Positions 1-64,000 of a stretch of 64,000 nucleotides of DNA are shown in pieces. The first letter of the stretch is position 1; each line of letters opens with the position of its first letter. Made by a program: the position numbers and the translations under genes. This stretch comes from Hyalangium ruber (GTDB lineage Bacteria; Myxococcota; Myxococcia; Myxococcales; Myxococcaceae). A model generated the notes under the pieces. The model was not told the DNA's origin. It did no database searches and saw only the letters and a list, made by a program, of their open reading frames with translations. The stretch spans positions 806,001 through 870,000 of the forward strand of contig NZ_JAXIVS010000002.1 in the NCBI RefSeq assembly GCF_034259325.1, written 5' to 3'.

Positions 1-2
1 AC

Positions 3-683
3 GGCACCGGCATCCCCCTGGAGCGGGAGCACTCGAGCTTCTTCGTCTTCTTCTGGGAGACCAACGGCAAGCGGATGCTCTCGCTCAGCGGCTTCGCGGC
101 GCTGGGCCACCATGACCGGGGCCCCGCTCCGGGCGCGTGGGGCTGGGGCGCCGAGGCGGCCCTGTCGCTGCGTCCGCACCCGGCGCTGGAGACGCGCCTG
201 GAGGTCATCTCCGACCGGACCCCCTTCGCGCCTCGCTTCGTGGAGAACCTGGGGGACCAGCGCTTCCTGCTGGCCAACCTGGAGTCCAACTTCCTGTCCC
301 TCACGCTGCGCCAGCAGTGGGTGCTGCGCCCCAACCTGACGCTGCAGGGCTATGCCCAGCTCTTCAGCGCGTACGGCGTCTATGGCCCCTTCTTCGAGGC
401 CGCCTCGGACGTAGCGCGCACCCCCATCCGCATCTCGAGGATGCGGCCCACCGAGGGCCGGACGGACGAGGACTTCTACGACGTGGCGCTCAACCTCAAC
501 GTGGTGCTGCGCTGGGAGTACCGGCTGGGCTCCACGCTCTTCCTCGTCTACTCGCGCTCGCAGCAGGGGCTGGCCACGCCCGAGGGTGCGCGGGTGCCGG
601 CCACGGTGCTGCCGCGGCGGCTGCTCTCCGGGCCCGCCACCGACGCCGTGCTGCTCAAGTGGAGCTATTACTGGCACGCGTGA
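3..683 (+). CDS. DUF5916-type outer-membrane protein, C-terminal part (5' end outside window)
   Basis: The reading frame is open from the first bases, so the gene is cut by the window edge; an internal ATG at 75 is not taken as the start. The visible 226 residues have alternating hydrophobic/aromatic strands typical of an outer-membrane beta-barrel. They include SLTLRQQWVLRPNLTLQGYA followed by a YGPFFEA segment, and near the end LRWEYRLGSTLFLVYSR. This pattern matches the C-terminal barrel of DUF5916 proteins, which usually carry an N-terminal carbohydrate-binding-like domain; that half is not visible here. The substrate is unknown. The family call rests on recognising strand motifs. Confidence 0.7.
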   Translation, partial: GTGIPLEREHSSFFVFFWETNGKRMLSLSGFAALGHHDRGPAPGAWGWGAEAALSLRPHPALETRLEVISDRTPFAPRFVENLGDQRFLLANLESNFLSLTLRQQWVLRPNLTLQGYAQLFSAYGVYGPFFEAASDVARTPIRISRMRPTEGRTDEDFYDVALNLNVVLRWEYRLGSTLFLVYSRSQQGLATPEGARVPATVLPRRLLSGPATDAVLLKWSYYWHA

Positions 684-696
684 GCGGCGCGCTCCG

Positions 697-1173
697 TCAG
701 AAGCTGTCGCAGTGGCCCTTCAGCAGGGTGCGCGGACCGTTCATCGAGGCGGCATGATCCACCAGCCGGCGGCTGAGCCGGTCGCGTGCCTGCGCATCTT
801 CCTCCGGGCGCTTGTCCGGGCGCGACCGGTACGCGGACGCCAGCTGGGCGTAGTGCTCGGAGAGGCTCTCCAACTGGGTGCGGTAGGAGTCCATCGCCAT
901 GCGCAGCGAGGCGTCTCGAATCTCGAGGCCGCGCAGCTCCTCGGAGAGCTCGCGCAGCCGCCGCGCGTGCCGCGCACAGGCGTGCGGATCCAACACGTGG
1001 CGCGGCGCCTCCTCGGTGATGCGCTGCTCCTCCAGCACCCGCGTGTGGACGGTGGCGCAGAGATCCGAGCGCACGGTGCTGCAGGCGAGCACCCCACTGA
1101 GCAGCAGCGCGCCCAGACTCCCGAGTCGCGCGAGGACACTCCTTCGGCGAGACGACACGCCACGGCTCCGCAT
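697..1173 (-). CDS. Small lipoprotein with coiled-coil character
   Basis: A 158-residue protein. The start at 1173 (MRSRGVSSRR...) is preferred over an upstream in-frame extension because GGGGGAG lies about 8 bases before it. The N-terminus is basic, then hydrophobic, ending in SGVLAC, a plausible lipobox with Cys around residue 30. The mature part is charged and helical (heptad-like RLRELSEELRGLEIRD and LESLSEHYAQLASAYRSR), with two further Cys. No known domain is recognised. It is convergent with the DUF5916 gene and co-directional with the DUF885 gene upstream, 159 bases away, so it may have its own promoter. Likely role: periplasmic or envelope-attached structural protein, but this is inference. 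Confidence 0.6.
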   Translation of the reverse strand: MRSRGVSSRRRSVLARLGSLGALLLSGVLACSTVRSDLCATVHTRVLEEQRITEEAPRHVLDPHACARHARRLRELSEELRGLEIRDASLRMAMDSYRTQLESLSEHYAQLASAYRSRPDKRPEEDAQARDRLSRRLVDHAASMNGPRTLLKGHCDSF

Positions 1174-1332
1174 GGATATGGCTCCCCCAGCACCCCGCGG
1201 TCTCCTACGGGGCGCCCACGTGGCTACCGTAGGGAACTCCTGGCCGGGCTCCCATGACCTCCCAGGTCCAATCCGTAGCGGATTCACTTCCCGTGACGCG
1301 TGGTTGACACGAAAAGTCTGGAGGCCCCCGGG

Positions 1333-3111
1333 CTACTCCAGTGACGGCGCGGTGTCTCCCGGCATCAGCGCCTGCCGCGCCAGGGTCATGGGGAGCCCCA
1401 GCCGAAGCAGCCGGTCATGGAAGTCGCGCAGCGAGTAGGGCTGACCGAGCGCCTGCTGCCGGGCTCGGTAGTCCTCGCGCAGCTTGAGGATCTGCATGCG
1501 CCCCAGCGCGTAATAAAGGTAGGTGGGGTTGAAGGTGCCGCGCTGCACCTCGCGCAGCGCCGGGAAGGGCTCGAAGTAGGCGATCTCCGCGTAGCGTTTG
1601 GCCACCTGCTCCACCGGCTCGCCGAAGACATGGAGCGCCAGGGCCGCATGCCAGCGCGCGTGCCGCTGGAGCGCCCGCCGCAGCTGGCCGAGCCGGATGG
1701 CGGGGTCTCCTCCGCCCAGCCCCTCATCCACCATCATCTGCTCGGTGTAGTGCGCCCAGCCCTCCACCAGCGAGGCGGGGGTGAACACCTTGCGCACATC
1801 GGTGGGAATCTGGGCCTCGTACAAGAGCTGCACGAAGTGGCCCGGAATCGCCTCGTGGACGGTGATGCCCAGGAGCCCCGCGCGGCTGAAGTACGTGAGG
1901 TGCTGCGCCTTCTGCTCCGGCGTCCAGTCGGGCTCCACGTTGGTGATGTTGTAGTAGGCCTCGGTGGCGCGCTCTTCGAAGGGACCGGGCGAGTCCATGG
2001 AGGCAAAGCCCATGCGTGCGTAGGGCGGCGTCTCGCGCACGGTGGGCAGGCTCTTCGAGGGCAGCGTCACCAGGTCCTTCTCGATGACGAAGCGCTGCAC
2101 CTCTTGAAGCTGCCGCTGAGCGGTGGGGATGAGCTCCTCGGCGGACGGGTAGTCCTGGGAGATGGCGGCCATGACCTGCGCCGGGGTGCGCTTCGGGTCG
2201 ATGCGGGCGGCCTCGCGGGCCACCCACTCCTGGTAGTAGCGGATGGCCCGCTCGTTGATATCCCGGAGCTGCTCGGCCGACAGCTCGACGTGCTCCTCCA
2301 GGGCCAGCTTCTTCTCGAAGAGCGCCTTGCCCAGGCGGAAGTCACCGGTGGCCTTGGGGAACACTTCCTGTTCCAGCCAGCGTGCGAAGTCCTCCACCTC
2401 CGCTTGCGCCTTCTGGCGCGCGCTCTCGAACTCGCCACGCAGGCGTGCATCCACCCGAGCCAGGCCCTGGGCTTCGAGGGCGGCGGGAAGGTCCTTGCGC
2501 AAGTACTCCGCGGTGCCCCGAGTGTCCCTCACAGCCTGCTCGGCCCAAGGCTTGGGCACGTCGGCGAGGTTGGCCTTGGCCGCGGCGATGATGGCGGGGA
2601 CGGCGGCCATGCGGGCCATGAGGCTGCGCATCCGTTCCTCGATGGGGGCGAACTCGCGCGAGGACAGCGAGGACAGGCCGTAGACGATGATGCTGCTGTA
2701 GCCCATGGGGTCGCGGCGCCACTCGCGCACCTCCTCCAGTTCGAGGAGGCTGGCGCGCATTGCGTTCTCCAGGATGCGCACGTCGAACACGTTGTCCCCG
2801 GTAAGGGCGGTGCGGTCGATGCGCTGCAGGCGGGCGAGCCAATCGTGGAGGGCGCGGGCCTCGCGCGCATGGGCCTCGGCGGAGAGGTCCGGCATCTGGG
2901 CGTCGTAGCGGTGGATGCCCAGGTTCGTGGCGCGCACGGGGTTCTGGGCGTAGTACCAGTCGAGGTACTCGCGGGCGAAGCGAGTGAACTCGGCGTCAGC
3001 GGGGGTGGGCATGGCTGCGGGAGCGGGCTCGGTCGCCGTCTTCGAGCGCGGGGCGCAGGCCCCCAGCAAGGCCAGAAGGGCGAGACAACAGAAGGTGCGA
3101 AGGGAAGTCAT
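1333..3111 (-). CDS. DUF885 family lipoprotein, probable zinc metallopeptidase
   Basis: A 592-residue protein with a lipoprotein signal (LALLGAC, Cys 19), so probably anchored in the envelope facing the periplasm or cell surface. The body matches DUF885. It carries HEAIPGH near residue 419, an HExxH-type zinc site extended as HExxPGH, and the downstream glutamate segment [12 protein letters not shown] that supplies the third ligand in this family. DUF885 members are predicted M32-like carboxypeptidases or general metallopeptidases; the substrate is not known. Length is normal for the family and no key residue is missing. It is transcribed alone toward the small lipoprotein gene. Confidence 0.85.
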
Positions 3112-3138
3112 GGCGCGCCGAAGGTATCGAGGGGGTGG

Positions 3139-3759
3139 CTAATGCTTCGTACCATCCAGCCGTTGCAGCACGGCCCAGATAGCGTCCTCCGTAGTGCCAT
3201 ACCGTTCAGCAAGACTGGTAGCCGAGTACGTCACAGCTGCTGTCTTCTCTGGTAGCTCCGAGAAGCCGTGCAACACGACATTCAACCTGCCAGGCCACTG
3301 AATGTCGTCCAACTCACGGCTCCTGCGGTAGGGGTCGAGGAGGGTGAAGTACGGCCAGCTAGGGAACCGAAGGGTCCTAGCGTCACACCCGATGAATCGG
3401 CACGCGTCCAGTTGGGCATCGGAGAAGTCGCAGTCCTCGATGCCTCCCATCTCGGTGTAGGGCACTTCGGGGACTGGCCAATACCCGAAGTCGCAGCCAA
3501 TGAGACGCCCCGTGACGCGACAACCTTTGAGCTGGGTCTTGTTCCAGGCCAAGCCCTTCAGCTCCTTCTTCACCTCCACGGAGCAGTCGATGAGTCGCGT
3601 CCCCACCAGATGGAGGCGCTTGGCCGGAACCTTCAACACGAGGGTACATCGGCGCAGGAGCAACTCCGGCCCGAGGTAGTAGTTGCCATCCTTGTCACTG
3701 AGGTCCAGCCGCTCATCCTCGATGACCCGCTTTTCGAAGACGATGTTGTCGAGCCACAT
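3139..3759 (-). CDS. Immunity protein for the adjacent SitA-like toxin
   Basis: A 206-residue protein encoded just downstream of the toxin gene on the same strand. ATG at 3759 is chosen because GAGGG lies 9 bases upstream; an in-frame TTG at 3768 sits too close to that site. The sequence is a run of short irregular beta-like strands rich in C/D/F turns (RRCTLVLKV, LIDCSVEV, LKGCRVTG, IEDCDFSDAQLDACRFIGCD). This resembles a degenerate pentapeptide-type beta-helix, with no signal peptide or membrane span. It aligns along its whole length with the product at 18786-19412, which also follows a SitA paralogue. The position and paired duplication show it is the cognate immunity gene. The mechanism (toxin binding in the recipient) is inferred. 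Confidence 0.75.
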   Translation of the reverse strand: MWLDNIVFEKRVIEDERLDLSDKDGNYYLGPELLLRRCTLVLKVPAKRLHLVGTRLIDCSVEVKKELKGLAWNKTQLKGCRVTGRLIGCDFGYWPVPEVPYTEMGGIEDCDFSDAQLDACRFIGCDARTLRFPSWPYFTLLDPYRRSRELDDIQWPGRLNVVLHGFSELPEKTAAVTYSATSLAERYGTTEDAIWAVLQRLDGTKH

Positions 3760-3771
3760 GCGGGCCAACCC

Positions 3772-5253
3772 TCAGAAAGAGACCATCCGGAAAAGCTCTT
3801 CCGCCATGCGCCGGCCATGCCTTGCCAGGTTCGAGCTGCTCCGGGTGAGAAGCTCATATTTGTAGCCCGTCCTGGGATCGATCGCATCGACTCCCACACG
3901 GTTCCATCGTACCTGCTTGAACTGGTCCACCACCTGCGCATGCACATAGCGCCCGCGAGCCTCCCGTTCCAGGAGGTGGGCCAGCCAGTGCTTGCCCTGG
4001 GAACGCGCGTCGCGGATGGCATCCCGCTCCGCCTGATTGAGTCTGGCGGGGCTCCACGTCTCTGCCACCCGCGTGGTGACTGCCTGAAGTTCGTCTCCCA
4101 CCGGGTCATGCCGAGGAATGTCCTTCACCGACCTGTTGGCAGGCACGTGCCAACGCTGGCCATGGATCATCACCTGCCGGTTGCCACCCTGATGATGAAT
4201 GAGGGTGACAGCCTCACCGCGAGCTCCCGAAGATGCCGCGCCGCCCGAGCCACGACGGCCACGCATCAGCACGGAGAAGGAGCCCTGCGGAGAGGCAGCC
4301 ACCGACTCCACCTCAACCACCATGGACAGTGGCATGCTCCCCTGCGTCTCCGCCTGCACCGCTGCCTGGGAGTACCCCGGAAGCCGCGGCAACTTCTCTG
4401 CCAGCCTCGCTGCTGTTCCACCCAGCGCCGCCGCCACCACCATCACCAGAACCCGCGCCACGTGCTCGCCCAAGACCTTGCCGTATCTCCCGCCCGCCTG
4501 ACCCAGCTCCGCGAAGGACTCGGCGCTGTCGGCTTGCCCCACCAGATCAACCCAGCCCGTCATCAAGCGCCACACGGTGTCCACGCCCAGCCAAGCCATC
4601 AAAGCAGCCGTCACCATCGCTGCCACGCCTTTGGTCAAAGGCTCGGGGACCACCCACATCAGCAGGTACAGGCCAACCGACCACACCGCGGAAAGCAGCA
4701 GGGCTCGCGGGTTGGCTGCTTCCACCAAGGCACTCTTCATCTCTCGCAGCACTGAGCCCAGGGCGATGGCCAGTCCCAGCGTTCGCAGATCATCGCCCCG
4801 TAGGGTGGGACCATCTTCCAGCAAGCCGATGCAATCACCCCCTCCTTGCTCTTGATCGCACCACTGCAGGTAGTTGCGCGTCATGGATCCCCAGTCACGG
4901 GGGCGTGCAGTGCTGCCGGGTTCCAGCGGTACGGCCCACACCACCTGCCCCTCCTTCACCTGGGCCAGGAACTCCACCTCGTGTTCCTGGGCGAAGAGCT
5001 GGCGGGCAGACTCCATGGAATGAGCGGAAAAGGGCACGCTGCGAGCCAGCTCCGCCAGCGCTTTCTGGAAGTCCTCTCGACCCACCTCCACCGGCGCGCC
5101 TTCCCCATCGCCCACCGTGAACTCGCTCAGCGAATAGTGAGCCGCGTCCAGTTCCCGTTCGTACGAGTCAAGGTTCGCGGACACTCTCGGGGTCGTGCTC
5201 GCACACGCGGTCAACAGCGCCAGCGCCACAGCATCCAGCTTGCGTGCGCTCAT
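3772..5253 (-). CDS. SitA-family polymorphic toxin lipoprotein
   Basis: A 493-residue protein starting at ATG 5253 behind GGAGGAGGT. MSARKLDAVALALLTAC is a short lipoprotein signal (Cys 17). The N-terminal and middle part (PVEVGREDFQKALAELAR; then two or three hydrophobic segments around residues 175-225 and 260-280, including VVPEPLTKGVAAM) is the common SitA scaffold of Myxococcus. Those toxins move between cells by TraA/TraB outer-membrane exchange and kill siblings lacking the immunity protein. The last 130 residues are the toxin domain, with GVDAIDPRTGYKYELL and SSSNLARHGRRMAEELF. The D...YE arrangement recalls restriction-endonuclease-fold toxins, but the usual Lys of ExK is absent. The immunity gene follows 12 bases after the stop. 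Delivery and nuclease activity are inferred. Confidence 0.8.
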   Translation of the reverse strand: MSARKLDAVALALLTACASTTPRVSANLDSYERELDAAHYSLSEFTVGDGEGAPVEVGREDFQKALAELARSVPFSAHSMESARQLFAQEHEVEFLAQVKEGQVVWAVPLEPGSTARPRDWGSMTRNYLQWCDQEQGGGDCIGLLEDGPTLRGDDLRTLGLAIALGSVLREMKSALVEAANPRALLLSAVWSVGLYLLMWVVPEPLTKGVAAMVTAALMAWLGVDTVWRLMTGWVDLVGQADSAESFAELGQAGGRYGKVLGEHVARVLVMVVAAALGGTAARLAEKLPRLPGYSQAAVQAETQGSMPLSMVVEVESVAASPQGSFSVLMRGRRGSGGAASSGARGEAVTLIHHQGGNRQVMIHGQRWHVPANRSVKDIPRHDPVGDELQAVTTRVAETWSPARLNQAERDAIRDARSQGKHWLAHLLEREARGRYVHAQVVDQFKQVRWNRVGVDAIDPRTGYKYELLTRSSSNLARHGRRMAEELFRMVSF

Positions 5254-5289
5254 ACCTACCTCCTCCGCACTAGTGGGGTAGGCGCATGT

Positions 5290-5304
5290 TGGCACCTGAC
5301 TTGG
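5290..5304 (+). promoter_or_regulatory. Possible sigma-54 (-24/-12) promoter for the AsmA-like gene
   Basis: TGGCACCTGACTTGG has a perfect TGGCAC and correctly spaced TTG(C) element with only the last base off consensus (G for C). It points toward the AsmA-like gene, whose start is 222 bases downstream. The 273-base gap 5254-5526 also holds the toxin promoter on the other strand; no other clear element was seen in it. Confidence 0.35.
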
Positions 5305-5526
5305 TCGCCCTGCCCATCTATTCCTGCCCAAGACAGAACCCTGTTCCCGGCCGCCCACCGAGCATCCCTGCGAAGTCCCATCACCCCGTGAACCGTGAAG
5401 TCTTTCACTCGCCTTCACGTCAAGGCTGTGGGAGAGGCGGAAGCTGATTAGGTTCCCGCTCCAAGACGGTCCTACCCGGAGGGTGCCGGAAGCTCCGGGT
5501 CCGGTTGCAGGAGGAGGTAGCAAGCG

Positions 5527-8229
5527 ATGGAGGTTCGGAAGAAGCGACGCTGGCCCTATGTGCTGCTGGGCATCTTCGGCGTGCTGGTGCTTGCCGTGGT
5601 CGTGGTCCTGTGGCGGCTCGACAGCATCCTGCTGCAGCAGGCGCGCACCCAGACGGCCACGCTCTCGCAGCAGCTCGGGCGCCCCGTGGAGATTGGCGAC
5701 ATCTCCACCAAGCTGTTCCCGCACGTGGGCGTGGACGTGGAGAACGTCTCGGTGGGCGCCGCCGAGGGCGAGGAGCTGCCCCTGGCGCAGATGAAGAACC
5801 TGGACGTGCGCGTGGCGGCCATGCCGCTGCTCAAGTCGCGCGGCAAGGACATCCAGGTGCTCAACGCGGAGGTGTCCGGCCTCACGGTCAACGTCATCCG
5901 CCTGCCGGACGGCACCACCAACGTGCAGCGGCTGCAGGAGCGCCTCGCTCAGCAGCAGCCCAAGGAGGAGGAGCCGCCCGCCGAGGAGAAGCCCCCGGCC
6001 GACCTGTCGGGCGTGCGCGTGGACCGGGCGGCGCTCACCGACGGCACCATCCGCTTCGTGGACCGCTCGGGAGGCAAGGCGCAGGAGCTGGCCATCTCGG
6101 ACCTGGACATCGAGGTGAAGGACCTGCGCGTGGGCCAGCCGCTGGAGGTGAAGCTCTCGGCGGCGGTGCTGGCGCAGAAGCAGAACCTGTTCGCCACGCT
6201 GGCGGCCTCCCCGCTGCCGCCCACGCTGGTGCCCACTCCGGAGCGCCTCACGCTCAAGGCCGAGAGCATCGACCTGGCCCCCCTGGGCCCCTACCTGCCC
6301 CCGAGCGTCGGACTTCAGGCGGGCACGCTCACTGCGGACTGGAAGGCGGAGCTGGGCGGAGTGGTGCCCGGCGGCAAGGGCCCCACCCGGCTGGAAGGCG
6401 TCATCCGCGCGCTGGGCCTGCGCTTCGCGGGCGCCGAGGGCGGCAAGGCGCTGGACGTGGTGCTGGACACGGACGTGAAGGCGGACCTCGCCGCAGGAGA
6501 CCTGGCGCTGGACCGGCTCAAGCTGGACTTCGGGCCGGCGGGCATCACCGGCAAGGGCCGGGTAAAGGGGATGATGGGCAGCACGCCCACGGTGGAGGGC
6601 TTCGAGCTGACCAGCCACGACCTCGACCCAGCGGTGCTCGCTGAGTACTACCCGCCGCTGAAGAAGCAGCTCAACGGCATGATCGCTGGCCCCGTGGGTC
6701 TGTCGGTGCGAGGCAGCGGCACGCAGGAGGCGCAGGCGCTGAACGCGGAGGTGGACCTGACGCCGGTACGCCTGCGCATCCCCGAGCAGCTCTCCAAGGA
6801 GGCGGGGACGCCCATGCGAATCACCGCGCGCGTGTCCGGCGCGGCGGCGAGCGGCGGAGCGCTGCGCTTCGACGCGAAGGCGAACCTGGACGGCGCGGAC
6901 CTGCGGCCCGGGTTGCTCCTGGCCAAGGCCCCGGGCGACAAGCTCGACGTGGCCGCCACCGGCGCCTACCAGCCCATCAAGGACGGGATGAAGGTGGACG
7001 TGAGCCAGCTCACGGCGAACGTGAAGGAGGACACGCTGACGGGCACTGCCTCGTTCGCGCTGGCGGGCAAGGGCAAGAAGCAGACGACCACGTTCGCGAT
7101 GGACATGAAGGGCCAGCGGCTGAACGCGGACGCGCTGCTGATGAAGGACGAGGAGGTGATGGCGCGCAACAACGGGGTGCTGCCTCCACCGCCGGACGAC
7201 CCGACGCGCTTCAACGGCATGCGCGGCGACATCCGCTTCCAGGTGGCCTCGCTGCGCTACAGCGAGATGGACCTGGCCAACATGGTGGCGCACGTGACCA
7301 TGGTGGATGACCTCATCAAGGTGGAGAAGTTCTCCTCGGCCGTCTACGGCGGCACGGTGGTGGCGGACGGGACACAGGTGAACCTGGGGCCCAAGCCAGA
7401 GCAGCGGGCCTTCGAGGCCAAGGTGGTGATGCAGGGCGTGGACGTGGCGCAGACCCTGGCCGAGCGCACGCCCAAGAAGGTGCTCACCGGAAGGTTCAAC
7501 GGGAACGTGGACCTCAAGGGCGTGGGCTACACGCCGGACAAGCTCAAGGAGACGCTGCTGGGCGCCGTCAACGGCAACCTGGAGGGCGCCACCTTCATGG
7601 GCATGGACGTCATCGGGGCCGTCACCGAGCCGCTGGCCAAGGCGCTGCCCTTCGCGGCCAAGGCGCTCAAGAGCGGGGACGTGACGTCGCTGAGCGAGAA
7701 CCTGCCCTTCGGCGTGGAGATCAAGAACGGCGTGGCGCAGCTGGAGCGGCCCATCACCTGGACGCGACCCGAGGGCGCCCTGCACTTCGATGGCGGCATC
7801 CGGCTGGACGGAGTGCTGGATCTGACCGGCTCGGTGAACCTGACGCCGCAGACGATCAACAAGCTCACCCTGGGCAAGGTGACGCCCACCGAGAACATCC
7901 CCGTGGGCATGAAGGTGACGGGCCCGGCGTGGAAGCCCGAAATCACGGGCATCGACGTGAAGCCGGCGGTGACAACCATCGCGAAGCTGGCGGCGACGGG
8001 ACTCGCGGGGGAGCTGCTCGGCGAGAAGGGCAAGCAGGTGCAGCAGATCATCACCGGTGGCGAGCAAGCCGCGCGCGCGGAGGCCGAGCGCCAGAAGCAG
8101 GAGTTGGAGAAGAAGGCGGCCGAGGAGAAGGCGAAGCTGGAGCAGGCGGCCAAGGCCGAGCAGGAGCGCGCGAAGAAAAAGGCGGAGGAAGAGGCCAAGA
8201 AGAAGCTACGAGGCATCTTCGGGAAGTAG
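5527..8229 (+). CDS. AsmA-family envelope protein
   Basis: A 900-residue protein starting at ATG 5527 behind a strong GGAGGAGGT. A basic N-terminus and one membrane span (about residues 10-30, YVLLGIFGVLVLAVVVVLW) are followed by the AsmA N-terminal pattern (GRPVEIGDISTKLFPHVGVDVENVSVG) and long repeating beta-rich segments. These are typical of AsmA/TamB-like proteins, which bridge the periplasm and are linked to lipid transport and outer-membrane biogenesis. The C-terminal 60 residues are an E/K/A-rich coiled coil (QKQELEKKAAEEKAKLEQ) ending in KKLRGIFGK, which is unusual for the family. It is divergent from the SitA toxin gene and 12 bases upstream of a small membrane-protein gene. The family is clear; the cargo is unknown. 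Confidence 0.85.
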   Translation: MEVRKKRRWPYVLLGIFGVLVLAVVVVLWRLDSILLQQARTQTATLSQQLGRPVEIGDISTKLFPHVGVDVENVSVGAAEGEELPLAQMKNLDVRVAAMPLLKSRGKDIQVLNAEVSGLTVNVIRLPDGTTNVQRLQERLAQQQPKEEEPPAEEKPPADLSGVRVDRAALTDGTIRFVDRSGGKAQELAISDLDIEVKDLRVGQPLEVKLSAAVLAQKQNLFATLAASPLPPTLVPTPERLTLKAESIDLAPLGPYLPPSVGLQAGTLTADWKAELGGVVPGGKGPTRLEGVIRALGLRFAGAEGGKALDVVLDTDVKADLAAGDLALDRLKLDFGPAGITGKGRVKGMMGSTPTVEGFELTSHDLDPAVLAEYYPPLKKQLNGMIAGPVGLSVRGSGTQEAQALNAEVDLTPVRLRIPEQLSKEAGTPMRITARVSGAAASGGALRFDAKANLDGADLRPGLLLAKAPGDKLDVAATGAYQPIKDGMKVDVSQLTANVKEDTLTGTASFALAGKGKKQTTTFAMDMKGQRLNADALLMKDEEVMARNNGVLPPPPDDPTRFNGMRGDIRFQVASLRYSEMDLANMVAHVTMVDDLIKVEKFSSAVYGGTVVADGTQVNLGPKPEQRAFEAKVVMQGVDVAQTLAERTPKKVLTGRFNGNVDLKGVGYTPDKLKETLLGAVNGNLEGATFMGMDVIGAVTEPLAKALPFAAKALKSGDVTSLSENLPFGVEIKNGVAQLERPITWTRPEGALHFDGGIRLDGVLDLTGSVNLTPQTINKLTLGKVTPTENIPVGMKVTGPAWKPEITGIDVKPAVTTIAKLAATGLAGELLGEKGKQVQQIITGGEQAARAEAERQKQELEKKAAEEKAKLEQAAKAEQERAKKKAEEEAKKKLRGIFGK

Positions 8230-8241
8230 GCTTCCCTCCCC

Positions 8242-8586
8242 ATGACCTCCCCTCCCGAGGAGCGCCGGCCTTCGCTCTGGCACTCCCTTCGCAGTGGCCT
8301 CTTTTTCATCATGGCCTTCTGCGTGTGCGGAGGGGTGGTGGGGCTGACCGTGGGGGTGCCCCTGGACAAGTTCCTCCGCCCCCACGCGCATGGCTTCCCG
8401 GGGCTCCTGGGGATTCTCCTCGGAGTGCCCGTGGGGGCCCTGCTGGGGCTCGGGGTCGGCGTGTGGAAGGTGCGCGGCCTGGAGCCCAAGCGGCGCGAGC
8501 ATCTCGGAGGCCTGGCACTGCTCGCCGCCGCCGCCTGTGCCAGCGGCCTGTTCCTGGCGGTCCAGACGGGCCTCATGCGCTGGTGA
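8242..8586 (+). CDS. Small hypothetical membrane protein
   Basis: A 114-residue protein starting 12 bases after the AsmA-like gene on the same strand, so probably co-transcribed. It has three hydrophobic, Gly/Ala/Val-rich stretches (GLFFIMAFCVCGGVVGLTVG, the segment around FPGLLGILLGVPVGALLGLG, and HLGGLALLAAAACASGLFLA) separated by short basic loops. This indicates an inner-membrane protein with three helices. No family was recognised. It could be an accessory of the AsmA-like protein, judged only from position. Confidence 0.6.
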   Translation: MTSPPEERRPSLWHSLRSGLFFIMAFCVCGGVVGLTVGVPLDKFLRPHAHGFPGLLGILLGVPVGALLGLGVGVWKVRGLEPKRREHLGGLALLAAAACASGLFLAVQTGLMRW

Positions 8587-8648
8587 GCCCACCCGGGAGG
8601 TCGCCGGGCATTGGACGGGTCCCAGCCAACATGGAAATGTAGAGGGGC

Positions 8649-9854
8649 ATGAACTCCGCGCCTCGACCGACCGTGCTGTGCCTGGCCAGCTTCTTCAAGG
8701 GCAACCGCTTCTTCCAGCGACTGCACGAAGAGGGCTGCTACGTCATCCTGATCACCTCGGAGAAATTCAAGGACGAGGACTGGGCCCGGCAGTACATCCA
8801 CGAGTTCCACTCCGTGGCCTCGTTCGAGGACCGCACGGCGCTGCTCAACGGCGTGTCGTGGCTGTTCCGCAACCGGCGCATCGATCGGATCGTCGCGCTG
8901 GACGACTTCGACGTGGAGGTCGCGGCGGCGATGCGCGAGCACTTCCGCATGCCCGGCATGGGCGACACGGCCGCGCGCTTCTTCCGCGACAAGCTCGCCA
9001 TGCGGGTAAAGGCGAAGGAGGTGGGCATCAACGTCCCGCGCTTCACGCCCGTCTTCCACCACCCGGATGTCACGAAGTTCCTGGCCGAGGTACCCGCGCC
9101 CTGGCTCATCAAGCCCCGGGGCGAGGCCTCCGCCGTCGGCATCAAGAAGCTGCGGTCCGCCGACGAGGCCTGGGCGGCCATCCACGAGCTGGGGGACAAG
9201 CAGTCGCACCACGTCCTGGAGCAGATGATCCCCGGCGAGCTGTACCACGTGGACTCGCTCGTGCAGGACGGGAAGATCGCCTTCGCGGAGGTGGGCAGCT
9301 ACGGCCGGCCCCTGCTGGAGGTCGCCCACGAGGGCGGCATCTACGTGACGCGCACGCTGCGCCGCGACTCGAAGGAGGCGCGCCTGCTGCTGGAGGCCAA
9401 CGCCGCGGTGCTCCAGGGCTTCGGGCTGCGCCGAGGCGCCTCGCACACCGAGTTCATCATCGGCCGCGAGGATGGAAAGCCCTACTTCATCGAGACGTCG
9501 GCCCGCGTGGGCGGCGCGAACATCTCGGAGATGGTGGAGGCCGCCACGGGCGTGAACCTGTGGAGCGAGTGGGCGAAGCTCGAAATCGAAGGCGAGGGCT
9601 TCGCCTACAAGCCGCCGCGCGTCCGTGAGGAGTACGCGGGCGTGGTCATCTCCCTGGCCCGCGACGAGTACCCGGACACTCGCTCGTTCAGCGATCCGGA
9701 GATCATCGAGCGGCTCAAGAAGAAGAACCACATCGGGTTCGTCGTGCGCTCCCCGAAGCAGGAGCGCGTCGAGGAGCTGCTCAAGGCGTACCTGGAGCGC
9801 ATCTCCCGGGAGTTCCACGCCTCGCTCCCGGCCCCGCCGAAGTCGACCTCGTAG
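8649..9854 (+). CDS. ATP-grasp carboxylate-amine ligase
   Basis: A 401-residue soluble protein starting at ATG 8649 behind AGAGGGG. It has a Rossmann-like pre-ATP-grasp part (PTVLCLASFFKGNRFFQRL, residues 7-25; IDRIVALDDFDVEVAAAMRE near 80-100). The ATP-grasp fold follows: DKLAMRVKAKEVGINVPR, APWLIKPRGEASAVGIKK (nucleotide-binding Lys) and HVLEQMIPGELYHVDSLV. The Mg-binding end is TEFIIGREDGKPYFIETSARVGG. Such enzymes activate a carboxylate as acyl-phosphate and join it to an amine. The substrates are unknown. It stands first in a block with other amide ligases (13716, 14717, 15896) and converges on the M17 aminopeptidase, 8 bases away. Confidence 0.85.
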   Translation: MNSAPRPTVLCLASFFKGNRFFQRLHEEGCYVILITSEKFKDEDWARQYIHEFHSVASFEDRTALLNGVSWLFRNRRIDRIVALDDFDVEVAAAMREHFRMPGMGDTAARFFRDKLAMRVKAKEVGINVPRFTPVFHHPDVTKFLAEVPAPWLIKPRGEASAVGIKKLRSADEAWAAIHELGDKQSHHVLEQMIPGELYHVDSLVQDGKIAFAEVGSYGRPLLEVAHEGGIYVTRTLRRDSKEARLLLEANAAVLQGFGLRRGASHTEFIIGREDGKPYFIETSARVGGANISEMVEAATGVNLWSEWAKLEIEGEGFAYKPPRVREEYAGVVISLARDEYPDTRSFSDPEIIERLKKKNHIGFVVRSPKQERVEELLKAYLERISREFHASLPAPPKSTS

Positions 9855-9862
9855 CAGCCCGC

Positions 9863-11410
9863 TCAGCCGCGCTGCCGGACCTCGAGCGCCTCCACCAGGG
9901 AGGCGATGGGCGACCCGGTGGGCCTCCCCGCCTGCCAGTCCGCGGGCGTCACCACGACGCCCGAGATGTCCAGGTGGACGAACGGAAGCTGCGAGCCGCG
10001 CAGCCCGGCCGCCACGTCGATGAAGGCAAACGGCCCCTGGTGCCCGCGCGGAGTGTCCACGCTGGCGAGCCGATTGCTCGACAGCACGTCCTCCGTCGGA
10101 GCCTTGGGCGCCACGAACAGATAGTCCTCGCGCCGGGGCACCGTGGACTCGAGCGGCTCGCCCAGGAGCTCACCCGCCTCGCTCAGCGTCCGGATGAAGC
10201 CCTGCGCCCGCGCCGCGCCGTTCTCGATGGCACCGACGTAGGGCCCGAAGGCCCGGTACACGTGGCCCGTCAACGTCGCCACCGAGAGCAGCACGGAGGA
10301 CGCCGGATCCGCGCTCTCCTTGAGCGCCGCGAGCAGATCCGCCAGCACCAGGCGCCCCTCCGCGTCCGTGTTCCCGATACGGACGCGCACGCCCGAGCGG
10401 CCGGTGATGATCTCATCCGAGACGAACGACTCCTCGCCGATGCTGTTGCGCACCATGCCCAGCAAGGCGACGACCCGCAGCCCAGGCACCTTCCGCTCCG
10501 CCAGCGCCCGAACCAGCCCCGCCGCCGTCGCGGCCCCGCCCTTGTCGCGCGACATGCCGGCCATGCCGCCATCCGTCTTCACGTCCGCGCCACCCGTGTC
10601 GTAGGTGACGCCCTTGCCGGCAATCAGCAGGGTGCGCGTGACGGGACCCTCTGGCACCAGCTCCAGCGACACCACGCACGGCCTGTGGCGCTCCACCACC
10701 ATCGACGCCTGCGCGACCGCCGCGAGCAACGGATAGCCGGACACGTCCTTCTGCACCGAGACCTTCACCCCCGTGCCCGCGAACGCCTCCTCGCAATACG
10801 CGGCGAAGCGCAGCGGCGCCAACCGCTCGGGGCCTCCCGTCACCAGGTCCCGGCAGATCATCCGCCCCGCCTCCAGCGCGCTCACCCACGCGGCCGCCTG
10901 GCTCGACAGGTTCACCACCGTGAGCTTGCGCAGCTCCGTGGGCGGCGCGCGGCGCGAGGGAGACTCCCGCGCCTCCAGCGGCTCCCACGCCGTCCCCGCC
11001 GCAGCGAGCGCACAGGCCTCCAGGGCCCGGGAGAACCGCGCCCCCTTCGGCACGCCGACGAGCAGCACGGGGTTCGACGCGCCCGCCTGCACCGCCCGTG
11101 AAACCGCGGCCGCACTCGCCTCCGACAGCACCCGGCAATCGTCCGTGTCATGCACGATGGGCGCGGTCGGCGCGAGGATGATCCGCCCTCCCGGCGCGGC
11201 GGAAGACGCCACCACGGTGGGCGCCGGGCTCCCTTCGGCCAGCGCCCGGTCGGCGGCGAGCGCGGCTTCCACCGCTCGCTTGCCCTCCAGCGACAGCCCC
11301 AGCCCCTCCAGCGCGACCCTCAGCGGCGCGGGCGCGACAATCACCAGCGCATCTGCTTCCTTCGCCGCGGAAACCTCCGCGGCGCCCTCGATAACGACTC
11401 GCTTGCTCAC
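9863..11410 (-). CDS. M17 (leucyl aminopeptidase) family metallopeptidase
   Basis: A 515-residue protein starting at GTG 11410. The M17 catalytic domain is complete: GKGVTYDTGGADVKTDGGM supplies the metal-binding Lys and Asp, SRDKGGAATAAG the next Asp, and NTDAEGRLVLADLL (from residue 347) the Asp/Glu ligands and the catalytic Arg. The N-terminal 160 residues form the usual macrodomain-like leader. The enzyme removes N-terminal residues or splits dipeptides with two divalent metals in the cytoplasm. It lies inside the amide-ligase block, on the strand opposite the subtilase, whose start is 91 bases away (divergent). It may trim or recycle peptides from that pathway (inference) or be an ordinary housekeeping peptidase. 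Confidence 0.88.
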   Translation of the reverse strand: MSKRVVIEGAAEVSAAKEADALVIVAPAPLRVALEGLGLSLEGKRAVEAALAADRALAEGSPAPTVVASSAAPGGRIILAPTAPIVHDTDDCRVLSEASAAAVSRAVQAGASNPVLLVGVPKGARFSRALEACALAAAGTAWEPLEARESPSRRAPPTELRKLTVVNLSSQAAAWVSALEAGRMICRDLVTGGPERLAPLRFAAYCEEAFAGTGVKVSVQKDVSGYPLLAAVAQASMVVERHRPCVVSLELVPEGPVTRTLLIAGKGVTYDTGGADVKTDGGMAGMSRDKGGAATAAGLVRALAERKVPGLRVVALLGMVRNSIGEESFVSDEIITGRSGVRVRIGNTDAEGRLVLADLLAALKESADPASSVLLSVATLTGHVYRAFGPYVGAIENGAARAQGFIRTLSEAGELLGEPLESTVPRREDYLFVAPKAPTEDVLSSNRLASVDTPRGHQGPFAFIDVAAGLRGSQLPFVHLDISGVVVTPADWQAGRPTGSPIASLVEALEVRQRG

Positions 11411-11501
11411 GGGCGGACCATCCCATAGGTGGCCTCCGGAGCAGACTCGGAAAACCGCCGTGCATCACCGGTAGCCGACCGATATCCTGGGAGCACCAAC
11501 C

Positions 11502-12710
11502 ATGTCCGACATCACGAAGCCCGCCGGTGCCGTCGTCTACGGAGAGCGTCCCCTTCTCGAGCAGGAGCCCCCCACCATCTGGCCGCAGGGAGAGCCCGCC
11601 CTGGAGGAGATCCTCCCCATCGCCCAGCGGCTCGCGGTCAACCCGCACTACCAGGGCCGGGGCGTCACGGCGGCCTTCCTGGACTCGGGCTTCTTCGCGC
11701 ACCCGGACCTGATGGAGCCGCGCTGCCGCATCCGCCGCTACTACGACCTGGTGAACGACAAGGAGGGCCTGGACCTCATCCGCAAGCCGGACAACTCCAT
11801 GTGGCACGGGATGATGACGTCCACCGTGGCCGCCGGGAACGGGTTCCTCTCGGACGGGAAGTACAAGTCGCTGGCCCCCGAGATGGACGTGGTGTTGGTG
11901 AAGGTGGGGCACCTGTCGCGCGTGAAACATGACGACATCGCCCGGGGCATCCGCTGGGTGATTGCCCACAAGGACGAGCTGGGCATCCGCGTGCTCAACA
12001 TCTCGGCCGGCGGTGACTACGAGGCCAGCTACCTCGTGGACCCCATCTGCCAGGCCGCCGAGGACGCCGTCCGCGCCGGAATCACTGTCGTCTGCGCCGT
12101 CGGCAACGCCGCCCACGGCCGCAACCACGTCATCGCCCCGGCCAGCACCCCGGCGGTCATCACCGTGGGAGGCCTGGATGACCGGGGAGACCCCCGGCTC
12201 GGTCGTATGGGCACATACTGGTCTTGCTTCGGTCCGACCATCGACGGGCTGCAGAAGCCCGAGGTCATGGCGCCGGCCATCTGGGTGGTCGCTCCCATCC
12301 TTCCCGACACCCCCACGGCCCAGGAGGCGGAGCTGCTCACCCTGCTGGACGGCACCCCGGACAAGGAACTCGGCCGGGTGTTGAGCGAGCGTGTAGGCAT
12401 CATCCGGGAACTGGACTCGGTGAAGAACGACGAGCCGTACCTCATCCGACAGCTGATCGGCTCCAAGCTGAGAGATCAGAAGGTGGTTTCAGGGGCTTAC
12501 AAGCACGTGGATGGCACCTCGTTCGCCGCCCCCATCGTCACCAGCATCGTGGGACAGATGCTGGAGGCCAACCCCCGGCTGACCCCCACCGATGTAAAGC
12601 GAATCCTCATCGCCACGGGGCGGCGGCTGCCCAGCGTGGCCGTGGAGCGCCAGGGCTGGGGCGTCGTCCAGCCGGCGGCCGCCATCACCGAGGCGGAACG
12701 GCGCCGCTAG
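11502..12710 (+). CDS. S8 subtilisin-like serine protease, no signal peptide
   Basis: A 402-residue protein starting at ATG 11502 behind GGGAG. The S8 triad is visible: Asp 61 in FLDSGFFAHPDL, His 102 in MWHGMMTSTVAAG, and Ser 340 in DGTSFAAP; the oxyanion Asn is in VCAVGNAAHGRN. There is no leader or propeptide-like secretion signal, so it probably works in the cytoplasm. An insertion of about 80 residues sits between the oxyanion region and the Ser motif (TPTAQEAELLTLLDGTPDKE... to SKLRDQ). It leads the co-directional set subtilase-GATase-ATP-grasp-GCS2 ligase. A leader-processing or product-releasing role is inferred from this context. Confidence 0.85.
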   Translation: MSDITKPAGAVVYGERPLLEQEPPTIWPQGEPALEEILPIAQRLAVNPHYQGRGVTAAFLDSGFFAHPDLMEPRCRIRRYYDLVNDKEGLDLIRKPDNSMWHGMMTSTVAAGNGFLSDGKYKSLAPEMDVVLVKVGHLSRVKHDDIARGIRWVIAHKDELGIRVLNISAGGDYEASYLVDPICQAAEDAVRAGITVVCAVGNAAHGRNHVIAPASTPAVITVGGLDDRGDPRLGRMGTYWSCFGPTIDGLQKPEVMAPAIWVVAPILPDTPTAQEAELLTLLDGTPDKELGRVLSERVGIIRELDSVKNDEPYLIRQLIGSKLRDQKVVSGAYKHVDGTSFAAPIVTSIVGQMLEANPRLTPTDVKRILIATGRRLPSVAVERQGWGVVQPAAAITEAERRR

Positions 12711-12716
12711 CCGGGT

Positions 12717-12734
12717 GGGGGGGTACCCCCTTTT
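12717..12734 (+). terminator. Short G/C hairpin with T run between the subtilase and GATase genes
   Basis: A run of seven G, TA, five C and then TTTT directly follows the subtilase stop. It can fold as a 5-bp stem with a T tail, so it is a weak intrinsic terminator or attenuator that could lower read-through into the three ligase-pathway genes. It may also be a chance feature of GC-rich DNA. Confidence 0.3.
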
Positions 12735-12768
12735 CACTGCGGCTCAAAACCGGATACACGGGGGGCAC

Positions 12769-13719
12769 ATGACTCCCGCAGGTCGTTCCCGTTCCCTCCG
12801 TATCGGCCTCATCGACATGAACAACGGGGTGCCCAACCAGGCCATCCGTTCGTTCCGGTCCATCATCGCCGCCTTCTCGGAGCGCGTCCGCGCCCGCAAC
12901 CCCGGGCTCTCCGTCACCACCGCGCACGTGCAGCCGCGCAACCTCGGCGAGGCGCCTCCCGCCGATTGCGACCTCTACCTGAGCACCGGTGGCCCCGATG
13001 CGCCCGTGGACGGCTTCAAGGAGAGCTGGGCTCCCGGCATCCGCTCGTTCATCGACAGCATCGTCGACGGGCAGCTCCAGCGGGGCAGCACCGCGCCGGC
13101 CCTCTTCTCGGTCTGCTACTCGTTCGAGATCACCGTCATGCACTTCGGGCTCGCGGCGATGATTCCGCGCGAGCGCAAGTTCGGCATCATGCCCGTGTAC
13201 CCGACGGAGGAAGGCCTGGCCTCCCCGATGTTCGCGCCGTTCGGGGACCGGCTCTTCGTGTGGGAGCACCGCAGCTGGCAGGCGGTGGACCTGGATGAGA
13301 AGAAGCTGAAGGAATTGGGCGGCACGCTGCTGGCGCGCGAGAGCCGCGACGGACACAGCAAGGGCCGGGGGCTGATGGCCTTCCGCTTCTCGAAGGGTGT
13401 CGAGGGCACCATCTTCCACCCCGAGGCGGACCGGCCCGGCGTGCTCAACTGGCTCGAGCGCCCCGAGCAGGCCAAGGCCGTCATCGAGACGTACGGCGAG
13501 CTGGTCTACCGCCGCATGTGCAAGACGATCGACGACCCGAGCCGGCTGGCGCGCACCTACGCGCTGCTGCTGCCGGGCTGGATGGCGCGCACCTTCAACG
13601 CGATGGCACTGGATCGCGACTGGGCCCCGGTGGACATGCCGACGTATGACGCGGCGCTGGGCCTGGATGCCTTTGGCCGACCTGCGGAAGCAACGGTCTC
13701 TGCGGAGAGCAACTCGTGA
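12769..13719 (+). CDS. Class I glutamine-amidotransferase-like protein
   Basis: A 316-residue protein, ATG 12769 behind GGGGGG. It shows the class I GATase layout: an N-terminal IGLIDMNNGVPNQAIRSF strand-loop, the oxyanion-type loop DLYLSTGGPDAP, and a nucleophile elbow with Cys 116 in LFSVCYSFEITVMHFG. The His 217/Glu 219 pair is in TIFHPEADRPG. These match the Cys-His-Glu triad of GMP-synthase-type amidotransferases, although the elbow is SVCYSF rather than the usual GICYGHQ, so the substrate may not be glutamine. The C-terminal 80 residues are an extra helical part. Its stop overlaps the start of the next ATP-grasp gene (GTGA), so the two are translationally coupled and may deliver ammonia to, or hydrolyse the product of, that ligase. 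Confidence 0.75.
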   Translation: MTPAGRSRSLRIGLIDMNNGVPNQAIRSFRSIIAAFSERVRARNPGLSVTTAHVQPRNLGEAPPADCDLYLSTGGPDAPVDGFKESWAPGIRSFIDSIVDGQLQRGSTAPALFSVCYSFEITVMHFGLAAMIPRERKFGIMPVYPTEEGLASPMFAPFGDRLFVWEHRSWQAVDLDEKKLKELGGTLLARESRDGHSKGRGLMAFRFSKGVEGTIFHPEADRPGVLNWLERPEQAKAVIETYGELVYRRMCKTIDDPSRLARTYALLLPGWMARTFNAMALDRDWAPVDMPTYDAALGLDAFGRPAEATVSAESNS

Positions 13720-14714
13720 ACAAGAAGATTGGAATTCTGGCGGGGATGGAGTGGGACCATTTCCCGATGGCGCTGATCCAGCGCATCAACAAGATTCCGG
13801 GGTTCGAGGCGGAGCTGGCGAAGATCGACGCCACCCCGGAGGACTTCACCGCGAAGTACGACGTGCTCGTCGACCGCATCAGCCACGAGGTGCCGTTCTA
13901 CCGGTTCCACCTCAAGGCGGCGATGCTGGCCGGCACCTACGTCATCAATGATCCGTTCTGGTTCTCGGCGGACGACAAGTTCTTCGGCTTCTCGCTGGCC
14001 CACCGCATCGGCGTCACCGTGCCGAAGACGATGATGCTGCCGCAGCGCGAGTACCTGCCGGCCATCGACCCGAAGCGCTCGCTGAACAACCTGGTCTACC
14101 CGCTCGACTGGGAGGCCATCGCCCGGCACGTGGGCTTCCCCGCCATCTGCAAGCCCGCGGACGGCGGCGGCTGGCGCAACGTGAACCGCGTCAACAACAT
14201 GGACGAGCTGATGCGCGTCTACAACGAGTCGGGACAGCTCGTGCTGACGATGCAGCAGTTCATCGAGTTCGATGACTACGTGCGCTGCCTGTGCATCGGC
14301 CGGGACAACATCCGGATGATCCGCTACGACGTGAAGACGCGCAGCTACCTGCCGGACAAGAACTTCCTGCCGGCGGCGCTGGAGCAGCGCATCCTCGACG
14401 GCGCGCGCGAGCTCAACCGGGCGCTCGGCTACGACATGAACTCGGTGGAGTTCGCCATCAAGGACGGCGTGCCCTACGCCATCGACTTCACCAACCCGGC
14501 GCCGGACATGTATCCGCACCACATCCTCGAGGACAACTACGAGTGGTGCCTGGAGAAGATGACGGAGCTGTGCGTCAGCGCCGCGCGCGAGGGCCGCAAG
14601 AATGACGCCGGCCACGTGTGGCAGCGCTACCTGGAGAAGAAGGCGTCTCGTCCGGCGGCCTCCTCGGCCGCGCCGCGAGCTTCCGCCGTGCGTGTCGCGA
14701 AGGGGGGTTCTTGA
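13716..14714 (+). CDS. ATP-grasp ligase (RimK/glutathione-synthetase-like)
   Basis: A 332-residue protein starting at GTG 13716, overlapping the GATase stop by 4 bases. MNKKIGILAGMEWDHFPMAL begins a pre-ATP-grasp domain. The ATP-grasp segments are IGVTVPKTMMLPQ, HVGFPAICKPADGGGWRNV (Lys and the Gly-rich loop), LVLTMQQFIEFDDYVRCLCI, and the metal site MNSVEFAIKDGVPYAIDFTN. The length matches small peptide ligases. The last 30 residues are a low-complexity Ala/Ser tail. It is followed 2 bases later by the GCS2-type ligase, so two different amide-forming enzymes and one amidotransferase are made together. The substrates are unknown. Confidence 0.82.
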   Translation: MNKKIGILAGMEWDHFPMALIQRINKIPGFEAELAKIDATPEDFTAKYDVLVDRISHEVPFYRFHLKAAMLAGTYVINDPFWFSADDKFFGFSLAHRIGVTVPKTMMLPQREYLPAIDPKRSLNNLVYPLDWEAIARHVGFPAICKPADGGGWRNVNRVNNMDELMRVYNESGQLVLTMQQFIEFDDYVRCLCIGRDNIRMIRYDVKTRSYLPDKNFLPAALEQRILDGARELNRALGYDMNSVEFAIKDGVPYAIDFTNPAPDMYPHHILEDNYEWCLEKMTELCVSAAREGRKNDAGHVWQRYLEKKASRPAASSAAPRASAVRVAKGGS

Positions 14715-14716
14715 AC

Positions 14717-15871
14717 ATGAAGCCATCGAATCTGCTGGATGGTCAGTTCACGCTGGGTGTCGAGGAAGAGTTCCAGATCATCGACGGGCAGAGCCATGAG
14801 CTGCGCTCGTACATCTCGAAGATGATGGACGATGGGAAGACCGTGCTGCGCGAGCGCGTGCGCACGGAGCTGCACCAGTCCGTGGTCGAGGTGGGCACCG
14901 GCATCTGCAAGAACATCCACGAGGTGCGCGCCGAGCTGACCGAGATGCGGCTCGAGCTGGACCGGCTGGCGCGCAAGGGCGGCATGAACATCGTCGCCGC
15001 CGGCACGCACCCGTTCAGCGACTGGAAGAGCCAGGAGATTACGCCCAACCCGCGCTACCAGGTCATCGTCGAGGACCTGCAGGACATCGCCCGGGGCAAC
15101 CTCATCTTCGGGCTCCACGTCCACGTCGGCATCAAGGACAAGCAGACGGCCATCGCCCTGGCGAACCAGATCCGCTACTTCCTGCCGCACCTGCTGGCGC
15201 TGTCCACCTCCTCGCCGTTCTGGCTGGGGCGCGCCACGGGCCAGCAGTCGACGCGTACGCTGATCTTCAAGCGCTTCCCGCGCACCGGCATTCCTCCCAC
15301 GTTCGAGAGCTACTCCCAGTTCATGGAGTACGTGGACCTGCTCATCCGGACCAACTGCATCGACAACGGGAAGAAGATCTGGTGGGACGTGCGCGTCCAC
15401 CACCTGTTCGACACGGTCGAGATTCGCATCTGCGACATGCCGACCAACCTGGAGCAGGAGATCTCCATCGTCTCGCTCATCCAGGCGCTGGTGGCCCAGC
15501 TCTACCTGATGCTGCGCCGCAACCAGTCGTGGCGGCACTACATGTCGCCGTTGATTGAGGAGAACAAGTGGCGGGCCAGCCGCTACGGCATCCGGGGCAA
15601 GCTCATCGACTTCGGCCAGCAGCAGGAGCGGCCGTACACGGAGCTGCTGGAGGAGATGATCGCCTTCGTCTCCGAGGCCTCGGACCTGCTGGGCACCTCG
15701 GAGCAGGTGGCCTCGGTGCGGAAGATTCTCGAGCAGGGCACGTCGGCGGAGCGGCAGCTCGAGGTCTTCAAGAACAACAACAACGACCCGCGCGCGGTGG
15801 TGCGCTGGCTGGTGGAGGAGACGATGCGAGGCGTGGGTACCCCGCCCGCGTCCGCCAGCCAGGCGGGGTAG
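14717..15871 (+). CDS. Carboxylate-amine ligase, GCS2/YbdK type
   Basis: A 384-residue protein, ATG 14717, with AGGGGGG 9 bases upstream and only 2 bases after the preceding stop. It belongs to the glutamate-cysteine ligase type 2 family (glutamine-synthetase fold). Supporting segments are FTLGVEEEFQIID near the start, ELHQSVVEVGTGICKNIHEV, AAGTHPFSDW, GLHVHVGIKD (metal/nucleotide-binding His) and VEIRICDMPTNLEQ. YbdK relatives have weak gamma-glutamylcysteine ligase activity in vitro, but their natural products are mostly unknown. Placement with two ATP-grasp ligases and a GATase-like protein argues for a role in a specialised peptide or amide product rather than glutathione synthesis. Confidence 0.88.
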   Translation: MKPSNLLDGQFTLGVEEEFQIIDGQSHELRSYISKMMDDGKTVLRERVRTELHQSVVEVGTGICKNIHEVRAELTEMRLELDRLARKGGMNIVAAGTHPFSDWKSQEITPNPRYQVIVEDLQDIARGNLIFGLHVHVGIKDKQTAIALANQIRYFLPHLLALSTSSPFWLGRATGQQSTRTLIFKRFPRTGIPPTFESYSQFMEYVDLLIRTNCIDNGKKIWWDVRVHHLFDTVEIRICDMPTNLEQEISIVSLIQALVAQLYLMLRRNQSWRHYMSPLIEENKWRASRYGIRGKLIDFGQQQERPYTELLEEMIAFVSEASDLLGTSEQVASVRKILEQGTSAERQLEVFKNNNNDPRAVVRWLVEETMRGVGTPPASASQAG

Positions 15872-15895
15872 TTCCGCTACCGGCCGAGGGCGGTG

Positions 15896-17104
15896 CTAGC
15901 CCGCCTTCGGCCAGAGCGCGACGGAGGAGCCGACCCAGTCCAGGCCCTTGTTGAAGTCGATCCCGAGCATCTTGCCTCGGGACAGGCGCACGAGGTTCAT
16001 GAACGGCTGAGGCAGGCGCTGGCCCTCGTCGCGCAGGCAGAGCACGCGAATCTCGGCGGCCACGCCGTGGCCCTCGGGGGTGAACAGCTCGCGGGCGTAG
16101 TTGATCTTCTGCTGGAGGATCCACCCTTCGCGCTGATCCGCCGGTACCCCGGCGATGTCCTCGGCCGTGGGGTCCACCTTCACGCCTGCACCGGCGTAGG
16201 AGAACAGCGGCTTGAGCACGTAGCGCTCGAGGTCCGTCGGCACCTCCTGGAGCTGGGACAGGGGGGTGGCCTTGGGCACGGAGGGGTGGTCGAGCAGAGG
16301 CAGCGAGAACTTCGACCACATCCAGTACCAGTTGGGGTGCGGGCACCAGCTCACGTCCAGGTCGTCCGTGAACTTGAAGGCCATGGGCGGCTTCTTCTGC
16401 TGGAGCTCATCGAAGACGACCCGGTTGTAGATGCGCCGGATGCGGAGCTTGCGGCCGTCCTTCATGCGGAAGAGCTGACGGCCCTCGCGGATGACCTCGG
16501 TCACGCACACGGGCTCGATGCCGGTGAGCTCCTGGGTGGCGACGAAGTCCGGACGGGTCTTCTGCTTATCGGGTTCGATCTCCAGCAGGACGACCTCTTC
16601 CGGGCTGAAACCGCCCAGGAGGGCGCGACGGAAGAACGCGTGCGCGCTGTCGAAGTCGAAGCCGGGGGCGAAGCAGTGAAAGCCTCCGGCGGCCTCGGGC
16701 ATCTTCACCATCTCATTGAAGATGCGCGCCTGGATCATGGTGAAGGCGAACAGGGAGGGGAACGCCTGCAGCTCGACCACCTGCCCGTCGAGCTGGCCGT
16801 CGGGGCCTCGGACGACGGCGAAGTCGACGGTCATGACATCCGGCGCGGCGTCCTGATTCGGCACGTCATACTCGGGCGGGACGGCGGTGCGCGCGCGGTC
16901 AAGGCGCTCGGGCTCGGCCAGCTGCTCGATGATCTCCTGCGTGTAGCGGAAGATGCGGTCGCGCGTGGCTGGGGGGATGAAGAGCGGCGACTCCGCGAGC
17001 CGGTACGGAACGGGCCCCACCACGGCCTGCAGCCGATTCCGGTACTGCTCATAGAGCTCGGGGGAGAAGACCTGGTTGTAGAGGCGTCGAAAGTCGGAGT
17101 GCAT
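15896..17104 (-). CDS. Divergent ATP-grasp-like protein
   Basis: A 402-residue protein, ATG 17104 (MHSDFRRLYNQVF). No family could be named with certainty. The C-terminal third has an ATP-grasp-like series: ERYVLKPLFSYAGAGVKV (Lys before a Gly-rich loop), GWILQQKINYARELFTPEGH, and AAEIRVLCLRDE as the acidic/Arg metal-phosphate strand. The middle contains VQVVELQAF-like and RIRRIYNRVVFDELQ segments, the second resembling the arm before the grasp domain in glutathionylspermidine-synthase-like proteins. It converges on the GCS2 ligase (24 bases between stops) and is transcribed away from the second SitA cassette. It is probably another ligase of the block; alternatively an unrelated protein of unknown function. 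Confidence 0.6.
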   Translation of the reverse strand: MHSDFRRLYNQVFSPELYEQYRNRLQAVVGPVPYRLAESPLFIPPATRDRIFRYTQEIIEQLAEPERLDRARTAVPPEYDVPNQDAAPDVMTVDFAVVRGPDGQLDGQVVELQAFPSLFAFTMIQARIFNEMVKMPEAAGGFHCFAPGFDFDSAHAFFRRALLGGFSPEEVVLLEIEPDKQKTRPDFVATQELTGIEPVCVTEVIREGRQLFRMKDGRKLRIRRIYNRVVFDELQQKKPPMAFKFTDDLDVSWCPHPNWYWMWSKFSLPLLDHPSVPKATPLSQLQEVPTDLERYVLKPLFSYAGAGVKVDPTAEDIAGVPADQREGWILQQKINYARELFTPEGHGVAAEIRVLCLRDEGQRLPQPFMNLVRLSRGKMLGIDFNKGLDWVGSSVALWPKAG

Positions 17105-17295
17105 TTGCGGCGGCGAAATTAACACGCGTCGTGTGGCTCCTGCGCAGACCCAGCAACGCGGGGGTTGGCTCCCTGCCTGCACCTCTCGGAGACAGGACTT
17201 CTCCTTTGATCTCCAACAGAATGCGGAGCCCAGCTTCGCGCCGACTGATTCCAAGCCCTTGGAAGGATTGAGCTTGTCGGTAACCTGAACTCCCT

Positions 17296-18789
17296 TTGAG
17301 CAGGAGTTCCGCCATACAGGCCCACCGACTGGATGCACTGCTGCTGGTGTTACTGACCGCATGCGCTAGCACTCCACACCCAGCGTCCTGGAGCTCAGAA
17401 CCGGGGGAAACAGCGCAGGTGGCAGCCCGCTACGAGGTCCGCGTGATTGCCGTGGGCCGGGAGGACACCGAGCCGATAGAGGTGGGCAAGGAGGATTTCC
17501 GGGCGGCCATCCAGATGCTCGCCCACCAGGTAGGCGCTTCCGAGGATCCGCAGGAGACGGCTCGCTGGCTGCTGGAGGAAGCGCTTCAGGCTGACCTGCT
17601 GGCCGAGGTGGAGTCCGGGCGCGTCGTACGGATGACGCCTCTGGATGAGGACAGTCCCCTCTCCACGAACGCAGCGCAGCTAGCCGCCGGCTACCAGCTC
17701 TTCTGCAAGCAGCAATATGGCGGGGGCGACTGTCTGGGACTGCTCGCGGACGGTCCCACCTTGGATAGAGCCGACCGACGGACCCTGGCGCTGGCGCTGG
17801 CCTTTGGCTCGGTGCTCCAGGAGACACGACAGGCGCTCCAGCAGATGGTGAGTCCCCAAGCAGTGCTGACCCTGCTGGTGTGGACCGCAGCGCTCTACTT
17901 CACGCTCTGGCTGGTGCCAGAACCGGTGACCAAGGGTGTGGCTGCGCTCATGACCGTGGCCTTCATTGCATGGCTCGGCGCCAGCACCCTGTGGAAGCTG
18001 ATGGATGGATGGGCTCGGCTCGTACACGAAGCGGACCGAGCGACGTCCTTCGAGCAACTGCGGGAGTCTGGGCATGAGTTCAGCAAGCTCATGGGGGACC
18101 ACACAGCGCGGACGCTGCTGCTGGTGGTGACGGCAGCGCTGGGCGGAGGAGCGACGCGCTTCTCGCAAAATCTGCCGAAGCTTCCTGGCGTCGAGCGCGC
18201 TGCGGCACAAGCCCAGACGCAAGGAGGGCTGAGGCTGGCGGCGGCGAGCGAGGTGGAAACCGTGGCGGCCCCCGCCGAGAGCACCTTCACCCTGATGATA
18301 CGCAATCCCAGCGGCAGAGCGGCCGCGACGGCGGAGGCGCGCACAGGTGCCACCATTCTCATCCGCCATCAGGGAGGCAACCGACAGATCCTCATCCGTG
18401 GACAGCGATGGCACGTTCCAGCCGACAGGTCGATCAAGGAGGTACCAACAAAGGATCTGGTAGGCGACCAACTCCAGGCGGCGGCTGAACGCGCTGCACG
18501 CAACTGGAGCCCTGGCCACCTGACCGCCGCGGAGCGCAACGCCATCCGCAACGCCAGATCGGAGGGGAGGCATCTGGAAGCGAACCTCTGGGAGCGCATG
18601 TACCGCGGCAGATGGGTGGAGAATCAACTCCGAAGGGAGTTCCCTCGGTTGCAGTGGAGCCCCAAGGGAGTTGACGCGATGGATCCCACCACGGGCCTCC
18701 GGTACGAGATTCTCTCTGGAACGAGCTCGAACATGGAGCTACATGGTCGCCGCATGGCGGAGGAATTCTTCCGCCTGATCACCTTTTGA
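17296..18789 (+). CDS. Second SitA-family polymorphic toxin lipoprotein; start codon uncertain
   Basis: About 490-497 residues, alignable with the product at 3772-5253 from the signal peptide to the last residue. The signal peptide ends LLLVLLTAC; PIEVGKEDFRAAIQMLAHQ and LVPEPVTKGVAALMT mark the shared scaffold. The toxin domain carries GVDAMDPTTGLRYEILSGTS and HGRRMAEEFFRLITF. The only standard start that keeps the signal peptide is TTG 17296, which lacks a ribosome site. A good CAGGAG (17301-17306) is instead followed 7 bases later by ATA at 17314, exactly where the paralogue has its ATG. Either ATA is used, TTG is used, or the start has mutated and the toxin is poorly made. The immunity gene overlaps the stop. 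Confidence 0.78.
   Translation: MSRSSAIQAHRLDALLLVLLTACASTPHPASWSSEPGETAQVAARYEVRVIAVGREDTEPIEVGKEDFRAAIQMLAHQVGASEDPQETARWLLEEALQADLLAEVESGRVVRMTPLDEDSPLSTNAAQLAAGYQLFCKQQYGGGDCLGLLADGPTLDRADRRTLALALAFGSVLQETRQALQQMVSPQAVLTLLVWTAALYFTLWLVPEPVTKGVAALMTVAFIAWLGASTLWKLMDGWARLVHEADRATSFEQLRESGHEFSKLMGDHTARTLLLVVTAALGGGATRFSQNLPKLPGVERAAAQAQTQGGLRLAAASEVETVAAPAESTFTLMIRNPSGRAAATAEARTGATILIRHQGGNRQILIRGQRWHVPADRSIKEVPTKDLVGDQLQAAAERAARNWSPGHLTAAERNAIRNARSEGRHLEANLWERMYRGRWVENQLRREFPRLQWSPKGVDAMDPTTGLRYEILSGTSSNMELHGRRMAEEFFRLITF
17301..17306 (+). promoter_or_regulatory. Ribosome-binding site in front of an ATA codon
   Basis: CAGGAG lies 7 bases before ATA 17314-17316 in the frame of the second SitA toxin. 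The residues after the ATA align one-to-one with the paralogue from its Met 1, so this was the ancestral start site. Confidence 0.6.
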
Positions 18790-19412
18790 GCGGTGTGGAG
18801 CCCTGGCACACCATGATTCAGTTCCGCGATCGGGAAATCTCCAACGAGCGGCTCGTCTTGGACAGCAAGACCGAGCTGTACTACCTGGGGCACGACCTGA
18901 CGCTGAGGAACTGCACCCTCGTGGTGAAGGTCCCTGCGCGAGCACTGGTCATCGCCCGGACACACCTCATCGACTGCACCATCGAGGTCTCGCGGGTGCT
19001 CAAGAACTTCCGGTGGGGCTCCGCCCATCTGAAGGGCTGCCGGTTCACGGGCCGCTTCAGCGGCAACGACTTCGGCACCTGGCCTGACATGCCGGAGGAG
19101 GGCAGCATCGAGAATTGCGACTTCAGCGGAGCACAGCTGGATGCGTGCCGCTTCCTGGGATGTGACACGCGCACGCTCCGCTTTCCTCCGTGGCCGTGCT
19201 TTACCTTGCTGGAGCCTGCGCGTCGGTGGCGTGAACTCGCGGCGCTTCCCTGGCCTGGAAAGATTGGCCACATCGTCATGGAGGGTTTCGCTGACGATCC
19301 GCCATCGACCCAGGCCACGACCTACTCCGCAACGGAGCTCGCCAAGTCGTACGGCACTACGCCAGACGCCATCAAGGCCGTGATCGAGAAGCTGGACGGC
19401 GTGCGGTACTGA
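18786..19412 (+). CDS. Immunity protein for the second SitA-like toxin
   Basis: About 200-208 residues. The first possible start, TTG 18786, overlaps the toxin stop (TTGA); GTG 18795 and ATG 18813 are alternatives. Homology to the immunity protein at 3139-3759 begins at the Trp after position 18800, which favours a start at or before 18795. It has the same irregular repeat of Cys/Asp turns (LRNCTLVVKVPAR, LIDCTIEV, LKGCRFTGRF, IENCDFSGAQLDACRFLGCD) and a C-terminal helix-turn segment TELAKSYGTTPDAIKAVIEKL. It is soluble, with no signal. Co-duplication with its toxin supports the immunity role. Confidence 0.75.
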   Translation: MSGVEPWHTMIQFRDREISNERLVLDSKTELYYLGHDLTLRNCTLVVKVPARALVIARTHLIDCTIEVSRVLKNFRWGSAHLKGCRFTGRFSGNDFGTWPDMPEEGSIENCDFSGAQLDACRFLGCDTRTLRFPPWPCFTLLEPARRWRELAALPWPGKIGHIVMEGFADDPPSTQATTYSATELAKSYGTTPDAIKAVIEKLDGVRY

Positions 19413-19460
19413 TCCGCGTTCGAGTTGACCCGTGCCTGCCCACCGGCCGAGAGTCAGTGG

Positions 19461-21113
19461 ATGAAGCTCCGTCCCTTGTCCGAAGTCGCCTCCGCGCTGG
19501 GCCTGTCCTCCGAGGATGTGCTGCCCTGGGGGCGCGACCGCGCCAAGGTGTCTCTCGATGCCCTTCCTCGCTCCCGCCGCCAAGGGCGTCTGGTGCTCGT
19601 CTCCGCCATCAACCCCACCCCTCCCGGCGAGGGGAAGACGACCATGTCCGTGGCGCTCGCCATGGGCCTGCGCAAGCGGGGGCGCAATGCCGTGGCCGCC
19701 CTGCGCCAACCCTCGCTGGGTCCCGTCTTCGGTGTGAAGGGCGGCGGCACTGGCGGCGGAGAGGCCAGCCTCGAGCCCGCTGCTGACATCAACCTCCACT
19801 TCACCGGCGACATCCACGCCATCACCACTGCCCACAACCTGCTCGCCGCCCTGGTGGACAATGCTCTCTTCCATGGCAGCCCCGTCGCTCTCGAGTCCAC
19901 TCGCGTGCGCTGGCGCCGCGCCCTGGACATGAACGATCGCTTCCTGCGCAACGTCATCGTCGGCCTCGGCGGCAAGGCCCATGGCGTGCCCCGTGAGACG
20001 TCCTTCGACATCACCGCCGCCAGCGAGGTGATGGCCATCCTCGCCCTCGCTGAGAACCTCAAGGATCTGGAAGCCCGCCTTGGTCGCATCGTCGTCGGCC
20101 AGACGCCCGACGGCGCTCCCGTGCGCGCCGCGGACCTCTTCGCCGCGCCTTCCATGGTCGCCCTGCTCAAGGACGCGCTCATGCCCAACCTCGTGCAGAC
20201 GCGCGAGGGCGGCCCCGCGCTCGTCCACGCCGGGCCCTTCGGCAACATCGCCCACGGCTGCAACTCGGTGCTCGCCACCCGGATGGCCCTCGCCTACGGC
20301 GATGAAGTCATCACCGAGGCTGGCTTCGGCTTCGACCTCGGCGCCGAGAAGTTCCTCGACATCAAATGTCGCGCCTCGGGGCTGTGGCCTCGCGGCGTGG
20401 TGCTCGTGGTGACGCTGCGCGCCCTGAAGCACCACGGCGGCACTCCCTCCGCCCGCCTCGCCGAGCCCGACTCCGAAGCCCTGCGGCGCGGCTTCGAGCA
20501 CCTGGAGAAGCACCTGGAGTCCGTCGCCACCTTCGGGCTGCCCGCTGTCGTCTGCGTCAACCGCTTCCCCCAGGACTCCGAGGCGGAGCTGGACGAGCTG
20601 CGCGCCTTCACCCGCGCCCGTGGCGTGGAGAGCGCCGTCTGCGACGGCTTCTCCCGAGGCGGCGAGGGCTCTCTGGAGCTGGCCGACCGCGTCCTGGAGA
20701 TGCTCGACCGCACGGACGCCGCGCCTCCCCGCCCCCGCTTCCTCTACACGCTGGAGCAATCCCCCGAGGAGAAGATCCGCGCCATCGCCCGCACCGTGTA
20801 CGGCGCCGACGACGTGGACTTCACCCCTGGCGCCCGCAAGGACCTGGAGACCCTTCGCGAGCTGGGCGGCGCGACACTTCCGGTGTGCATGGCCAAGACG
20901 CACCTGTCGCTCTCGGATGACCCGACGAAGCTCGGCCGTCCACGCGGCTTCACCCTCACCGTGCGCGAGGTGCGCCTGTCGGCCGGCGCTGGCTTCCTCG
21001 TGGCCCTGACGGGAGAAATCCTCACCATGCCGGGCCTGCCCAAGGAGCCCGCCGCCCGCCGCGTCGTCGTCCACGAGGACGGCCGCGTCACCGGGCTCAT
21101 GCAGGGCGAATGA
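19461..21113 (+). CDS. fhs: Formate--tetrahydrofolate ligase
   Basis: A 550-residue protein; ATG 19461 (MKLRPLSEV) is used because it gives the usual family length and has GAGAG upstream. It catalyses ATP-dependent formylation of tetrahydrofolate to 10-formyl-THF, feeding purine and formyl-Met synthesis. Characteristic segments are the P-loop region INPTPPGEGKTTMSVALAMG, RQPSLGPVFGVKGGGTGGG, INLHFTGDIHAITTAHNLL, and GPFGNIAHGCNSVLAT with TEAGFGFDLGAEKF. The sequence is full length, with no missing motif seen. It stands alone between the SitA cassette and a convergent chemoreceptor gene. Confidence 0.97.
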   Translation: MKLRPLSEVASALGLSSEDVLPWGRDRAKVSLDALPRSRRQGRLVLVSAINPTPPGEGKTTMSVALAMGLRKRGRNAVAALRQPSLGPVFGVKGGGTGGGEASLEPAADINLHFTGDIHAITTAHNLLAALVDNALFHGSPVALESTRVRWRRALDMNDRFLRNVIVGLGGKAHGVPRETSFDITAASEVMAILALAENLKDLEARLGRIVVGQTPDGAPVRAADLFAAPSMVALLKDALMPNLVQTREGGPALVHAGPFGNIAHGCNSVLATRMALAYGDEVITEAGFGFDLGAEKFLDIKCRASGLWPRGVVLVVTLRALKHHGGTPSARLAEPDSEALRRGFEHLEKHLESVATFGLPAVVCVNRFPQDSEAELDELRAFTRARGVESAVCDGFSRGGEGSLELADRVLEMLDRTDAAPPRPRFLYTLEQSPEEKIRAIARTVYGADDVDFTPGARKDLETLRELGGATLPVCMAKTHLSLSDDPTKLGRPRGFTLTVREVRLSAGAGFLVALTGEILTMPGLPKEPAARRVVVHEDGRVTGLMQGE

Positions 21114-21127
21114 CCCGAGCGCCCGCG

Positions 21128-22720
21128 CTACACGCGGAACTCGGAGACGATGCGCCGCAGCTGGCTCACCGTGTCGTTGATGCGCCCCACCGTCTCCTCG
21201 GCGCTCGTCGTGGCCAGCACCACGTCACCCATCATCGCCGACAGCTGCGTCATGACCTCCGTCATCTGGGTGATGCCCGCGTTCTGCTGCGTCACCGAGG
21301 CGACGATCTGCCGCGCCGCATTGCTGCTCTCCTGCATGACGCTGGTGATTTCGCGCAGCTTGTCGGCCGAGGCGAGCACCTGCTCGATGCTGGCCTCCAT
21401 CTGCTGGCTGTCCCCCTCCGCCGTGGAGACCGTCTGGCGGATGGCGTCATTGATATCCAACAGGATGCGCCCGATGCGCTCGGTGCTCTGCAGCGACTGA
21501 CCACTGAGCGTGCGCATCTCCCGCGCCACCACCGCGAAACCGCGCCCGCCCTCGCCCGCGCGCGCCGCCTCGATGGCCGCGTTCAGCGCCAGCACGTTGC
21601 TCTGGTCCGCCAGGTCCTTCACGCTGCCGATGATCTCCCGTGCATGCACCGCCTGCTCGGACAGGTGGCCGATGTTGCCCACCAGCGCCCCCACCCGCTT
21701 GCGGATCTGCTCCAGGCCCTGCGCGCTCTGCTCGATGGATTGCTGGCTCGCCGCCGTGAAGCTGTCGGCCTGCTCCGCCACCTTCAGCACCATCTCCGCG
21801 CGGCTGGAGGCCATGCTGGACGTCTGGGCGATCTGCGCCATCGTCGTGCCCGCATCCGACAGGCTACGCGCCTGCTCCGTGAGGAAGTTGAGCTGCTCCT
21901 GACTCACCCGCGTCAGCCGCTCGGCCGCCGCGCTCAGCTCGCCCACCACCCCCTGTAGCTCCACCGGCACCGCGCGCAGCTTCAACACCATCGCCCCCAG
22001 GCTGCGCGCCAGGTGGCCCAGCTCGTCGTTCGCGTGTACCTCGATGGTCAGCGTCAGGTCTCCCTCCGCCAGCCGCGAGGCCGTCTCCGACAGGCGCGTC
22101 AGCGGCCCGGCCACCTCGCGCATCATCCAGTACGACAGGCCTCCCAGCGAGCCCATGCACAGCACCACCAGCAGGCCCACCAGCACCTGGCCCCAGCGGC
22201 TCACGCTGCTCACCTCCTGGAAGGACTCGCGCAGCCCTCGCTGGTGCTCACCCACCAGCAATTGCAGCGTCTGCAACAGCGACTCGAAGCGCGTGCTCTC
22301 CCGCGTGAGCGCCGCCGTGGCCTGCGCATCCTGCCTCGCGTGCAGCACCACCGCGCTCTCCAGCTCCTCCTGGTACAGGACGAAGTCCTTCTGGAGCACC
22401 TCGAGCAGCTGCGGGTTCGCCACCGCGTTGCGGCGCGCCACCTCCAGGTCCGCGGCGATCTTCCGTCCCAGCGCGCGCATCGGCTCCAGGCGCGCCTCAT
22501 CCCGGACATGCACCGCGTCCTGCACCTCGTGGTGGAGCGTCTGCAGGTCGGCCATGAGCGTCTGGCTGCGCGCCAGCGCCGGCGAGTAGCCCTGGCCGAT
22601 GCGCGTCTGCGCCCGCCCCGCCCAGATGCCCGCGGTGAGGGTCACTCCCAGGATGGCCAGCAGGAACACCGCCGCTACGCCGGGCAGCAGCATCATCTTC
22701 TGCTTGAACGTCAGCGTCAT
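21128..22720 (-). CDS. Methyl-accepting chemotaxis protein
   Basis: A 530-residue inner-membrane receptor. TM1 is near residues 9-31 (MLLPGVAAVFLLAILGVTL). A helical periplasmic sensor of about 150 residues follows, then TM2 near 190-212 (VLVGLLVVLCMGSLGGLSYW) and a HAMP domain (VAGPLTRLSETASRLAEGDL). The long cytoplasmic coiled coil has the signalling tip DQSNVLALNAAIEAARAGEG and GRGFAVVAREMRTLS. The C-terminus ends in REF-RV without a CheR-docking pentapeptide. The sensor resembles a four-helix bundle, so the ligand is unknown. No che genes are nearby, so it is an orphan receptor feeding one of the cell's chemosensory arrays. Confidence 0.93.
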   Translation of the reverse strand: MTLTFKQKMMLLPGVAAVFLLAILGVTLTAGIWAGRAQTRIGQGYSPALARSQTLMADLQTLHHEVQDAVHVRDEARLEPMRALGRKIAADLEVARRNAVANPQLLEVLQKDFVLYQEELESAVVLHARQDAQATAALTRESTRFESLLQTLQLLVGEHQRGLRESFQEVSSVSRWGQVLVGLLVVLCMGSLGGLSYWMMREVAGPLTRLSETASRLAEGDLTLTIEVHANDELGHLARSLGAMVLKLRAVPVELQGVVGELSAAAERLTRVSQEQLNFLTEQARSLSDAGTTMAQIAQTSSMASSRAEMVLKVAEQADSFTAASQQSIEQSAQGLEQIRKRVGALVGNIGHLSEQAVHAREIIGSVKDLADQSNVLALNAAIEAARAGEGGRGFAVVAREMRTLSGQSLQSTERIGRILLDINDAIRQTVSTAEGDSQQMEASIEQVLASADKLREITSVMQESSNAARQIVASVTQQNAGITQMTEVMTQLSAMMGDVVLATTSAEETVGRINDTVSQLRRIVSEFRV

Positions 22721-22942
22721 CGCCCGACCATCTCTCGTTACCTTCTAGCCCCTGGAAGCCCGGGGTCCCGACCGCCCCCGCACACCGGGCCCGCACGATA
22801 GCCAACCGTGCCCCTTGTCGCTCTAGGACTCCCCCAAGCGCGCCCCGGCCACTTCCCGGCAGCACATCTCCATACAGCCCGGACGCGCCGAATGCTCGAC
22901 TCGTTTGCCTGCTGTCCTGCCAGGCAGCCCTGGACCCGTAAT

Positions 22943-24019
22943 TCAGGACAGGGTGTCGAGCCGGCGGCAGCCTTCGATGGAGAGGATGAAGTCGGCGCCG
23001 AAGGCCCCCGCCGGGGTGAGCGCGCCTTGGGGCTTGCGGGCCAGCACCTCCTCCACCGCTCGCAGCGCCGCCACGGCGGTGAAGGCGTAGCCCTCGGGCA
23101 TCTCCAGCCAGGCCTCGGCCTTCCGGCCATCCGCCGCGCGCGCCTCGGCCCAGATGTGCGAGCGGTGCTCGGTGCGCGCCACCTCGTTGGGCCCCTGCAT
23201 CCGCGCGTCGATGAGGCGCTCGGCCCCCTGGCGGACCGCGTCCACCGACAGCACGTGCTTGAGCAGCGGGTAGGTGAAGCGCATGGCGCGTGCGGCCACG
23301 TTCGGCAGGGCCATATAGGTGGTGATGTTGGGGATGTTCGTGGTGTGCCACGCCGTCACCAGGTCTCCCCAGGGGATGGGCAGCACGGTGCGCTCGGCGT
23401 CGGCGAAGCGCACGCGGCGCACGCCCTTGCCCACGGGCCATGGCAGCAGGGCCCCTCCGCGGCGCACGCGCCCGCCCTGGGGCAGCATCCCCAGCGCGGA
23501 CTTGGCGGTGCCCGCGCTCGCGACGCTCCCGGTGGCGATGGCCAGCTGCAGCTCATGGGCGCCCGGCACGCGCTCGGCCACATGGCGCGCCAGGCAGTCG
23601 GTGGGCACCACGTCGAAGCCCACGCCGGACATGAGCGCCACCCCGCGCGAGCGCGCCTCCGCGTCGTGGCGGAAGGTGTTCTCGAAGACGGGGATTTCCC
23701 CGGTGATGTCCAGGTAGTGCGCGCCCGTCGCCAGGCACGCCTGCACCATGGGCTCGCTGGTCTGCACGAAGGGACCCGCCGCGTGCAGCACCAGGGGCAG
23801 TCCCTCCAGGGAGGCCACCAGCGCGCGCACGTCCTCCAGGCCCGCCACCACCATCTCGAGGCCAAGCCGCTCGGCCATGGGCGCCAGCTTCTCGTGCGAG
23901 CGGCCCGCGAGCACCGGGCGATGGCCCCGACGCACGGCCTCCTCGGCGATGAGGCGACCGGTGAAGCCAGAGGCGCCGTACAACATCCAACGGGGGGCAG
24001 AGGACGGGGGAGCGCTCAC
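22943..24019 (-). CDS. Saccharopine-dehydrogenase-like NAD(P)-binding oxidoreductase
   Basis: A 358-residue protein. GTG 24019 is preferred because AGGG lies 9 bases before it; an in-frame GTG at 24037 would add 6 residues. The N-terminus has a Rossmann motif YGASGFTGRLIAEEAVRRGH, and further on VVAGLEDVRALVASLEGLPL, HAAGPFVQTSEPMVQACL and YLDITGEIPVFE. This is the pattern of the saccharopine-dehydrogenase/trans-acting enoyl-reductase superfamily. Members act on lipids, amino acids or polyketide chains, and the substrate cannot be told here. It is soluble apart from a mildly hydrophobic C-terminus, and appears transcribed alone. Confidence 0.85.
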   Translation of the reverse strand: MSAPPSSAPRWMLYGASGFTGRLIAEEAVRRGHRPVLAGRSHEKLAPMAERLGLEMVVAGLEDVRALVASLEGLPLVLHAAGPFVQTSEPMVQACLATGAHYLDITGEIPVFENTFRHDAEARSRGVALMSGVGFDVVPTDCLARHVAERVPGAHELQLAIATGSVASAGTAKSALGMLPQGGRVRRGGALLPWPVGKGVRRVRFADAERTVLPIPWGDLVTAWHTTNIPNITTYMALPNVAARAMRFTYPLLKHVLSVDAVRQGAERLIDARMQGPNEVARTEHRSHIWAEARAADGRKAEAWLEMPEGYAFTAVAALRAVEEVLARKPQGALTPAGAFGADFILSIEGCRRLDTLS

Positions 24020-24088
24020 GCGGCCGCACCCTAGCACCGCTCATGTCGTGTCACGGAAGCGGGGTGACAGGGGCCCTGCCCCGCGCGT

Positions 24089-24469
24089 TCACTGAGGGGC
24101 AGCCGAGAGCGAGGGGGCGATCTGCGCGCGGCAGGCCTCGTCGCACTGGGGGAAGCGCTGGAGGAACTCGGCCCGCTGGTGGCAGACCGCGGGGGTGTCC
24201 TTCTGCTCCGCCCCTCCGGTACACCGCATGCGGTAGTCCTTCCACGTCTCCTTGAAGAGCGCCTCGCGCTGCACGGGAGACATGGCCCGTAGCGCGCCGC
24301 CCTCCGAGCCTTGCATCCACATCCATATGCCCAGCCCCACGGCGGCGATGGCTCCCACCACCGCCGCCCGTCCCAGCCAGGGCTTGCGCGGCTCGGGAGC
24401 CATCTCCCGAGAGAACAGCCCGTTCGAAGCGTTCGCGCCGTCGGTCGTCGTCCCCATGGCCTTGAGCAT
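24089..24469 (-). CDS. Small hypothetical protein with one membrane span
   Basis: A 126-residue protein; ATG 24469 has CGGAG 5 bases upstream (MLKAMGTTT). It has a cytoplasmic N-terminus of about 33 residues, one membrane helix (AAVVGAIAAVGLGIWMWM), then a periplasmic tail of about 70 residues. The tail has four Cys spaced as RC...VCHQR...QCDEAC, suggesting two disulphides. The tail also has a charged helical stretch RAMSPVQREALFKETWKDY. No family was recognised. It is divergent from the NtrC-type regulator (111 bases between starts), so the two may share a control region. Confidence 0.6.
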   Translation of the reverse strand: MLKAMGTTTDGANASNGLFSREMAPEPRKPWLGRAAVVGAIAAVGLGIWMWMQGSEGGALRAMSPVQREALFKETWKDYRMRCTGGAEQKDTPAVCHQRAEFLQRFPQCDEACRAQIAPSLSAAPQ

Positions 24470-24580
24470 GCCCACTCCGGTCCGGGGGCGCGAGCGGGGA
24501 TCTCCTCGGGTGTCGGCGGGTGTCCAGCAGGCGTCAGCCCGAGCGGGCGGAACCCCCTCGGGCATGTTTAGGATGCGAGC

Positions 24581-25981
<1,401 letters not shown>

Positions 25982-25998
25982 GCGCACGGTCGGGGAGC

Positions 25999-27081
25999 TC
26001 AGAGCGTTCCGGCGGTCTTCTCCCAAAGGGCGTCCCGTCCCGCTTTGATGCACCGAATGCTTCCTTCATCGCGCAAGGCCACCATGATCCGCTGAATGGT
26101 GGAGCGAGCGACACCGGGACAGCCACGCTCTACATCCGCCAGTTGGAAGCGCATGGGGAGTCGCGCGATGACATCCTTGACGATGTCTCCTTTGGCGCCG
26201 CGCTTGCGGACAATGGCGCCCACCCGCTGCTCGAAATCACGATACGCGGTGAGCAACATCACCCCGGTGAAGTACTCCCACCACGGGATGAGCGTGTGCG
26301 TTCCCTCATGCCACCCCTGTGAGGACTTGTAGAGGGCCTCGTAGTAGCCCTCCCTCGTCCGCTCGATGATCTGCTCCAAGCTGATGTAGCGGCCCACCTC
26401 GTAGCCCGACTGATAGAGCAGGAGCAGGGCCAGCAAGCGAGCCATGCGCCCGTTCCCATCCGGGAACGGATGAATGCACAGGAAGTCGAGAACGTAGGCG
26501 GCGATCAGAAGGATCGGCTCGACTTCTCCCTCATCTCGCAGGTGAGCGAACCCTTCATGCAGCGCATCCATCGCAGCAGGAGTCCGATGCGCGGCAACAG
26601 GTTTGAAGCGCACTCGCGTGTGCCCCACCGCGTCCGTCTCGGTGATGGAGTTGTCACTGGCCTTCCATCGGCCCCCCATTCCAGCGGGCAGGAACTTGTA
26701 TAGATCCCGGTGAAGCTGGAGGACGACACGGGTCTTGAGCGGGATGTCCTGAGCGGACTGGTGGATGGTCTTCAGGACTTCACGGTAGCCAGCGATCTCC
26801 TGCTCGGAACGGTCCCGTGGCGTCGTCTTGTCCGCCACCAGTTCCTTCAGTCGATTCGGGGCCGCCGTCACCCCCTCGATTCGGTTCGAGGACTCGATGC
26901 TCTGGATCACCGACACCTGCCGCAGGGTCTCCAAGACCTGCGGAGACTGGCCTGCGAACAGGGCCTGCTTGCCCTTGTACTCGCCGATCAACCGAACCGT
27001 CTGGAGTAGCCGCTGCGAGATGGGTTGCCTGGCGATGAAACCCGCGCCGAAGGACCCCTCCTCTGGCCTACCTTCTCCCAT
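25999..27081 (-). CDS. Fic-domain protein (probable AMP-transferase) with inhibitory helix and C-terminal winged helix
   Basis: About 360 residues. ATG 27081 has GGTGGG upstream; ATG 27093 is possible. The Fic core HPFPDGNGRMAR (His about 204) is canonical, so transfer of AMP from ATP to a target hydroxyl is expected. An N-terminal SSNRIEG fits the (S/T)xxxE(G/N) inhibitory motif, making it a self-inhibited class II Fic protein. The C-terminal 90 residues form a winged-helix-like region (IVKDVIARLPMRFQLADVERG, STIQRIMVALRDEGSI), as in Fic proteins that bind DNA. Base composition is visibly less GC-rich than its neighbours and the upstream region is AT-rich, suggesting insertion between the kinase and regulator genes. 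The target is unknown. Confidence 0.9.
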   Translation of the reverse strand: MGEGRPEEGSFGAGFIARQPISQRLLQTVRLIGEYKGKQALFAGQSPQVLETLRQVSVIQSIESSNRIEGVTAAPNRLKELVADKTTPRDRSEQEIAGYREVLKTIHQSAQDIPLKTRVVLQLHRDLYKFLPAGMGGRWKASDNSITETDAVGHTRVRFKPVAAHRTPAAMDALHEGFAHLRDEGEVEPILLIAAYVLDFLCIHPFPDGNGRMARLLALLLLYQSGYEVGRYISLEQIIERTREGYYEALYKSSQGWHEGTHTLIPWWEYFTGVMLLTAYRDFEQRVGAIVRKRGAKGDIVKDVIARLPMRFQLADVERGCPGVARSTIQRIMVALRDEGSIRCIKAGRDALWEKTAGTL

Positions 27082-27093
27082 ATAGCCCACCAT

Positions 27094-27213
27094 GTGCTTA
27101 CCATAATGTACTCATCTGGTTACCAAATGGTGGTATTAACGCGTCGATGATCGCATTTGCGATCGGCCATCCTTTAGCAAGTATTCTTAAATAAATTCAG
27201 CGACTTAGCTTTC
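27094..27213 (-). promoter_or_regulatory. AT-rich control region of the fic gene with two inverted repeats
   Basis: This 120-base gap is far more AT-rich than the rest of the window. It holds TACCA-AATGG-TGGTA (27121-27135) and GATCGCA-TT-TGCGATC (27149-27164), both perfect dyads. They lie 40-85 bases upstream of the fic start on the minus strand, so they are candidate operators, perhaps for the Fic protein's own winged helix. The left end also marks the edge of the inserted segment next to the kinase stop at 27214. Confidence 0.5.
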
Positions 27214-29046
27214 TCAGGAAGGCTGAGGAAGGGTGAACCAGAAGGTGCTGCCCTGGCCCGGGGTGCTCGTCACGCCGATCTCCCCGCCGTGCGCCTGGAC
27301 CACTTCCCGGGCGATGGACAGGCCCAGCCCGGCGCCTCCAGCCGGGGCTCCTGGCGCCCGGTAGAACTTCTCGAAGATGCGCGCCTGCTGCTCGGGAGCA
27401 ATCCCCTCGCCCGTGTCCCGCACCTCGAAGCGCGCCCGCGCGCCCTCCCGCGTCACCCGCACGGACACCTCGCCTCCCGAGAGCGTGTGCCGCACCCCGT
27501 TGCCCACAAGATTCGAGAGCACGAGCTGCACCCGCTCCGTGTCCACCTCTACCTCCTCCACCTCGGGCGCCACCTCGGACACCAGCCGCACGCTTCGGTC
27601 CTCCGCCGCCGCCCGGTGTACCCCCAGCGCCCCCTCCACCAGCTCCGCCGTGGAGACACGGCGCACGTCCAACACCAGTCGCCCAGCCTGGATGCGCGAC
27701 AAGTCCAGCAAGTCGTCCACGATGCCCTGCAGCCGCTCACAGTCCTCGCGCGCCGCGTGCAGCAGGTCCGCCTGCTTCTCCGTCACCGGCCCCACCACCT
27801 CCTCGGCGCACAGGTGGATCGCCATGCGCAGCGAGGTGAGCGGTGTGCGGAACTCGTGCGCCACCGTGGCCACCAGGTCGTTCTTCAGCTCGTCGAAGCG
27901 GCGCAGCCGTGTCACGTCCTGCAGCAGCACCGTGGCGCCCACCACGTCCCCGCTCTCGCCGTAGACCGGACTGCCTCGCGGCAGCAGCCACCGCTCGCCT
28001 TCGGGCGCCGCCACCCGCACCGCCTCTTCGTAGCCCCGGGGCTGGTAGGCGCCCTTGCCTCCCAGCACGTGGGCCCGCACGCGCTCGAGCACCTCGCGCG
28101 CCTCCGGAGCGGCCCGGGCCAGCACGTCGCCTCCCGCCTCCAGCGACAGCCGCAGCACGTCCTCCGCCGAGCGGTTGACGTTGAGCAGCACGCCCCCCGC
28201 GCCGAACACCACCACCGGATCCGGCAAGCTGTCGATGGCGGCCTGCGAGGCGGCCTGAGCCTGGAGCAGCTCGCCCAGGCTGCTCTGCTGGTACTGCTGG
28301 AGCCGCTCCGCCATGGCATTGAAGTCCTGGCCGAGCTGGGCGATCTCATCCTTGCCCTCCACCACCGCGCGCACCGCCAGGTCGCCCTGCCCCAGCCGCC
28401 GCACCGCCTGCGAGAGCACCGCCACCGGCCGCAGCGCCCGGTGTATCAGCGAGGTGGAGGCGAACAGGCCCACCCCGAACGCGGCCAGCACCGCCGTCAC
28501 CATTAGCGTGTTGACGCGCTGGCTCTGCCGGCGCAGGGCCTCGCTCTTTCGCACCATGGCGTCCTGGTTCAGGTTCAGGATGCTGGCGGCGGCGGCCTTG
28601 GTCTCCGCGAAGGCGGGAGCCAGCACGGCGAAGTAGCGCTCGCGCAAAGCCTCGGGGGACTGCTCCGCGACTACGAGGAAGGCGTCGCACTCGGTCCGGT
28701 AACGTGCCCACGCCTGACGCAAGCGTTGGGTGGCCTCGTCTTCTCCCGGCTCCGTGAGATTTTCTTCCTGGGCGCGCAGCTCCGCCTCCAGCTTCGCGCG
28801 CTGTGCCGACTGCTGCTCCTGCCCGCGCTGGCGCTCGCCCGCAACGATATAGAGCGCGGCGCTGTCCATGCGCTCCAGCTGCTCCGTCATCCGCTGCATG
28901 GACAGCACGCTGCGGTAGTTGTCCTGGAGGATCTCCTGCCCGGAGCGTCCCAGCCGCGCCAGGGTGACGACGGCCACCACACCCAGCAACACGAGCGCGA
29001 GGGCCAGCGGAGCCTGAGCCAGCAAGAGGCGGCCACGCAGCGTCAT
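27214..29046 (-). CDS. Membrane histidine kinase with HAMP and PAS domains, coupled to short KdpD
   Basis: A 610-residue protein; ATG 29046 overlaps the kdpD-like stop by 4 bases (ATGA). TM1 is about 7-29 (LAQAPLALALVLLGVVAVVTL). A helical periplasmic domain of about 130 residues precedes TM2 (VTAVLAAFGVGLFASTSL). Then come HAMP (LRPVAVLSQAVRRLGQGDLA), PAS (QAAIDSLPDPVVVFGAGGVL), HisKA with phospho-His 397 in VAHEFRTPLTSL, and HATPase (LVLSNLVGNGVRHT, DTGEGIAPEQ, GAGLGLSIAREVV). This arrangement is unlike the transmitter of classical KdpD. Its tight coupling to the KdpD sensor gene suggests it supplies the missing kinase of the Kdp system. Confidence 0.93.
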   Translation of the reverse strand: MTLRGRLLLAQAPLALALVLLGVVAVVTLARLGRSGQEILQDNYRSVLSMQRMTEQLERMDSAALYIVAGERQRGQEQQSAQRAKLEAELRAQEENLTEPGEDEATQRLRQAWARYRTECDAFLVVAEQSPEALRERYFAVLAPAFAETKAAAASILNLNQDAMVRKSEALRRQSQRVNTLMVTAVLAAFGVGLFASTSLIHRALRPVAVLSQAVRRLGQGDLAVRAVVEGKDEIAQLGQDFNAMAERLQQYQQSSLGELLQAQAASQAAIDSLPDPVVVFGAGGVLLNVNRSAEDVLRLSLEAGGDVLARAAPEAREVLERVRAHVLGGKGAYQPRGYEEAVRVAAPEGERWLLPRGSPVYGESGDVVGATVLLQDVTRLRRFDELKNDLVATVAHEFRTPLTSLRMAIHLCAEEVVGPVTEKQADLLHAAREDCERLQGIVDDLLDLSRIQAGRLVLDVRRVSTAELVEGALGVHRAAAEDRSVRLVSEVAPEVEEVEVDTERVQLVLSNLVGNGVRHTLSGGEVSVRVTREGARARFEVRDTGEGIAPEQQARIFEKFYRAPGAPAGGAGLGLSIAREVVQAHGGEIGVTSTPGQGSTFWFTLPQPS

Positions 29047-30209
29047 GGGCGCCGCTCCTCTCCCGGTGCCTCGAAGGCGACGACGTGGATGTCGAAGCCC
29101 ACGCCCTCTCGAATCAGGCGCACGTCCGAAGCGCGGCCCAGCAGCTGCTTCCACCACGGCTGGTGCGAGCGGCCGACGATGATGTGGCCCACCCCGTGCG
29201 AGCGCGCGAAGTCCAGCAGGGCCTCCACGGGGTCCTTGGCGCGCAGGCGCACCACCTCCGCGCCCAATTCCTTGGCCTTCTCGATGTTTGCGAGCAGGTG
29301 GCGCTGCGCCTCCGCGTCGATGAGGTGGGGAGCCTCGCGCGGCGTCTCCACGTAGACGACGAACCAGTCGGTGTTGAGTCGGCCCGCCATGCGCGATCCC
29401 CGGCGCAGCAGGGTGGCCGCGCGCGGCGGGTAGCTGGACAACGCCACCAGCACCCGTCCCCAACCGCCGCCCTTGGCCTGCGGCTCTTCTCCCGCGCGGG
29501 CATGCTGGCCGGCGGTGGCCCGGTCCAGGCTCTCGGCCACCTCGCGCAGGGCCAGCTCCCGCAGCGTGGAGAGGTTCTCCTTCTTGAAGAAGCGCTCCAG
29601 CGCGTGGGGCACCTTGTCCTGCGCGTAGATCTTCCCCGCCTTGAGGCGCTCGTGCAGGTCTTCCACCGCGAGGTCCAGGTTCACCACCTGATCGGCCGCC
29701 TTGAGGAAGCTGTCGGGGAGCGTCTCCCGGACGGTGACGCCCGTGGCGCGCTCCACCAGGTCATTGAGGCTCTCCAGGTGCTGCACGTTGAAGGCACCGA
29801 TGACGTTGATGCCGGCGGCGAGCAGCTCCTGCACGTCCTGGTAGCGCTTGGCGTTGCGACACAGGGGGACGTTGGTGTGGGCCAGCTCGTCCACCACGGC
29901 CACCTGGGGCCGGCGGGCCAGCACGGCGTCGAGATCCATCTCCTCCACGGTGACGTCGCGGTAGGTGAAGGCCTTGCGCGGCACTCCCTCCAGGCCCGCT
30001 ACCAGCGCCGCGGTGTCCGCGCGGCCGTGCGTCTCGATGAAGCCAAGCACCACATCCACGCCGCGCTTCTTCAGGGCATGGGCCTCCTCGAGCATGCGGT
30101 ACGTCTTGCCCACGCCGGCGGCGAAGCCGATGTAGAGCTTGAGCCGGCCGCGCCGCCCCCGCTCCACTAGCTCCAGGAAGTCCTCCGCGCGCGTGCGCCG
30201 TGTCCTCAC
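29043..30209 (-). CDS. kdpD: Short KdpD: osmosensitive K+ sensor domain plus USP domain, no kinase
   Basis: A 388-residue protein, GTG 30209. Residues 22-230 match the KdpD N-terminal domain, with Walker A at 28-36 (GFAAGVGKT), GFIETHGRADT, VVDELAHTNVP and YQDVQELLAAGINVIGAFNVQHLESL. Residues 250-375 match a universal-stress-protein domain (VLVALSSYPPRAATLLRRG, HGVGHIIVGRSHQP). The four membrane spans, GAF and transmitter of full-length KdpD (about 900 residues) are absent. Short KdpDs of this size are known in some cyanobacteria. The stop overlaps the start of a separate histidine kinase, so the two halves are probably split between two proteins. Confidence 0.9.
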   Translation of the reverse strand: MRTRRTRAEDFLELVERGRRGRLKLYIGFAAGVGKTYRMLEEAHALKKRGVDVVLGFIETHGRADTAALVAGLEGVPRKAFTYRDVTVEEMDLDAVLARRPQVAVVDELAHTNVPLCRNAKRYQDVQELLAAGINVIGAFNVQHLESLNDLVERATGVTVRETLPDSFLKAADQVVNLDLAVEDLHERLKAGKIYAQDKVPHALERFFKKENLSTLRELALREVAESLDRATAGQHARAGEEPQAKGGGWGRVLVALSSYPPRAATLLRRGSRMAGRLNTDWFVVYVETPREAPHLIDAEAQRHLLANIEKAKELGAEVVRLRAKDPVEALLDFARSHGVGHIIVGRSHQPWWKQLLGRASDVRLIREGVGFDIHVVAFEAPGEERRP

Positions 30210-30288
30210 TCGGGTGTCCTCTGCTCCAATGCGGAATCAGGGTGTACCGCCCCGGGGCGTGTCTCGCCATGTTCCCAGTCCCGGACCT

Positions 30289-30903
30289 TCACGGCGCCGC
30301 TCCCACCGGAGCTCCCTGGACCTCGGGCCGGCCGAACTGGCGATCCAGGGCGAGGTTCAGGGCCAGCACGTTCACTCGCGGCTCCCCTAGCACTCCCAAG
30401 GAGCGCTCCTCGACATGGGAGTCCAGCACGGACAGAACCCGCGCGGGAGCCACGCCGCGCGCCCGTGCCACGCGAGGGGCCTGCCAGCGCGCGGCCTCGG
30501 GAGACAGGTGCGGGTCCAGCCCGGAGGCGGACGTGGTGACGAGCTCCGCGGGCACGGGGCCCGGAGCCTCCGGGTTCTCTCGACGCAGACGCTCGACCTC
30601 CGCCACGGCTCGGTCCCGCAGCTTCTGGGAGGTGGGCCCCAGGTTGCTGCCGGAGGAAGCGGTCGCGTCATACCCGCTGCCCGCCGCCGAGAGCCGGGGC
30701 TGGAAGTACGCGTCGCGGGTGAAGCCCTGACCGATGAGGGCACTGCCCACCACCTGGCCTCTCTTGTCGGTAATGAGAGAGCCGTCGGCCTCGTGCCGGA
30801 AGAGCAACCGCGCTCCGCCCGTGACGGCCAGTGGGTAGAGCACGCCCGTGAGCACCAGGGTGACGAGACAGGCGCGCAGCGCGGTGAGGAGGGTGGATGA
30901 CAT
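30289..30903 (-). CDS. kdpC: Potassium-transporting ATPase subunit C
   Basis: A 204-residue protein; ATG 30903 ([13 protein letters not shown]) has AGGAAG upstream. One N-terminal membrane helix ([18 protein letters not shown]) is followed by a periplasmic domain with KdpC signatures: [28 protein letters not shown]-like [33 protein letters not shown] and [14 protein letters not shown]. KdpC is needed for assembly and high-affinity K+ uptake by the KdpFABC pump. It lies 16 bases after kdpB and 79 bases before the short kdpD. Full length. Confidence 0.96.
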
Positions 30904-30919
30904 GGCAGCTTCCTTTCTT

Positions 30920-32980
30920 TCACGCCCAGCCGGCAGCGGTGAGCAACACATCGATGACCTTGATGCCAACGAACGGAACGATGACGCCGCCCACCCCATA
31001 GAGCAGCAGGCTGCGCCGCAAGAGCGCGGCGGCTCCCAGCGGCCGGTAGCGCACGCCTCGGAGGGCCAGCGGAATCAACGCGATGATGATCAACGCGTTG
31101 AAGATGACCGCCGCCAGGATGGCGCTGTAGGGCGAGGAGAGCCCCATCACATTCAGCGGGGCGATGTCCGGAAACACGCCCATGAAGAGCGCCGGGAGGA
31201 TGGCGAAATACTTCGCCACGTCATTGGCGATGGAGAACGTGGTCAGCGTGCCGCGCGTCATCAGCAACTGCTTGCCCACCTCCACCACCTCCAGGAGCTT
31301 GGTGGGGTTGGAGTCCAGGTCCACCATGTTGCCGGCCTCCTTGGCCGCCTGGGTGCCCGTGTTCATCGCCACGCCCACGTCCGCCTGAGCCAGCGCGGGC
31401 GCGTCGTTGGTGCCATCCCCGGTCATCGCCACCAGCTTGCCCTTGGCCTGCTCGGCGCGGATGAGCGCCAGCTTCGCCTCCGGCGTGGCCTCGGCGAGGA
31501 AGTCATCCACCCCCGCCTCCTTGGCGATGGCGGCGGCGGTGCGCGGGTTGTCGCCGGTGATCATCACCGTACGGATGCCCATGGCCCGGAAGCGGTCGAA
31601 GCGCTCCTTGATTCCGCCCTTCACCACGTCCTTGAGGTGGACGATGCCCAGCAACCGCGCCCCATCGGCCACTGCCAGCGGCGTGCCTCCCGCGTCCCCG
31701 ATGCGCCCCGCCGCCTGGGCCAGCTCGGAGGGAACCGCGCCGCCCTGCCCCTGCACGTGCTTGAGGATGGCGTCCACCGCGCCCTTGCGGATGCTGCGCG
31801 GCCCCGGGTCCACGAGGTCACAGCCGCTCATGCGCGTCTGCGCGGTGAAGGGTACGAAGGTGGCGTGGTGCGCCTTCAGCTCGCGCGGGCGCATCTTGTA
31901 GGCGTCCTTCACCAGCGTGACGATGGAGCGCCCCTCGGGCGTCTCGTCCGCGAGGCTCGCCAGCTGCGCCGCCTCGGCAAGCTCCTCCAGGCGAACCCCC
32001 GGCATGGGCAGCAGCTCCGTGGCCATGCGGTTGCCCAGGGTGATGGTGCCCGTCTTGTCCAGGAGCAGCGTGTCCACGTCTCCGGCCGCCTCCACCGCCC
32101 GGCCGCTCATCGCCAGCACGTTCTTGCGCAGCAGCCGGTCCATGCCCGCGATGCCAATGGCGCTCAGCAGCCCTCCAATCGTCGTGGGGATGAGGCACAC
32201 CAGCAGCGCCACCACCGCCGTGCCTGACAGCTTCACCCCCGAGTAGAGCGCCATCGGCACCAGCGTCACGCACGCCAGCAGGAACACCAGCGTCAGCCCC
32301 ACCAGCAGGATGTGCAGGGCAATTTCGTTGGGTGTCTTCTGCCGCGCCGCGCCCTCCACCAGGCCGATCATCCGATCCAGGAACGACTCGCCCGGGTTGG
32401 CGGAGATGCGCACCACGATGCGATCGGAGAGCACCTTCGTTCCCCCTGTCACCGCCGAGCGGTCTCCTCCGGACTCGCGGATGACGGGCGCCGACTCGCC
32501 GGTGATGGCCGACTCGTCCACGCTGGCGATGCCCTCCACCACCTCGCCATCTCCGGGGATGAGGTCGCCCGCCTCGCAGACCACGAGGTCTCCCTTTCGC
32601 AAGGAGGGAGCCGACACGCGCTCCTCCCGGCCGTCCACGAGCCGGCGCGCGGTGGTGTCTTTGCGCATCTTGCGCAGCGCGCCCGCCTGCGCCTTGCCGC
32701 GCCCCTCCGCCACCGCCTCGGCGAAGTTGGCGAAGAGCACGGTGAACCACAGCCACAGCGTCACCGCGACGGTGAACCACACCGGTGTGGCTCCCTCCGC
32801 CGAGGAGGCGAGGTCACGCACCAGCAGCACCGTGGTGAGCAGGCTTCCGGCCCACACCACGAACATCACCGGGTTGCGCGCCACATCGCGCGGGTGGAGC
32901 TTGCGCAGGCTGTCCAGCGCGGCCTGCTTCAGGAGCGTCGGCTCGAAGAGCGACGCCGACTTCGAGGAAGCGGAGGCCAT
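30920..32980 (-). CDS. kdpB: Potassium-transporting P-type ATPase subunit B
   Basis: A 686-residue P-type ATPase, the energy-coupling subunit of KdpFABC. The phosphorylated Asp 308 is in [18 protein letters not shown] is present ([15 protein letters not shown]), and the hinge [20 protein letters not shown] is intact. The N-terminal TMs are at about 35-85 and the TM3/4 region carries [18 protein letters not shown]. The length is close to that of E. coli KdpB. It starts 1 base after the kdpA stop, consistent with translational coupling. No missing residue seen. Confidence 0.98.
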
Positions 32981-32981
32981 G

Positions 32982-34700
32982 TCAGTACACCTTTCCAGCC
33001 CCGGCGAGGAAGTGCTCCACGATGGGGCCCAGCGAGAGCGCCGGGAAGAAGGTCAACGCGCCGACGATGAGGACGACACCCACCAGCAGCCCGGTGAAGA
33101 GCGTGCCGTGGGTGGGGAAGGTGCCAGGGCCCGCGGGCACCACCCTCTTGCCGACCATGGAGCCAGCGATGGCCAGCACCGGGATGATCATCAGGAACCG
33201 GCCCATCAACATGGCCACCCCCAGGGTGATGTTCCAGAAGGGCGTGTTGGCGTTGAGGCCCGCGAAGGCGCTGCCGTTGTTGGCCGTGCCGCTCGTGTAC
33301 GTGTAGAGCAGCTCCGACAGGCCGTGCGGCCCGGCGTTGTTGAGCGAGGAGAGGCCCTGCGGAATGACGGAGGCCACCGCGCTCAGCCCGAGGATGACCA
33401 GCGGGAAGATGAGCACGTACAGCATGGCGAGCTTCATCTCTCGGGCTTCGATCTTCTTGCCCAGGTACTCGGGCGTACGGCCCACCATGAGGCCCGCGAT
33501 GAAGACCGCGAGCACCACCATGACGAGGATGCCGTAGAGCCCGGCCCCCACCCCGCCGAAGATGACCTCGCCGAGCTGCATGTTCACCAGCGGCACCAGC
33601 CCGCCCAGTGGCGTGAAACTGTCATGCATGGCGTTGACGGCGCCACACGAGGCGTCCGTGGTGACGGTGGCGAAGAGCGCCGAGGCGGGGATGCCAAAGC
33701 GCACCTCCTTGCCCTCCAGGTTGCCCGCCTGCGCCACCTGGGCCTGCGCCAGCGCGGCGTTGCCCTGCGCCTCGGCGGCGTAGGCGGCCGTCACGCCCGC
33801 GAAGAACAGCACACTCATGGCCGCGAAGAGGACCCAGCCCTGCTTCGTGTCCCCCGCCATCTTCCCGTACGTGTACGTAAGGGCCGAGGGGATGGCGAAG
33901 ATGGACAGCATCTGCACCAGGTTGGTGAGCGGCGTGGGGTTCTCGAACGGGTGGGCGCTGTTGGCGTTGAAGAAGCCGCCACCGTTGGTGCCCAGCATCT
34001 TGATGGCCTCCTGCGAGGCCACCGGGCCCATGGCCAGCGTCTGCTTGGCGCCCTCCAGCGTCACCAGCTCCCGGTAGGGCGCGAAGTTCTGCAGCACGCC
34101 CTGGCTCACGAGGAAGAGCGCGTAGACGACGCACAGAGGCAGCAGCACGTAGAGCACGCCACGCACCAGGTCCACGTAGAAGTTCCCCAGTGTCTTGTGC
34201 CCTTCCGGCCCCGGGCGGCGAGTGAAGCCACGCGCCAGCGCCAGCGCCACGCCCATACCGGCCGCCGCGGACACGAAGTTCTGCCACGTCAGCCCGGCCA
34301 TCTGGCTGAGGTAGCTCAGCGTCGACTCACCCGCGTAGGACTGCCAGTTGGTGTTGGTGGTGAAGCTGGCGGCGGTGTTGAAGGCCAGCTCCGGTCCCAC
34401 CGCTGGGAACCCCTGCGGGTTGAGCGGCAACACGTGCTGGAGCCTCAGCAGGGCGTAGGTGAGCAGCAGGCCGAACAGGCTGAAGGCGAGCAGCGCCATC
34501 GCGTACTGGCGCCAGGTCTGCTCACGCTTCGGGTCCACCCCGCACAAGCGCAAGAGCCCGCGCTCCACGGGGCCGAACACCCTGGGCAACGGCTGAGTGT
34601 CCCCTTCGAAGACGCGGAAGAGGTAGGCGCCCAGCGGCCGGGTGACCGCCAGCACGAGCGCGAAGAACAAGAAGATCTGCAACCAACCGAGCAGCGTCAT
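32982..34700 (-). CDS. kdpA: Potassium-transporting ATPase subunit A
   Basis: A 572-residue, ten-helix K+-channel-like subunit. It has the expected N-terminus ([25 protein letters not shown]), the selectivity loops [59 protein letters not shown] and [20 protein letters not shown], and the [14 protein letters not shown] segment near the C-terminus. KdpA selects and conducts K+ into the pump. It follows kdpF by 9 bases. Confidence 0.98.
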
Positions 34701-34709
34701 GGCGGGCCC

Positions 34710-34799
34710 CTAGAAGTGCTCGGGCCGGACCAAGGCATAGAGGAGGTAGACGGCGAGCAGCACCGAGAGCACGGCACCGGCCGCGTATTCGAAGGTCAT
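34710..34799 (-). CDS. kdpF: KdpF small stabilising subunit
   Basis: A 29-residue single-span peptide, MTFEYAAGAVLSVLLAVYLL followed by YALVRPEHF, directly in front of kdpA. Length, hydrophobicity and the Y-AL-RPE(R/H)F ending are typical of KdpF, which stabilises the KdpABC complex. ATG 34799 is chosen over longer in-frame starts because the extra N-terminal residues are not family-like and would cross the probable promoter. Confidence 0.9.
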   Translation of the reverse strand: MTFEYAAGAVLSVLLAVYLLYALVRPEHF

Positions 34800-34837
34800 G
34801 GAGTGAGGTCCTTTTCCAAAGGCACTCACCCCCATGG

Positions 34838-34853
34838 AGCATCCGCCGTACCA
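34838..34853 (-). promoter_or_regulatory. Candidate sigma-54 promoter of the kdp operon
   Basis: Read on the minus strand this is TGGTACGGCGGATGCT. Against TGGCACG-N4-TTGCW only two positions differ, and the GG-N10-GC spacing is exact. The predicted start point is about 30 bases upstream of kdpF. This fits the presence of an NtrC-type activator and the lack of KdpE. Confidence 0.55.
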
Positions 34854-34881
34854 GCGCCGCCGCTGCGATTCCTCCCGGGTT

Positions 34882-34927
34882 TCAAGGGCTTGAGGGAGGC
34901 CCTTTCCCGACGAGGTTGCAACTTGCA
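34882..34927. promoter_or_regulatory. Two dyads upstream of the kdp promoter, possible activator sites
   Basis: TCAAG-GG-CTTGA (34882-34893) and TGCAA-C-TTGCA (34917-34927) are perfect dyads. Their centres lie about 60 and 95 bases upstream of the predicted transcription start, a distance at which NtrC-type activators bind. Neither is proved to be a binding site. Confidence 0.4.
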
Positions 34928-34968
34928 CGAACCGCCCCGAGGAGGCCGTGCGCGGTGAAAGGCTCGGC

Positions 34969-35700
34969 TCAGTCCCCGGGTGCGGGGTCCCAGCCGTAGA
35001 AGCGCTTCATCTCCTCGTAGAGCTCCGGCGTCTTCTGCTTCATCTGCCGCGGCTTCTCGAAGAAAGACTCGGTGGCCACCGCGAAGAACTCCGCCTCGTT
35101 GAGCGAGCCGTAGTCGTCCATCACGTTGCGCTCGGCCCGCCGGCCCTGCTGCAGGCCGTGGAAGTGCTCGCTCATCACCGAGGCCCACTCCCGATAGTGC
35201 GAGTACTGGCGCAGCTTCGGTGTCCCGTCGAAGGCCCCGTCCGCACGGTCCAGCACGTGGGCGAACTCGTGCGCCGCCGTGTCGTGCCCGTCATCGGGGT
35301 TGCGCAGCCCGGCGAGCACCGAGTCCCACGAGAGGATGACCGTGCCCCAGTTCTTCGCCTCCCCGAGCACCGCGCCCGTGCGGTCCGGCAGCTTGAAGGC
35401 CCCGGGATAGACGATGACCTCCCGCAGCCGGTCGTAATACGAGAGGTCCAGGAACAGCACGAGCTGCACCGCCGTGGCCGCCACCACCACGCGCACCTCA
35501 TCGGTGATGGTGAAGCCGCCCGCGCCGATGAACTCCTTCTCCCAGGCGAACACCTTCAGCTTGTCGAGGAAGCGCTGGCGCAGCTCCGGGGACAGCTCCC
35601 GGAAGAAGGGGACGCGCTTGTCGAGGTAGCCCAGCCACTCGGGCGGGAGGGGGCGGCGCAGCAGCTGCCGGCGACGGAGCCAGCGGAACGGTCCAAGCAT
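34969..35700 (-). CDS. M90 (MtfA-like) zinc peptidase
   Basis: A 243-residue soluble protein; ATG 35700 (MLGPFRWLRRRQLL) with GGTGGGA upstream. The MtfA/M90 pattern is clear: PLPPEWLGYLDKRVPFFREL, REVIVYPGAFKLP, GTVILSWDSVLAGLRNPDDG, then the metal site HDTAAHEFAHVLDRADG (HExxH) with the downstream YGSLNEAEFFAVATESFFE segment that supplies further ligands. In E. coli MtfA cleaves peptides and sequesters the Mlc repressor; no such partner is visible here. It lies between the kdp operon and the beta-helix lipoprotein gene, with 51 bases on that side. Confidence 0.92.
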   Translation of the reverse strand: MLGPFRWLRRRQLLRRPLPPEWLGYLDKRVPFFRELSPELRQRFLDKLKVFAWEKEFIGAGGFTITDEVRVVVAATAVQLVLFLDLSYYDRLREVIVYPGAFKLPDRTGAVLGEAKNWGTVILSWDSVLAGLRNPDDGHDTAAHEFAHVLDRADGAFDGTPKLRQYSHYREWASVMSEHFHGLQQGRRAERNVMDDYGSLNEAEFFAVATESFFEKPRQMKQKTPELYEEMKRFYGWDPAPGD

Positions 35701-35751
35701 CGTCCCACCAGCTTGCCACTGCCCCTCGTCGGCGCACCACCCCACCCCCGC

Positions 35752-38361
35752 TCAGGGTGCGCGGACGGTCTGCTCCTGGGAGGAGGTCAGGCTCCCGTTG
35801 CTCACCGTGAGCGTCACCGCGCCAGGCTGGGAGGGGGCCTTGAAGTAGAAGGCCGTCTCCGCTTGCGGTGTGGACAGCTCCACGGTGGAGAGGACCGGCC
35901 CCGAGCAGTCCGGCGTCGCGTAGAAGTCGAGCCCCGCCGCCGCCTCCCCGCTCGCCGTCAGGGTGAAGGTCGCCAGCGTGGGCTTCACGAGGTTGCCCTT
36001 CACATCCTGGCTCTGCACCAACACCCGCCCCGAGCAGGCCCCCGCCGCCACCGTCCTCGTGGGAGTCAGGAACATCACCTGCGCCGCATCGCCCGCCACC
36101 ACATCCACGTCGAAGGTGGCGCCCGGCTGCGTCTCCGGGTCATAGCCCGTCCCCGTAATCACATTCGAGCTGATGAGGTTGCCGCCCCCGAGGTCCGAGA
36201 TGGCGGCCTGGAACGGGAAGCCGTTCGTCACCGTGCCTTTGCTGAGCACGTTGTCCACCACCCGGAGCCGCGTCGAGGTGGCGGGACCGCTGCCGTCCGC
36301 CTCGGCCTGGCTCAGGTAGATGCCGATGTCATTGTCGGTGAGGGTGTTGCCCTCGATGGTGATGTCCCGGCACAGCTCCAGGCCGTAGTAGGCCCCGCCC
36401 GCCACGAGGATGCCCGTGCCCAGGTCGTTGCCCGTGTACGAGTGTCCGGAGATGTCATTCCCCGCCACCCGTCCCGTGGCGCCGTTGCTGAGCTGCACGC
36501 CATTGCGAGCAATGTGGCTCACCGGCCCCTCGCCTCTCACCTCGTTGTCCACGACGGTGGCGTCCACGTCGCCGATGATCACGATGCCCACCTTCTGGTG
36601 GCCGCTCACCCGGTTGCGCAGCACCTCCACCGCTCGGCGCTCCGCGGCGGCCGGGTTGCGCACCTCGATGGCGTGGCCCTCCTGGCAGCCTCTCGGCGTG
36701 CCTTCGGGATTGCCGTCCACTGCCTGATTTCGATGGATGCCGGAGACCTCGCTGTCCACCACCGAGCCCGAGGCCCCCAACAACAGGATGCCGCGCAGCC
36801 GATCCTCTCCCACGTCACACGCGCCGCTCTTCACCAGGCCCCGCGCCTCGAGCTTCAGCCCGCGCACGTGCGCCGTCGTGCCGCGGTTGCGCAGAATCGC
36901 TCCGACGAAGGACCCTCCCGCTGGATCCACCGCCGAGAGCGTGTGCCCCTCGCCCTGCAGCGTGAACCCGTCCGGGATGAACACCGGCGTGTCCGTGGTG
37001 CAGTTGTCCCGGAACGTCACCAGGTCTCGCGCGAGCTCGGCCACACACGGCGCGTGGCCACAGGTGGGCCCGTTCCAGTTCACGGTGAAGGGGACGTCGA
37101 CGCTGAGCCCCGCCAGGTTGGTGACGGTCGCGCGAAGGGTGGGCATCCCCCCGGCCGGTATGCACGACAGCGAAGTCCAGGCCACCTCGCTCGTGCCCCC
37201 CGCCAACACGGGCGCGTCCACCAGGCCCGTGCTCGCGCTCCAGGTGAAGGTCAGCGGCCCGCCCGCCGGATCCACAGCCGAGACGCTGAAGCGCAGCACC
37301 TCGCCCGGTATGGCGTTCACCTCCGTGGCGCTGGTGGCGAGCACCGTCGGCGGCCTCCGCTCGCGCACGCACAGGCCCAGGCCATAGCTCGTGCTCCCGC
37401 CATGCTGATCCTGGATCCGCACCCTCAATTGGCAGTTGTTACAGGTGGCCTCGCTGGGAACCGCGGACGGGGTGAAGAGCGCCGTCGCGCTGGAGCCGTC
37501 CACCAGGCTCCCCTCGCACTCAGCGGTCCATTGATAGGTGAGCGCGTCCCCGTCGGCGTCCTTCCCGGAGGCCGCCACCGTCACCGGCGCCCCGACGACC
37601 ACCTCGTCCTGCGGCTGGGCGCTCAGCTCCCCCAGTTGGGGCCATCGGTTGAGCATCACCGAACCGTTGCCGCTCAGGGCTCGCACCCCCGAGACCTCCA
37701 CGGGGAATGAGAGCGACGTCGCCGTGCCGCGCGAGTCCCGCACCACCAGGCTCACCGTCCACGAGCCCTCCTCCGTGGGCGCCTTCCACACGGGGGCCTC
37801 GGCGCTCGCGTCGTCGAAGGTGCCTGCTTGCGCCTGCCACTCGTAGCTCAGGGCATCCTGGGACGTGGGATCGCTCGCCACCGCCCGCAGGGACACCGTG
37901 TCTCCTGGCAGGACCGCACCGGCGGAGGCGATCACCGCCTGGAGCCACGCCGACTCCTCCTCGGCCTGGGCGCTGGTGTCCTTCACCCCCAGGACGATCA
38001 GCGCCGTGCCCTGCGGCGCGAGCTCGACGGAGACCTCCTGCGTCTCGAAGCGCGACGTCCCCAGCGCATCGAATGCCCCAGCGCGGATGTCGTACCGGCC
38101 CACGGGAAGCTCTCGCAGCCAGCCCTGCCGCACCGGGCCCGAGCCCTGGAGCTCGGTGCGGTAGCTGACGCCCGCGCTCGTGGCGGTGGAGCTCACTCGC
38201 ACCAGCGTGTCCGCCGGCAGGTTGCGGGGCAGCACGTACACCACCCGCGCCGAGCCCACGGGCGCTGGCCGCACCGGAGGCCCCTCCGTCGTGCAGCCCA
38301 CCCAGGCTACCGCCCACAGCCCGGCCAACCACGCCAGGCGGCTCGCGCTCGCTCGACTCAT
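35752..38361 (-). CDS. Large lipoprotein with PKD/Ig-like domains and a parallel beta-helix
   Basis: An 869-residue protein; ATG 38361 has GGAGG 7 bases upstream. The signal ends WAVAWVGC, a lipobox. Residues about 110-400 are three PKD/Ig-like repeats (DALSYEWQAQAGTFDDASAE, DALTYQWTAECEGSLVDGSS, GGPLTFTWSASTGLV). Residues about 450-740 are right-handed beta-helix coils (VRGLKLEARG, VVDSEVSGIHRNQAV, VLRNRVSGHQKVGIVIIGD, NDISGHSYTGNDLGTGILV), as in polysaccharide-binding or lyase proteins. The C-terminus is another Ig-like domain. Likely exposed at the outer membrane and binding or cutting a polymer; no catalytic residues could be assigned. Confidence 0.85.
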   Translation of the reverse strand: MSRASASRLAWLAGLWAVAWVGCTTEGPPVRPAPVGSARVVYVLPRNLPADTLVRVSSTATSAGVSYRTELQGSGPVRQGWLRELPVGRYDIRAGAFDALGTSRFETQEVSVELAPQGTALIVLGVKDTSAQAEEESAWLQAVIASAGAVLPGDTVSLRAVASDPTSQDALSYEWQAQAGTFDDASAEAPVWKAPTEEGSWTVSLVVRDSRGTATSLSFPVEVSGVRALSGNGSVMLNRWPQLGELSAQPQDEVVVGAPVTVAASGKDADGDALTYQWTAECEGSLVDGSSATALFTPSAVPSEATCNNCQLRVRIQDQHGGSTSYGLGLCVRERRPPTVLATSATEVNAIPGEVLRFSVSAVDPAGGPLTFTWSASTGLVDAPVLAGGTSEVAWTSLSCIPAGGMPTLRATVTNLAGLSVDVPFTVNWNGPTCGHAPCVAELARDLVTFRDNCTTDTPVFIPDGFTLQGEGHTLSAVDPAGGSFVGAILRNRGTTAHVRGLKLEARGLVKSGACDVGEDRLRGILLLGASGSVVDSEVSGIHRNQAVDGNPEGTPRGCQEGHAIEVRNPAAAERRAVEVLRNRVSGHQKVGIVIIGDVDATVVDNEVRGEGPVSHIARNGVQLSNGATGRVAGNDISGHSYTGNDLGTGILVAGGAYYGLELCRDITIEGNTLTDNDIGIYLSQAEADGSGPATSTRLRVVDNVLSKGTVTNGFPFQAAISDLGGGNLISSNVITGTGYDPETQPGATFDVDVVAGDAAQVMFLTPTRTVAAGACSGRVLVQSQDVKGNLVKPTLATFTLTASGEAAAGLDFYATPDCSGPVLSTVELSTPQAETAFYFKAPSQPGAVTLTVSNGSLTSSQEQTVRAP

Positions 38362-38503
38362 GTAGGGTCCTCCGGTCCCGACTTCCGGAAACGAAGCCCC
38401 ACCATAACGGCGCGAGGTCACGGATCAACAAGTGAGCCGGTGGCCCACGTGTATTCCTTTTGACTTCACCCCGCTCGGGCGCCAGCGGCCCGTTCGCCGA
38501 GGA

Positions 38504-38962
38504 TCAGCCTCCGACGGCGCGGCTACCGACAATTCGGGGGTAGCTGCCGCTGGGGGTGAGCGGCACGACGTTGCGCTTGCGCTTGGCCTCGCGATCGGCC
38601 AGCAGCGCCAGCATCGCCCGCTCGCGCGACTCCGACTGATGCACCGGGTGGCCGTGCAGCACCCCGCTGGTGCTCAGGAACATCTTCGTCAGCTCATCGC
38701 CGCCGTAGAAGAACGCGCGCCCGGCGAAGCGCTCCAGCACCTCGCGCCGCGCCTGCCCGAACAGCCGCCCCGCGGTGAAGGTGACCTCCAGCCCATCCAG
38801 GTCGATGAGCAGGTCCATCTTCCGCCCGAAGATGGACAGCTTCTCTTCCACGTCGGCCCGCCAGTTCTGTACATCCTGGGCATTGACCAGCAGGCAGCGC
38901 GAGAACTGCACGCGCACCAGGTCATGCTGCGGGTCGTACTCGAAGGACATGCTCCGGGCCAT
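38504..38962 (-). CDS. Conserved hypothetical protein, possibly STAS-like
   Basis: A 152-residue soluble protein; ATG 38962 has AGGAG upstream. It alternates strands and helices: DLVRVQFSRCLLVNAQDVQN, KMDLLIDLDGLEVTFTAGRL, FGQARREVLERFAGRAFFYG. This resembles the beta-alpha order of STAS/SpoIIAA-like domains. The C-terminal 35 residues are basic and probably disordered. The function is unknown. The 196-base gap upstream (38963-39158) is relatively AT-rich and holds TTGACA at 39097-39102 on the plus strand plus a GGGAA-AA-TTCCC dyad (39113-39124), so it likely contains promoters for this gene and the divergent methyltransferase. Confidence 0.5.
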   Translation of the reverse strand: MARSMSFEYDPQHDLVRVQFSRCLLVNAQDVQNWRADVEEKLSIFGRKMDLLIDLDGLEVTFTAGRLFGQARREVLERFAGRAFFYGGDELTKMFLSTSGVLHGHPVHQSESRERAMLALLADREAKRKRNVVPLTPSGSYPRIVGSRAVGG

Positions 38963-39158
38963 TGCTTCTCCTCCTCGAGTCTTCAGGCTCTGGGGGAAGA
39001 GCCTGCGGACCACTTGAATCAACCCACCGGGAAGCCCCGGAAGTGCTGACAAGTTTGGACCTTCACGACTTATACGTTTAGCCGGTTTTGGCTGAATTGA
39101 CAATGCCGCGAGGGGAAAATTCCCGCAGGTATGTGCCCTTCTGTAGGCAGTTTGACGA

Positions 39159-39935
39159 ATGGCGGGCCGGCTCCCATCCTCGCGCGCCCTCGGAGCAAGG
39201 AGCGGAAGCCACGTGGCGGAGCAGGGCGCGAGCGGATCAGCGGAGCAGGGCCAGCGGACGGTGGAGTGCGCCGAGGCGCTGGCGTGGCTGTCGGGCCGCG
39301 AGGTGCTGCGCGGGTGCTCGGTCATCACCTCGCTGCCGGACGTGTCCGAGTTCCCCGCGCTGTCGCTCGCCGAGTGGAAGCGGTGGTTCGTCGGCGCCGC
39401 GGCACGGGTGATGGAGAAGGTACCGGAGGACGGGGTGGCCATCTTCTACCAGACGGACGTGAAGAAGGACGGCGCCTGGGTGGACAAGGGCTATCTGATC
39501 AGCAAGGCCGCGGAGGAGGCCGGCTTCGAGGCGCTCTGGCACAAGGTGGTGTGCCGCCGGCCCCCGGGCACGGTGACGTTCGGGCGGCCGGCCTACTCAC
39601 ATCTGCTGTGCTTCTCGCGCGGCATCCGCGTCGAGCTGGCCGAGGCCACCGCGGACGTGCTGCCCGAAGCGGGCGAGGTGACGTGGACGCGAGGCATGGG
39701 CGTGCAGGCCTGTCTCGTCGCGTGCCGCTTCATCCTCGAGCATACCCAGAGCCGCACGGTGGTGGATCCGTTCTGCGGACACGGCACGGTGCTGGCGGTG
39801 GCCAACGCGCTGGGGCTGGACGCCCTGGGCGTGGAGCTCAGCCGCAAGCGCGCGAAGAAGGCGCGCGCGCTCCGCGTGCGGCTCGAAGCGGGCAGCCTCA
39901 CGCTGGCTTCGTCATCTTCTCTCACGCAGCCTTGA
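39159..39935 (+). CDS. SAM-dependent methyltransferase, DPFCGxGT type
   Basis: A 258-residue protein, ATG 39159; GTG 39213 is an alternative that removes a low-complexity leader. The C-terminal half has the methyltransferase core TVVDPFCGHGTVLAVANALG (from about residue 204) and the next acidic strand ALGVELSRKRAKKARAL. The DPFCG(S/T/H)GT motif is typical of tRNA/rRNA N-methylases (Trm11/UPF0020-like). No NPPY-type catalytic motif is visible, so the target is not clear. The N-terminal half (CSVITSLPDVSEFPALSLAEW, VAIFYQTDVKKDGAWVDKGY) looks like a degenerate methyltransferase-associated domain. Confidence 0.75.
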   Translation: MAGRLPSSRALGARSGSHVAEQGASGSAEQGQRTVECAEALAWLSGREVLRGCSVITSLPDVSEFPALSLAEWKRWFVGAAARVMEKVPEDGVAIFYQTDVKKDGAWVDKGYLISKAAEEAGFEALWHKVVCRRPPGTVTFGRPAYSHLLCFSRGIRVELAEATADVLPEAGEVTWTRGMGVQACLVACRFILEHTQSRTVVDPFCGHGTVLAVANALGLDALGVELSRKRAKKARALRVRLEAGSLTLASSSSLTQP

Positions 39936-40137
39936 CCCCACGGGCTGGGTGCTCCGCTACCCCCTGGGACACGTCGCCTCCTGGGTAACACACACAAACA
40001 CTTTTCATCGCGGGCTGGGTTGACGTGTCGGGCGTGACTCAGTTCCAATTCCTGTCACGCGGAAGTATTTCTGTTCTCCGCGACAATCACACAGGACGGT
40101 CGGGGTCCAAATCAGCTGGATTCGGGGGGAACCCAGC

Positions 40138-40587
40138 ATGAAGCCTCATCAGGCGTACGCCCATGGGTACGAGCACGGCCTCGCGGTCATCAGCGAGCCC
40201 GCTGATTCGCGAAACACTTCCACTCACGCCCATGTCCCGCGACCCGTCGCGCGCCTGGGCCTGGTACGTGCGGGCACGTATCTCACGGAGCCTGTCACGC
40301 CACCACGGCGGGAGGAGCCCTCGCTGGCGCCCTCCCTGGCGGAGTACCTCAAGCGCCTGAAGGAGCTGGGCGCCGTGGAGGGCACCCAGGGCGCCGTGGA
40401 GCTCAACCCCACGCTGCTGCCCGTGCTGGAGGCGCTGCACCACGTGCTGGCCGGCGGCGAGGTGGAGGTGCGCGTCGTCCGAGACGGACAGCAGGACCTC
40501 TTCCAGGAGCTGAGCGTGCGCGCGCTCCAGGGCCTCCAGGAGACGACCGGCTTCTCCGAGCACGAAGAGGTGGACGCCGCCGTATGA
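40138..40587 (+). CDS. Small hypothetical protein, first gene of the kinase/isoprenoid operon
   Basis: A 149-residue protein; ATG 40138 follows GGGGGGAA. The stop overlaps the start of the histidine kinase (ATGA). The N-terminal half is disordered-looking and rich in His/Pro/Arg. The C-terminal half is helical and acidic (LAEYLKRLKELGAVEGTQG, VLEALHHVLAGGEVEVRVV, DLFQELSVRALQGLQ). It has no Cys or Trp, no signal peptide and no membrane span, so it is not a prenylated-pheromone precursor of ComX type. It could be a cytoplasmic partner or DNA-binding-like adaptor of the kinase; no family recognised. The 202-base gap before it (39936-40137) shows no convincing promoter motif. Confidence 0.6.
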   Translation: MKPHQAYAHGYEHGLAVISEPADSRNTSTHAHVPRPVARLGLVRAGTYLTEPVTPPRREEPSLAPSLAEYLKRLKELGAVEGTQGAVELNPTLLPVLEALHHVLAGGEVEVRVVRDGQQDLFQELSVRALQGLQETTGFSEHEEVDAAV

Positions 40588-41939
40588 GCCCCTTGCCTCA
40601 CAAGCCCGGTGCCCTGAAGGGCTCCTTCCGCCGCTGGGTCCATGCCCAGAACACCCACGAGGTGCTGGCGGCGAGCAGCGTGGGCGCATGGCTGGCCCTC
40701 GTGGGCCTGGTGATGGTGCTGCTGGCGGCGACCCAGTGGGCCCCGGGCGCGAGCACCGTCTTCAACCTCTCCCTGCCCAAGGCGCTGTTGTGCTTCCTGC
40801 CAGCGCTGGTGGACTTCGCCTTCGCCTTCCACCACCGAGGGCGCCAGCACATCACCTCCCGGGGCTGGGTGTTGTCGCTGGTGGGCACCACGTGCCTGCA
40901 GTTCTTCGTGGCGAGCCTCATGACGCTCTCGGCGCTGCCAGGGGCCACCCTCTTCGGAGGGCTGTTCCTCTTCACCGCCGCCTTCCATGGGCAGCTCTTC
41001 CGGGTGACGCCTCGGGCGCCCTTCCTCGCGGTGGGCACGGCGCTGGCGCTGGCGCTGGCCGCCGGCCTCTTCGCCAACGAGGAGCACCTGGCCCTCTTCG
41101 CCGTCATCGGCCCGGCCTCCATCATGGCCGAGCTCTACCTGGGCACCTTCGCCCTGCGGCATGATCGCACGCGCGCCGAGGCGGAGCGGCTGCGCGCCGC
41201 CGTCCAGGCGCAGATGCTGGAGCAGCAGGAGAAGGACGTGGGCCGCATGGCCCAGGCGCTCACGGAAATCCTGGGCCACAGCCAGGACTTGCACAACGCA
41301 CTGCAGTCGGCGGGCACCAGCGCGGACCTGCTCCTGGGCACGGCGGCGCGCCACCCGGGCCCGGTCCGCATGGAGCTCGATGCGCCCGTGCGCAAGCTGC
41401 GCGAGAGCCTGGCGCTGATGCGCGAGCGCCTGGAGCAGATCCGCCAGCGGGGCCGCCGCCACGTGGGGGGAGACCCGGAGGTGGTGGAGCTGGTGCCCGT
41501 GCTGGACTCGGTGCGCCAGAGCGTGAGCCTCCGCTTCCCGGAGGTGGACATCCAAATTGAAGTGGACCGGAACGAGCCCTTGCGCCCCTGGGTACGCGGC
41601 GGCACCACCACGCTGCGCCGGGTGGTGGAGAACCTCGTCACCAACGCGTGCGAGGGAGACGGGGTGCGCGCCGCCGCGCGCGTGCGCATCACCGCCCGCA
41701 CCGAGCCCTACAGCGGCCGGCTGGAGATGTTGATCTCCGACAACGGCCCGGGCTTCGCGCCCGAGCGGCTGGCCGTGCCCATCCAAGGGCTGTCCAGCAG
41801 CAAGCCGCAGGGCACGGGGGTGGGGCTGTACACCAGTGAGTGTCTCATCCGCGCCAGCGGCGGCCAGCTCGAGCGCCAGAACGCCGAGGCCGGGGGCGCG
41901 GTGCTGCGCGTGCTGCTGCCGCAGGAGTTCCGGTCATGA
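40584..41939 (+). CDS. Multi-span membrane histidine kinase
   Basis: A 451-residue protein starting inside the previous stop (ATGA). Residues 25-190 hold five or six hydrophobic helices with very short loops (SVGAWLALVGLVMVLLAA, VLSLVGTTCLQFFVASLMTL, FLAVGTALALALAAGLFA), so the input is probably a membrane-soluble or intramembrane signal. A coiled linker is followed by a DHp-like helix pair (MAQALTEILGHSQDLHNALQ, candidate phospho-His in LGHSQDLH). The HATPase domain has RRVVENLVTNACEGDG (N box), ISDNGPGFAPERL (G1) and GTGVGLYTSECLIRASGG (G2). No response regulator lies nearby. Downstream genes encode an isoprenoid synthase and a methyltransferase in overlapping frames. Confidence 0.88.
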   Translation: MSPLPHKPGALKGSFRRWVHAQNTHEVLAASSVGAWLALVGLVMVLLAATQWAPGASTVFNLSLPKALLCFLPALVDFAFAFHHRGRQHITSRGWVLSLVGTTCLQFFVASLMTLSALPGATLFGGLFLFTAAFHGQLFRVTPRAPFLAVGTALALALAAGLFANEEHLALFAVIGPASIMAELYLGTFALRHDRTRAEAERLRAAVQAQMLEQQEKDVGRMAQALTEILGHSQDLHNALQSAGTSADLLLGTAARHPGPVRMELDAPVRKLRESLALMRERLEQIRQRGRRHVGGDPEVVELVPVLDSVRQSVSLRFPEVDIQIEVDRNEPLRPWVRGGTTTLRRVVENLVTNACEGDGVRAAARVRITARTEPYSGRLEMLISDNGPGFAPERLAVPIQGLSSSKPQGTGVGLYTSECLIRASGGQLERQNAEAGGAVLRVLLPQEFRS

Positions 41940-42664
41940 GCGGGGGCGCCATCTATCAGGAGGCGCTGCGCGTGCTGCGGCGCCAGAAGCTGCCAGAGGT
42001 GGCGGAGCGGGATGTGATGGCGGCGCTGGAGGCGGCGCAGCCTGGACCGCTGGCCCTGCTGTACGAGGCGGGCGTGGAGGCGGGGCTGCCGCGCCAGGCG
42101 CTGCTGTCGCGCGGGGCGGGCATCTTCCTGAGCTTCGCGGCGGGCAACCTCGCCGACGACTTGTGCGATGGGGAGTGCGGCTACTTCGCGGAGCCGGCGC
42201 GGGTGGGGCCCTACGTGCAGTTCCTGCTGCAGAACCTGGCCTGGTCCACGCTGGCGCAGGCGGAGGTGCCCGGCACGGTGCTGGCGGAGGCCGCGCGCGG
42301 GCTGGCGTCGGCGGCGGGGCCGCAGGCGCTGGAGGTGCGCACACGCGCGTGGACGGCCCCTCTCTTCCAACAGGTGGCCGAGGGGTTGGCGGGGCAGCAG
42401 TGGGCCTCGTACCTGCTCCTCTTGTGGGTGGGCACGCGGCTGGAGGAGCGGGCGTCGACGGGCCACGAGCTGGGCATCGCGGCCCACGTGGCCGAGGACA
42501 TCCGCTCTCGGGATCCGCGCTTCTTCAGCATGCCGGAGGCGGACCAGCGCCATGTGGTGCGCTGGGCCCGGGAGGCGGTGGTGAACGTGCGTCGCCAGGG
42601 CCTGCGCTGCATGGACTCGGCGCTGCGGCGCATCGATCCGATTCTGCCGGAGGAAGCGCCATGA
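41936..42664 (+). CDS. Divergent class I isoprenoid (polyprenyl-synthase-like) enzyme
   Basis: A 242-residue, all-helical soluble protein starting inside the kinase stop (ATGA). Asp-rich motif DDLCD at residues 74-78 (AAGNLADDLCDGECGYF) corresponds to the first DDxxD of polyprenyl synthases. The segment GHELGIAAHVAEDIRSRD (ending at 193) aligns with the second motif region (LGxAFQxxDDxxD) but has EDIRSRD instead of DDxxD. The length is about 60 residues short of farnesyl-diphosphate synthases, closer to ComQ-like prenyltransferases and small class I enzymes. The likely substrate is a prenyl diphosphate; whether it elongates, cyclises or transfers cannot be decided. It is coupled to a methyltransferase by the next ATGA. 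Confidence 0.65.
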   Translation: MSGGAIYQEALRVLRRQKLPEVAERDVMAALEAAQPGPLALLYEAGVEAGLPRQALLSRGAGIFLSFAAGNLADDLCDGECGYFAEPARVGPYVQFLLQNLAWSTLAQAEVPGTVLAEAARGLASAAGPQALEVRTRAWTAPLFQQVAEGLAGQQWASYLLLLWVGTRLEERASTGHELGIAAHVAEDIRSRDPRFFSMPEADQRHVVRWAREAVVNVRRQGLRCMDSALRRIDPILPEEAP

Positions 42665-43527
42665 GCGCGCAGCCGCTGCGAGCCCCCCCTCGGGACGAGG
42701 TGTCCGCCTACTACGACGCCAAGACGGAGCGGCTGCTGCACCGCTACGGGCCGGGGCCCCGGGTCCACTACCACACGGGCATGGTGGAGGAGATTCCGCC
42801 GCCCGGGCTGACGGTCGAGGCGCTGCGGGTGCGCATCCACGAGGCCCAGGAGCGGCTGCTCAAGGAGATGGCGCTCGCGGTGGGCGGCTGGCAGGTGGGC
42901 CGGGAGGTGTTGGACGTGGGCTGCGGCCTGGGCGGCGGCTCGCTCTACTGGGCGGCGGAGCACAAGGCGCGGGTGACGGCCATCACCATCGCGCCCGCGC
43001 ACCTGCCCTGGGTGCGGCGCTTCGCGGAGCAGGCGGGCGTGGCCCACCAGGTGACGGCCCTGCTGTGCGACGCGCTGGAGGTGCCGGGGCGCGAGTGCTT
43101 CGACCTGGTGGTGGCGGTGGAGAGCTCGTGCTACCTGCCGCGCCGCGAGTGGTTCCGCAAGCTGCGCACGCTGCTGCGGCCGGGCGGCCGGGTGCTGCTC
43201 ACCGACTGCTTCCTCGGGCGGCCGGCGATGGCGGCGCCGTTCGACCGGTACTGGCGCACGCGCATCGGCGCGGTGGACGAGTACTTCCGCGCCGCGAGCG
43301 AGGAGGGCCTGCGGCTGGAGCTGCACCAGGACCTGACGTGGCGCGCGGTGAACTTCTGGACGCTGACGCTGGACCTGCTCGCGCGAGAGCGGGAGGCGAA
43401 GCTGCGCCAGGGCGGCCTGGGGCTCGTGGGGCGCAGCCAGTCGGAGCGCGAGCACCTGCGGCTGCAGCAGGGCTTCCTCGATGGAGGGCTCCACCACGGG
43501 TGGATGGTGCTGCGGCGTCCGCGCTGA
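42661..43527 (+). CDS. SAM-dependent methyltransferase, terpenoid/sterol C-methyltransferase-like
   Basis: A 288-residue protein, ATG 42661 overlapping the previous stop. Motif I EVLDVGCGLGGGSLYWA (83-89 core) is followed by VTAITIAPAHLPWVRRFAEQ, then FDLVVAVESSCYLPRREWFR and LRPGGRVLLTDCFLGRP. The YY DAKTERLLHRYGPGPRVHYH start and the VESSCYLP segment resemble methyltransferases acting on lipids, sterols and prenyl diphosphates. No signal or membrane span. Being the last gene of a four-gene overlapping operon with the isoprenoid synthase, it probably methylates that enzyme's product or substrate (inference). The gap 43528-43655 holds the leader of the next gene. Confidence 0.8.
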   Translation: MSAQPLRAPPRDEVSAYYDAKTERLLHRYGPGPRVHYHTGMVEEIPPPGLTVEALRVRIHEAQERLLKEMALAVGGWQVGREVLDVGCGLGGGSLYWAAEHKARVTAITIAPAHLPWVRRFAEQAGVAHQVTALLCDALEVPGRECFDLVVAVESSCYLPRREWFRKLRTLLRPGGRVLLTDCFLGRPAMAAPFDRYWRTRIGAVDEYFRAASEEGLRLELHQDLTWRAVNFWTLTLDLLAREREAKLRQGGLGLVGRSQSEREHLRLQQGFLDGGLHHGWMVLRRPR

Positions 43528-43655
43528 GCCGAGGGAGCCCGCCCGCGTCCCCTCGCCTGGGGGAGGGGCTTGGCGGCACCCCCGTTCCCAGGTCCAATGC
43601 CTTCCGCGGTTGGCGGCCCAAGCGTTGAGGGGCAACCCCAACGGAGGCAGCCACG

Positions 43656-44033
43656 ATGTTCAAGCGGATGATGATTTTGGGCGCGGTCGCTTCGGCACTG
43701 GCACTTGCCGGGTGCCAGGATCGGGACCGGAACGCCGAAAGTGTGAATCAAGAGCAGCCCGCCACGGGAGGCGCGGGGGGTGACATCCAGGGCGGCGGCA
43801 CGGGCACTGGCATGCGAAGCGGCTCCGGCGCGCCCGGTGAAGTGGGCGGTAGCGGTGACGTGAGCGGGGACGTGGGTGGCTCCGGCACCGTGACCGACCC
43901 GGCCACCGGCGGCTCGGCCGCACCCGACGGCATGGATGGGAAGGATGATGCCCCCCTGACCCCGGAGAGCGAGCAGCGGGACGACCTCCCCGACACTTCT
44001 CAGGGCGTAGACCAGGGCGGGGAGACGCGCTAG
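43656..44033 (+). CDS. Gly-rich lipoprotein of unknown function
   Basis: A 125-residue protein; ATG 43656 has GGAGG 8 bases upstream. The signal MFKRMMILGAVASALALAGC is a textbook lipoprotein leader (Cys 20). The mature part is disordered: Gly/Ser/Asp-rich repeats (GGAGGDIQGGGTGTG, EVGGSGDVSGDVGGSG) and an acidic tail. A bulged hairpin (43623-43643, CGTT...GGGG-CAA-CCCC-AACG) stands immediately before the ribosome site and could tune translation. An intrinsic-type terminator follows 24 bases after the stop, so the gene is a single transcription unit. Confidence 0.65.
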   Translation: MFKRMMILGAVASALALAGCQDRDRNAESVNQEQPATGGAGGDIQGGGTGTGMRSGSGAPGEVGGSGDVSGDVGGSGTVTDPATGGSAAPDGMDGKDDAPLTPESEQRDDLPDTSQGVDQGGETR

Positions 44034-44057
44034 CGCTCAGCCCCGGAAGTACCCACC

Positions 44058-44089
44058 AGGCCCGAGGCGCGCGGACTCGCCTCGGGCCT
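44058..44089 (+). terminator. Perfect 12-bp hairpin terminator after the Gly-rich lipoprotein gene
   Basis: AGGCCCGAGGCG and its exact reverse complement flank an 8-base loop, followed by a pyrimidine-rich TTCGCTT. It lies 24 bases after the stop of the lipoprotein gene and 111 bases before the next start. The T tract is short, as is common in high-GC genomes. Confidence 0.7.
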
Positions 44090-44200
44090 TCGCTTGTGCG
44101 GGCCCGGCGAGCAGCCAGGCAGGCGTCTGCGACTTGTCGGCCCAGGTAGGCATGCGGAGCTTCTTCACGGGGAGCGTGCGGCTTCCCTTCGGAGGAGCGA

Positions 44201-45349
44201 ATGGCTCGTCAGCAGGGCAGGACGCGAGGGGCGGCAGGGCGCGGGAAGAAGGCGACGCGGCAGGTGGGCTACGCGGTGGTGGGCCTGGGGCACTTCGCGC
44301 AGGACGCGGTGCTGCCCGCCTTCGAGAACGCGAAGGACAACTCGCGGCTGGTGGCGCTGGTGAGTGGGGACCCGGAGAAGTCGCGCGAGCTGGGCGAGCG
44401 CCACGGCGTACCCGTGTTCGGCTACGACCGCTACGAGGAGTGCCTGGCGCTGCCGGAAGTGGAGGCGGTCTACATCGCGCTGCCCAACTCGCTGCACGCC
44501 GAGTACGCGGTGAAGGCGGCGCGAGCGGGGGTACACGTGCTGAGCGAGAAGCCGCTGGCCACCTCCGAGGCCGAGTGCCGGGAGATGATCCGCGCGTGCG
44601 AGGAGAACGACGTGCGGCTGATGACGGCCTACCGGCTACACTTCGAGCAGGCGAACCTCACGGCGGTGGAGGCGGTGCGTGAGGGGAAGATTGGAGACCC
44701 GCGCCTCTTCACCTCGACATTCAGCTTCCAGATTCAGGCGCCCAACATCCGGCTGGAGCGGGACAAGGGTGGCGGGGTGCTGTGGGACATCGGCGTGTAC
44801 TGCGTGAACGCCGCGCGCTACCTCTTCCGGGCCGAGCCCGTGGAGGTGTTCGCCTTCTGCGACAGGAGCGACGACGAGCGCTTCACGGAGACGGAGGAGG
44901 CGGCCTCGGTGGTGATGCGCTTCCCCGAGGGGAAGCTGGCGGCCTTCAACGTGAGCTTCGGGGCGGAGGCGGTGGCCACCTACCGGCTGGTGGGCACCGA
45001 GGGCGAGCTGAAGCTGGACAACGCCTATGAGTACAAGGGCGAGCTGCGCTGGGAACTCACCTCGCAGGGCAAGACGCGCAAGGGCAAGGTGAAGGAGCGG
45101 GACCAGATCGCCCCGGAGCTCCTCACCTTCAGCGACTGCATCCTGGAGGGGACGGAGCCGGAACCGAACGGTTGGGAGGGACTGGCGGACGTGCGCATCA
45201 TCTCGGCGCTGTACGAGTCGGCGCGCACGGGCCAGCCGGTGAAGCTGGAGCCCTTCGAGAAGCCGCAGCGGCCCACGAAGGAGCAGGAGCTGCACCGCCC
45301 GCCCTCGGAGGAGGCCGAGCTGGTGAACGTGGAGGCGCCGACGCAGTAG
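44201..45349 (+). CDS. Gfo/Idh/MocA family NAD(P)-dependent oxidoreductase
   Basis: A 382-residue protein with GGAGGAG before ATG 44201. A basic N-terminal tail of 20 residues precedes the Rossmann motif GYAVVGLGHFAQDAVLPAFE; then EAVYIALPNSLHAEYAVKAA and the family signature VLSEKPLATSEAEC (EKP Lys). The C-terminal part has GGGVLWDIGVYCVNAARYLF, the D-H/Y-type catalytic region typical of glucose-fructose oxidoreductase relatives. It probably oxidises or reduces a sugar or inositol; it has no Tat signal, so it is cytoplasmic. It is not in an obvious operon; the next gene is convergent, 3 bases away. Confidence 0.92.
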   Translation: MARQQGRTRGAAGRGKKATRQVGYAVVGLGHFAQDAVLPAFENAKDNSRLVALVSGDPEKSRELGERHGVPVFGYDRYEECLALPEVEAVYIALPNSLHAEYAVKAARAGVHVLSEKPLATSEAECREMIRACEENDVRLMTAYRLHFEQANLTAVEAVREGKIGDPRLFTSTFSFQIQAPNIRLERDKGGGVLWDIGVYCVNAARYLFRAEPVEVFAFCDRSDDERFTETEEAASVVMRFPEGKLAAFNVSFGAEAVATYRLVGTEGELKLDNAYEYKGELRWELTSQGKTRKGKVKERDQIAPELLTFSDCILEGTEPEPNGWEGLADVRIISALYESARTGQPVKLEPFEKPQRPTKEQELHRPPSEEAELVNVEAPTQ

Positions 45350-45352
45350 CGC

Positions 45353-46108
45353 CTACTCGGGCTCCGTACACAGCGCGTGCGGAGCACAGTAGACACCGGT
45401 GAGCGGCTCCCGGTCCTCGCGCCCGTGGAACTCGTGCCACCAGCGCGCCGCCTGCCAGATGGCCTCGGGGCAGCTGGAGCTGCTGGCGATGCCGGGCGTC
45501 AGCTCGAAGCCGGCGGCGCCCAGCACCACCTCCACCAACGCCGCCGAGGGCAGCCCCTGGCCGTCCAGCAGCGGGTTGCTCGCGCGGCCCGCGCCCCACA
45601 CGTACGGCAGCCAGCGCGTCACGAGGTCCACCGCGTCCAGCACGGCGCGCTGGTTCATGAAGCGCTGCAGCGCCTCGCGCACCGGCCCCGTTTCCACCGG
45701 CACGTGTACCAGGCCGATATTGGGGAAGCGCCCCGCGTCGTCATAGCGGCGCAGGTCCGCGCGCTGCACGGCGTTGGTCTTCGGCGGGTAGCCAAAGCCT
45801 CCGGTGGGGTCCAGGGAGATCTCCCAGGCCGTGGCCTCCGACAGCTCGGTGCTCCCGGGCTCCACCATCAGCACGTGGGACCAGCGGCTGGGCGTGAGGT
45901 CATGCCGCACCTGGGACTGCGCCACCCGCAGCCGGAAGGACACGGGGTCGCTGCCGCCCAGGAGCACCAGGGGTACACCGCCAGCCTTCTTGCCACGGGC
46001 CTTCAGCGCGCGCTGGAGCCAGGCGAGGTTGCTCTGGTTGCGCGCGCGGGGCTGGCCAACGAAGTGGGGATTGGGCGCGGACGCGGGGGAGGAGCGGATG
46101 TCGAGCAT
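45353..46108 (-). CDS. Hypothetical protein paired with the PhoD-like phosphatase gene
   Basis: A 251-residue protein; ATG 46108 has GAGG 6 bases upstream and lies 11 bases after the phosphatase stop on the same strand, so the two are co-transcribed. No signal peptide. Segments RHDLTPSRWSHVLMVEPGS and PYVWGAGRASNPLLDGQGLPSAALVEVVLGAAGF follow the order seen in NlpC/YiiX-like permuted papain-fold proteins, where a His-containing strand precedes a Cys-containing helix. The expected Cys is replaced here (LPSAALVE). If this reading is right it is a catalytically dead or altered member. Otherwise it is simply unassigned. Confidence 0.55.
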   Translation of the reverse strand: MLDIRSSPASAPNPHFVGQPRARNQSNLAWLQRALKARGKKAGGVPLVLLGGSDPVSFRLRVAQSQVRHDLTPSRWSHVLMVEPGSTELSEATAWEISLDPTGGFGYPPKTNAVQRADLRRYDDAGRFPNIGLVHVPVETGPVREALQRFMNQRAVLDAVDLVTRWLPYVWGAGRASNPLLDGQGLPSAALVEVVLGAAGFELTPGIASSSSCPEAIWQAARWWHEFHGREDREPLTGVYCAPHALCTEPE

Positions 46109-46119
46109 GACAGACCTCG

Positions 46120-47568
46120 CTAGCGGTGGCGGAGGACGAAGGGGGCGACGACGTTGGGCGGAGTACCGGGCTCCAGCGGGAAGTAGCGCGGAGTCACTTC
46201 GAGGCTGTCGCCGTGGCGCCGGAACGACAGCAGGCACACGTTGTTGCCGCGGTGCCGGTAGAGGGTGCTCACCTGGAAGGGAGCGCGCGTGCCCTCCACC
46301 TCCATGATGCCGCCGAGGAGGGTGGCGTCCGAGTGCCGGAACCACCGGTCCTTCTTGGTGGAGAAGGTGTCCTTGAAGCGGCTCCACTGATCGGAGCCCG
46401 GCGTCTCCACCAGCGCGGTGGGCGAGCTGATCACCTCGTACATCCGCGCCGTGGAGGCGAGCGCGTCCCGCGGCTCGAAGCGCACCACCCGACCCCAGTG
46501 CATGTCGCCGGTGAGCAGCAGCACGTCTCCCGCCTCACGCATGAGTCGATCCAGCTCGCCCATGAGGAACCGGTAGTCGCCATAGTTGTTCATGGTCGAG
46601 TCGCCGAAGCGGCGATTCACATCACCCGCCTTGGGCATGAACAGGGACTGACCAGTGGCGAAGACGCCCAGCTTGCGATCGCGGATGCAGCCTGACACCC
46701 AGGCGGACAGCGCGTCCCTGGCCTCCGGCGTCATGGTGAAGCGGAAGTTCGCGTCGCGCCAGGAGCGCGCATCCAGGAGGAAAAACGAGAGCGGCTCCAC
46801 GTCGAACTGCACGGGAGTGCCCACGGGGGTGGGCTGCACGTGCTGGAAGTGGCCGTACAGCATGCGCGCCACCTCGCCCCACGCGTCGCGCCCCGACTGC
46901 GTCCAGGTGTTCTGGATGTGCGCCGCGGGCATGGGGAAGTTGTTCCAGTAGTCGTGGTCGTCCGGCACGCACGCGTACGGGGCGCTGTGCAACACCTTGG
47001 CGTACGCGCTCGCCTCGAACCAGTTGCGGGCGTAGTCCTCCTCGAACTTGCGGGCCAGCGCGGGGCGCGCCAGGGGGAAGTCCTTGATGGGCGGCAGGTC
47101 CAGGTACACCTGGTCGCCTGCCAGGAGCAGCATGTCCGGCGTGTAGCCGCGCAGCACCGCGTCCAGGGAGATGCCCGCCAGGCCCTTCTTGTCCTCCGAC
47201 CAGTAGAAGCAGGAGGCCAGCATCAGGTGGAAGGCCTTGTCCAACCCGAAGGGCACCGTGTTCGGCAGGGCGCGCAGCGTCTCGGTGATGGGCGGAGCGC
47301 CGTCCAGGCTCACACTCACCCGGAAGGGGCGAGGGATGCGGACGTCCACGGGAAAGTCATAGAGGCCGGCGAAGACACGGGGCGAATCTCCGCCGAGGAA
47401 CGGACCGGAGCGCACACTCTTGATGGGGCGCAGGACCTCGGGCTGGGCGGGTTGGCCATCGAGGCTCCAGCTCAGCGTGGGCGCCGTGGTGCGCGCTCTC
47501 GCGCCGAGCCAGACGCGCAGGCGCCCGGGCCCGCCAGCGCACGCATGAAGGACGACGGTGGCGCTCAT
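46120..47568 (-). CDS. PhoD-like (alkaline phosphatase D family) metallophosphatase
   Basis: A 482-residue protein, ATG 47568. The metal-binding motifs of the PhoD/metallophosphatase family are present: LASCFYWSED, PDMLLLAGDQVYLDLPP, ACVPDDHDYWNNFPM, SFFLLDARSWRDANF and VLLLTGDMHWGRVVRF. The N-terminal 110 residues are a beta domain. Unlike secreted PhoD there is no Tat leader, so it probably acts in the cytoplasm, perhaps as a phosphodiesterase. It is followed by the hypothetical gene at 45353-46108. The upstream gap (47569-47698) is shared with the divergent VWA gene. Confidence 0.87.
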   Translation of the reverse strand: MSATVVLHACAGGPGRLRVWLGARARTTAPTLSWSLDGQPAQPEVLRPIKSVRSGPFLGGDSPRVFAGLYDFPVDVRIPRPFRVSVSLDGAPPITETLRALPNTVPFGLDKAFHLMLASCFYWSEDKKGLAGISLDAVLRGYTPDMLLLAGDQVYLDLPPIKDFPLARPALARKFEEDYARNWFEASAYAKVLHSAPYACVPDDHDYWNNFPMPAAHIQNTWTQSGRDAWGEVARMLYGHFQHVQPTPVGTPVQFDVEPLSFFLLDARSWRDANFRFTMTPEARDALSAWVSGCIRDRKLGVFATGQSLFMPKAGDVNRRFGDSTMNNYGDYRFLMGELDRLMREAGDVLLLTGDMHWGRVVRFEPRDALASTARMYEVISSPTALVETPGSDQWSRFKDTFSTKKDRWFRHSDATLLGGIMEVEGTRAPFQVSTLYRHRGNNVCLLSFRRHGDSLEVTPRYFPLEPGTPPNVVAPFVLRHR

Positions 47569-47698
47569 GTCTCCCCCAAGGCGCTGCGGGTCCAGCCAAT
47601 TGGATTAGCACGCGGGTCCCACCGTTCGCCATCCGTGAGAGCCGCGGGCTATCCTCCAGTGCACGCAATTCCAACCGCGTCGCAGCAAGGGAGGCCCC

Positions 47699-48748
47699 AT
47701 GGCCGAGAGCAAGAGCGATTCACTCGTCAACCACATCTGTTTCGTGGTGGACCGCAGTGGCTCGATGAGCAGCATCAAGCCCCAGGTGGTGCGCGTCTTC
47801 AACGAGCAGCTCAAGACGGTGCAGCGCAACGCGAAGTCGGCCGGGCAGGAGACCTTCTTCAGCACCTTCATGTTCCACAGCAAGGTGGACGCGCCGCGCC
47901 ACTTCGCCGCCCCCGTGGCGCGCGTGCCCAAGCTGGCGGCCAAGGACTTCAAGCCCACCGGCCTCACCGCGCTGCAGGACGCGGTGGGTACCGCCATCAC
48001 CCGCCTTCAGAAGGCCAAGGGCGCGAAGGACAAGAACACCAGCTTCCTGCTCATCGTCATCACCGACGGGGCGGAGAACAACTCGCGCCACTACAAGACG
48101 AAGCTCAAGGGCCTCATCCAGCAGGTGCAGAAGACGGGCCGCTGGAGCCTGGCCTTCCTGGTACCGCCGGGCAACGAGCGCTCGCTGACGCGCTTCGGCA
48201 TCCCCAAGGGCAACGTCACCAGCTGGGACGCCACGGTGAAGGGCACCAAGGTGATGGACGAGAAGCTGTCGGCGGGCCTGTCCACCTTCTACAAGGCGCG
48301 CGCCAGCGGGCAAAAGTCGGTCAACGCGTTCTTCACCACGGACATGACCAAGGTGGACATCAAGAGCCTCACGGGCTTGAAGAACGTGTCCAAGGGCTTC
48401 TCGCAGTGGACGGTGGACAAGGAGCGCTCCATCCGCGAGTTCGTCAACGGCAAGCTCCAGGCGAGCCCCGCGCTGCGCAAGAAGCTGGGCAATGAGTACA
48501 AGCCGGGCAAGGGTTTCTACGAGCTGACCAAGCCGGAGACGATCCAGCCGAGGAAGAACCTGGCCATCATGGACAAGGCCACCAAGGCCATCTTCGGCGG
48601 AGACCACGCGCGCAAGGTGCTGGGCATGCCGGGTGGGGCCAACGTGCGGGTGAAGCCGGGCAACCACCTCAACTACGCCATCTTCGTGGAGAGCACCTCC
48701 ACCAACCGCAAGCTGGTGCGCGGCACCACCCTGCTCTACCAGCACTGA
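47699..48748 (+). CDS. VWA-domain protein
   Basis: A 349-residue soluble protein with GGGAGG before ATG 47699. A von Willebrand A domain fills residues 8-215, with the metal-ion site complete: CFVVDRSGSMSS (DxSxS), FKPTGLTALQDAVG (Thr) and LIVITDGAENNSRHY (Asp). The C-terminal 130 residues are basic and helical without a recognised domain (LTGLKNVSKGFSQWTVDKER, LGNEYKPGKGFYELTKP). No signal peptide, so it is a cytoplasmic protein-binding module. No MoxR ATPase or TerD-type partner is adjacent. Its partners are unknown. Confidence 0.85.
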   Translation: MAESKSDSLVNHICFVVDRSGSMSSIKPQVVRVFNEQLKTVQRNAKSAGQETFFSTFMFHSKVDAPRHFAAPVARVPKLAAKDFKPTGLTALQDAVGTAITRLQKAKGAKDKNTSFLLIVITDGAENNSRHYKTKLKGLIQQVQKTGRWSLAFLVPPGNERSLTRFGIPKGNVTSWDATVKGTKVMDEKLSAGLSTFYKARASGQKSVNAFFTTDMTKVDIKSLTGLKNVSKGFSQWTVDKERSIREFVNGKLQASPALRKKLGNEYKPGKGFYELTKPETIQPRKNLAIMDKATKAIFGGDHARKVLGMPGGANVRVKPGNHLNYAIFVESTSTNRKLVRGTTLLYQH

Positions 48749-48823
48749 GCCAGCGCGAGAGCCCGGCCCCTCGGCCGCCTCACATCACTCCGGGCCCATG
48801 TCCACCTTTGCCAAGAGGTGGAC

Positions 48824-49981
48824 ATGCCCCGCAGCTTCGCCATCACCACATCCGCTCCCTCGCTCCAACTGAACGGCACAGGGCGCGGCGAGTTCACCTT
48901 CACCGTCTCCAACACGCTGGCCCGGCCGGTACGGGTCCGTGCCGTGCTCGAGCCGGAAGGTTCGCTACCACGCGGCTGGCTGATGATCGAGGGAGAGACC
49001 GAGCGGGAGCTCGCCCCCGATGGTACCCAGAGCTACGGGGTGAAGCTCCTGGTGCCTCCGGGCACTCCCGAGGGGAGCTACGCCTTCCGTCTCATCATCG
49101 CGGACGTCGCCAACCCCGACGAGGAGTTCGCCATCGGGCCGCTGGTGAACTTCCAGCTCCAGCGCCCCGCCCCGGTGGTCCCGAAGAAGAAGTTTCCCCT
49201 GTGGATCGCCCTGCTGGCGGCCGGGGTGCTCCTCATCACCGCGGGCGCCATCACCGCGGGCGTACTCCTGAGGGACGACGAGGAGCCGGGCTTGGGCGGC
49301 TCGGGCTCCGAGCCGACGGTGTTCCTGCGCTTCGACGGGCAGAACGACTATGTCGACCTGGGCGACCCACCGGCCCTCACCTTCCCGGGCACGGTCACGA
49401 TGGAGGCGTGGATCCGCCCTCGGAGCATGGGCCCTGGCCTCTTCCAGAACATCCTCTCCCACGGCTACACCCTCGCCCCGAACGGTGAGCTCGTCCTGCG
49501 AATCGCCTCCGGGCAGTACCAGATCGTCTCCTGGAACGGCGTCAGCTTCTTCGCGGCGGCGCCCGTGCCTCCGGAGGACCTCGGTCAATGGGTCCACCTG
49601 GCTGGGGTGTACGACGGCACCCAGTGGCACCTCTACCGCAACGGCACCGAGCTGGTCGCCTCGGCCTCCACGGTCGGCGCCTTGTCCTTCACCGCCCCGT
49701 GGGCCATCGGGGCGCGCGGTGGTGGCACCGAACGCTTCTTCCAGGGGGACATCGCCGAGGTGCGCCTGTGGCGCGTCGCGCGCACCCCGGAGCAACTCCG
49801 TGACGACATGCGTCGTACCCTCGACGGCAATGAGGAGGGGCTCGTCGGGTACTGGCCCCTGAACGAAGGGCGAAGCACCCTGGCCCGAGACCGTTCCCCG
49901 AGCGAGGCGCACGGCGTGCTTCGCGGCCCTACATGGAGTGTTCCCTCGGGAGGGACCGAGGGGCAGACGAGCTCGCGGTAG
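48824..49981 (+). CDS. Membrane-anchored LamG-type concanavalin-like protein
   Basis: A 385-residue protein; ATG 48824 has GAGG 6 bases upstream (GTG 48818 also in frame). Residues 5-115 are a beta-sandwich like an NPCBM/CARDB-type stalk (GRGEFTFTVSNTLARPVRVR, YGVKLLVPPGTPEGSYAFRL). One membrane helix follows (FPLWIALLAAGVLLITAGAI). Residues 165-375 are a LamG/concanavalin-like domain (FDGQNDYVDLGDPPALTFPG, VTMEAWIRPRSMGPG, GQWVHLAGVYDGTQWHLYRNG, GDIAEVRLWRVARTPEQ, LVGYWPLNEG). The central helix puts the two domains on opposite sides of the inner membrane, with LamG probably in the periplasm. A carbohydrate or protein ligand is likely. Confidence 0.82.
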   Translation: MPRSFAITTSAPSLQLNGTGRGEFTFTVSNTLARPVRVRAVLEPEGSLPRGWLMIEGETERELAPDGTQSYGVKLLVPPGTPEGSYAFRLIIADVANPDEEFAIGPLVNFQLQRPAPVVPKKKFPLWIALLAAGVLLITAGAITAGVLLRDDEEPGLGGSGSEPTVFLRFDGQNDYVDLGDPPALTFPGTVTMEAWIRPRSMGPGLFQNILSHGYTLAPNGELVLRIASGQYQIVSWNGVSFFAAAPVPPEDLGQWVHLAGVYDGTQWHLYRNGTELVASASTVGALSFTAPWAIGARGGGTERFFQGDIAEVRLWRVARTPEQLRDDMRRTLDGNEEGLVGYWPLNEGRSTLARDRSPSEAHGVLRGPTWSVPSGGTEGQTSSR

Positions 49982-50053
49982 CGGGGCGCCCACCAGGCGG
50001 GCGGCCATGATGTGGGTGGGAAGCGTGCGGGCGAACAGCGTATCGTCCGTCCC

Positions 50054-51940
50054 ATGTCCCGAGACGTGTTCATCACCAGCCTGGGCAAGTTCCTGCCCGG
50101 CGAGCCCATCTCCAATGAGCAGATGGAAGAGTATCTCGGCAAGGTTCGGGGGCGACCCTCCCGTGCGCGCAGCCGGGTGCTGTCGCAGAACGGCATCAAG
50201 AGCCGCTACTACGCCATCGATCGGGAGCAGCGCTCGCGCTACCGCAACTGGGACCTGGCCGTGAACGCCATCCAGGATGCGCTCTCGCGCTCGCCCATCA
50301 CCCTGAGCGAGATGGACCTGCTGGTCACCGCCACCACCCAGGCGGACCTGGTGCTGCCCGGCTTCGCCAGTCAGGTCCACCGCGCGCTGGGCGGGCCCGC
50401 GTGTGAGCTGGCCTCGCTGCACGGCATCTGCTCGGCCGGCATGCAGGCGCTGCGCACCGCCACGCTCCAGGTGGCCACGGGTGAGGCCGAGCGCGCCGTC
50501 GTGTGCGCCAGCGAGCTGGTGAGCCGGCTGCTCAAGGCGGGCCACTACGAGGAGGTGGCCGGGGACAAGGACGCGCTGCCCTTCGACGCCGAGTTCCTGC
50601 GCTGGATGCTGTCGGACGGCGCGGGCGCCGCGGTGCTCCAGGACAAGCCGCACCCCACGCGGATGAGCCTCAAGGTGGACTTCATCGACATCCGCTCGCA
50701 CGCCAACAAGTACGAGCTGGGCATGTACGTGGGAGCCAACCGGGGCAAGGACGGCGGCTTCGGCACGGGGTGGATCGACTACAACTCCTTCAGCGAGGCA
50801 GCCGCCGCGGGCGTCTTCACCATCAAGCAGGACATCCGGCGGCTGGAGTCGCTGGTGACGCTGGGGGTGGACGGCTTCTTCGCGCTGGTGGACCAGGGGC
50901 GAATCAAGCCCAAGGAGATCGACTGGTTCGTCGTCCACTTCTCCTCGCACTACTTCAAGCAGCCCATCGTCAGCCTGCTGGAGAAAGGCGGGATTCACAT
51001 CCCCGAGGAGCGCTGGTTCAGCAACCTCTCCACGCGCGGTAACACAGGGTGTGCCTCCATCTTCCTCATGCTCGAGGAGCTGCTGAACGAGGGCCGCTTC
51101 CGTCCCGGTGAGCGCGTCTTCTGCATGGTCCCCGAGAGCGGCGGCTTCATCACCTGCTACGCCATGCTCACGGTGGTGGCGCCCTCCCGCGCCGCCGTGC
51201 CCGAGCTGTCCAGCGCCGCGCCCGCGCCGATGGCCGAACCCGGTCCGCTGCCGCTCGCGCCCAAGGAGGGCGGAGACCCGGTGCGCGAGAAGCTCGTGCG
51301 AGAGCTGACGCACGTGTGGGTGGACTTCGAGGCGAAGCTGCAGAAGGTGCCCGTCATCGAGAAGCTGGTGCGAGGCGTGTTCACGGTGGAGGACTACCGG
51401 GAGCTGCTCATCAACATGCGCCAGCAGGTGGTGGAGGGCTCGCGGTGGATCGCTCGGGCGGCCTCCAGCATCACCGCCGAGCACCTGGCGTTGCGCTCCT
51501 CGTTCATCCGCCACGCGCGCGACGAGCACCGCGACTACGAGATGCTGGAGCGGCACTACGTCTCGGTGGGCGGCACGCAGGAGGCCATCACCCGCGCGCC
51601 GAAGAACATCGGCAGCGAGGCGCTCTCGGCGTGGATGTTCCACCGGGCGAGCCAGGAGAACCCGTTCGACCTGCTGGGCGCGATGTTCATCATCGAGGGC
51701 CTGGGCAACCGGGTGGCGCGGCGCTGGGGCCTGGCGATTCGGGAGCAGCTCGGGCTGCAGGACGAGCAGGTGCGTTTCTTCCTGTACCACGGGGACAACG
51801 ACGCCACGCACCTGGACCGGCTGGAGGGCGCGCTGGGGTCGGGCATCCTCACGCCGGAGCTGGCCGCGCGCATCGTGAAGACAGCGAAGGTGACGGCGCG
51901 ACTGTACCTCTTGCAGCTCGAGGAGCTGGGCCATGTTTGA
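50054..51940 (+). CDS. Beta-ketoacyl synthase III fused to a haem-oxygenase-like diiron domain
   Basis: A 628-residue protein; ATG 50054 (MSRDVFITSLGKFLPGEPIS). Residues 1-385 are a KAS III/OleA-type thiolase fold with Cys 126 (ELASLHGICSAGMQAL), His 295 (WFVVHFSSHYFKQP) and Asn 330 (LSTRGNTGCASIF), so condensation is likely. After a Pro/Ala linker, residues 415-625 are an all-helical haem-oxygenase-like (TenA_2/UndA-like) domain. Its metal-ligand-type segments are QQVVEGSRWIARAA, RHARDEHRDYEMLE, FIIEGLGNRVARRWG and YHGDNDATHLDRLE. Diiron relatives oxidise or decarboxylate fatty acids and amino acids. A coupled condensation/oxidation of an acyl chain is inferred. The desaturase gene overlaps its stop by 8 bases. 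Confidence 0.82.
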   Translation: MSRDVFITSLGKFLPGEPISNEQMEEYLGKVRGRPSRARSRVLSQNGIKSRYYAIDREQRSRYRNWDLAVNAIQDALSRSPITLSEMDLLVTATTQADLVLPGFASQVHRALGGPACELASLHGICSAGMQALRTATLQVATGEAERAVVCASELVSRLLKAGHYEEVAGDKDALPFDAEFLRWMLSDGAGAAVLQDKPHPTRMSLKVDFIDIRSHANKYELGMYVGANRGKDGGFGTGWIDYNSFSEAAAAGVFTIKQDIRRLESLVTLGVDGFFALVDQGRIKPKEIDWFVVHFSSHYFKQPIVSLLEKGGIHIPEERWFSNLSTRGNTGCASIFLMLEELLNEGRFRPGERVFCMVPESGGFITCYAMLTVVAPSRAAVPELSSAAPAPMAEPGPLPLAPKEGGDPVREKLVRELTHVWVDFEAKLQKVPVIEKLVRGVFTVEDYRELLINMRQQVVEGSRWIARAASSITAEHLALRSSFIRHARDEHRDYEMLERHYVSVGGTQEAITRAPKNIGSEALSAWMFHRASQENPFDLLGAMFIIEGLGNRVARRWGLAIREQLGLQDEQVRFFLYHGDNDATHLDRLEGALGSGILTPELAARIVKTAKVTARLYLLQLEELGHV

Positions 51941-52805
51941 GCGACTGCATCCGCTGTGGCTGATTCCCTTCTGCGTGGGTTACTTCCTAGCGGCGGGCAT
52001 GGCCATCAACGTGGCCTACCACCGGGTGCTCTCGCACCGCTCGCTCACGCTCAACCGCTGGCTGGAGCGGGCATTCGTCACGCTGGGGATTCCGGCGGGC
52101 ACGCCCATCCAGTGGGCGGGCAACCACCGCTGGCACCACGGACACACGGACGTGGAGGGAGACCCGCACTCGCCCGTGCGGGACGGGTTCTGGTGGGCGC
52201 ACGTGGGCTGGTACATCGGCACGCGCAACCCGGTCATCTGCTTCCTGTACTCCATCGCCGGCCCGCTGCGGGTGCTCTATGACGGGTGGAACCGGCCGCG
52301 CACCAACCAGCAGTACAACCACCTGGCCAAGGACGTGGCGGCGGACCCCTGGTACCGCTTCGTCAGCCGGCCGGGGCCGTACCTGGTCCTGTGCATCCTC
52401 CATGTGGTGGTGCCCTTGGGTGGCGCGTGGCTGCTCTTCGGGCCCGTGGGCGTGGCGGCGGCCTGGATCATGCTGGTGCTCATCTTCAACCTGGGGGATG
52501 CCATCGACAGCGTGACGCACCTGTGGGGCGAGCGCCCGTATGCCGAGGTCCACCAGGCCCGCAACAACCTGTTCATGGGCTTCGCCACGCTGGGCGAGGG
52601 CTGGCACGCCAACCACCACAGCTTCCCCGCCAGCGCGCGCCACGGGCTCTTGCCGGGCCAGTTCGACTTCACCTGGTGCGTGCTGCGCCTCTTCGAGCGG
52701 CTGGGACTCGCCAAGGACCTGCGCGTGCCGAGTCAGGCCGAAATCGAAGCGCGCATGCACAGCCCTGCCCCCTCCTCTCCCATCCGCGTGAGCCTGCCTC
52801 AATGA
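51933..52805 (+). CDS. Membrane fatty-acid desaturase
   Basis: A 290-residue integral membrane protein, ATG 51933 overlapping the ketosynthase stop. The three His boxes of acyl-CoA/acyl-lipid desaturases are intact: YHRVLSHRSL (HxxxxH), GNHRWHHGHTD (HxxHH) and GEGWHANHHSFP (HxxHH). Four hydrophobic helices are expected (IPFCVGYFLAAGMAINVAY, VICFLYSIAGPLRVLYDG, YLVLCILHVVVPLGGAWLLF, VAAAWIMLVLIFNLGDAI). It inserts a double bond with a diiron centre and O2. The next start overlaps its stop (ATGA). In this operon it probably acts on the acyl substrate or product of the ketosynthase fusion. Confidence 0.93.
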   Translation: MFERLHPLWLIPFCVGYFLAAGMAINVAYHRVLSHRSLTLNRWLERAFVTLGIPAGTPIQWAGNHRWHHGHTDVEGDPHSPVRDGFWWAHVGWYIGTRNPVICFLYSIAGPLRVLYDGWNRPRTNQQYNHLAKDVAADPWYRFVSRPGPYLVLCILHVVVPLGGAWLLFGPVGVAAAWIMLVLIFNLGDAIDSVTHLWGERPYAEVHQARNNLFMGFATLGEGWHANHHSFPASARHGLLPGQFDFTWCVLRLFERLGLAKDLRVPSQAEIEARMHSPAPSSPIRVSLPQ

Positions 52806-53746
52806 GCGCCATCGATCCTGTCGAGCAGCTGAGCAATGAACCGCATGATCCGCGCGACCCGGATCCGTGGGTAGCGCTGTTCCTGGATCGCAGCCTGCCG
52901 ATGAACGAGCGCACCAAGGCAGCGATGCTGGTGGATCAGCGCTCGCGCTCGCGACAGTTCCTGCTGCCGGCGATCCGCCCGATTGCCCGGGTGCTGATCA
53001 TCGTCTTCCAGATCATGAAGATCTTCGTGTCCAACCGCTTCACGTCCTCGAAGCTGTTGCACCGGCTGCTGTCCTGGGGGCTGAAGACGTTCGTGAGCCC
53101 CGAGGCCAACTACCTGGTGCTGCGACACTTCCACGTGGGCTCGGAGATCCTGGACTTCATCGCCCGGAACACGAAGGAACTGGGGGTGCCGACCAACCCC
53201 ATCCGCCCGACGACGCTGGATCATGTGAAGGACGAGATCTTCCTGAACCATGACCTGAATCTGTACAACTTCGTCATCCGGTTGAACCGGGCGCTCCGGG
53301 AGCAGGGGCATACGCTCAAGCCGCCCGCGAAGCTGGACTTCAGCGGCATCTCGGACGAGTTCCCGATCGAGCCGATGCCGCGCAAGTGGACGAACTTCAT
53401 CGACCTGCAGTCGGCGATCGAAATCTTCACGCCGATGTACCAGTTGTTCCTCACGGACCGGGACTTCTGGCGCGCGAGCAACTCGCTGCAGCTGGACGAG
53501 ACGATCGCCATCTACGTGGCCACGCTGATGCAGGCGCCGGGGCTGGTGGCGCTGGTGAACAACCGGCATCCGATGGTGCCACTGTCCACGATGCGCGCGG
53601 GCTTCCGGCTGATGCTGCACGGGCTCTCGGCCGAGTCGCTCCACGGCTTCCTGGTGGAGTGCAAGCACGGGCGGATGCCGCAGCTGGCGCGCATCGTCTC
53701 CACCCCGAACCTCGCGCACCAGTTGCCCATCACCGAAGCGGCATGA
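52802..53746 (+). CDS. Conserved protein of unknown function in the lipid operon
   Basis: A 314-residue protein, ATG 52802 overlapping the desaturase stop. It is largely helical, with one amphipathic or membrane-associated stretch (AIRPIARVLIIVFQIMKIFV, about residues 57-77). Polar-aromatic blocks (LVLRHFHVGSEILDFIARNT, DEIFLNHDLNLYNFVIRLNR) are rich in His and Asp, which could form a metal site. Its tight coupling to a ketosynthase-diiron fusion and a desaturase implies a role in making or moving the same lipid. No confident family assignment; it may be a DUF6999-type protein. Confidence 0.7.
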   Translation: MSAIDPVEQLSNEPHDPRDPDPWVALFLDRSLPMNERTKAAMLVDQRSRSRQFLLPAIRPIARVLIIVFQIMKIFVSNRFTSSKLLHRLLSWGLKTFVSPEANYLVLRHFHVGSEILDFIARNTKELGVPTNPIRPTTLDHVKDEIFLNHDLNLYNFVIRLNRALREQGHTLKPPAKLDFSGISDEFPIEPMPRKWTNFIDLQSAIEIFTPMYQLFLTDRDFWRASNSLQLDETIAIYVATLMQAPGLVALVNNRHPMVPLSTMRAGFRLMLHGLSAESLHGFLVECKHGRMPQLARIVSTPNLAHQLPITEAA

Positions 53747-53768
53747 GCATCCTCCCGCCCCTCTTCGA

Positions 53769-53806
53769 TGTCAGACAGAGATGCTGGAATGAAGGACACC
53801 AGCATC
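53769..53806 (+). promoter_or_regulatory. Operator-like dyad and hairpin before the GntR gene
   Basis: TGTCAGACAG (53769-53778; TGTC-A-GACA core) recurs exactly at 54826-54835 inside the same gene. Next to it GATGCTGG (53780-53787) and CCAGCATC (53799-53806) form an 8-bp dyad that ends right at the ribosome site GAGGAGGGG. Together they suggest autoregulation by the GntR protein. Confidence 0.5.
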
Positions 53807-53822
53807 GAGGAGGGGGGCGGAC

Positions 53823-55067
53823 ATGGAACGGATGGGGCTTGTCTGGCGTGTGGAGCAGGACCTGGAGCGAATCATTTCGCTCGGCCAGCTACCCAAGGGA
53901 GGCCAACTCCCCGGAGAGCAAACCCTGGCGCAGCGTTACGGCGTCTCCCGCGCCACGGTGCGAGAGGCCCTCCTGAGGCTGGCGGCCCGAGGCCTGGTGG
54001 TGCAGCACCCTGGGCGCAAAAGCCGCGCGGTAGCCCTGGAGCAGGCGCTGACGCTCGAGAACCTGAGCGTGGCCCTGCACGCGCAGTCCCAAGCTTCTCC
54101 CCAGAGCCGACAGCTGCTGGAAGGCTTTTGGGCCCTCAAGCGAGAGACCGCGGTGGAGGTGCTGAGTGCCTGTTGCGAGCACTCCAGCGAGGCGGACTTG
54201 AAGCGACTGCTGGAGGCCTGCTTGCTCCTGGAGGAAGCGGTGCGCTGGGAGCCGCAGCCCCGCTGGGCTCAGCGCGAGTTCGAGCTGCTGCGACTGGCGG
54301 CACGCACCGCCGAGCGCCCGGGGCACCTGCTGCTATTGCAGTCACTGGAGCGTTCCTTCTGGGGCATGGTGGACCGGGCAGAGTTCCAACTGGACAGCCA
54401 AGCCGTACTTCAGTGGGCGAAGTGCGCTTATGAGGGCCTGAGTCAGAGGGACGCGCAGGCACTGAGGCGACAGTTGCCAGCGCTGCTCCAGGCCAGCGAC
54501 GAGCGCCTCCTGAGCAAGGTGTGGCCGGCCCACGATGCACCTGCGACACCCCAGGCTTTGCCCATGCACATGCCGCCAGGCACTCAGAGTCCCGCGAGGC
54601 TTCAATCCGCTCGGGACGAGTTGCCCGAGGCAGCCTCCGCGAAGCTGCCGGTTGATACGACGGCACGTGCTTACGAGTCCGCGAAAGAGGACTCCCACGA
54701 GGCTGCTCAGACGGACACGTGTGTGGGGCCTCTCTCCGTCCCGGGTGCGCCTGAGTACCAAGTGATTCCTGCACAGGGGACTATGGGGGCCCCAGCCGGG
54801 GGCGAACTTCACAAACCTGTCTGGTTGTCAGACAGGTTTCTGACAGGCGCTGGCGACGGGCCGCCCTGTCGGGGCGCTTCCTCTCCCGGTTTCGGTGCTC
54901 CTCCAGGAGCATTGGGGTCCCGCGCCGCGGATCACCTGCGCATCGACGAGGTGTCGCTCCGTTCCGACGGTTGGGTCTCCTGCGAGGACAAGGCGACCCT
55001 CGAGCGTGGTGGCTCCTCGGGAGTGTCGTTCGATGAGGCCTCATCCACCCAAGACCCCGTCACCTGA
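53823..55067 (+). CDS. GntR/FadR-like transcriptional regulator with long low-complexity tail
   Basis: A 414-residue protein, ATG 53823 behind GGAGGGGGG. Residues 8-75 are a GntR winged helix (LGQLPKGGQLPGEQTLAQRY, GVSRATVREALLRLAARGL). Residues 80-235 are an all-helical FCD-like effector/dimer domain (LLEGFWALKRETAVEVLSAC, QREFELLRLAARTAERPGH). The last 170 residues are Pro/Ala/Ser-rich and probably disordered, which is unusual because FadR proteins end near 240. The DNA for residues 332-342 (LSDRFLTG) is a strong dyad matching the upstream operator-like sequence. So part of the tail may be conserved for its DNA rather than its protein. The likely target is its own promoter and the broken gene downstream. 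Confidence 0.8.
   Translation: MERMGLVWRVEQDLERIISLGQLPKGGQLPGEQTLAQRYGVSRATVREALLRLAARGLVVQHPGRKSRAVALEQALTLENLSVALHAQSQASPQSRQLLEGFWALKRETAVEVLSACCEHSSEADLKRLLEACLLLEEAVRWEPQPRWAQREFELLRLAARTAERPGHLLLLQSLERSFWGMVDRAEFQLDSQAVLQWAKCAYEGLSQRDAQALRRQLPALLQASDERLLSKVWPAHDAPATPQALPMHMPPGTQSPARLQSARDELPEAASAKLPVDTTARAYESAKEDSHEAAQTDTCVGPLSVPGAPEYQVIPAQGTMGAPAGGELHKPVWLSDRFLTGAGDGPPCRGASSPGFGAPPGALGSRAADHLRIDEVSLRSDGWVSCEDKATLERGGSSGVSFDEASSTQDPVT
54816..54847 (+). promoter_or_regulatory. Operator-like repeat inside the 3' end of the GntR gene
   Basis: CCTGTCTG-GTTGT-CAGACAGG (54816-54836) is an 8-5-8 perfect dyad, followed by a third half-site CTGACAGG (54840-54847). It contains the same TGTCAGACAG found 54 bases before the gene's start. 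It lies about 260 bases before the truncated gene at 55094, so it could be that gene's promoter operator embedded in coding sequence. Confidence 0.5.
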
Positions 55068-55093
55068 GCAGTGACTCAAGGTACGCTCGTGGC

Positions 55094-55276
55094 ATGCTCC
55101 ACGCGGAACTGCATGGCAAGCTGGGGGACGGTGCCAAGGCGCGCGATCGGATGGAGGATGTCCTCACATCCGATGTGTTTGGCGTGTTGAGCTACCTCTC
55201 CCCTGGCTCCGGCACGCACGCCCTGCCGTTGGCATGGAGCGATCCCCACACGTTCCAGCCAGGCAGAGCGGGGTAG
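55094..55276 (+). pseudogene. Truncated gene remnant downstream of the GntR regulator
   Basis: An ATG-started 60-residue frame. Its first 36 residues (MLHAELHGKLGDGAKARDRM, then EDVLTSDVFGVLSYL) look like the N-terminus of a longer protein: the (R/L)-EDxLTSxVFGxLxYL pattern is one I associate with larger proteins of mobile or defence loci. After that the frame turns into SPGSGTHALPLAW... and stops, with no continuation in other frames before the RCC1 gene. I read it as the 5' stub of a gene lost by deletion. The 303-base stretch 55068-55370 otherwise holds only this stub and the hairpin at 55301. Confidence 0.5.
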
Positions 55277-55300
55277 CCGGGCGCCTTGCTTCGCCACGCA

Positions 55301-55340
55301 CGGGCCAGGCGTGAGGGACCCCTCCCCAACACCTGGCCCG
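55301..55340. terminator. Strong hairpin between the remnant and the RCC1 gene
   Basis: CGGGCCAGG (55301-55309) and CCTGGCCCG (55332-55340) form a perfect 9-bp stem, with further pairing possible inside the loop. It lies 31 bases beyond the stop of the minus-strand RCC1 gene and after the remnant on the plus strand, so it may act as a bidirectional terminator. There is no T tract. Confidence 0.5.
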
Positions 55341-55370
55341 CGCGTGGTTCCCCAGCCCGAACGGGATTGC

Positions 55371-57644
55371 TCAGTGCTCCGCGTGGCAGTGGTTCGACTC
55401 GCGCGGCTCCCCTCGCACCTTCACCTTGCACGGCAGCGGCACCCGCGTGGGCTCCAGGTGCTGCGACGATACGCCGATACCCAAGGAGCCACCCAGGTTG
55501 CTTCCCCAGCTCACCAGCGTCCCGTCCGCGCGCTGCGCGTGGATGCGGTTGACTCCCGCCCAGAGCGCCACCACCCCCGTCACCCCTGGCACCGCTCCCA
55601 TCGAGGGACGGTAGAAGACATCCTCCGACGTTCCCAGCTCACCGTAGCTGTTGCTTCCCATGCTCCAGACCGTGCCGTCCGCGCGCAGCGCGTGCAGCGT
55701 GCTGCCGCTGTGCGCGATGGCCACCACTTCCGACAAGCCCCACACCTCCCACGGCGGGTACACCTCCTCCGGGCTGAAGGGCACCAGCCACTGCCACACC
55801 GTGCCGTCCGCGCGCAGGGCGACGATCTCTCCCACCGTCGCCGCCACCTGCACCACCTCGGTCAACCCCTCCACCTTCTGGGGCACCCGGGGGGACACCT
55901 CCCAGGAGTTCAAGTCGTCTCCCCACACCCACACCTCGCCGTTACCGCGCAGCGCCACCGAGACATCCGCGAACGCCGCGAGCGCCACCACCTCACTCAG
56001 CCCCGGCACCTGCACCGGCGTAGGCCGCAGCTCCCACGTGCCGTCTCCCAGTTGGCCCGCATGATTGTCGCCCCACGCCCAGACCGTGCCGTCCGCGCGC
56101 AGCGCCAGCGTGTGGAAGTTTCCCGCTGCCACCGCCACCACCTCCGTCAGCCCCGGCACCAGCGCCGGCTGCGCGCGCATCTCCGGAAGTCCGTCTCCCA
56201 ACTGGCCATACGTGTTGTCGCCCCACGTCCACAGCGTGCCGTCCTGCCCCACCACCACCGAGTGCCTCCAACCCGCGGCGGAGCTCACCGCTCCGGGGAG
56301 TCCCTCCACGCGCTCCGGCACCGCGCGGACCGACCAGGCGCCCCCCATATGGCTCGTGTCTCCCCATCTCCACACCGTGCCGTCCCCTCGCACCGCCAGC
56401 GTGTGGATGGTCCCCGCGCCCATTCCCTGCACACCCGTCAACCCCACCACCTGGGTGGGCGTCGACCGCTGGTCCGAACCCGTGCCCATTTCCCCCTCGG
56501 TGTTGCTCCCCCACGTCCACAGCGTGCCGTCCCTCCGCAGTGCCATCGAGCAATCCATGCCCGCCGCCACGGCCACTACCCCGTGCAGCCCGACCACCGG
56601 GTGGGGTGCGGCGCGCGCCGTCAGCTCCCCATGACCCAGCTGGCCACGAATACCGGAGCCCCAGCTCCACACCGTTCCGTCGCGCCGCACCGCCAGCGCG
56701 TGAATCTGTCCCGCCGCCAGCGCCACCACCTTGCTCAGCCCCAGCACCTGGGCCGGCGTCAGCTGCCGTAGGCCCGCTTCCCTGCCGAGCTGGCCCGCGC
56801 CGATGTTGCCCCAGACCCACACCGTGCCGTCCGCGCGCACCGCGTACGAAGTCGCCCTCCGCGTCTCGATGGCCACCACCCGCGTCAGCCCAGGCACCCG
56901 CACCGGCACCACCCGGCGGTTCTGCGTCCCATCTCCGAGCTGGCCGGAGCTGTTGTCACCCCAGGCCCACACCGTGCCATCGGCGCGCAACGCCAGCGAG
57001 TGGCCTTCGCCCCCAGCCACCGCCACCACCGCGCTCAGTCCGGGCACCGGCACCGGGAGGGTGCGGTGCTGCTGCGTTCCGTCCCCAAGTTGGCCGGAGC
57101 CATTCTCGCCCCAGGTCCACACCGTGCCATCCCGACGCACCGCCAGCGAATGGTTGAAGCCCACGGCGATAGCCTCGACCTCCGACAAGCCCGACACCGT
57201 CACCCGCGTCTGGACGTTGCTCGTCGAGCCGATGCCGAGCTGCCCCCTGAAGTTACCGCCCCACGCCTGCACCGTGCCGTCCTCCTTCAGTGCCAACGAG
57301 TGCTGGCCCAGCAGACCCGTGGCCACGGCGACCGCATCCGTCATCCCCGGCATCCGGAGGGGCGTGGTGCTGGCCCGCTTCCGCTCCGGAGAGGTGCCAA
57401 GGTCCCGGCTCCGAGTTCCTCCCCAGGCGTAGATGCCGCCGTCTCCCGCCAGGACGAAGGACCGGCCCGTGCCCGTCGCCAGCACCCTGCGGGCGGAGGC
57501 GCGGCGCAGTTGCTCGGGAGCGCCACTCGCCTCGAGCGGCGCTGCTTCAGAAGGAACTTCGGCGCGGACGCTCGTGCTCCAGAGAAGAACGGCGAGCACC
57601 GCCGTCATCCATCGCGTCACCGCAGGTCGGGCTGTCTGTGTCAT
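55371..57644 (-). CDS. Secreted RCC1-repeat protein (14 repeats)
   Basis: A 757-residue protein, ATG 57644. A signal peptide (WMTAVLAVLLWSTSVRA) is followed by 14 RCC1 repeats of about 50 residues. The core is HSLALRADGTVWAWGDNSSG QLGDG with degenerate versions; the first, eighth, eleventh and twelfth lack part of the GQLG turn. Fourteen repeats fit two seven-bladed beta-propellers. RCC1-like proteins are common in myxobacteria and probably bind proteins at the cell surface or outside; there is no guanine-exchange role in bacteria. A Cys near the C-terminus (LPCKVKVRGEPRESNHCHAE) gives a short non-repeat tail. The 256-base gap upstream (57645-57900) shows no clear motif. Confidence 0.92.
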   Translation of the reverse strand: MTQTARPAVTRWMTAVLAVLLWSTSVRAEVPSEAAPLEASGAPEQLRRASARRVLATGTGRSFVLAGDGGIYAWGGTRSRDLGTSPERKRASTTPLRMPGMTDAVAVATGLLGQHSLALKEDGTVQAWGGNFRGQLGIGSTSNVQTRVTVSGLSEVEAIAVGFNHSLAVRRDGTVWTWGENGSGQLGDGTQQHRTLPVPVPGLSAVVAVAGGEGHSLALRADGTVWAWGDNSSGQLGDGTQNRRVVPVRVPGLTRVVAIETRRATSYAVRADGTVWVWGNIGAGQLGREAGLRQLTPAQVLGLSKVVALAAGQIHALAVRRDGTVWSWGSGIRGQLGHGELTARAAPHPVVGLHGVVAVAAGMDCSMALRRDGTLWTWGSNTEGEMGTGSDQRSTPTQVVGLTGVQGMGAGTIHTLAVRGDGTVWRWGDTSHMGGAWSVRAVPERVEGLPGAVSSAAGWRHSVVVGQDGTLWTWGDNTYGQLGDGLPEMRAQPALVPGLTEVVAVAAGNFHTLALRADGTVWAWGDNHAGQLGDGTWELRPTPVQVPGLSEVVALAAFADVSVALRGNGEVWVWGDDLNSWEVSPRVPQKVEGLTEVVQVAATVGEIVALRADGTVWQWLVPFSPEEVYPPWEVWGLSEVVAIAHSGSTLHALRADGTVWSMGSNSYGELGTSEDVFYRPSMGAVPGVTGVVALWAGVNRIHAQRADGTLVSWGSNLGGSLGIGVSSQHLEPTRVPLPCKVKVRGEPRESNHCHAEH

Positions 57645-57900
57645 GAACGGGTTGCCTCAAGGTAAAGGCCCCAGTCCCAGGCCACACCTGTCCCGTGCGA
57701 GGAGGGAGCTCCTCGGCGTGGCGCGTGTGCTGGAGGGGTGTGCCACTTCCTGTAGCACCTGCTGTGCCATGGCCTGGGCTCGCTCCAGACCCGCGAAATC
57801 CGGAGAGTTGCCCCTGAGGCGGTGACAATTCTGGTTCCTCCGAGTGACCAAACGCGCGCACCGGCTCCTGGCGTTCCGCCTGTGCTAAACCGGCGGTTGT

Positions 57901-60630
57901 ATGGCCACGAGCGCAGAGCTGAATGTCGCAGACCTCCAACGGCTGGCCCGCGCCGAGGCGCCGGATCTGGCCGAGGCCGTCACCGCCTTCCTGGCCCAGC
58001 CAGAGGAGCGCTCCGACACGCCCCTCCCCCAGGGCGCCATCGACTTCAACGGCCTGAGGAGCCTGCTGGCGCAGGCCCAGTCGCGCCATGACGCGGAGGG
58101 CCGCCGCGCCGGCTCTCGCGAGGCCTGGCAGCGCTTCCTCGCCCAGAAGGACGTGCCGCTGCCGCCCCGCTTCGCCCTGGCCGAGCTGCTCGTGGCCCTC
58201 TATGAGCACAACACCCACGCCAGCCGCTCCACCCTGTTCCAGCTGGCGCGCGAGGCGAACCTGAACTTCGGCCTGTGGGGCGGCCTCAAGCGCATCTACA
58301 AGCTCGCCGAGCAGCGCCATGACGCGGAGATGTTCGGCGTGCTCGCCTGGCGCTTCGACGTCGAGCGCCACTCCGGCCAGGGGCGTGAAGTCTCCCTGGG
58401 CACCCTCACCTACCTGCGCCGCCGCGCGTGGCGCTACCTGCGGCACCTGGGCGCCGCCGTGCCGGAGCTCTATCCCCAGTTCGCCGTCGAGGTGCTGCGC
58501 CACTACACCCCCGACACGCACTGGCAGCACACGTGGGTGGCCATGCATGTGCTCGCCCATGGCACCGGCAAGTACAACGCTCAGAGCTTCACCACCGGCG
58601 TGCCCTCGGACCTGGTGAAGCACCGCGCGTTTCCGGATGCGTGGAAGCGCTCGCCCGAGGCGCTCATGCGCCTGCTGGACACCTGTCAGGCGGATGAGGC
58701 CGCGCGCTTCGCCATCCAAGGCCTGCGCAAGGACTTCCCCGAGGTGCTGCGCAGCCAGGTGACGCCCGCATGGCTGGAGCGGCTCGCGCGCCGGCCCCTG
58801 GCCAGCGCTCACGACTTCCTGGTGGAGACGCTGCAGGGAGCTCCTGAGTTCCACCAGGGCAAGCTGCGCGCGCTGGGGCTGCACGAGGCGGTGCTCGCGC
58901 TGCTCGTGTCTCCCAGTGGCAAGGCCCGCACCTACGCCATCGAGTATGCGCGGGCGCATGCGCAGGACCTGCAGCCCGAGCGCCTGGCGGAGCTGCTCGC
59001 CAGCGCGCCTTCCGACACCCAGGCCTTCGCCTCCGCCGTGCTGGAGAAGCGCAACCCGCGCGAGCTGGGCGTGGACTTCCTCGGGCGGCTGCTGGCCTTC
59101 AAGCCCACGAACGCCTTCGCCGCCAAGGCGCTGGAGCAGGCCTTCGACCGCGCCGACCTCTCCCACCGCTTCCTGGTGGACCTGTTCTACGGCAGCCCGG
59201 AGCAGCTCAAGTGGGTGAAGGACTTCATTGAATCGAAGTACGCCGCCGCCGAGCTGCCCGCCTCCTTTTATAAGGAGCTGCTCGCGGACCCGCGCCACAG
59301 CAAGTTCCCCACGTACTCCATCAGCCCCGTGGAGCAGTTCTCCCTCAAGGCGCTGGGCGCGTACAGCCCTTCGGCCATCGGCGCGGACTGGCTCCTGGAC
59401 AACGCCATCCACCCTCGGCTGGGCGGCACGGTGAAGAAGTGGCTCATGCGCGCCGAGGCGCTGCCCGGGCTGGACGTGGAGCGGGTAAAGGGGCTCGTCT
59501 TCAACGCGAAGTACCGCGAGGTGGCGCTGGCGCTCCTGGGCAACCGCAAGCTGTTCGGGCCTCGGCAGCTCACCGTGCCCTGGTTGCTGGCGCTCGCGCG
59601 CCGGGCGGATCCGGCGCTGCACGAGTTCGCCCACCGCTACCTGCTGGAGAATCTTTCGCCGGGCGACTTCAGCGAGTCGGGGGACGCGGGCGCGGGGCTG
59701 GACCGGCTCTTCGAGCTGGCGCTGGGCGCCAAGCAGCCCGAGCCCGTGCGCCAGTTCGCGCAGACGTACCTGCGCTGCCACCACCCCGTCATCGGCCCCG
59801 AGCAGCCCGAGTCCAAGTCCTACCAGCTCAAGCCCAAGGCCCCCCGCAAGGCGTACACGGCCGAGCGGCTGTGGCCGGCCCTGTTCGATACGCGGGATGA
59901 CGTGCGGCGCTTCGCCCTGGCGGTGACGCGCGCGGAGCTGCGCGCCTGGGGCTACCACGTGCGCGTGTACGAGCTGGCGGAGGCGGACGCCAAGGAGGTG
60001 CGCAACCTGGCGTACGACGCGCTCCTGCACGCGGGAGAGGCGGGGGCCGACGAGCGCTCCACGCTCAAGCCCGAGGAGCTGGACGCGGTGAAGGTGTTCA
60101 CGCTCACCGAGAGCACCAAGCGCAACACGCGCGAGGTGGCGGTGGAGTTGATCCGCCGGCACTACGCCCGGCTGGGCGGGGCCGAGCGGCTGGCGTGGCT
60201 CATGGAGAGCGCCGACCGCGAGGTGGGGCTGTTCGCCGTGCGGCTGCTCTGGGAGAAGCACCGCCCCACGCACCTGCCCGAGGGGTGGAAGCCCGCGGGC
60301 GCCACGGAAGCGCCCGCGGTGGGCGGCACCGAGCGCTTCGCCAACGTGGAGGCCCTGCGCGCCTTCGTGCGCCGCATGCTCTTCGGGCTGCCGCCGGGGC
60401 GCTCCAAGGAGGGCCGCGAGGGGCTGGTGGCCCGGCGCATGTCTGCGAGCACCGCCAAGCGCCGCATCATCGAGCTGGTGAGGGACTTGGGGCTGGAAGA
60501 CCCCTCCTTCGCCCGCGTGGTGGCGCCGGTGCTCCAGGAGTTCACCGGCTCGCTGGCCAAGGGCGAGTGGCAGAACTGCCTGGCCTCCCTGGTGCAATTG
60601 CGCGCGGCGCACCCCGGCGTGCCCCTGTAA
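57901..60630 (+). CDS. Large helical-repeat (HEAT-like) protein of unknown function
   Basis: A 909-residue protein, ATG 57901. No signal or membrane span. The sequence is almost entirely amphipathic helices of 15-20 residues in pairs (TYAIEYARAHAQDLQPERLA, SDTQAFASAVLEKRNPRELG, PTNAFAAKALEQAFDRADLS, HRFLVDLFYGSPEQLKWVKD), as in HEAT-type solenoids. The region around residues 100-220 has ALAELLVALYEHNTHASRST and HWQHTWVAMHVLAHGTGKYN. No catalytic motif was recognised. It is likely a cytoplasmic scaffold. It stands alone, flanked by a divergent RCC1 gene and a convergent histidine phosphatase gene 25 bases away. Confidence 0.72.
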   Translation: MATSAELNVADLQRLARAEAPDLAEAVTAFLAQPEERSDTPLPQGAIDFNGLRSLLAQAQSRHDAEGRRAGSREAWQRFLAQKDVPLPPRFALAELLVALYEHNTHASRSTLFQLAREANLNFGLWGGLKRIYKLAEQRHDAEMFGVLAWRFDVERHSGQGREVSLGTLTYLRRRAWRYLRHLGAAVPELYPQFAVEVLRHYTPDTHWQHTWVAMHVLAHGTGKYNAQSFTTGVPSDLVKHRAFPDAWKRSPEALMRLLDTCQADEAARFAIQGLRKDFPEVLRSQVTPAWLERLARRPLASAHDFLVETLQGAPEFHQGKLRALGLHEAVLALLVSPSGKARTYAIEYARAHAQDLQPERLAELLASAPSDTQAFASAVLEKRNPRELGVDFLGRLLAFKPTNAFAAKALEQAFDRADLSHRFLVDLFYGSPEQLKWVKDFIESKYAAAELPASFYKELLADPRHSKFPTYSISPVEQFSLKALGAYSPSAIGADWLLDNAIHPRLGGTVKKWLMRAEALPGLDVERVKGLVFNAKYREVALALLGNRKLFGPRQLTVPWLLALARRADPALHEFAHRYLLENLSPGDFSESGDAGAGLDRLFELALGAKQPEPVRQFAQTYLRCHHPVIGPEQPESKSYQLKPKAPRKAYTAERLWPALFDTRDDVRRFALAVTRAELRAWGYHVRVYELAEADAKEVRNLAYDALLHAGEAGADERSTLKPEELDAVKVFTLTESTKRNTREVAVELIRRHYARLGGAERLAWLMESADREVGLFAVRLLWEKHRPTHLPEGWKPAGATEAPAVGGTERFANVEALRAFVRRMLFGLPPGRSKEGREGLVARRMSASTAKRRIIELVRDLGLEDPSFARVVAPVLQEFTGSLAKGEWQNCLASLVQLRAAHPGVPL

Positions 60631-60655
60631 GCGGGCACACGGTTGGACGCGGGGC

Positions 60656-61285
60656 TTACGTGTCGTCGCGGCTGGTGTCCTTGAGGTGGTTCACGTCGCC
60701 CCAGGTCACCAGCCGGAACTTCCGCTCCTGATAGTCGAACTGGTTCCAGCTCGCGTTGAGCACCGAGAAGGCCCTCGGCGTCCCTGGAGGAATCCCCAGG
60801 CTGTGCCGGAACAAGCTGCTGAGCACGCCTCCGTGGGTGACCACCACCACGCGCGCTCCCGTGTGGCGCGCGCTGAGTTCCTCCAGGCACCCCACCGCGT
60901 GGCGGAGCCGCTGCGTCGCGCTCTCCCCCCCGGGGACGATGAAGTCCGGCCCTCCCGCCGTGTACTCCGAGAACACCTCCGGGTGGCGCCGGCCCGCTTC
61001 CTCCCGCGTCAGCCCCTCCAGGATGCCCACGCCCCGCTCGCGCAGCCGCGTGTCCGGTTGCACCGCGTGCCCCGTCCTCGCGCCAATGCGGCGCGCCGTC
61101 TCCAGGGCCCTGCCCAGGTCACTGCTGTAGAGCGCGTGGAAGGAGACACCCTTCAGCCTCTCGGCGAGCGCGTCCGCCTGGCGCAGCCCCTCCGGGCTCA
61201 GCGGGCTGTCCAGGTGCCCCTGCAACCGCCCTAGGGAATTCCACTCCGTCTCTCCGTGGCGAAGCAGGATGAACTCGGTCTTCAT
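60656..61285 (-). CDS. Histidine phosphatase (phosphoglycerate-mutase-like) family protein
   Basis: A 209-residue protein, ATG 61285 (MKTEFILLRHGETEWN). The phospho-acceptor His is in LLRHGETEW; LGRLQGHLDSPLSPEGLRQA, ALYSSDLGRALETARRIG and the second His in VVVVTHGGVLSSLFRH complete the family pattern. LRERGVGILEGLTREEA supplies the acid. Such small cytosolic enzymes act as phosphatases on sugar phosphates or cobalamin/nucleotide intermediates; the substrate is not evident. It converges on the helical-repeat gene, and the TPR gene lies upstream on the same strand with a 64-base gap. Confidence 0.93.
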   Translation of the reverse strand: MKTEFILLRHGETEWNSLGRLQGHLDSPLSPEGLRQADALAERLKGVSFHALYSSDLGRALETARRIGARTGHAVQPDTRLRERGVGILEGLTREEAGRRHPEVFSEYTAGGPDFIVPGGESATQRLRHAVGCLEELSARHTGARVVVVTHGGVLSSLFRHSLGIPPGTPRAFSVLNASWNQFDYQERKFRLVTWGDVNHLKDTSRDDT

Positions 61286-61349
61286 GCCGCATAGCGTGAA
61301 CGCACGCCCCGGCGCGGACAAGGACAACGCGCCCCCCCGAGGCCAGCGC

Positions 61350-62258
61350 TCACTGCCCCGTCTGTCGCTTGTGCAGCCTGCACGCCGACCCATTGCCCAG
61401 CTCGCACGAGCGCTTCAGGTCCTCCACGGCCCGCACATCGTCCCCGTGGTGGTGCCACGTCCCCGCGCGCTCCAGCAGCGCCACGTCATCCTCCGGGTGG
61501 CGCTCCAGGTACTGCGTCCAAGCGTGGATGATTTCCTCCCACCGCCGCTCCCGCGCCAACAGGAAGTCGTGGAGCTGGTACGCCTCGCGGAGATCCACGT
61601 TCAGCGCCACCGCCCGGAGGATGTCCTCGCGCGCCGCCTCGTTCTCTCCCAGCTTCGTCCGGATCTGCGCCCTCCAATACAGCGCCTCCGCGTTGTCCGG
61701 CGAGCGCTCCAGCAGCCCGTTCAACACCGTGACCGCATCCCGGCCCCGCCCCTCCTTATAGAGCCCGTGCGCATGCACCAGTTGCTTGCGGTCCGCGTCC
61801 TCCGCCTCCTCCTTCGGAGCCGCCGCCGGCGCCTTGCCCGCAGTGCCCTCCTCCTCTTCCGGTACCGCCAGCTTCCGCCGCACTCCGTCCCGCCCCTCGT
61901 AGTCCGCGGACGTCACGCGCCACTGGCCTCCAGCCTTCGTCAGTCGCACCTCCGCCCAACCTTCTCCCTGGCTGCCCCTCAGCGGCAGGCGGAACGTGGC
62001 CGAGCCCGTGGCGGCCTTCTCGGAGAACTCCCCCTGAAGCATCCCATCCATCCAGATGCCCTCCCCCAGGTCCGCCTGGATGTCCGGGTGCTCGCGGAGG
62101 AACGCCTGCGCCGCCTGGCTGGGCGCCGAATCCAGAATCCACCCGTAGATGGCCCAGGTCCCCGCCCCTACCAACAGCGTCACACCTACAACTACACCCA
62201 CCCCTAACAGCACCAGGGTGCGGCGCGCGAAATCCCCGCTCGGCTTCGATGGATTCAT
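61350..62258 (-). CDS. Membrane protein with Coa1-like region and TPR repeats
   Basis: A 302-residue protein, ATG 62258 (MNPSKPSGDFARR). One membrane span at about 12-38 (LVLLGVGVVVGVTLLVGAGT) is followed by a domain of about 90 residues with SAPSQAAQAFLREHPDIQAD, ATFRLPLRGSQGEGWAEVRL and GGQWRVTSADYEG. This resembles the Coa1/Tim21-type membrane-proximal domain linked to cytochrome-oxidase assembly. The C-terminal 140 residues are TPRs (HGLYKEGRGRDAVTVLNGLL, NAEALYWRAQIRTKLGENEA, EEIIHAWTQYLERHPEDDV). It is likely a periplasm-facing scaffold. It is divergent from the kinase gene (63 bases). Confidence 0.75.
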   Translation of the reverse strand: MNPSKPSGDFARRTLVLLGVGVVVGVTLLVGAGTWAIYGWILDSAPSQAAQAFLREHPDIQADLGEGIWMDGMLQGEFSEKAATGSATFRLPLRGSQGEGWAEVRLTKAGGQWRVTSADYEGRDGVRRKLAVPEEEEGTAGKAPAAAPKEEAEDADRKQLVHAHGLYKEGRGRDAVTVLNGLLERSPDNAEALYWRAQIRTKLGENEAAREDILRAVALNVDLREAYQLHDFLLARERRWEEIIHAWTQYLERHPEDDVALLERAGTWHHHGDDVRAVEDLKRSCELGNGSACRLHKRQTGQ

Positions 62259-62321
62259 GCCAAAGCAGTCTACCGGGTGCCCGAAGGTGTCGCTCCCCGG
62301 CGGCAATGTAGAGTTCTGAAC

Positions 62322-64000
62322 ATGACTGGTCCGCCGCCCACCGGGCTCCATGACCTCCGTTTCCCGGAAGAGGCGCTGACCTTGGGCAAGCCCGCTCCCG
62401 CCGGGCCCCTCCCCGCCGGAGCCTCCACCGAGACCCAGCCCCTGGACCCCACCAGCCCGGAGGCCGCGCTCCCCGCACCGCCTCCCGGCCGCGTCCTGGC
62501 CGAGCGCTACACCGTGCTCGACCTGCTGGGACACGGCGGCATGGGCCAGGTGCTCGCCGTGTATGACGCGCGCCTCAACCGCCGCGTGGCCCTCAAGCTG
62601 CTGCGCCCCCGCTGGAGCCTCGACGACAGCGACTCCCAGGTGCGCCTGCTGCGCGAGGCCCAGGCCATGGCCCAGCTCAACCACCCCAACGTGGTGCAGG
62701 TGTACGACTCAGGCCGGCTGGAGGACGACTCCGTCTTCGTCGCCATGGAGTACGTGGAGGGGCAGACGCTGCGGCAGTGGCTCCAGCAAGCCCCGCGCAC
62801 CTGGAGCCAGATTCTCCGCGCCTTCCTCGGCGCGGGCCAGGGCCTGGCGGCCGCCCACGCGGCCGGACTGGTCCACCGCGACTTCAAGCCAGACAACGTG
62901 CTGCTCGGCCAGGACGGCCGCGCGCGGGTGACGGACTTCGGCGTGGCGCAGGCCCTCTCCACTCCCGACGCGGACACGGGGCTGCCCCGGGAAGAGTGTC
63001 CCCTGCCCAGGACATGGGTCGAGCCGCTCACCGAGTCCGGCAGGCTCATGGGCACCCCGCGCTACATGGCCCCCGAGCAGCTCCAGGGCCAGGCCGTCGG
63101 TGTCCGGGGGGACTTGTTCTCCTTCTGCGTGGCCCTCTACGAGGCCCTCTACGGCCAGCCCCCCTTCCCCGGCGACAGCTTCAGCGCGCTGCTCGAGGCC
63201 CGCCTGGCGGGCCGAATCACTCCTCCCCCTCCCCAGGCCCAGGTGCCCGCGTGGGTGGGGCGCGCGGTGCTGCGCGGGCTCAAGGCGGATCCGCTCCAGC
63301 GCCCCGGCTCCATGCGGGAGCTGCTGGCGGAGCTGGAGAACGACCCCGCGCAGCGGCGACGAGCCTGGGTACGCGCGGGAGCGCTCTCGGGCGCGGTGGC
63401 GCTGCTGCTGGTCACCTCCCTCTGGGGCTGGACGCGCCAGCCTGCGCCCGGCTCCTCCTGCGAGGACATGGACCGGAGGCTGGCCGGCATCTGGGATGAA
63501 GGAACCAAGGCACGGCTGGAGAGGGCGCTGATGGACAGCGGGACGCCGTATGCCCGGGACACCTTCGAGCGCGCCTCCCGGCTGCTGGACACCTATTCTC
63601 AGGGCTGGGTGCGGCAGCGCACCGCGGTGTGTGAGCTGGCCCGCCAGGACGGAGCGGCCCCGTTCCCGCGGCTGGCGGCGATGCGGGAGTTCTGCCTGGA
63701 ACGACGGCTCGGCAAGCTCGAGGCGCTCACCGAGCTGCTCACCCGCGCGCCGGATCCCACCCTGGTGGACGACGCGGTGCAGGCCGTGCAGTCCCTGCCT
63801 CCCTTGAGCGACTGCGCGGATGAGGGCGCGCTCCAGACCGTGGTGCCTCCGCCCGAGGCCGCCTCGGCACGGGCCCAGGCCGAGGCGCTCATGCACCAGC
63901 TGGACTGGCTGGAGACGTTCCACCGCACGGGCAGGTTCAAGGAGGGCCTGGCGCTCGCCGAGGGGCTGCGGCCCCAGGTGGCGGCCCTGGGCTACCCGCC
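62322..64000 (+). CDS. Transmembrane Ser/Thr protein kinase (3' end outside window)
   Basis: At least 559 residues from ATG 62322; the frame is open at the window end. After a Pro-rich leader of about 60 residues comes a Hanks-type kinase domain (about 63-335): P-loop LLGHGGMGQVLAVYD, Lys in NRRVALKLLRP, HRDFKPDNVLLGQ catalytic loop, VTDFGVAQAL, and GTPRYMAPEQLQG. All catalytic residues are present. One membrane helix follows (ALSGAVALLLVTSLWGW, about 350), then a region with TPR-like helices typical of myxobacterial kinases (LMHQLDWLETFHRTGRFKEG). The extracytoplasmic part probably senses or binds partners. Substrates are unknown. Confidence 0.93.
   Translation, partial: MTGPPPTGLHDLRFPEEALTLGKPAPAGPLPAGASTETQPLDPTSPEAALPAPPPGRVLAERYTVLDLLGHGGMGQVLAVYDARLNRRVALKLLRPRWSLDDSDSQVRLLREAQAMAQLNHPNVVQVYDSGRLEDDSVFVAMEYVEGQTLRQWLQQAPRTWSQILRAFLGAGQGLAAAHAAGLVHRDFKPDNVLLGQDGRARVTDFGVAQALSTPDADTGLPREECPLPRTWVEPLTESGRLMGTPRYMAPEQLQGQAVGVRGDLFSFCVALYEALYGQPPFPGDSFSALLEARLAGRITPPPPQAQVPAWVGRAVLRGLKADPLQRPGSMRELLAELENDPAQRRRAWVRAGALSGAVALLLVTSLWGWTRQPAPGSSCEDMDRRLAGIWDEGTKARLERALMDSGTPYARDTFERASRLLDTYSQGWVRQRTAVCELARQDGAAPFPRLAAMREFCLERRLGKLEALTELLTRAPDPTLVDDAVQAVQSLPPLSDCADEGALQTVVPPPEAASARAQAEALMHQLDWLETFHRTGRFKEGLALAEGLRPQVAALGYP

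Follow-up and report, generated by a model that had tools for sequence, protein, structure and literature searches.

The genome of the soil myxobacterium Hyalangium ruber contains a block of genes for four amide-bond-forming ligases, an amidotransferase-like protein, and two peptidases, and the genes of this block very probably act together as one unit. Our proposal, for which we would claim just short of an even chance, is that the block assembles and trims a nonribosomal gamma-glutamyl peptide or peptide-amide, in the manner of an elaborated glutathione/glutathionylspermidine pathway. We analyzed the block within a window of 64,000 nt (assembly GCF_034259325.1, contig NZ_JAXIVS010000002.1, positions 806,001–870,000 of the forward strand), and coordinates below are those of the window.

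Genes and protein families of the block

All seven genes named in the original prediction are present at 8649–17104 with open and intact reading frames, and the ligase, GATase-like, and peptidase family calls hold, by profile for 8649, 9863, 11502, and 14717, by a weak match for 13716, and by predicted fold for 12769 and 15896. An S8 subtilase (11502..12710, plus strand, 402 aa; Peptidase_S8, 2.5e-35), a class I GATase-fold hydrolase-like protein (12769..13719, plus strand, 316 aa), a RimK/LysX-like ATP-grasp ligase (13716..14714, plus strand, 332 aa; weak match to RimK/LysX profiles), and a GCS2/YbdK-type carboxylate-amine ligase (14717..15871, plus strand, 384 aa; GCS2, 2.3e-63) form a plus-strand operon with gaps of 58, −4, and 2 bp. 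Upstream lies ATPg1, an ATP-grasp protein of the L-amino-acid-ligase kind (8649..9854, plus strand, 401 aa; Pfam ATP-grasp_4 with ATPgrasp_N). The block as a whole is not a single operon, because two of its genes lie on the minus strand: the M17 leucyl-aminopeptidase-like gene (9863..11410, 515 aa; Peptidase_M17, 2.6e-56) and the gene of the last ligase (15896..17104, 402 aa), which converges on GCS2. M17 and S8 point away from each other, and the 91 bp between them (11411..11501) are a likely promoter region. As was first noted from the DNA, there is no short precursor gene: the gaps within the block (−4 to 91 bp) leave no room for one, and a search beside the ligases for a small tag or precursor gene of the Pup/graspetide type found none that is conserved. 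To the left of the conserved block, the flank encodes a DUF885 protein (1333–3111, minus strand) and an AsmA-like protein (5527–8229, plus strand).

The structure of the last ligase, predicted from ten orthologues (pLDDT 85.6), was most similar to E. coli YgiC (Z 26.0) and to YjfC (Z 24.8), at 15–16% identity. It also matched the plant, yeast, and human glutathione synthetases (Z ~23), GspS (~23), trypanothione synthetase (~22), and Cp1B (9cjn, Z 22.2). The matches at Z 20–26 span ~310–370 of the 402 residues, and the next kind of ATP-grasp protein scored only Z ~7. By its predicted fold, 15896–17104 is thus a ligase of the glutathione-synthetase/GspS type over its full length; the earlier description of it as an "ATP-grasp-like protein" was right about the ligase fold but too generic. 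No curated family of Pfam or NCBIfam matches it above cut-off. In particular, the GSP_synth profile (PF03738) scores 12.5 bits, below its cut-off of 29.3, so we file the protein as working like GSP_synth enzymes and not as a member of PF03738.

In the YgiC/GspS/glutathione synthetase fold, the usual metal/acyl-phosphate motifs are R-x-D and E-x-N. By inspection, not by superposition on a structure, T/Q-x-D stands for the first of these in the last ligase, and E-L-Q for the second. A second GspS-like family (F4CP), whose relatives retain R-x-D and E-x-N, fills the place of the last ligase in other phyla (match to the putative glutathionylspermidine synthase 3n6x, 8.8e-10), and the two families alternate among clusters. 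Direct profile comparison of the two gave a collinear match that was weak (probability 25%), so the case for their common descent is that both match GspS-type enzymes.

The best solved relatives of ATPg1 are L-amino-acid ligases like RizA, BL00235, and BacD (4wd3, 3.6e-19; 3vot, 1.7e-15), and its orthologues share 43–88% identity. The metal-ligand motifs of ATPg1 (E-x-[SA]-x-R) and of the RimK-like ligase (D-F-T-N), also read by inspection, are off the usual form. Because these motifs deviate in three ligases, the chemistry of the last ligase, the RimK-like ligase, and ATPg1 may differ from the usual. The protein at 14717 belongs to the GCS2/YbdK family by its profile matches (PF04107, 214.7 bits against a cut-off of 21; PRK13515, NF010039, 518 against 371 bits), and we predict ATP-dependent gamma-glutamyl ligase activity for it. 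Its orthologues retain at least 48% identity across phyla, and 13 of them show no variation at the candidate catalytic residues E16/E17/E51/E58/H134/H136. The surroundings of a second GCS2 copy in the same genome (contig C6) hold no genes of the block.

The predicted structure of 12769–13719 (pLDDT 85.3) has the fold of a class I glutamine amidotransferase, with Z about 21 (1o1y, 21.5; Arabidopsis gamma-glutamyl peptidase, 20.6). Among the solved structures nearest to it are tm1158, MetA, DnfC, and Arabidopsis gamma-glutamyl peptidase 1, and gamma-glutamyl hydrolase and glutamine amidotransferases are also near. A C-H-E triad (C116/H217/E219) is invariant in 11 sequences, and the model confirms a class I GATase/gamma-glutamyl peptidase fold that carries this triad. 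A Pfam search with this protein gave no family at E 10, PF00117 included; one orthologue weakly matches PF00117 (15 bits against a cut-off of 22.8).

Conservation and distribution

Close RimK-like orthologues (at least 54% identity) were found in 10 of the 59 related genomes that we searched. The GATase-like gene (E < 1e-120) is confined to 9 of these 10 genomes, and so is the last ligase, to the same 9; ATPg1 (at least 44% identity) occurs in 8 of the 9. By simple counting that treats the genomes as independent, an overlap of 9 within 10 would have a chance of ~8e-10, but the genomes are not independent (three are of one genus). Four genomes (G044, G049, G053, and G056) have ATPg1 next to the last ligase but elsewhere in the assembly from the S8-GATase-RimK-GCS2 half, so the linkage is broken yet the co-occurrence is kept. 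The tenth genome (G037, a UBA5297; L034/L057) has a degraded-looking cluster, in which the RimK-like gene is intact, the S8 gene is split among several frames, and the GATase gene is no more than a trace; the last ligase and ATPg1 were not found in that genome.

These results bear on whether the genes are chance neighbors with unrelated housekeeping roles, which we consider extremely improbable. The mixed strands and the lineage-specific M17 gene might suggest as much. However, several families of the order have orthologous clusters, the GATase-like gene, the last ligase, and ATPg1 co-occur almost perfectly, and the homologues are not scattered without a shared neighborhood, which the original prediction had named as the outcome that would count against it. 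For the S8, GATase, RimK, GCS2, last-ligase, and ATPg1 genes, the idea of chance neighbors is refuted; it stands for M17 alone. The prediction of a specialized, dedicated multi-ligase pathway is thus well supported by co-occurrence and conserved neighborhood, while we infer its product and order of reactions.

The ends of the block are sharp. H. versicolor shares 8639–17180 with the window at 82–87% nucleotide identity, and its flanks (~4 and 7 kb) have no detectable similarity to the window. Similarity to the window runs to 17185 in the MAG Zod and to 17115 in the MAG HOG29. A close RimK-like orthologue is present in only 3 of the 35 other members of the family to which H. ruber belongs. The block travels as a block, and either loss or transfer would fit. 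We also considered a tRNA-flanked island, and found no tRNA within positions 1–30000 of the window.

The two peptidases, both originally taken as members of the pathway, differ in their conservation. The subtilase is a core member: in most clusters of Myxococcota, its orthologues adjoin the GATase-RimK genes. It matches the S8 profile, its triad (D61/H102/S340) is invariant, and it has no evident signal peptide or propeptide. The M17 protein has metal-ligand motifs that are intact by eye, but its gene adjoins the block only in Hyalangium (H. ruber and H. versicolor) and in HOG29; since it is found beyond Hyalangium only in this nearest relative, we place it outside the core, as an accessory. 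Other lineages have M61, M24, M28 (L056), or M29 (which we assigned from sequence) beside the ligases in place of M17. That five unrelated peptidase families occur in the same place suggests that a trimming step is needed and that the enzyme is exchangeable. In HOG29 and other relatives, the block also includes an esterase-like alpha/beta-hydrolase (EST); the nearest relative of this enzyme in the H. ruber genome is on another contig (C10), at 57% identity. A paralogue on C18 stands after a gene that resembles a secreted lipoprotein, and its membership in the cluster is unsupported.

Beyond these relatives, a scan of named genomes gave at least 524 RimK-like relatives. The best 80 of these are from Myxococcota, Acidobacteriota, Chloroflexota, Gemmatimonadota, Planctomycetota, and Bacteroidota/Ignavibacteriota/Chlorobiota, with one labelled Proteobacteria, and the RimK tree broadly follows the phyla. 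For 40 loci that extended at least 5 kb to each side, we counted partners within 7 kb at a bit-score cut of 100, and 32 had at least one other family of the block (GspS-like ligase in 24, GCS2 in 20, esterase-like hydrolase in 17, S8 in 11). Among the best 80, 21 RimK-like genes had no partner in reach. (Families were mapped on stop-to-stop frames; our home-made gene caller gave some spurious genes.) Related clusters of RimK-like, GCS2, and GspS-like genes occur in Myxococcota, Acidobacteriota, Chloroflexota, Gemmatimonadota, and Bacteroidota/Ignavibacteriota, and often add an alpha/beta-hydrolase, a subtilase, or an L-amino-acid-ligase-like gene. For example, Chloroflexota have compact S8-EST-RimK-GspS-like-GCS2-ATPg1 operons, Acidobacteriota have GCS2-RimK-GspS-like-M29, and Ignavibacterium (Ignavibacteriota) has EST-RimK-GCS2-GATase-last ligase.

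Some loci have other contents. Related myxobacteria (L041–L045) have a second, more distant kind of cluster, with S51-like, enterochelin-esterase-like, RimK-like, esterase, GCS2-CBS, AstE/AspA-like, and several ATP-grasp genes. In a Polyangium MAG, an ATP-grasp peptide ligase of the PGM1 type (L067:11147-12772), as in pheganomycin synthesis, follows S8-GATase-RimK. In the Chloroflexi CFX5/CFX10 (L087:4914-5675 and L093), two small tandem peptides are encoded 2–3 kb upstream of the S8-EST-RimK-GspS-like cluster. One of these matches the Nif11 domain and ends in a GG-like motif, and they are possible RiPP precursors. Nif11-like peptides were seen nearby only in these two near-identical loci.

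Proposed pathway and alternative readings

The proposal of a gamma-glutamyl peptide builds on what the analysis established, namely the block as a unit, the protein folds, and the catalytic triads that are conserved; it takes its substrates, order, and product from the chemistry of the families. GCS2 and ATP-grasp ligases form amides via acyl-phosphates. The first amide bond would come from ATPg1 (8649) and/or from GCS2 (14717), which would use the gamma-carboxyl of glutamate. The RimK-like ligase (13716) would then lengthen the product, and the YgiC/glutathione-synthetase-type ligase (15896) would cap its carboxyl end with an amino acid or an amine. The GATase-fold enzyme (12769) would strip gamma-glutamyl groups, which is what gamma-glutamyl peptidases of the class I GATase fold do. 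Finally, the cytosolic subtilase, the alpha/beta-hydrolase, and the lineage-specific peptidase would process or recycle the product. Several observations count against this reading. A cytosolic subtilase exceeds the needs of a tripeptide-sized product and suits a longer substrate, the metal-ligand motifs of three ligases, as read by inspection, are not of the usual form, and MetA and glutamine amidotransferases are among the closest GATase folds as well. The product does not seem to be a simple replacement for glutathione, because the H. ruber genome also has a canonical glutathione synthetase gene (gshB), which is present in some cluster-bearing relatives and absent from others. No thiol- or polyamine-specific gene was seen recurring beside the clusters.

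A second possibility, somewhat unlikely in our view, is that the block tags or modifies proteins. The RimK-like and GCS2 ligases would add glutamyl or other residues to the termini or side chains of a protein or peptide, the last ligase would cap them, and the subtilase, the GATase-like protein, and the aminopeptidase would remove them. RimK itself glutamylates a ribosomal protein; 13716 matches the RimK/LysX families, and the core includes a cytosolic S8 endopeptidase. However, no conserved small gene for a tag or target lies beside the block, the gaps are too small to hold one, and the precedents for L-amino-acid ligases and YgiC/GSS-type ligases are small molecules.

Third, the block could make a small bioactive natural product, such as a peptidyl-amine protease inhibitor, from stand-alone amide ligases. 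This would suit the patchy distribution in the family of H. ruber, the flanks that differ between hosts, and the PGM1-type ligase in the one Polyangium cluster (L067), and E-64 is made by an enzyme of related fold, Cp1B, with an amide synthetase (PMC12568646). This seems unlikely because deep conservation over several phyla and near-complete co-occurrence look more physiological, and because the clusters examined have no recurring oxygenase, transporter, or regulator.

Fourth, a Puu-like route could use or detoxify amines or amino acids, with the ligases adding gamma-Glu and the GATase-like protein removing it. The GCS2 ligase and a C-H-E triad in a GATase fold near gamma-glutamyl peptidase/hydrolase are as expected for such a route, and one cluster (L039) includes an amine oxidase. 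We consider it quite improbable, as the amine oxidase is in that locus only and four ligases plus a subtilase exceed the needs of the route.

Relation to known systems

Returning to the gamma-glutamyl peptide, the block resembles glutathione, glutathionylspermidine, and trypanothione synthesis in combining a gamma-glutamyl carboxylate-amine ligase with ATP-grasp ligases and a gamma-glutamyl-peptidase-like hydrolase, and the whole fold of its last ligase is also that of GspS and of eukaryotic glutathione synthetase. In contrast to those pathways, it has four ligases instead of two or three, its GCS2 protein is of the PRK13515 kind and not a known GCL, it adds a subtilase and an L-amino-acid-ligase-like enzyme, its metal-ligand motifs differ, and the genome has a canonical gshB besides.

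Individual ligases have other counterparts. RizA, BL00235, and BacD, the best solved relatives of ATPg1, make free dipeptides; we know of no such cluster that includes them. To our knowledge, Cp1B has no GCS2 or RimK-like partner either. The peptide-spermidine ligases YgiC and YjfC have the solved structures closest to the last ligase, which, unlike them, is clustered with GCS2 and RimK-like genes, has E-L-Q for E-x-N, and has no Pfam family at cut-off. YgiC and YjfC have been named peptidylpolyamine synthetases, and the related Cp1B has been shown to couple an acid with amino acids (PMC12568646). Cp1B has the same ligase fold and serves to make a small amide without an NRPS, but it is fungal and is partnered with an amide synthetase and an oxygenase (PMC12568646).

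Hundreds of genomes carry the RimK-like ligase, often with GCS2 and a GspS-like ligase. It is possible, although doubtful, that Myxococcota, Acidobacteriota, Chloroflexota, Gemmatimonadota, and Bacteroidota/Ignavibacteriota have an undescribed peptide-based cofactor or protein tag that four amide ligases would build and dedicated hydrolases would remove. A glutathione-like peptide or tag, if true, would be a new low-molecular-weight peptide or modification for bacterial physiology. The context also suggests a function for 12769 and 15896, two families that lack curated profiles, and the compact Hyalangium version is testable, as the genus has cultured strains.

A 2009 survey by Iyer, Abhiman, Burroughs, and Aravind (reportedly Mol Biosyst 5:1636) is said to have predicted amidoligase-peptidase operons, in which ATP-grasp and GCS2 ligases occur with peptidases. 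In the searchable literature we found no description of this gene set (the tables of the 2009 survey may list parts of it). The general kind, amidoligase-peptidase gene sets, was thus reportedly already predicted, and this set is an apparently undescribed variant of that kind: as in the predicted operons, ATP-grasp and GCS2 ligases are mixed with peptidases.
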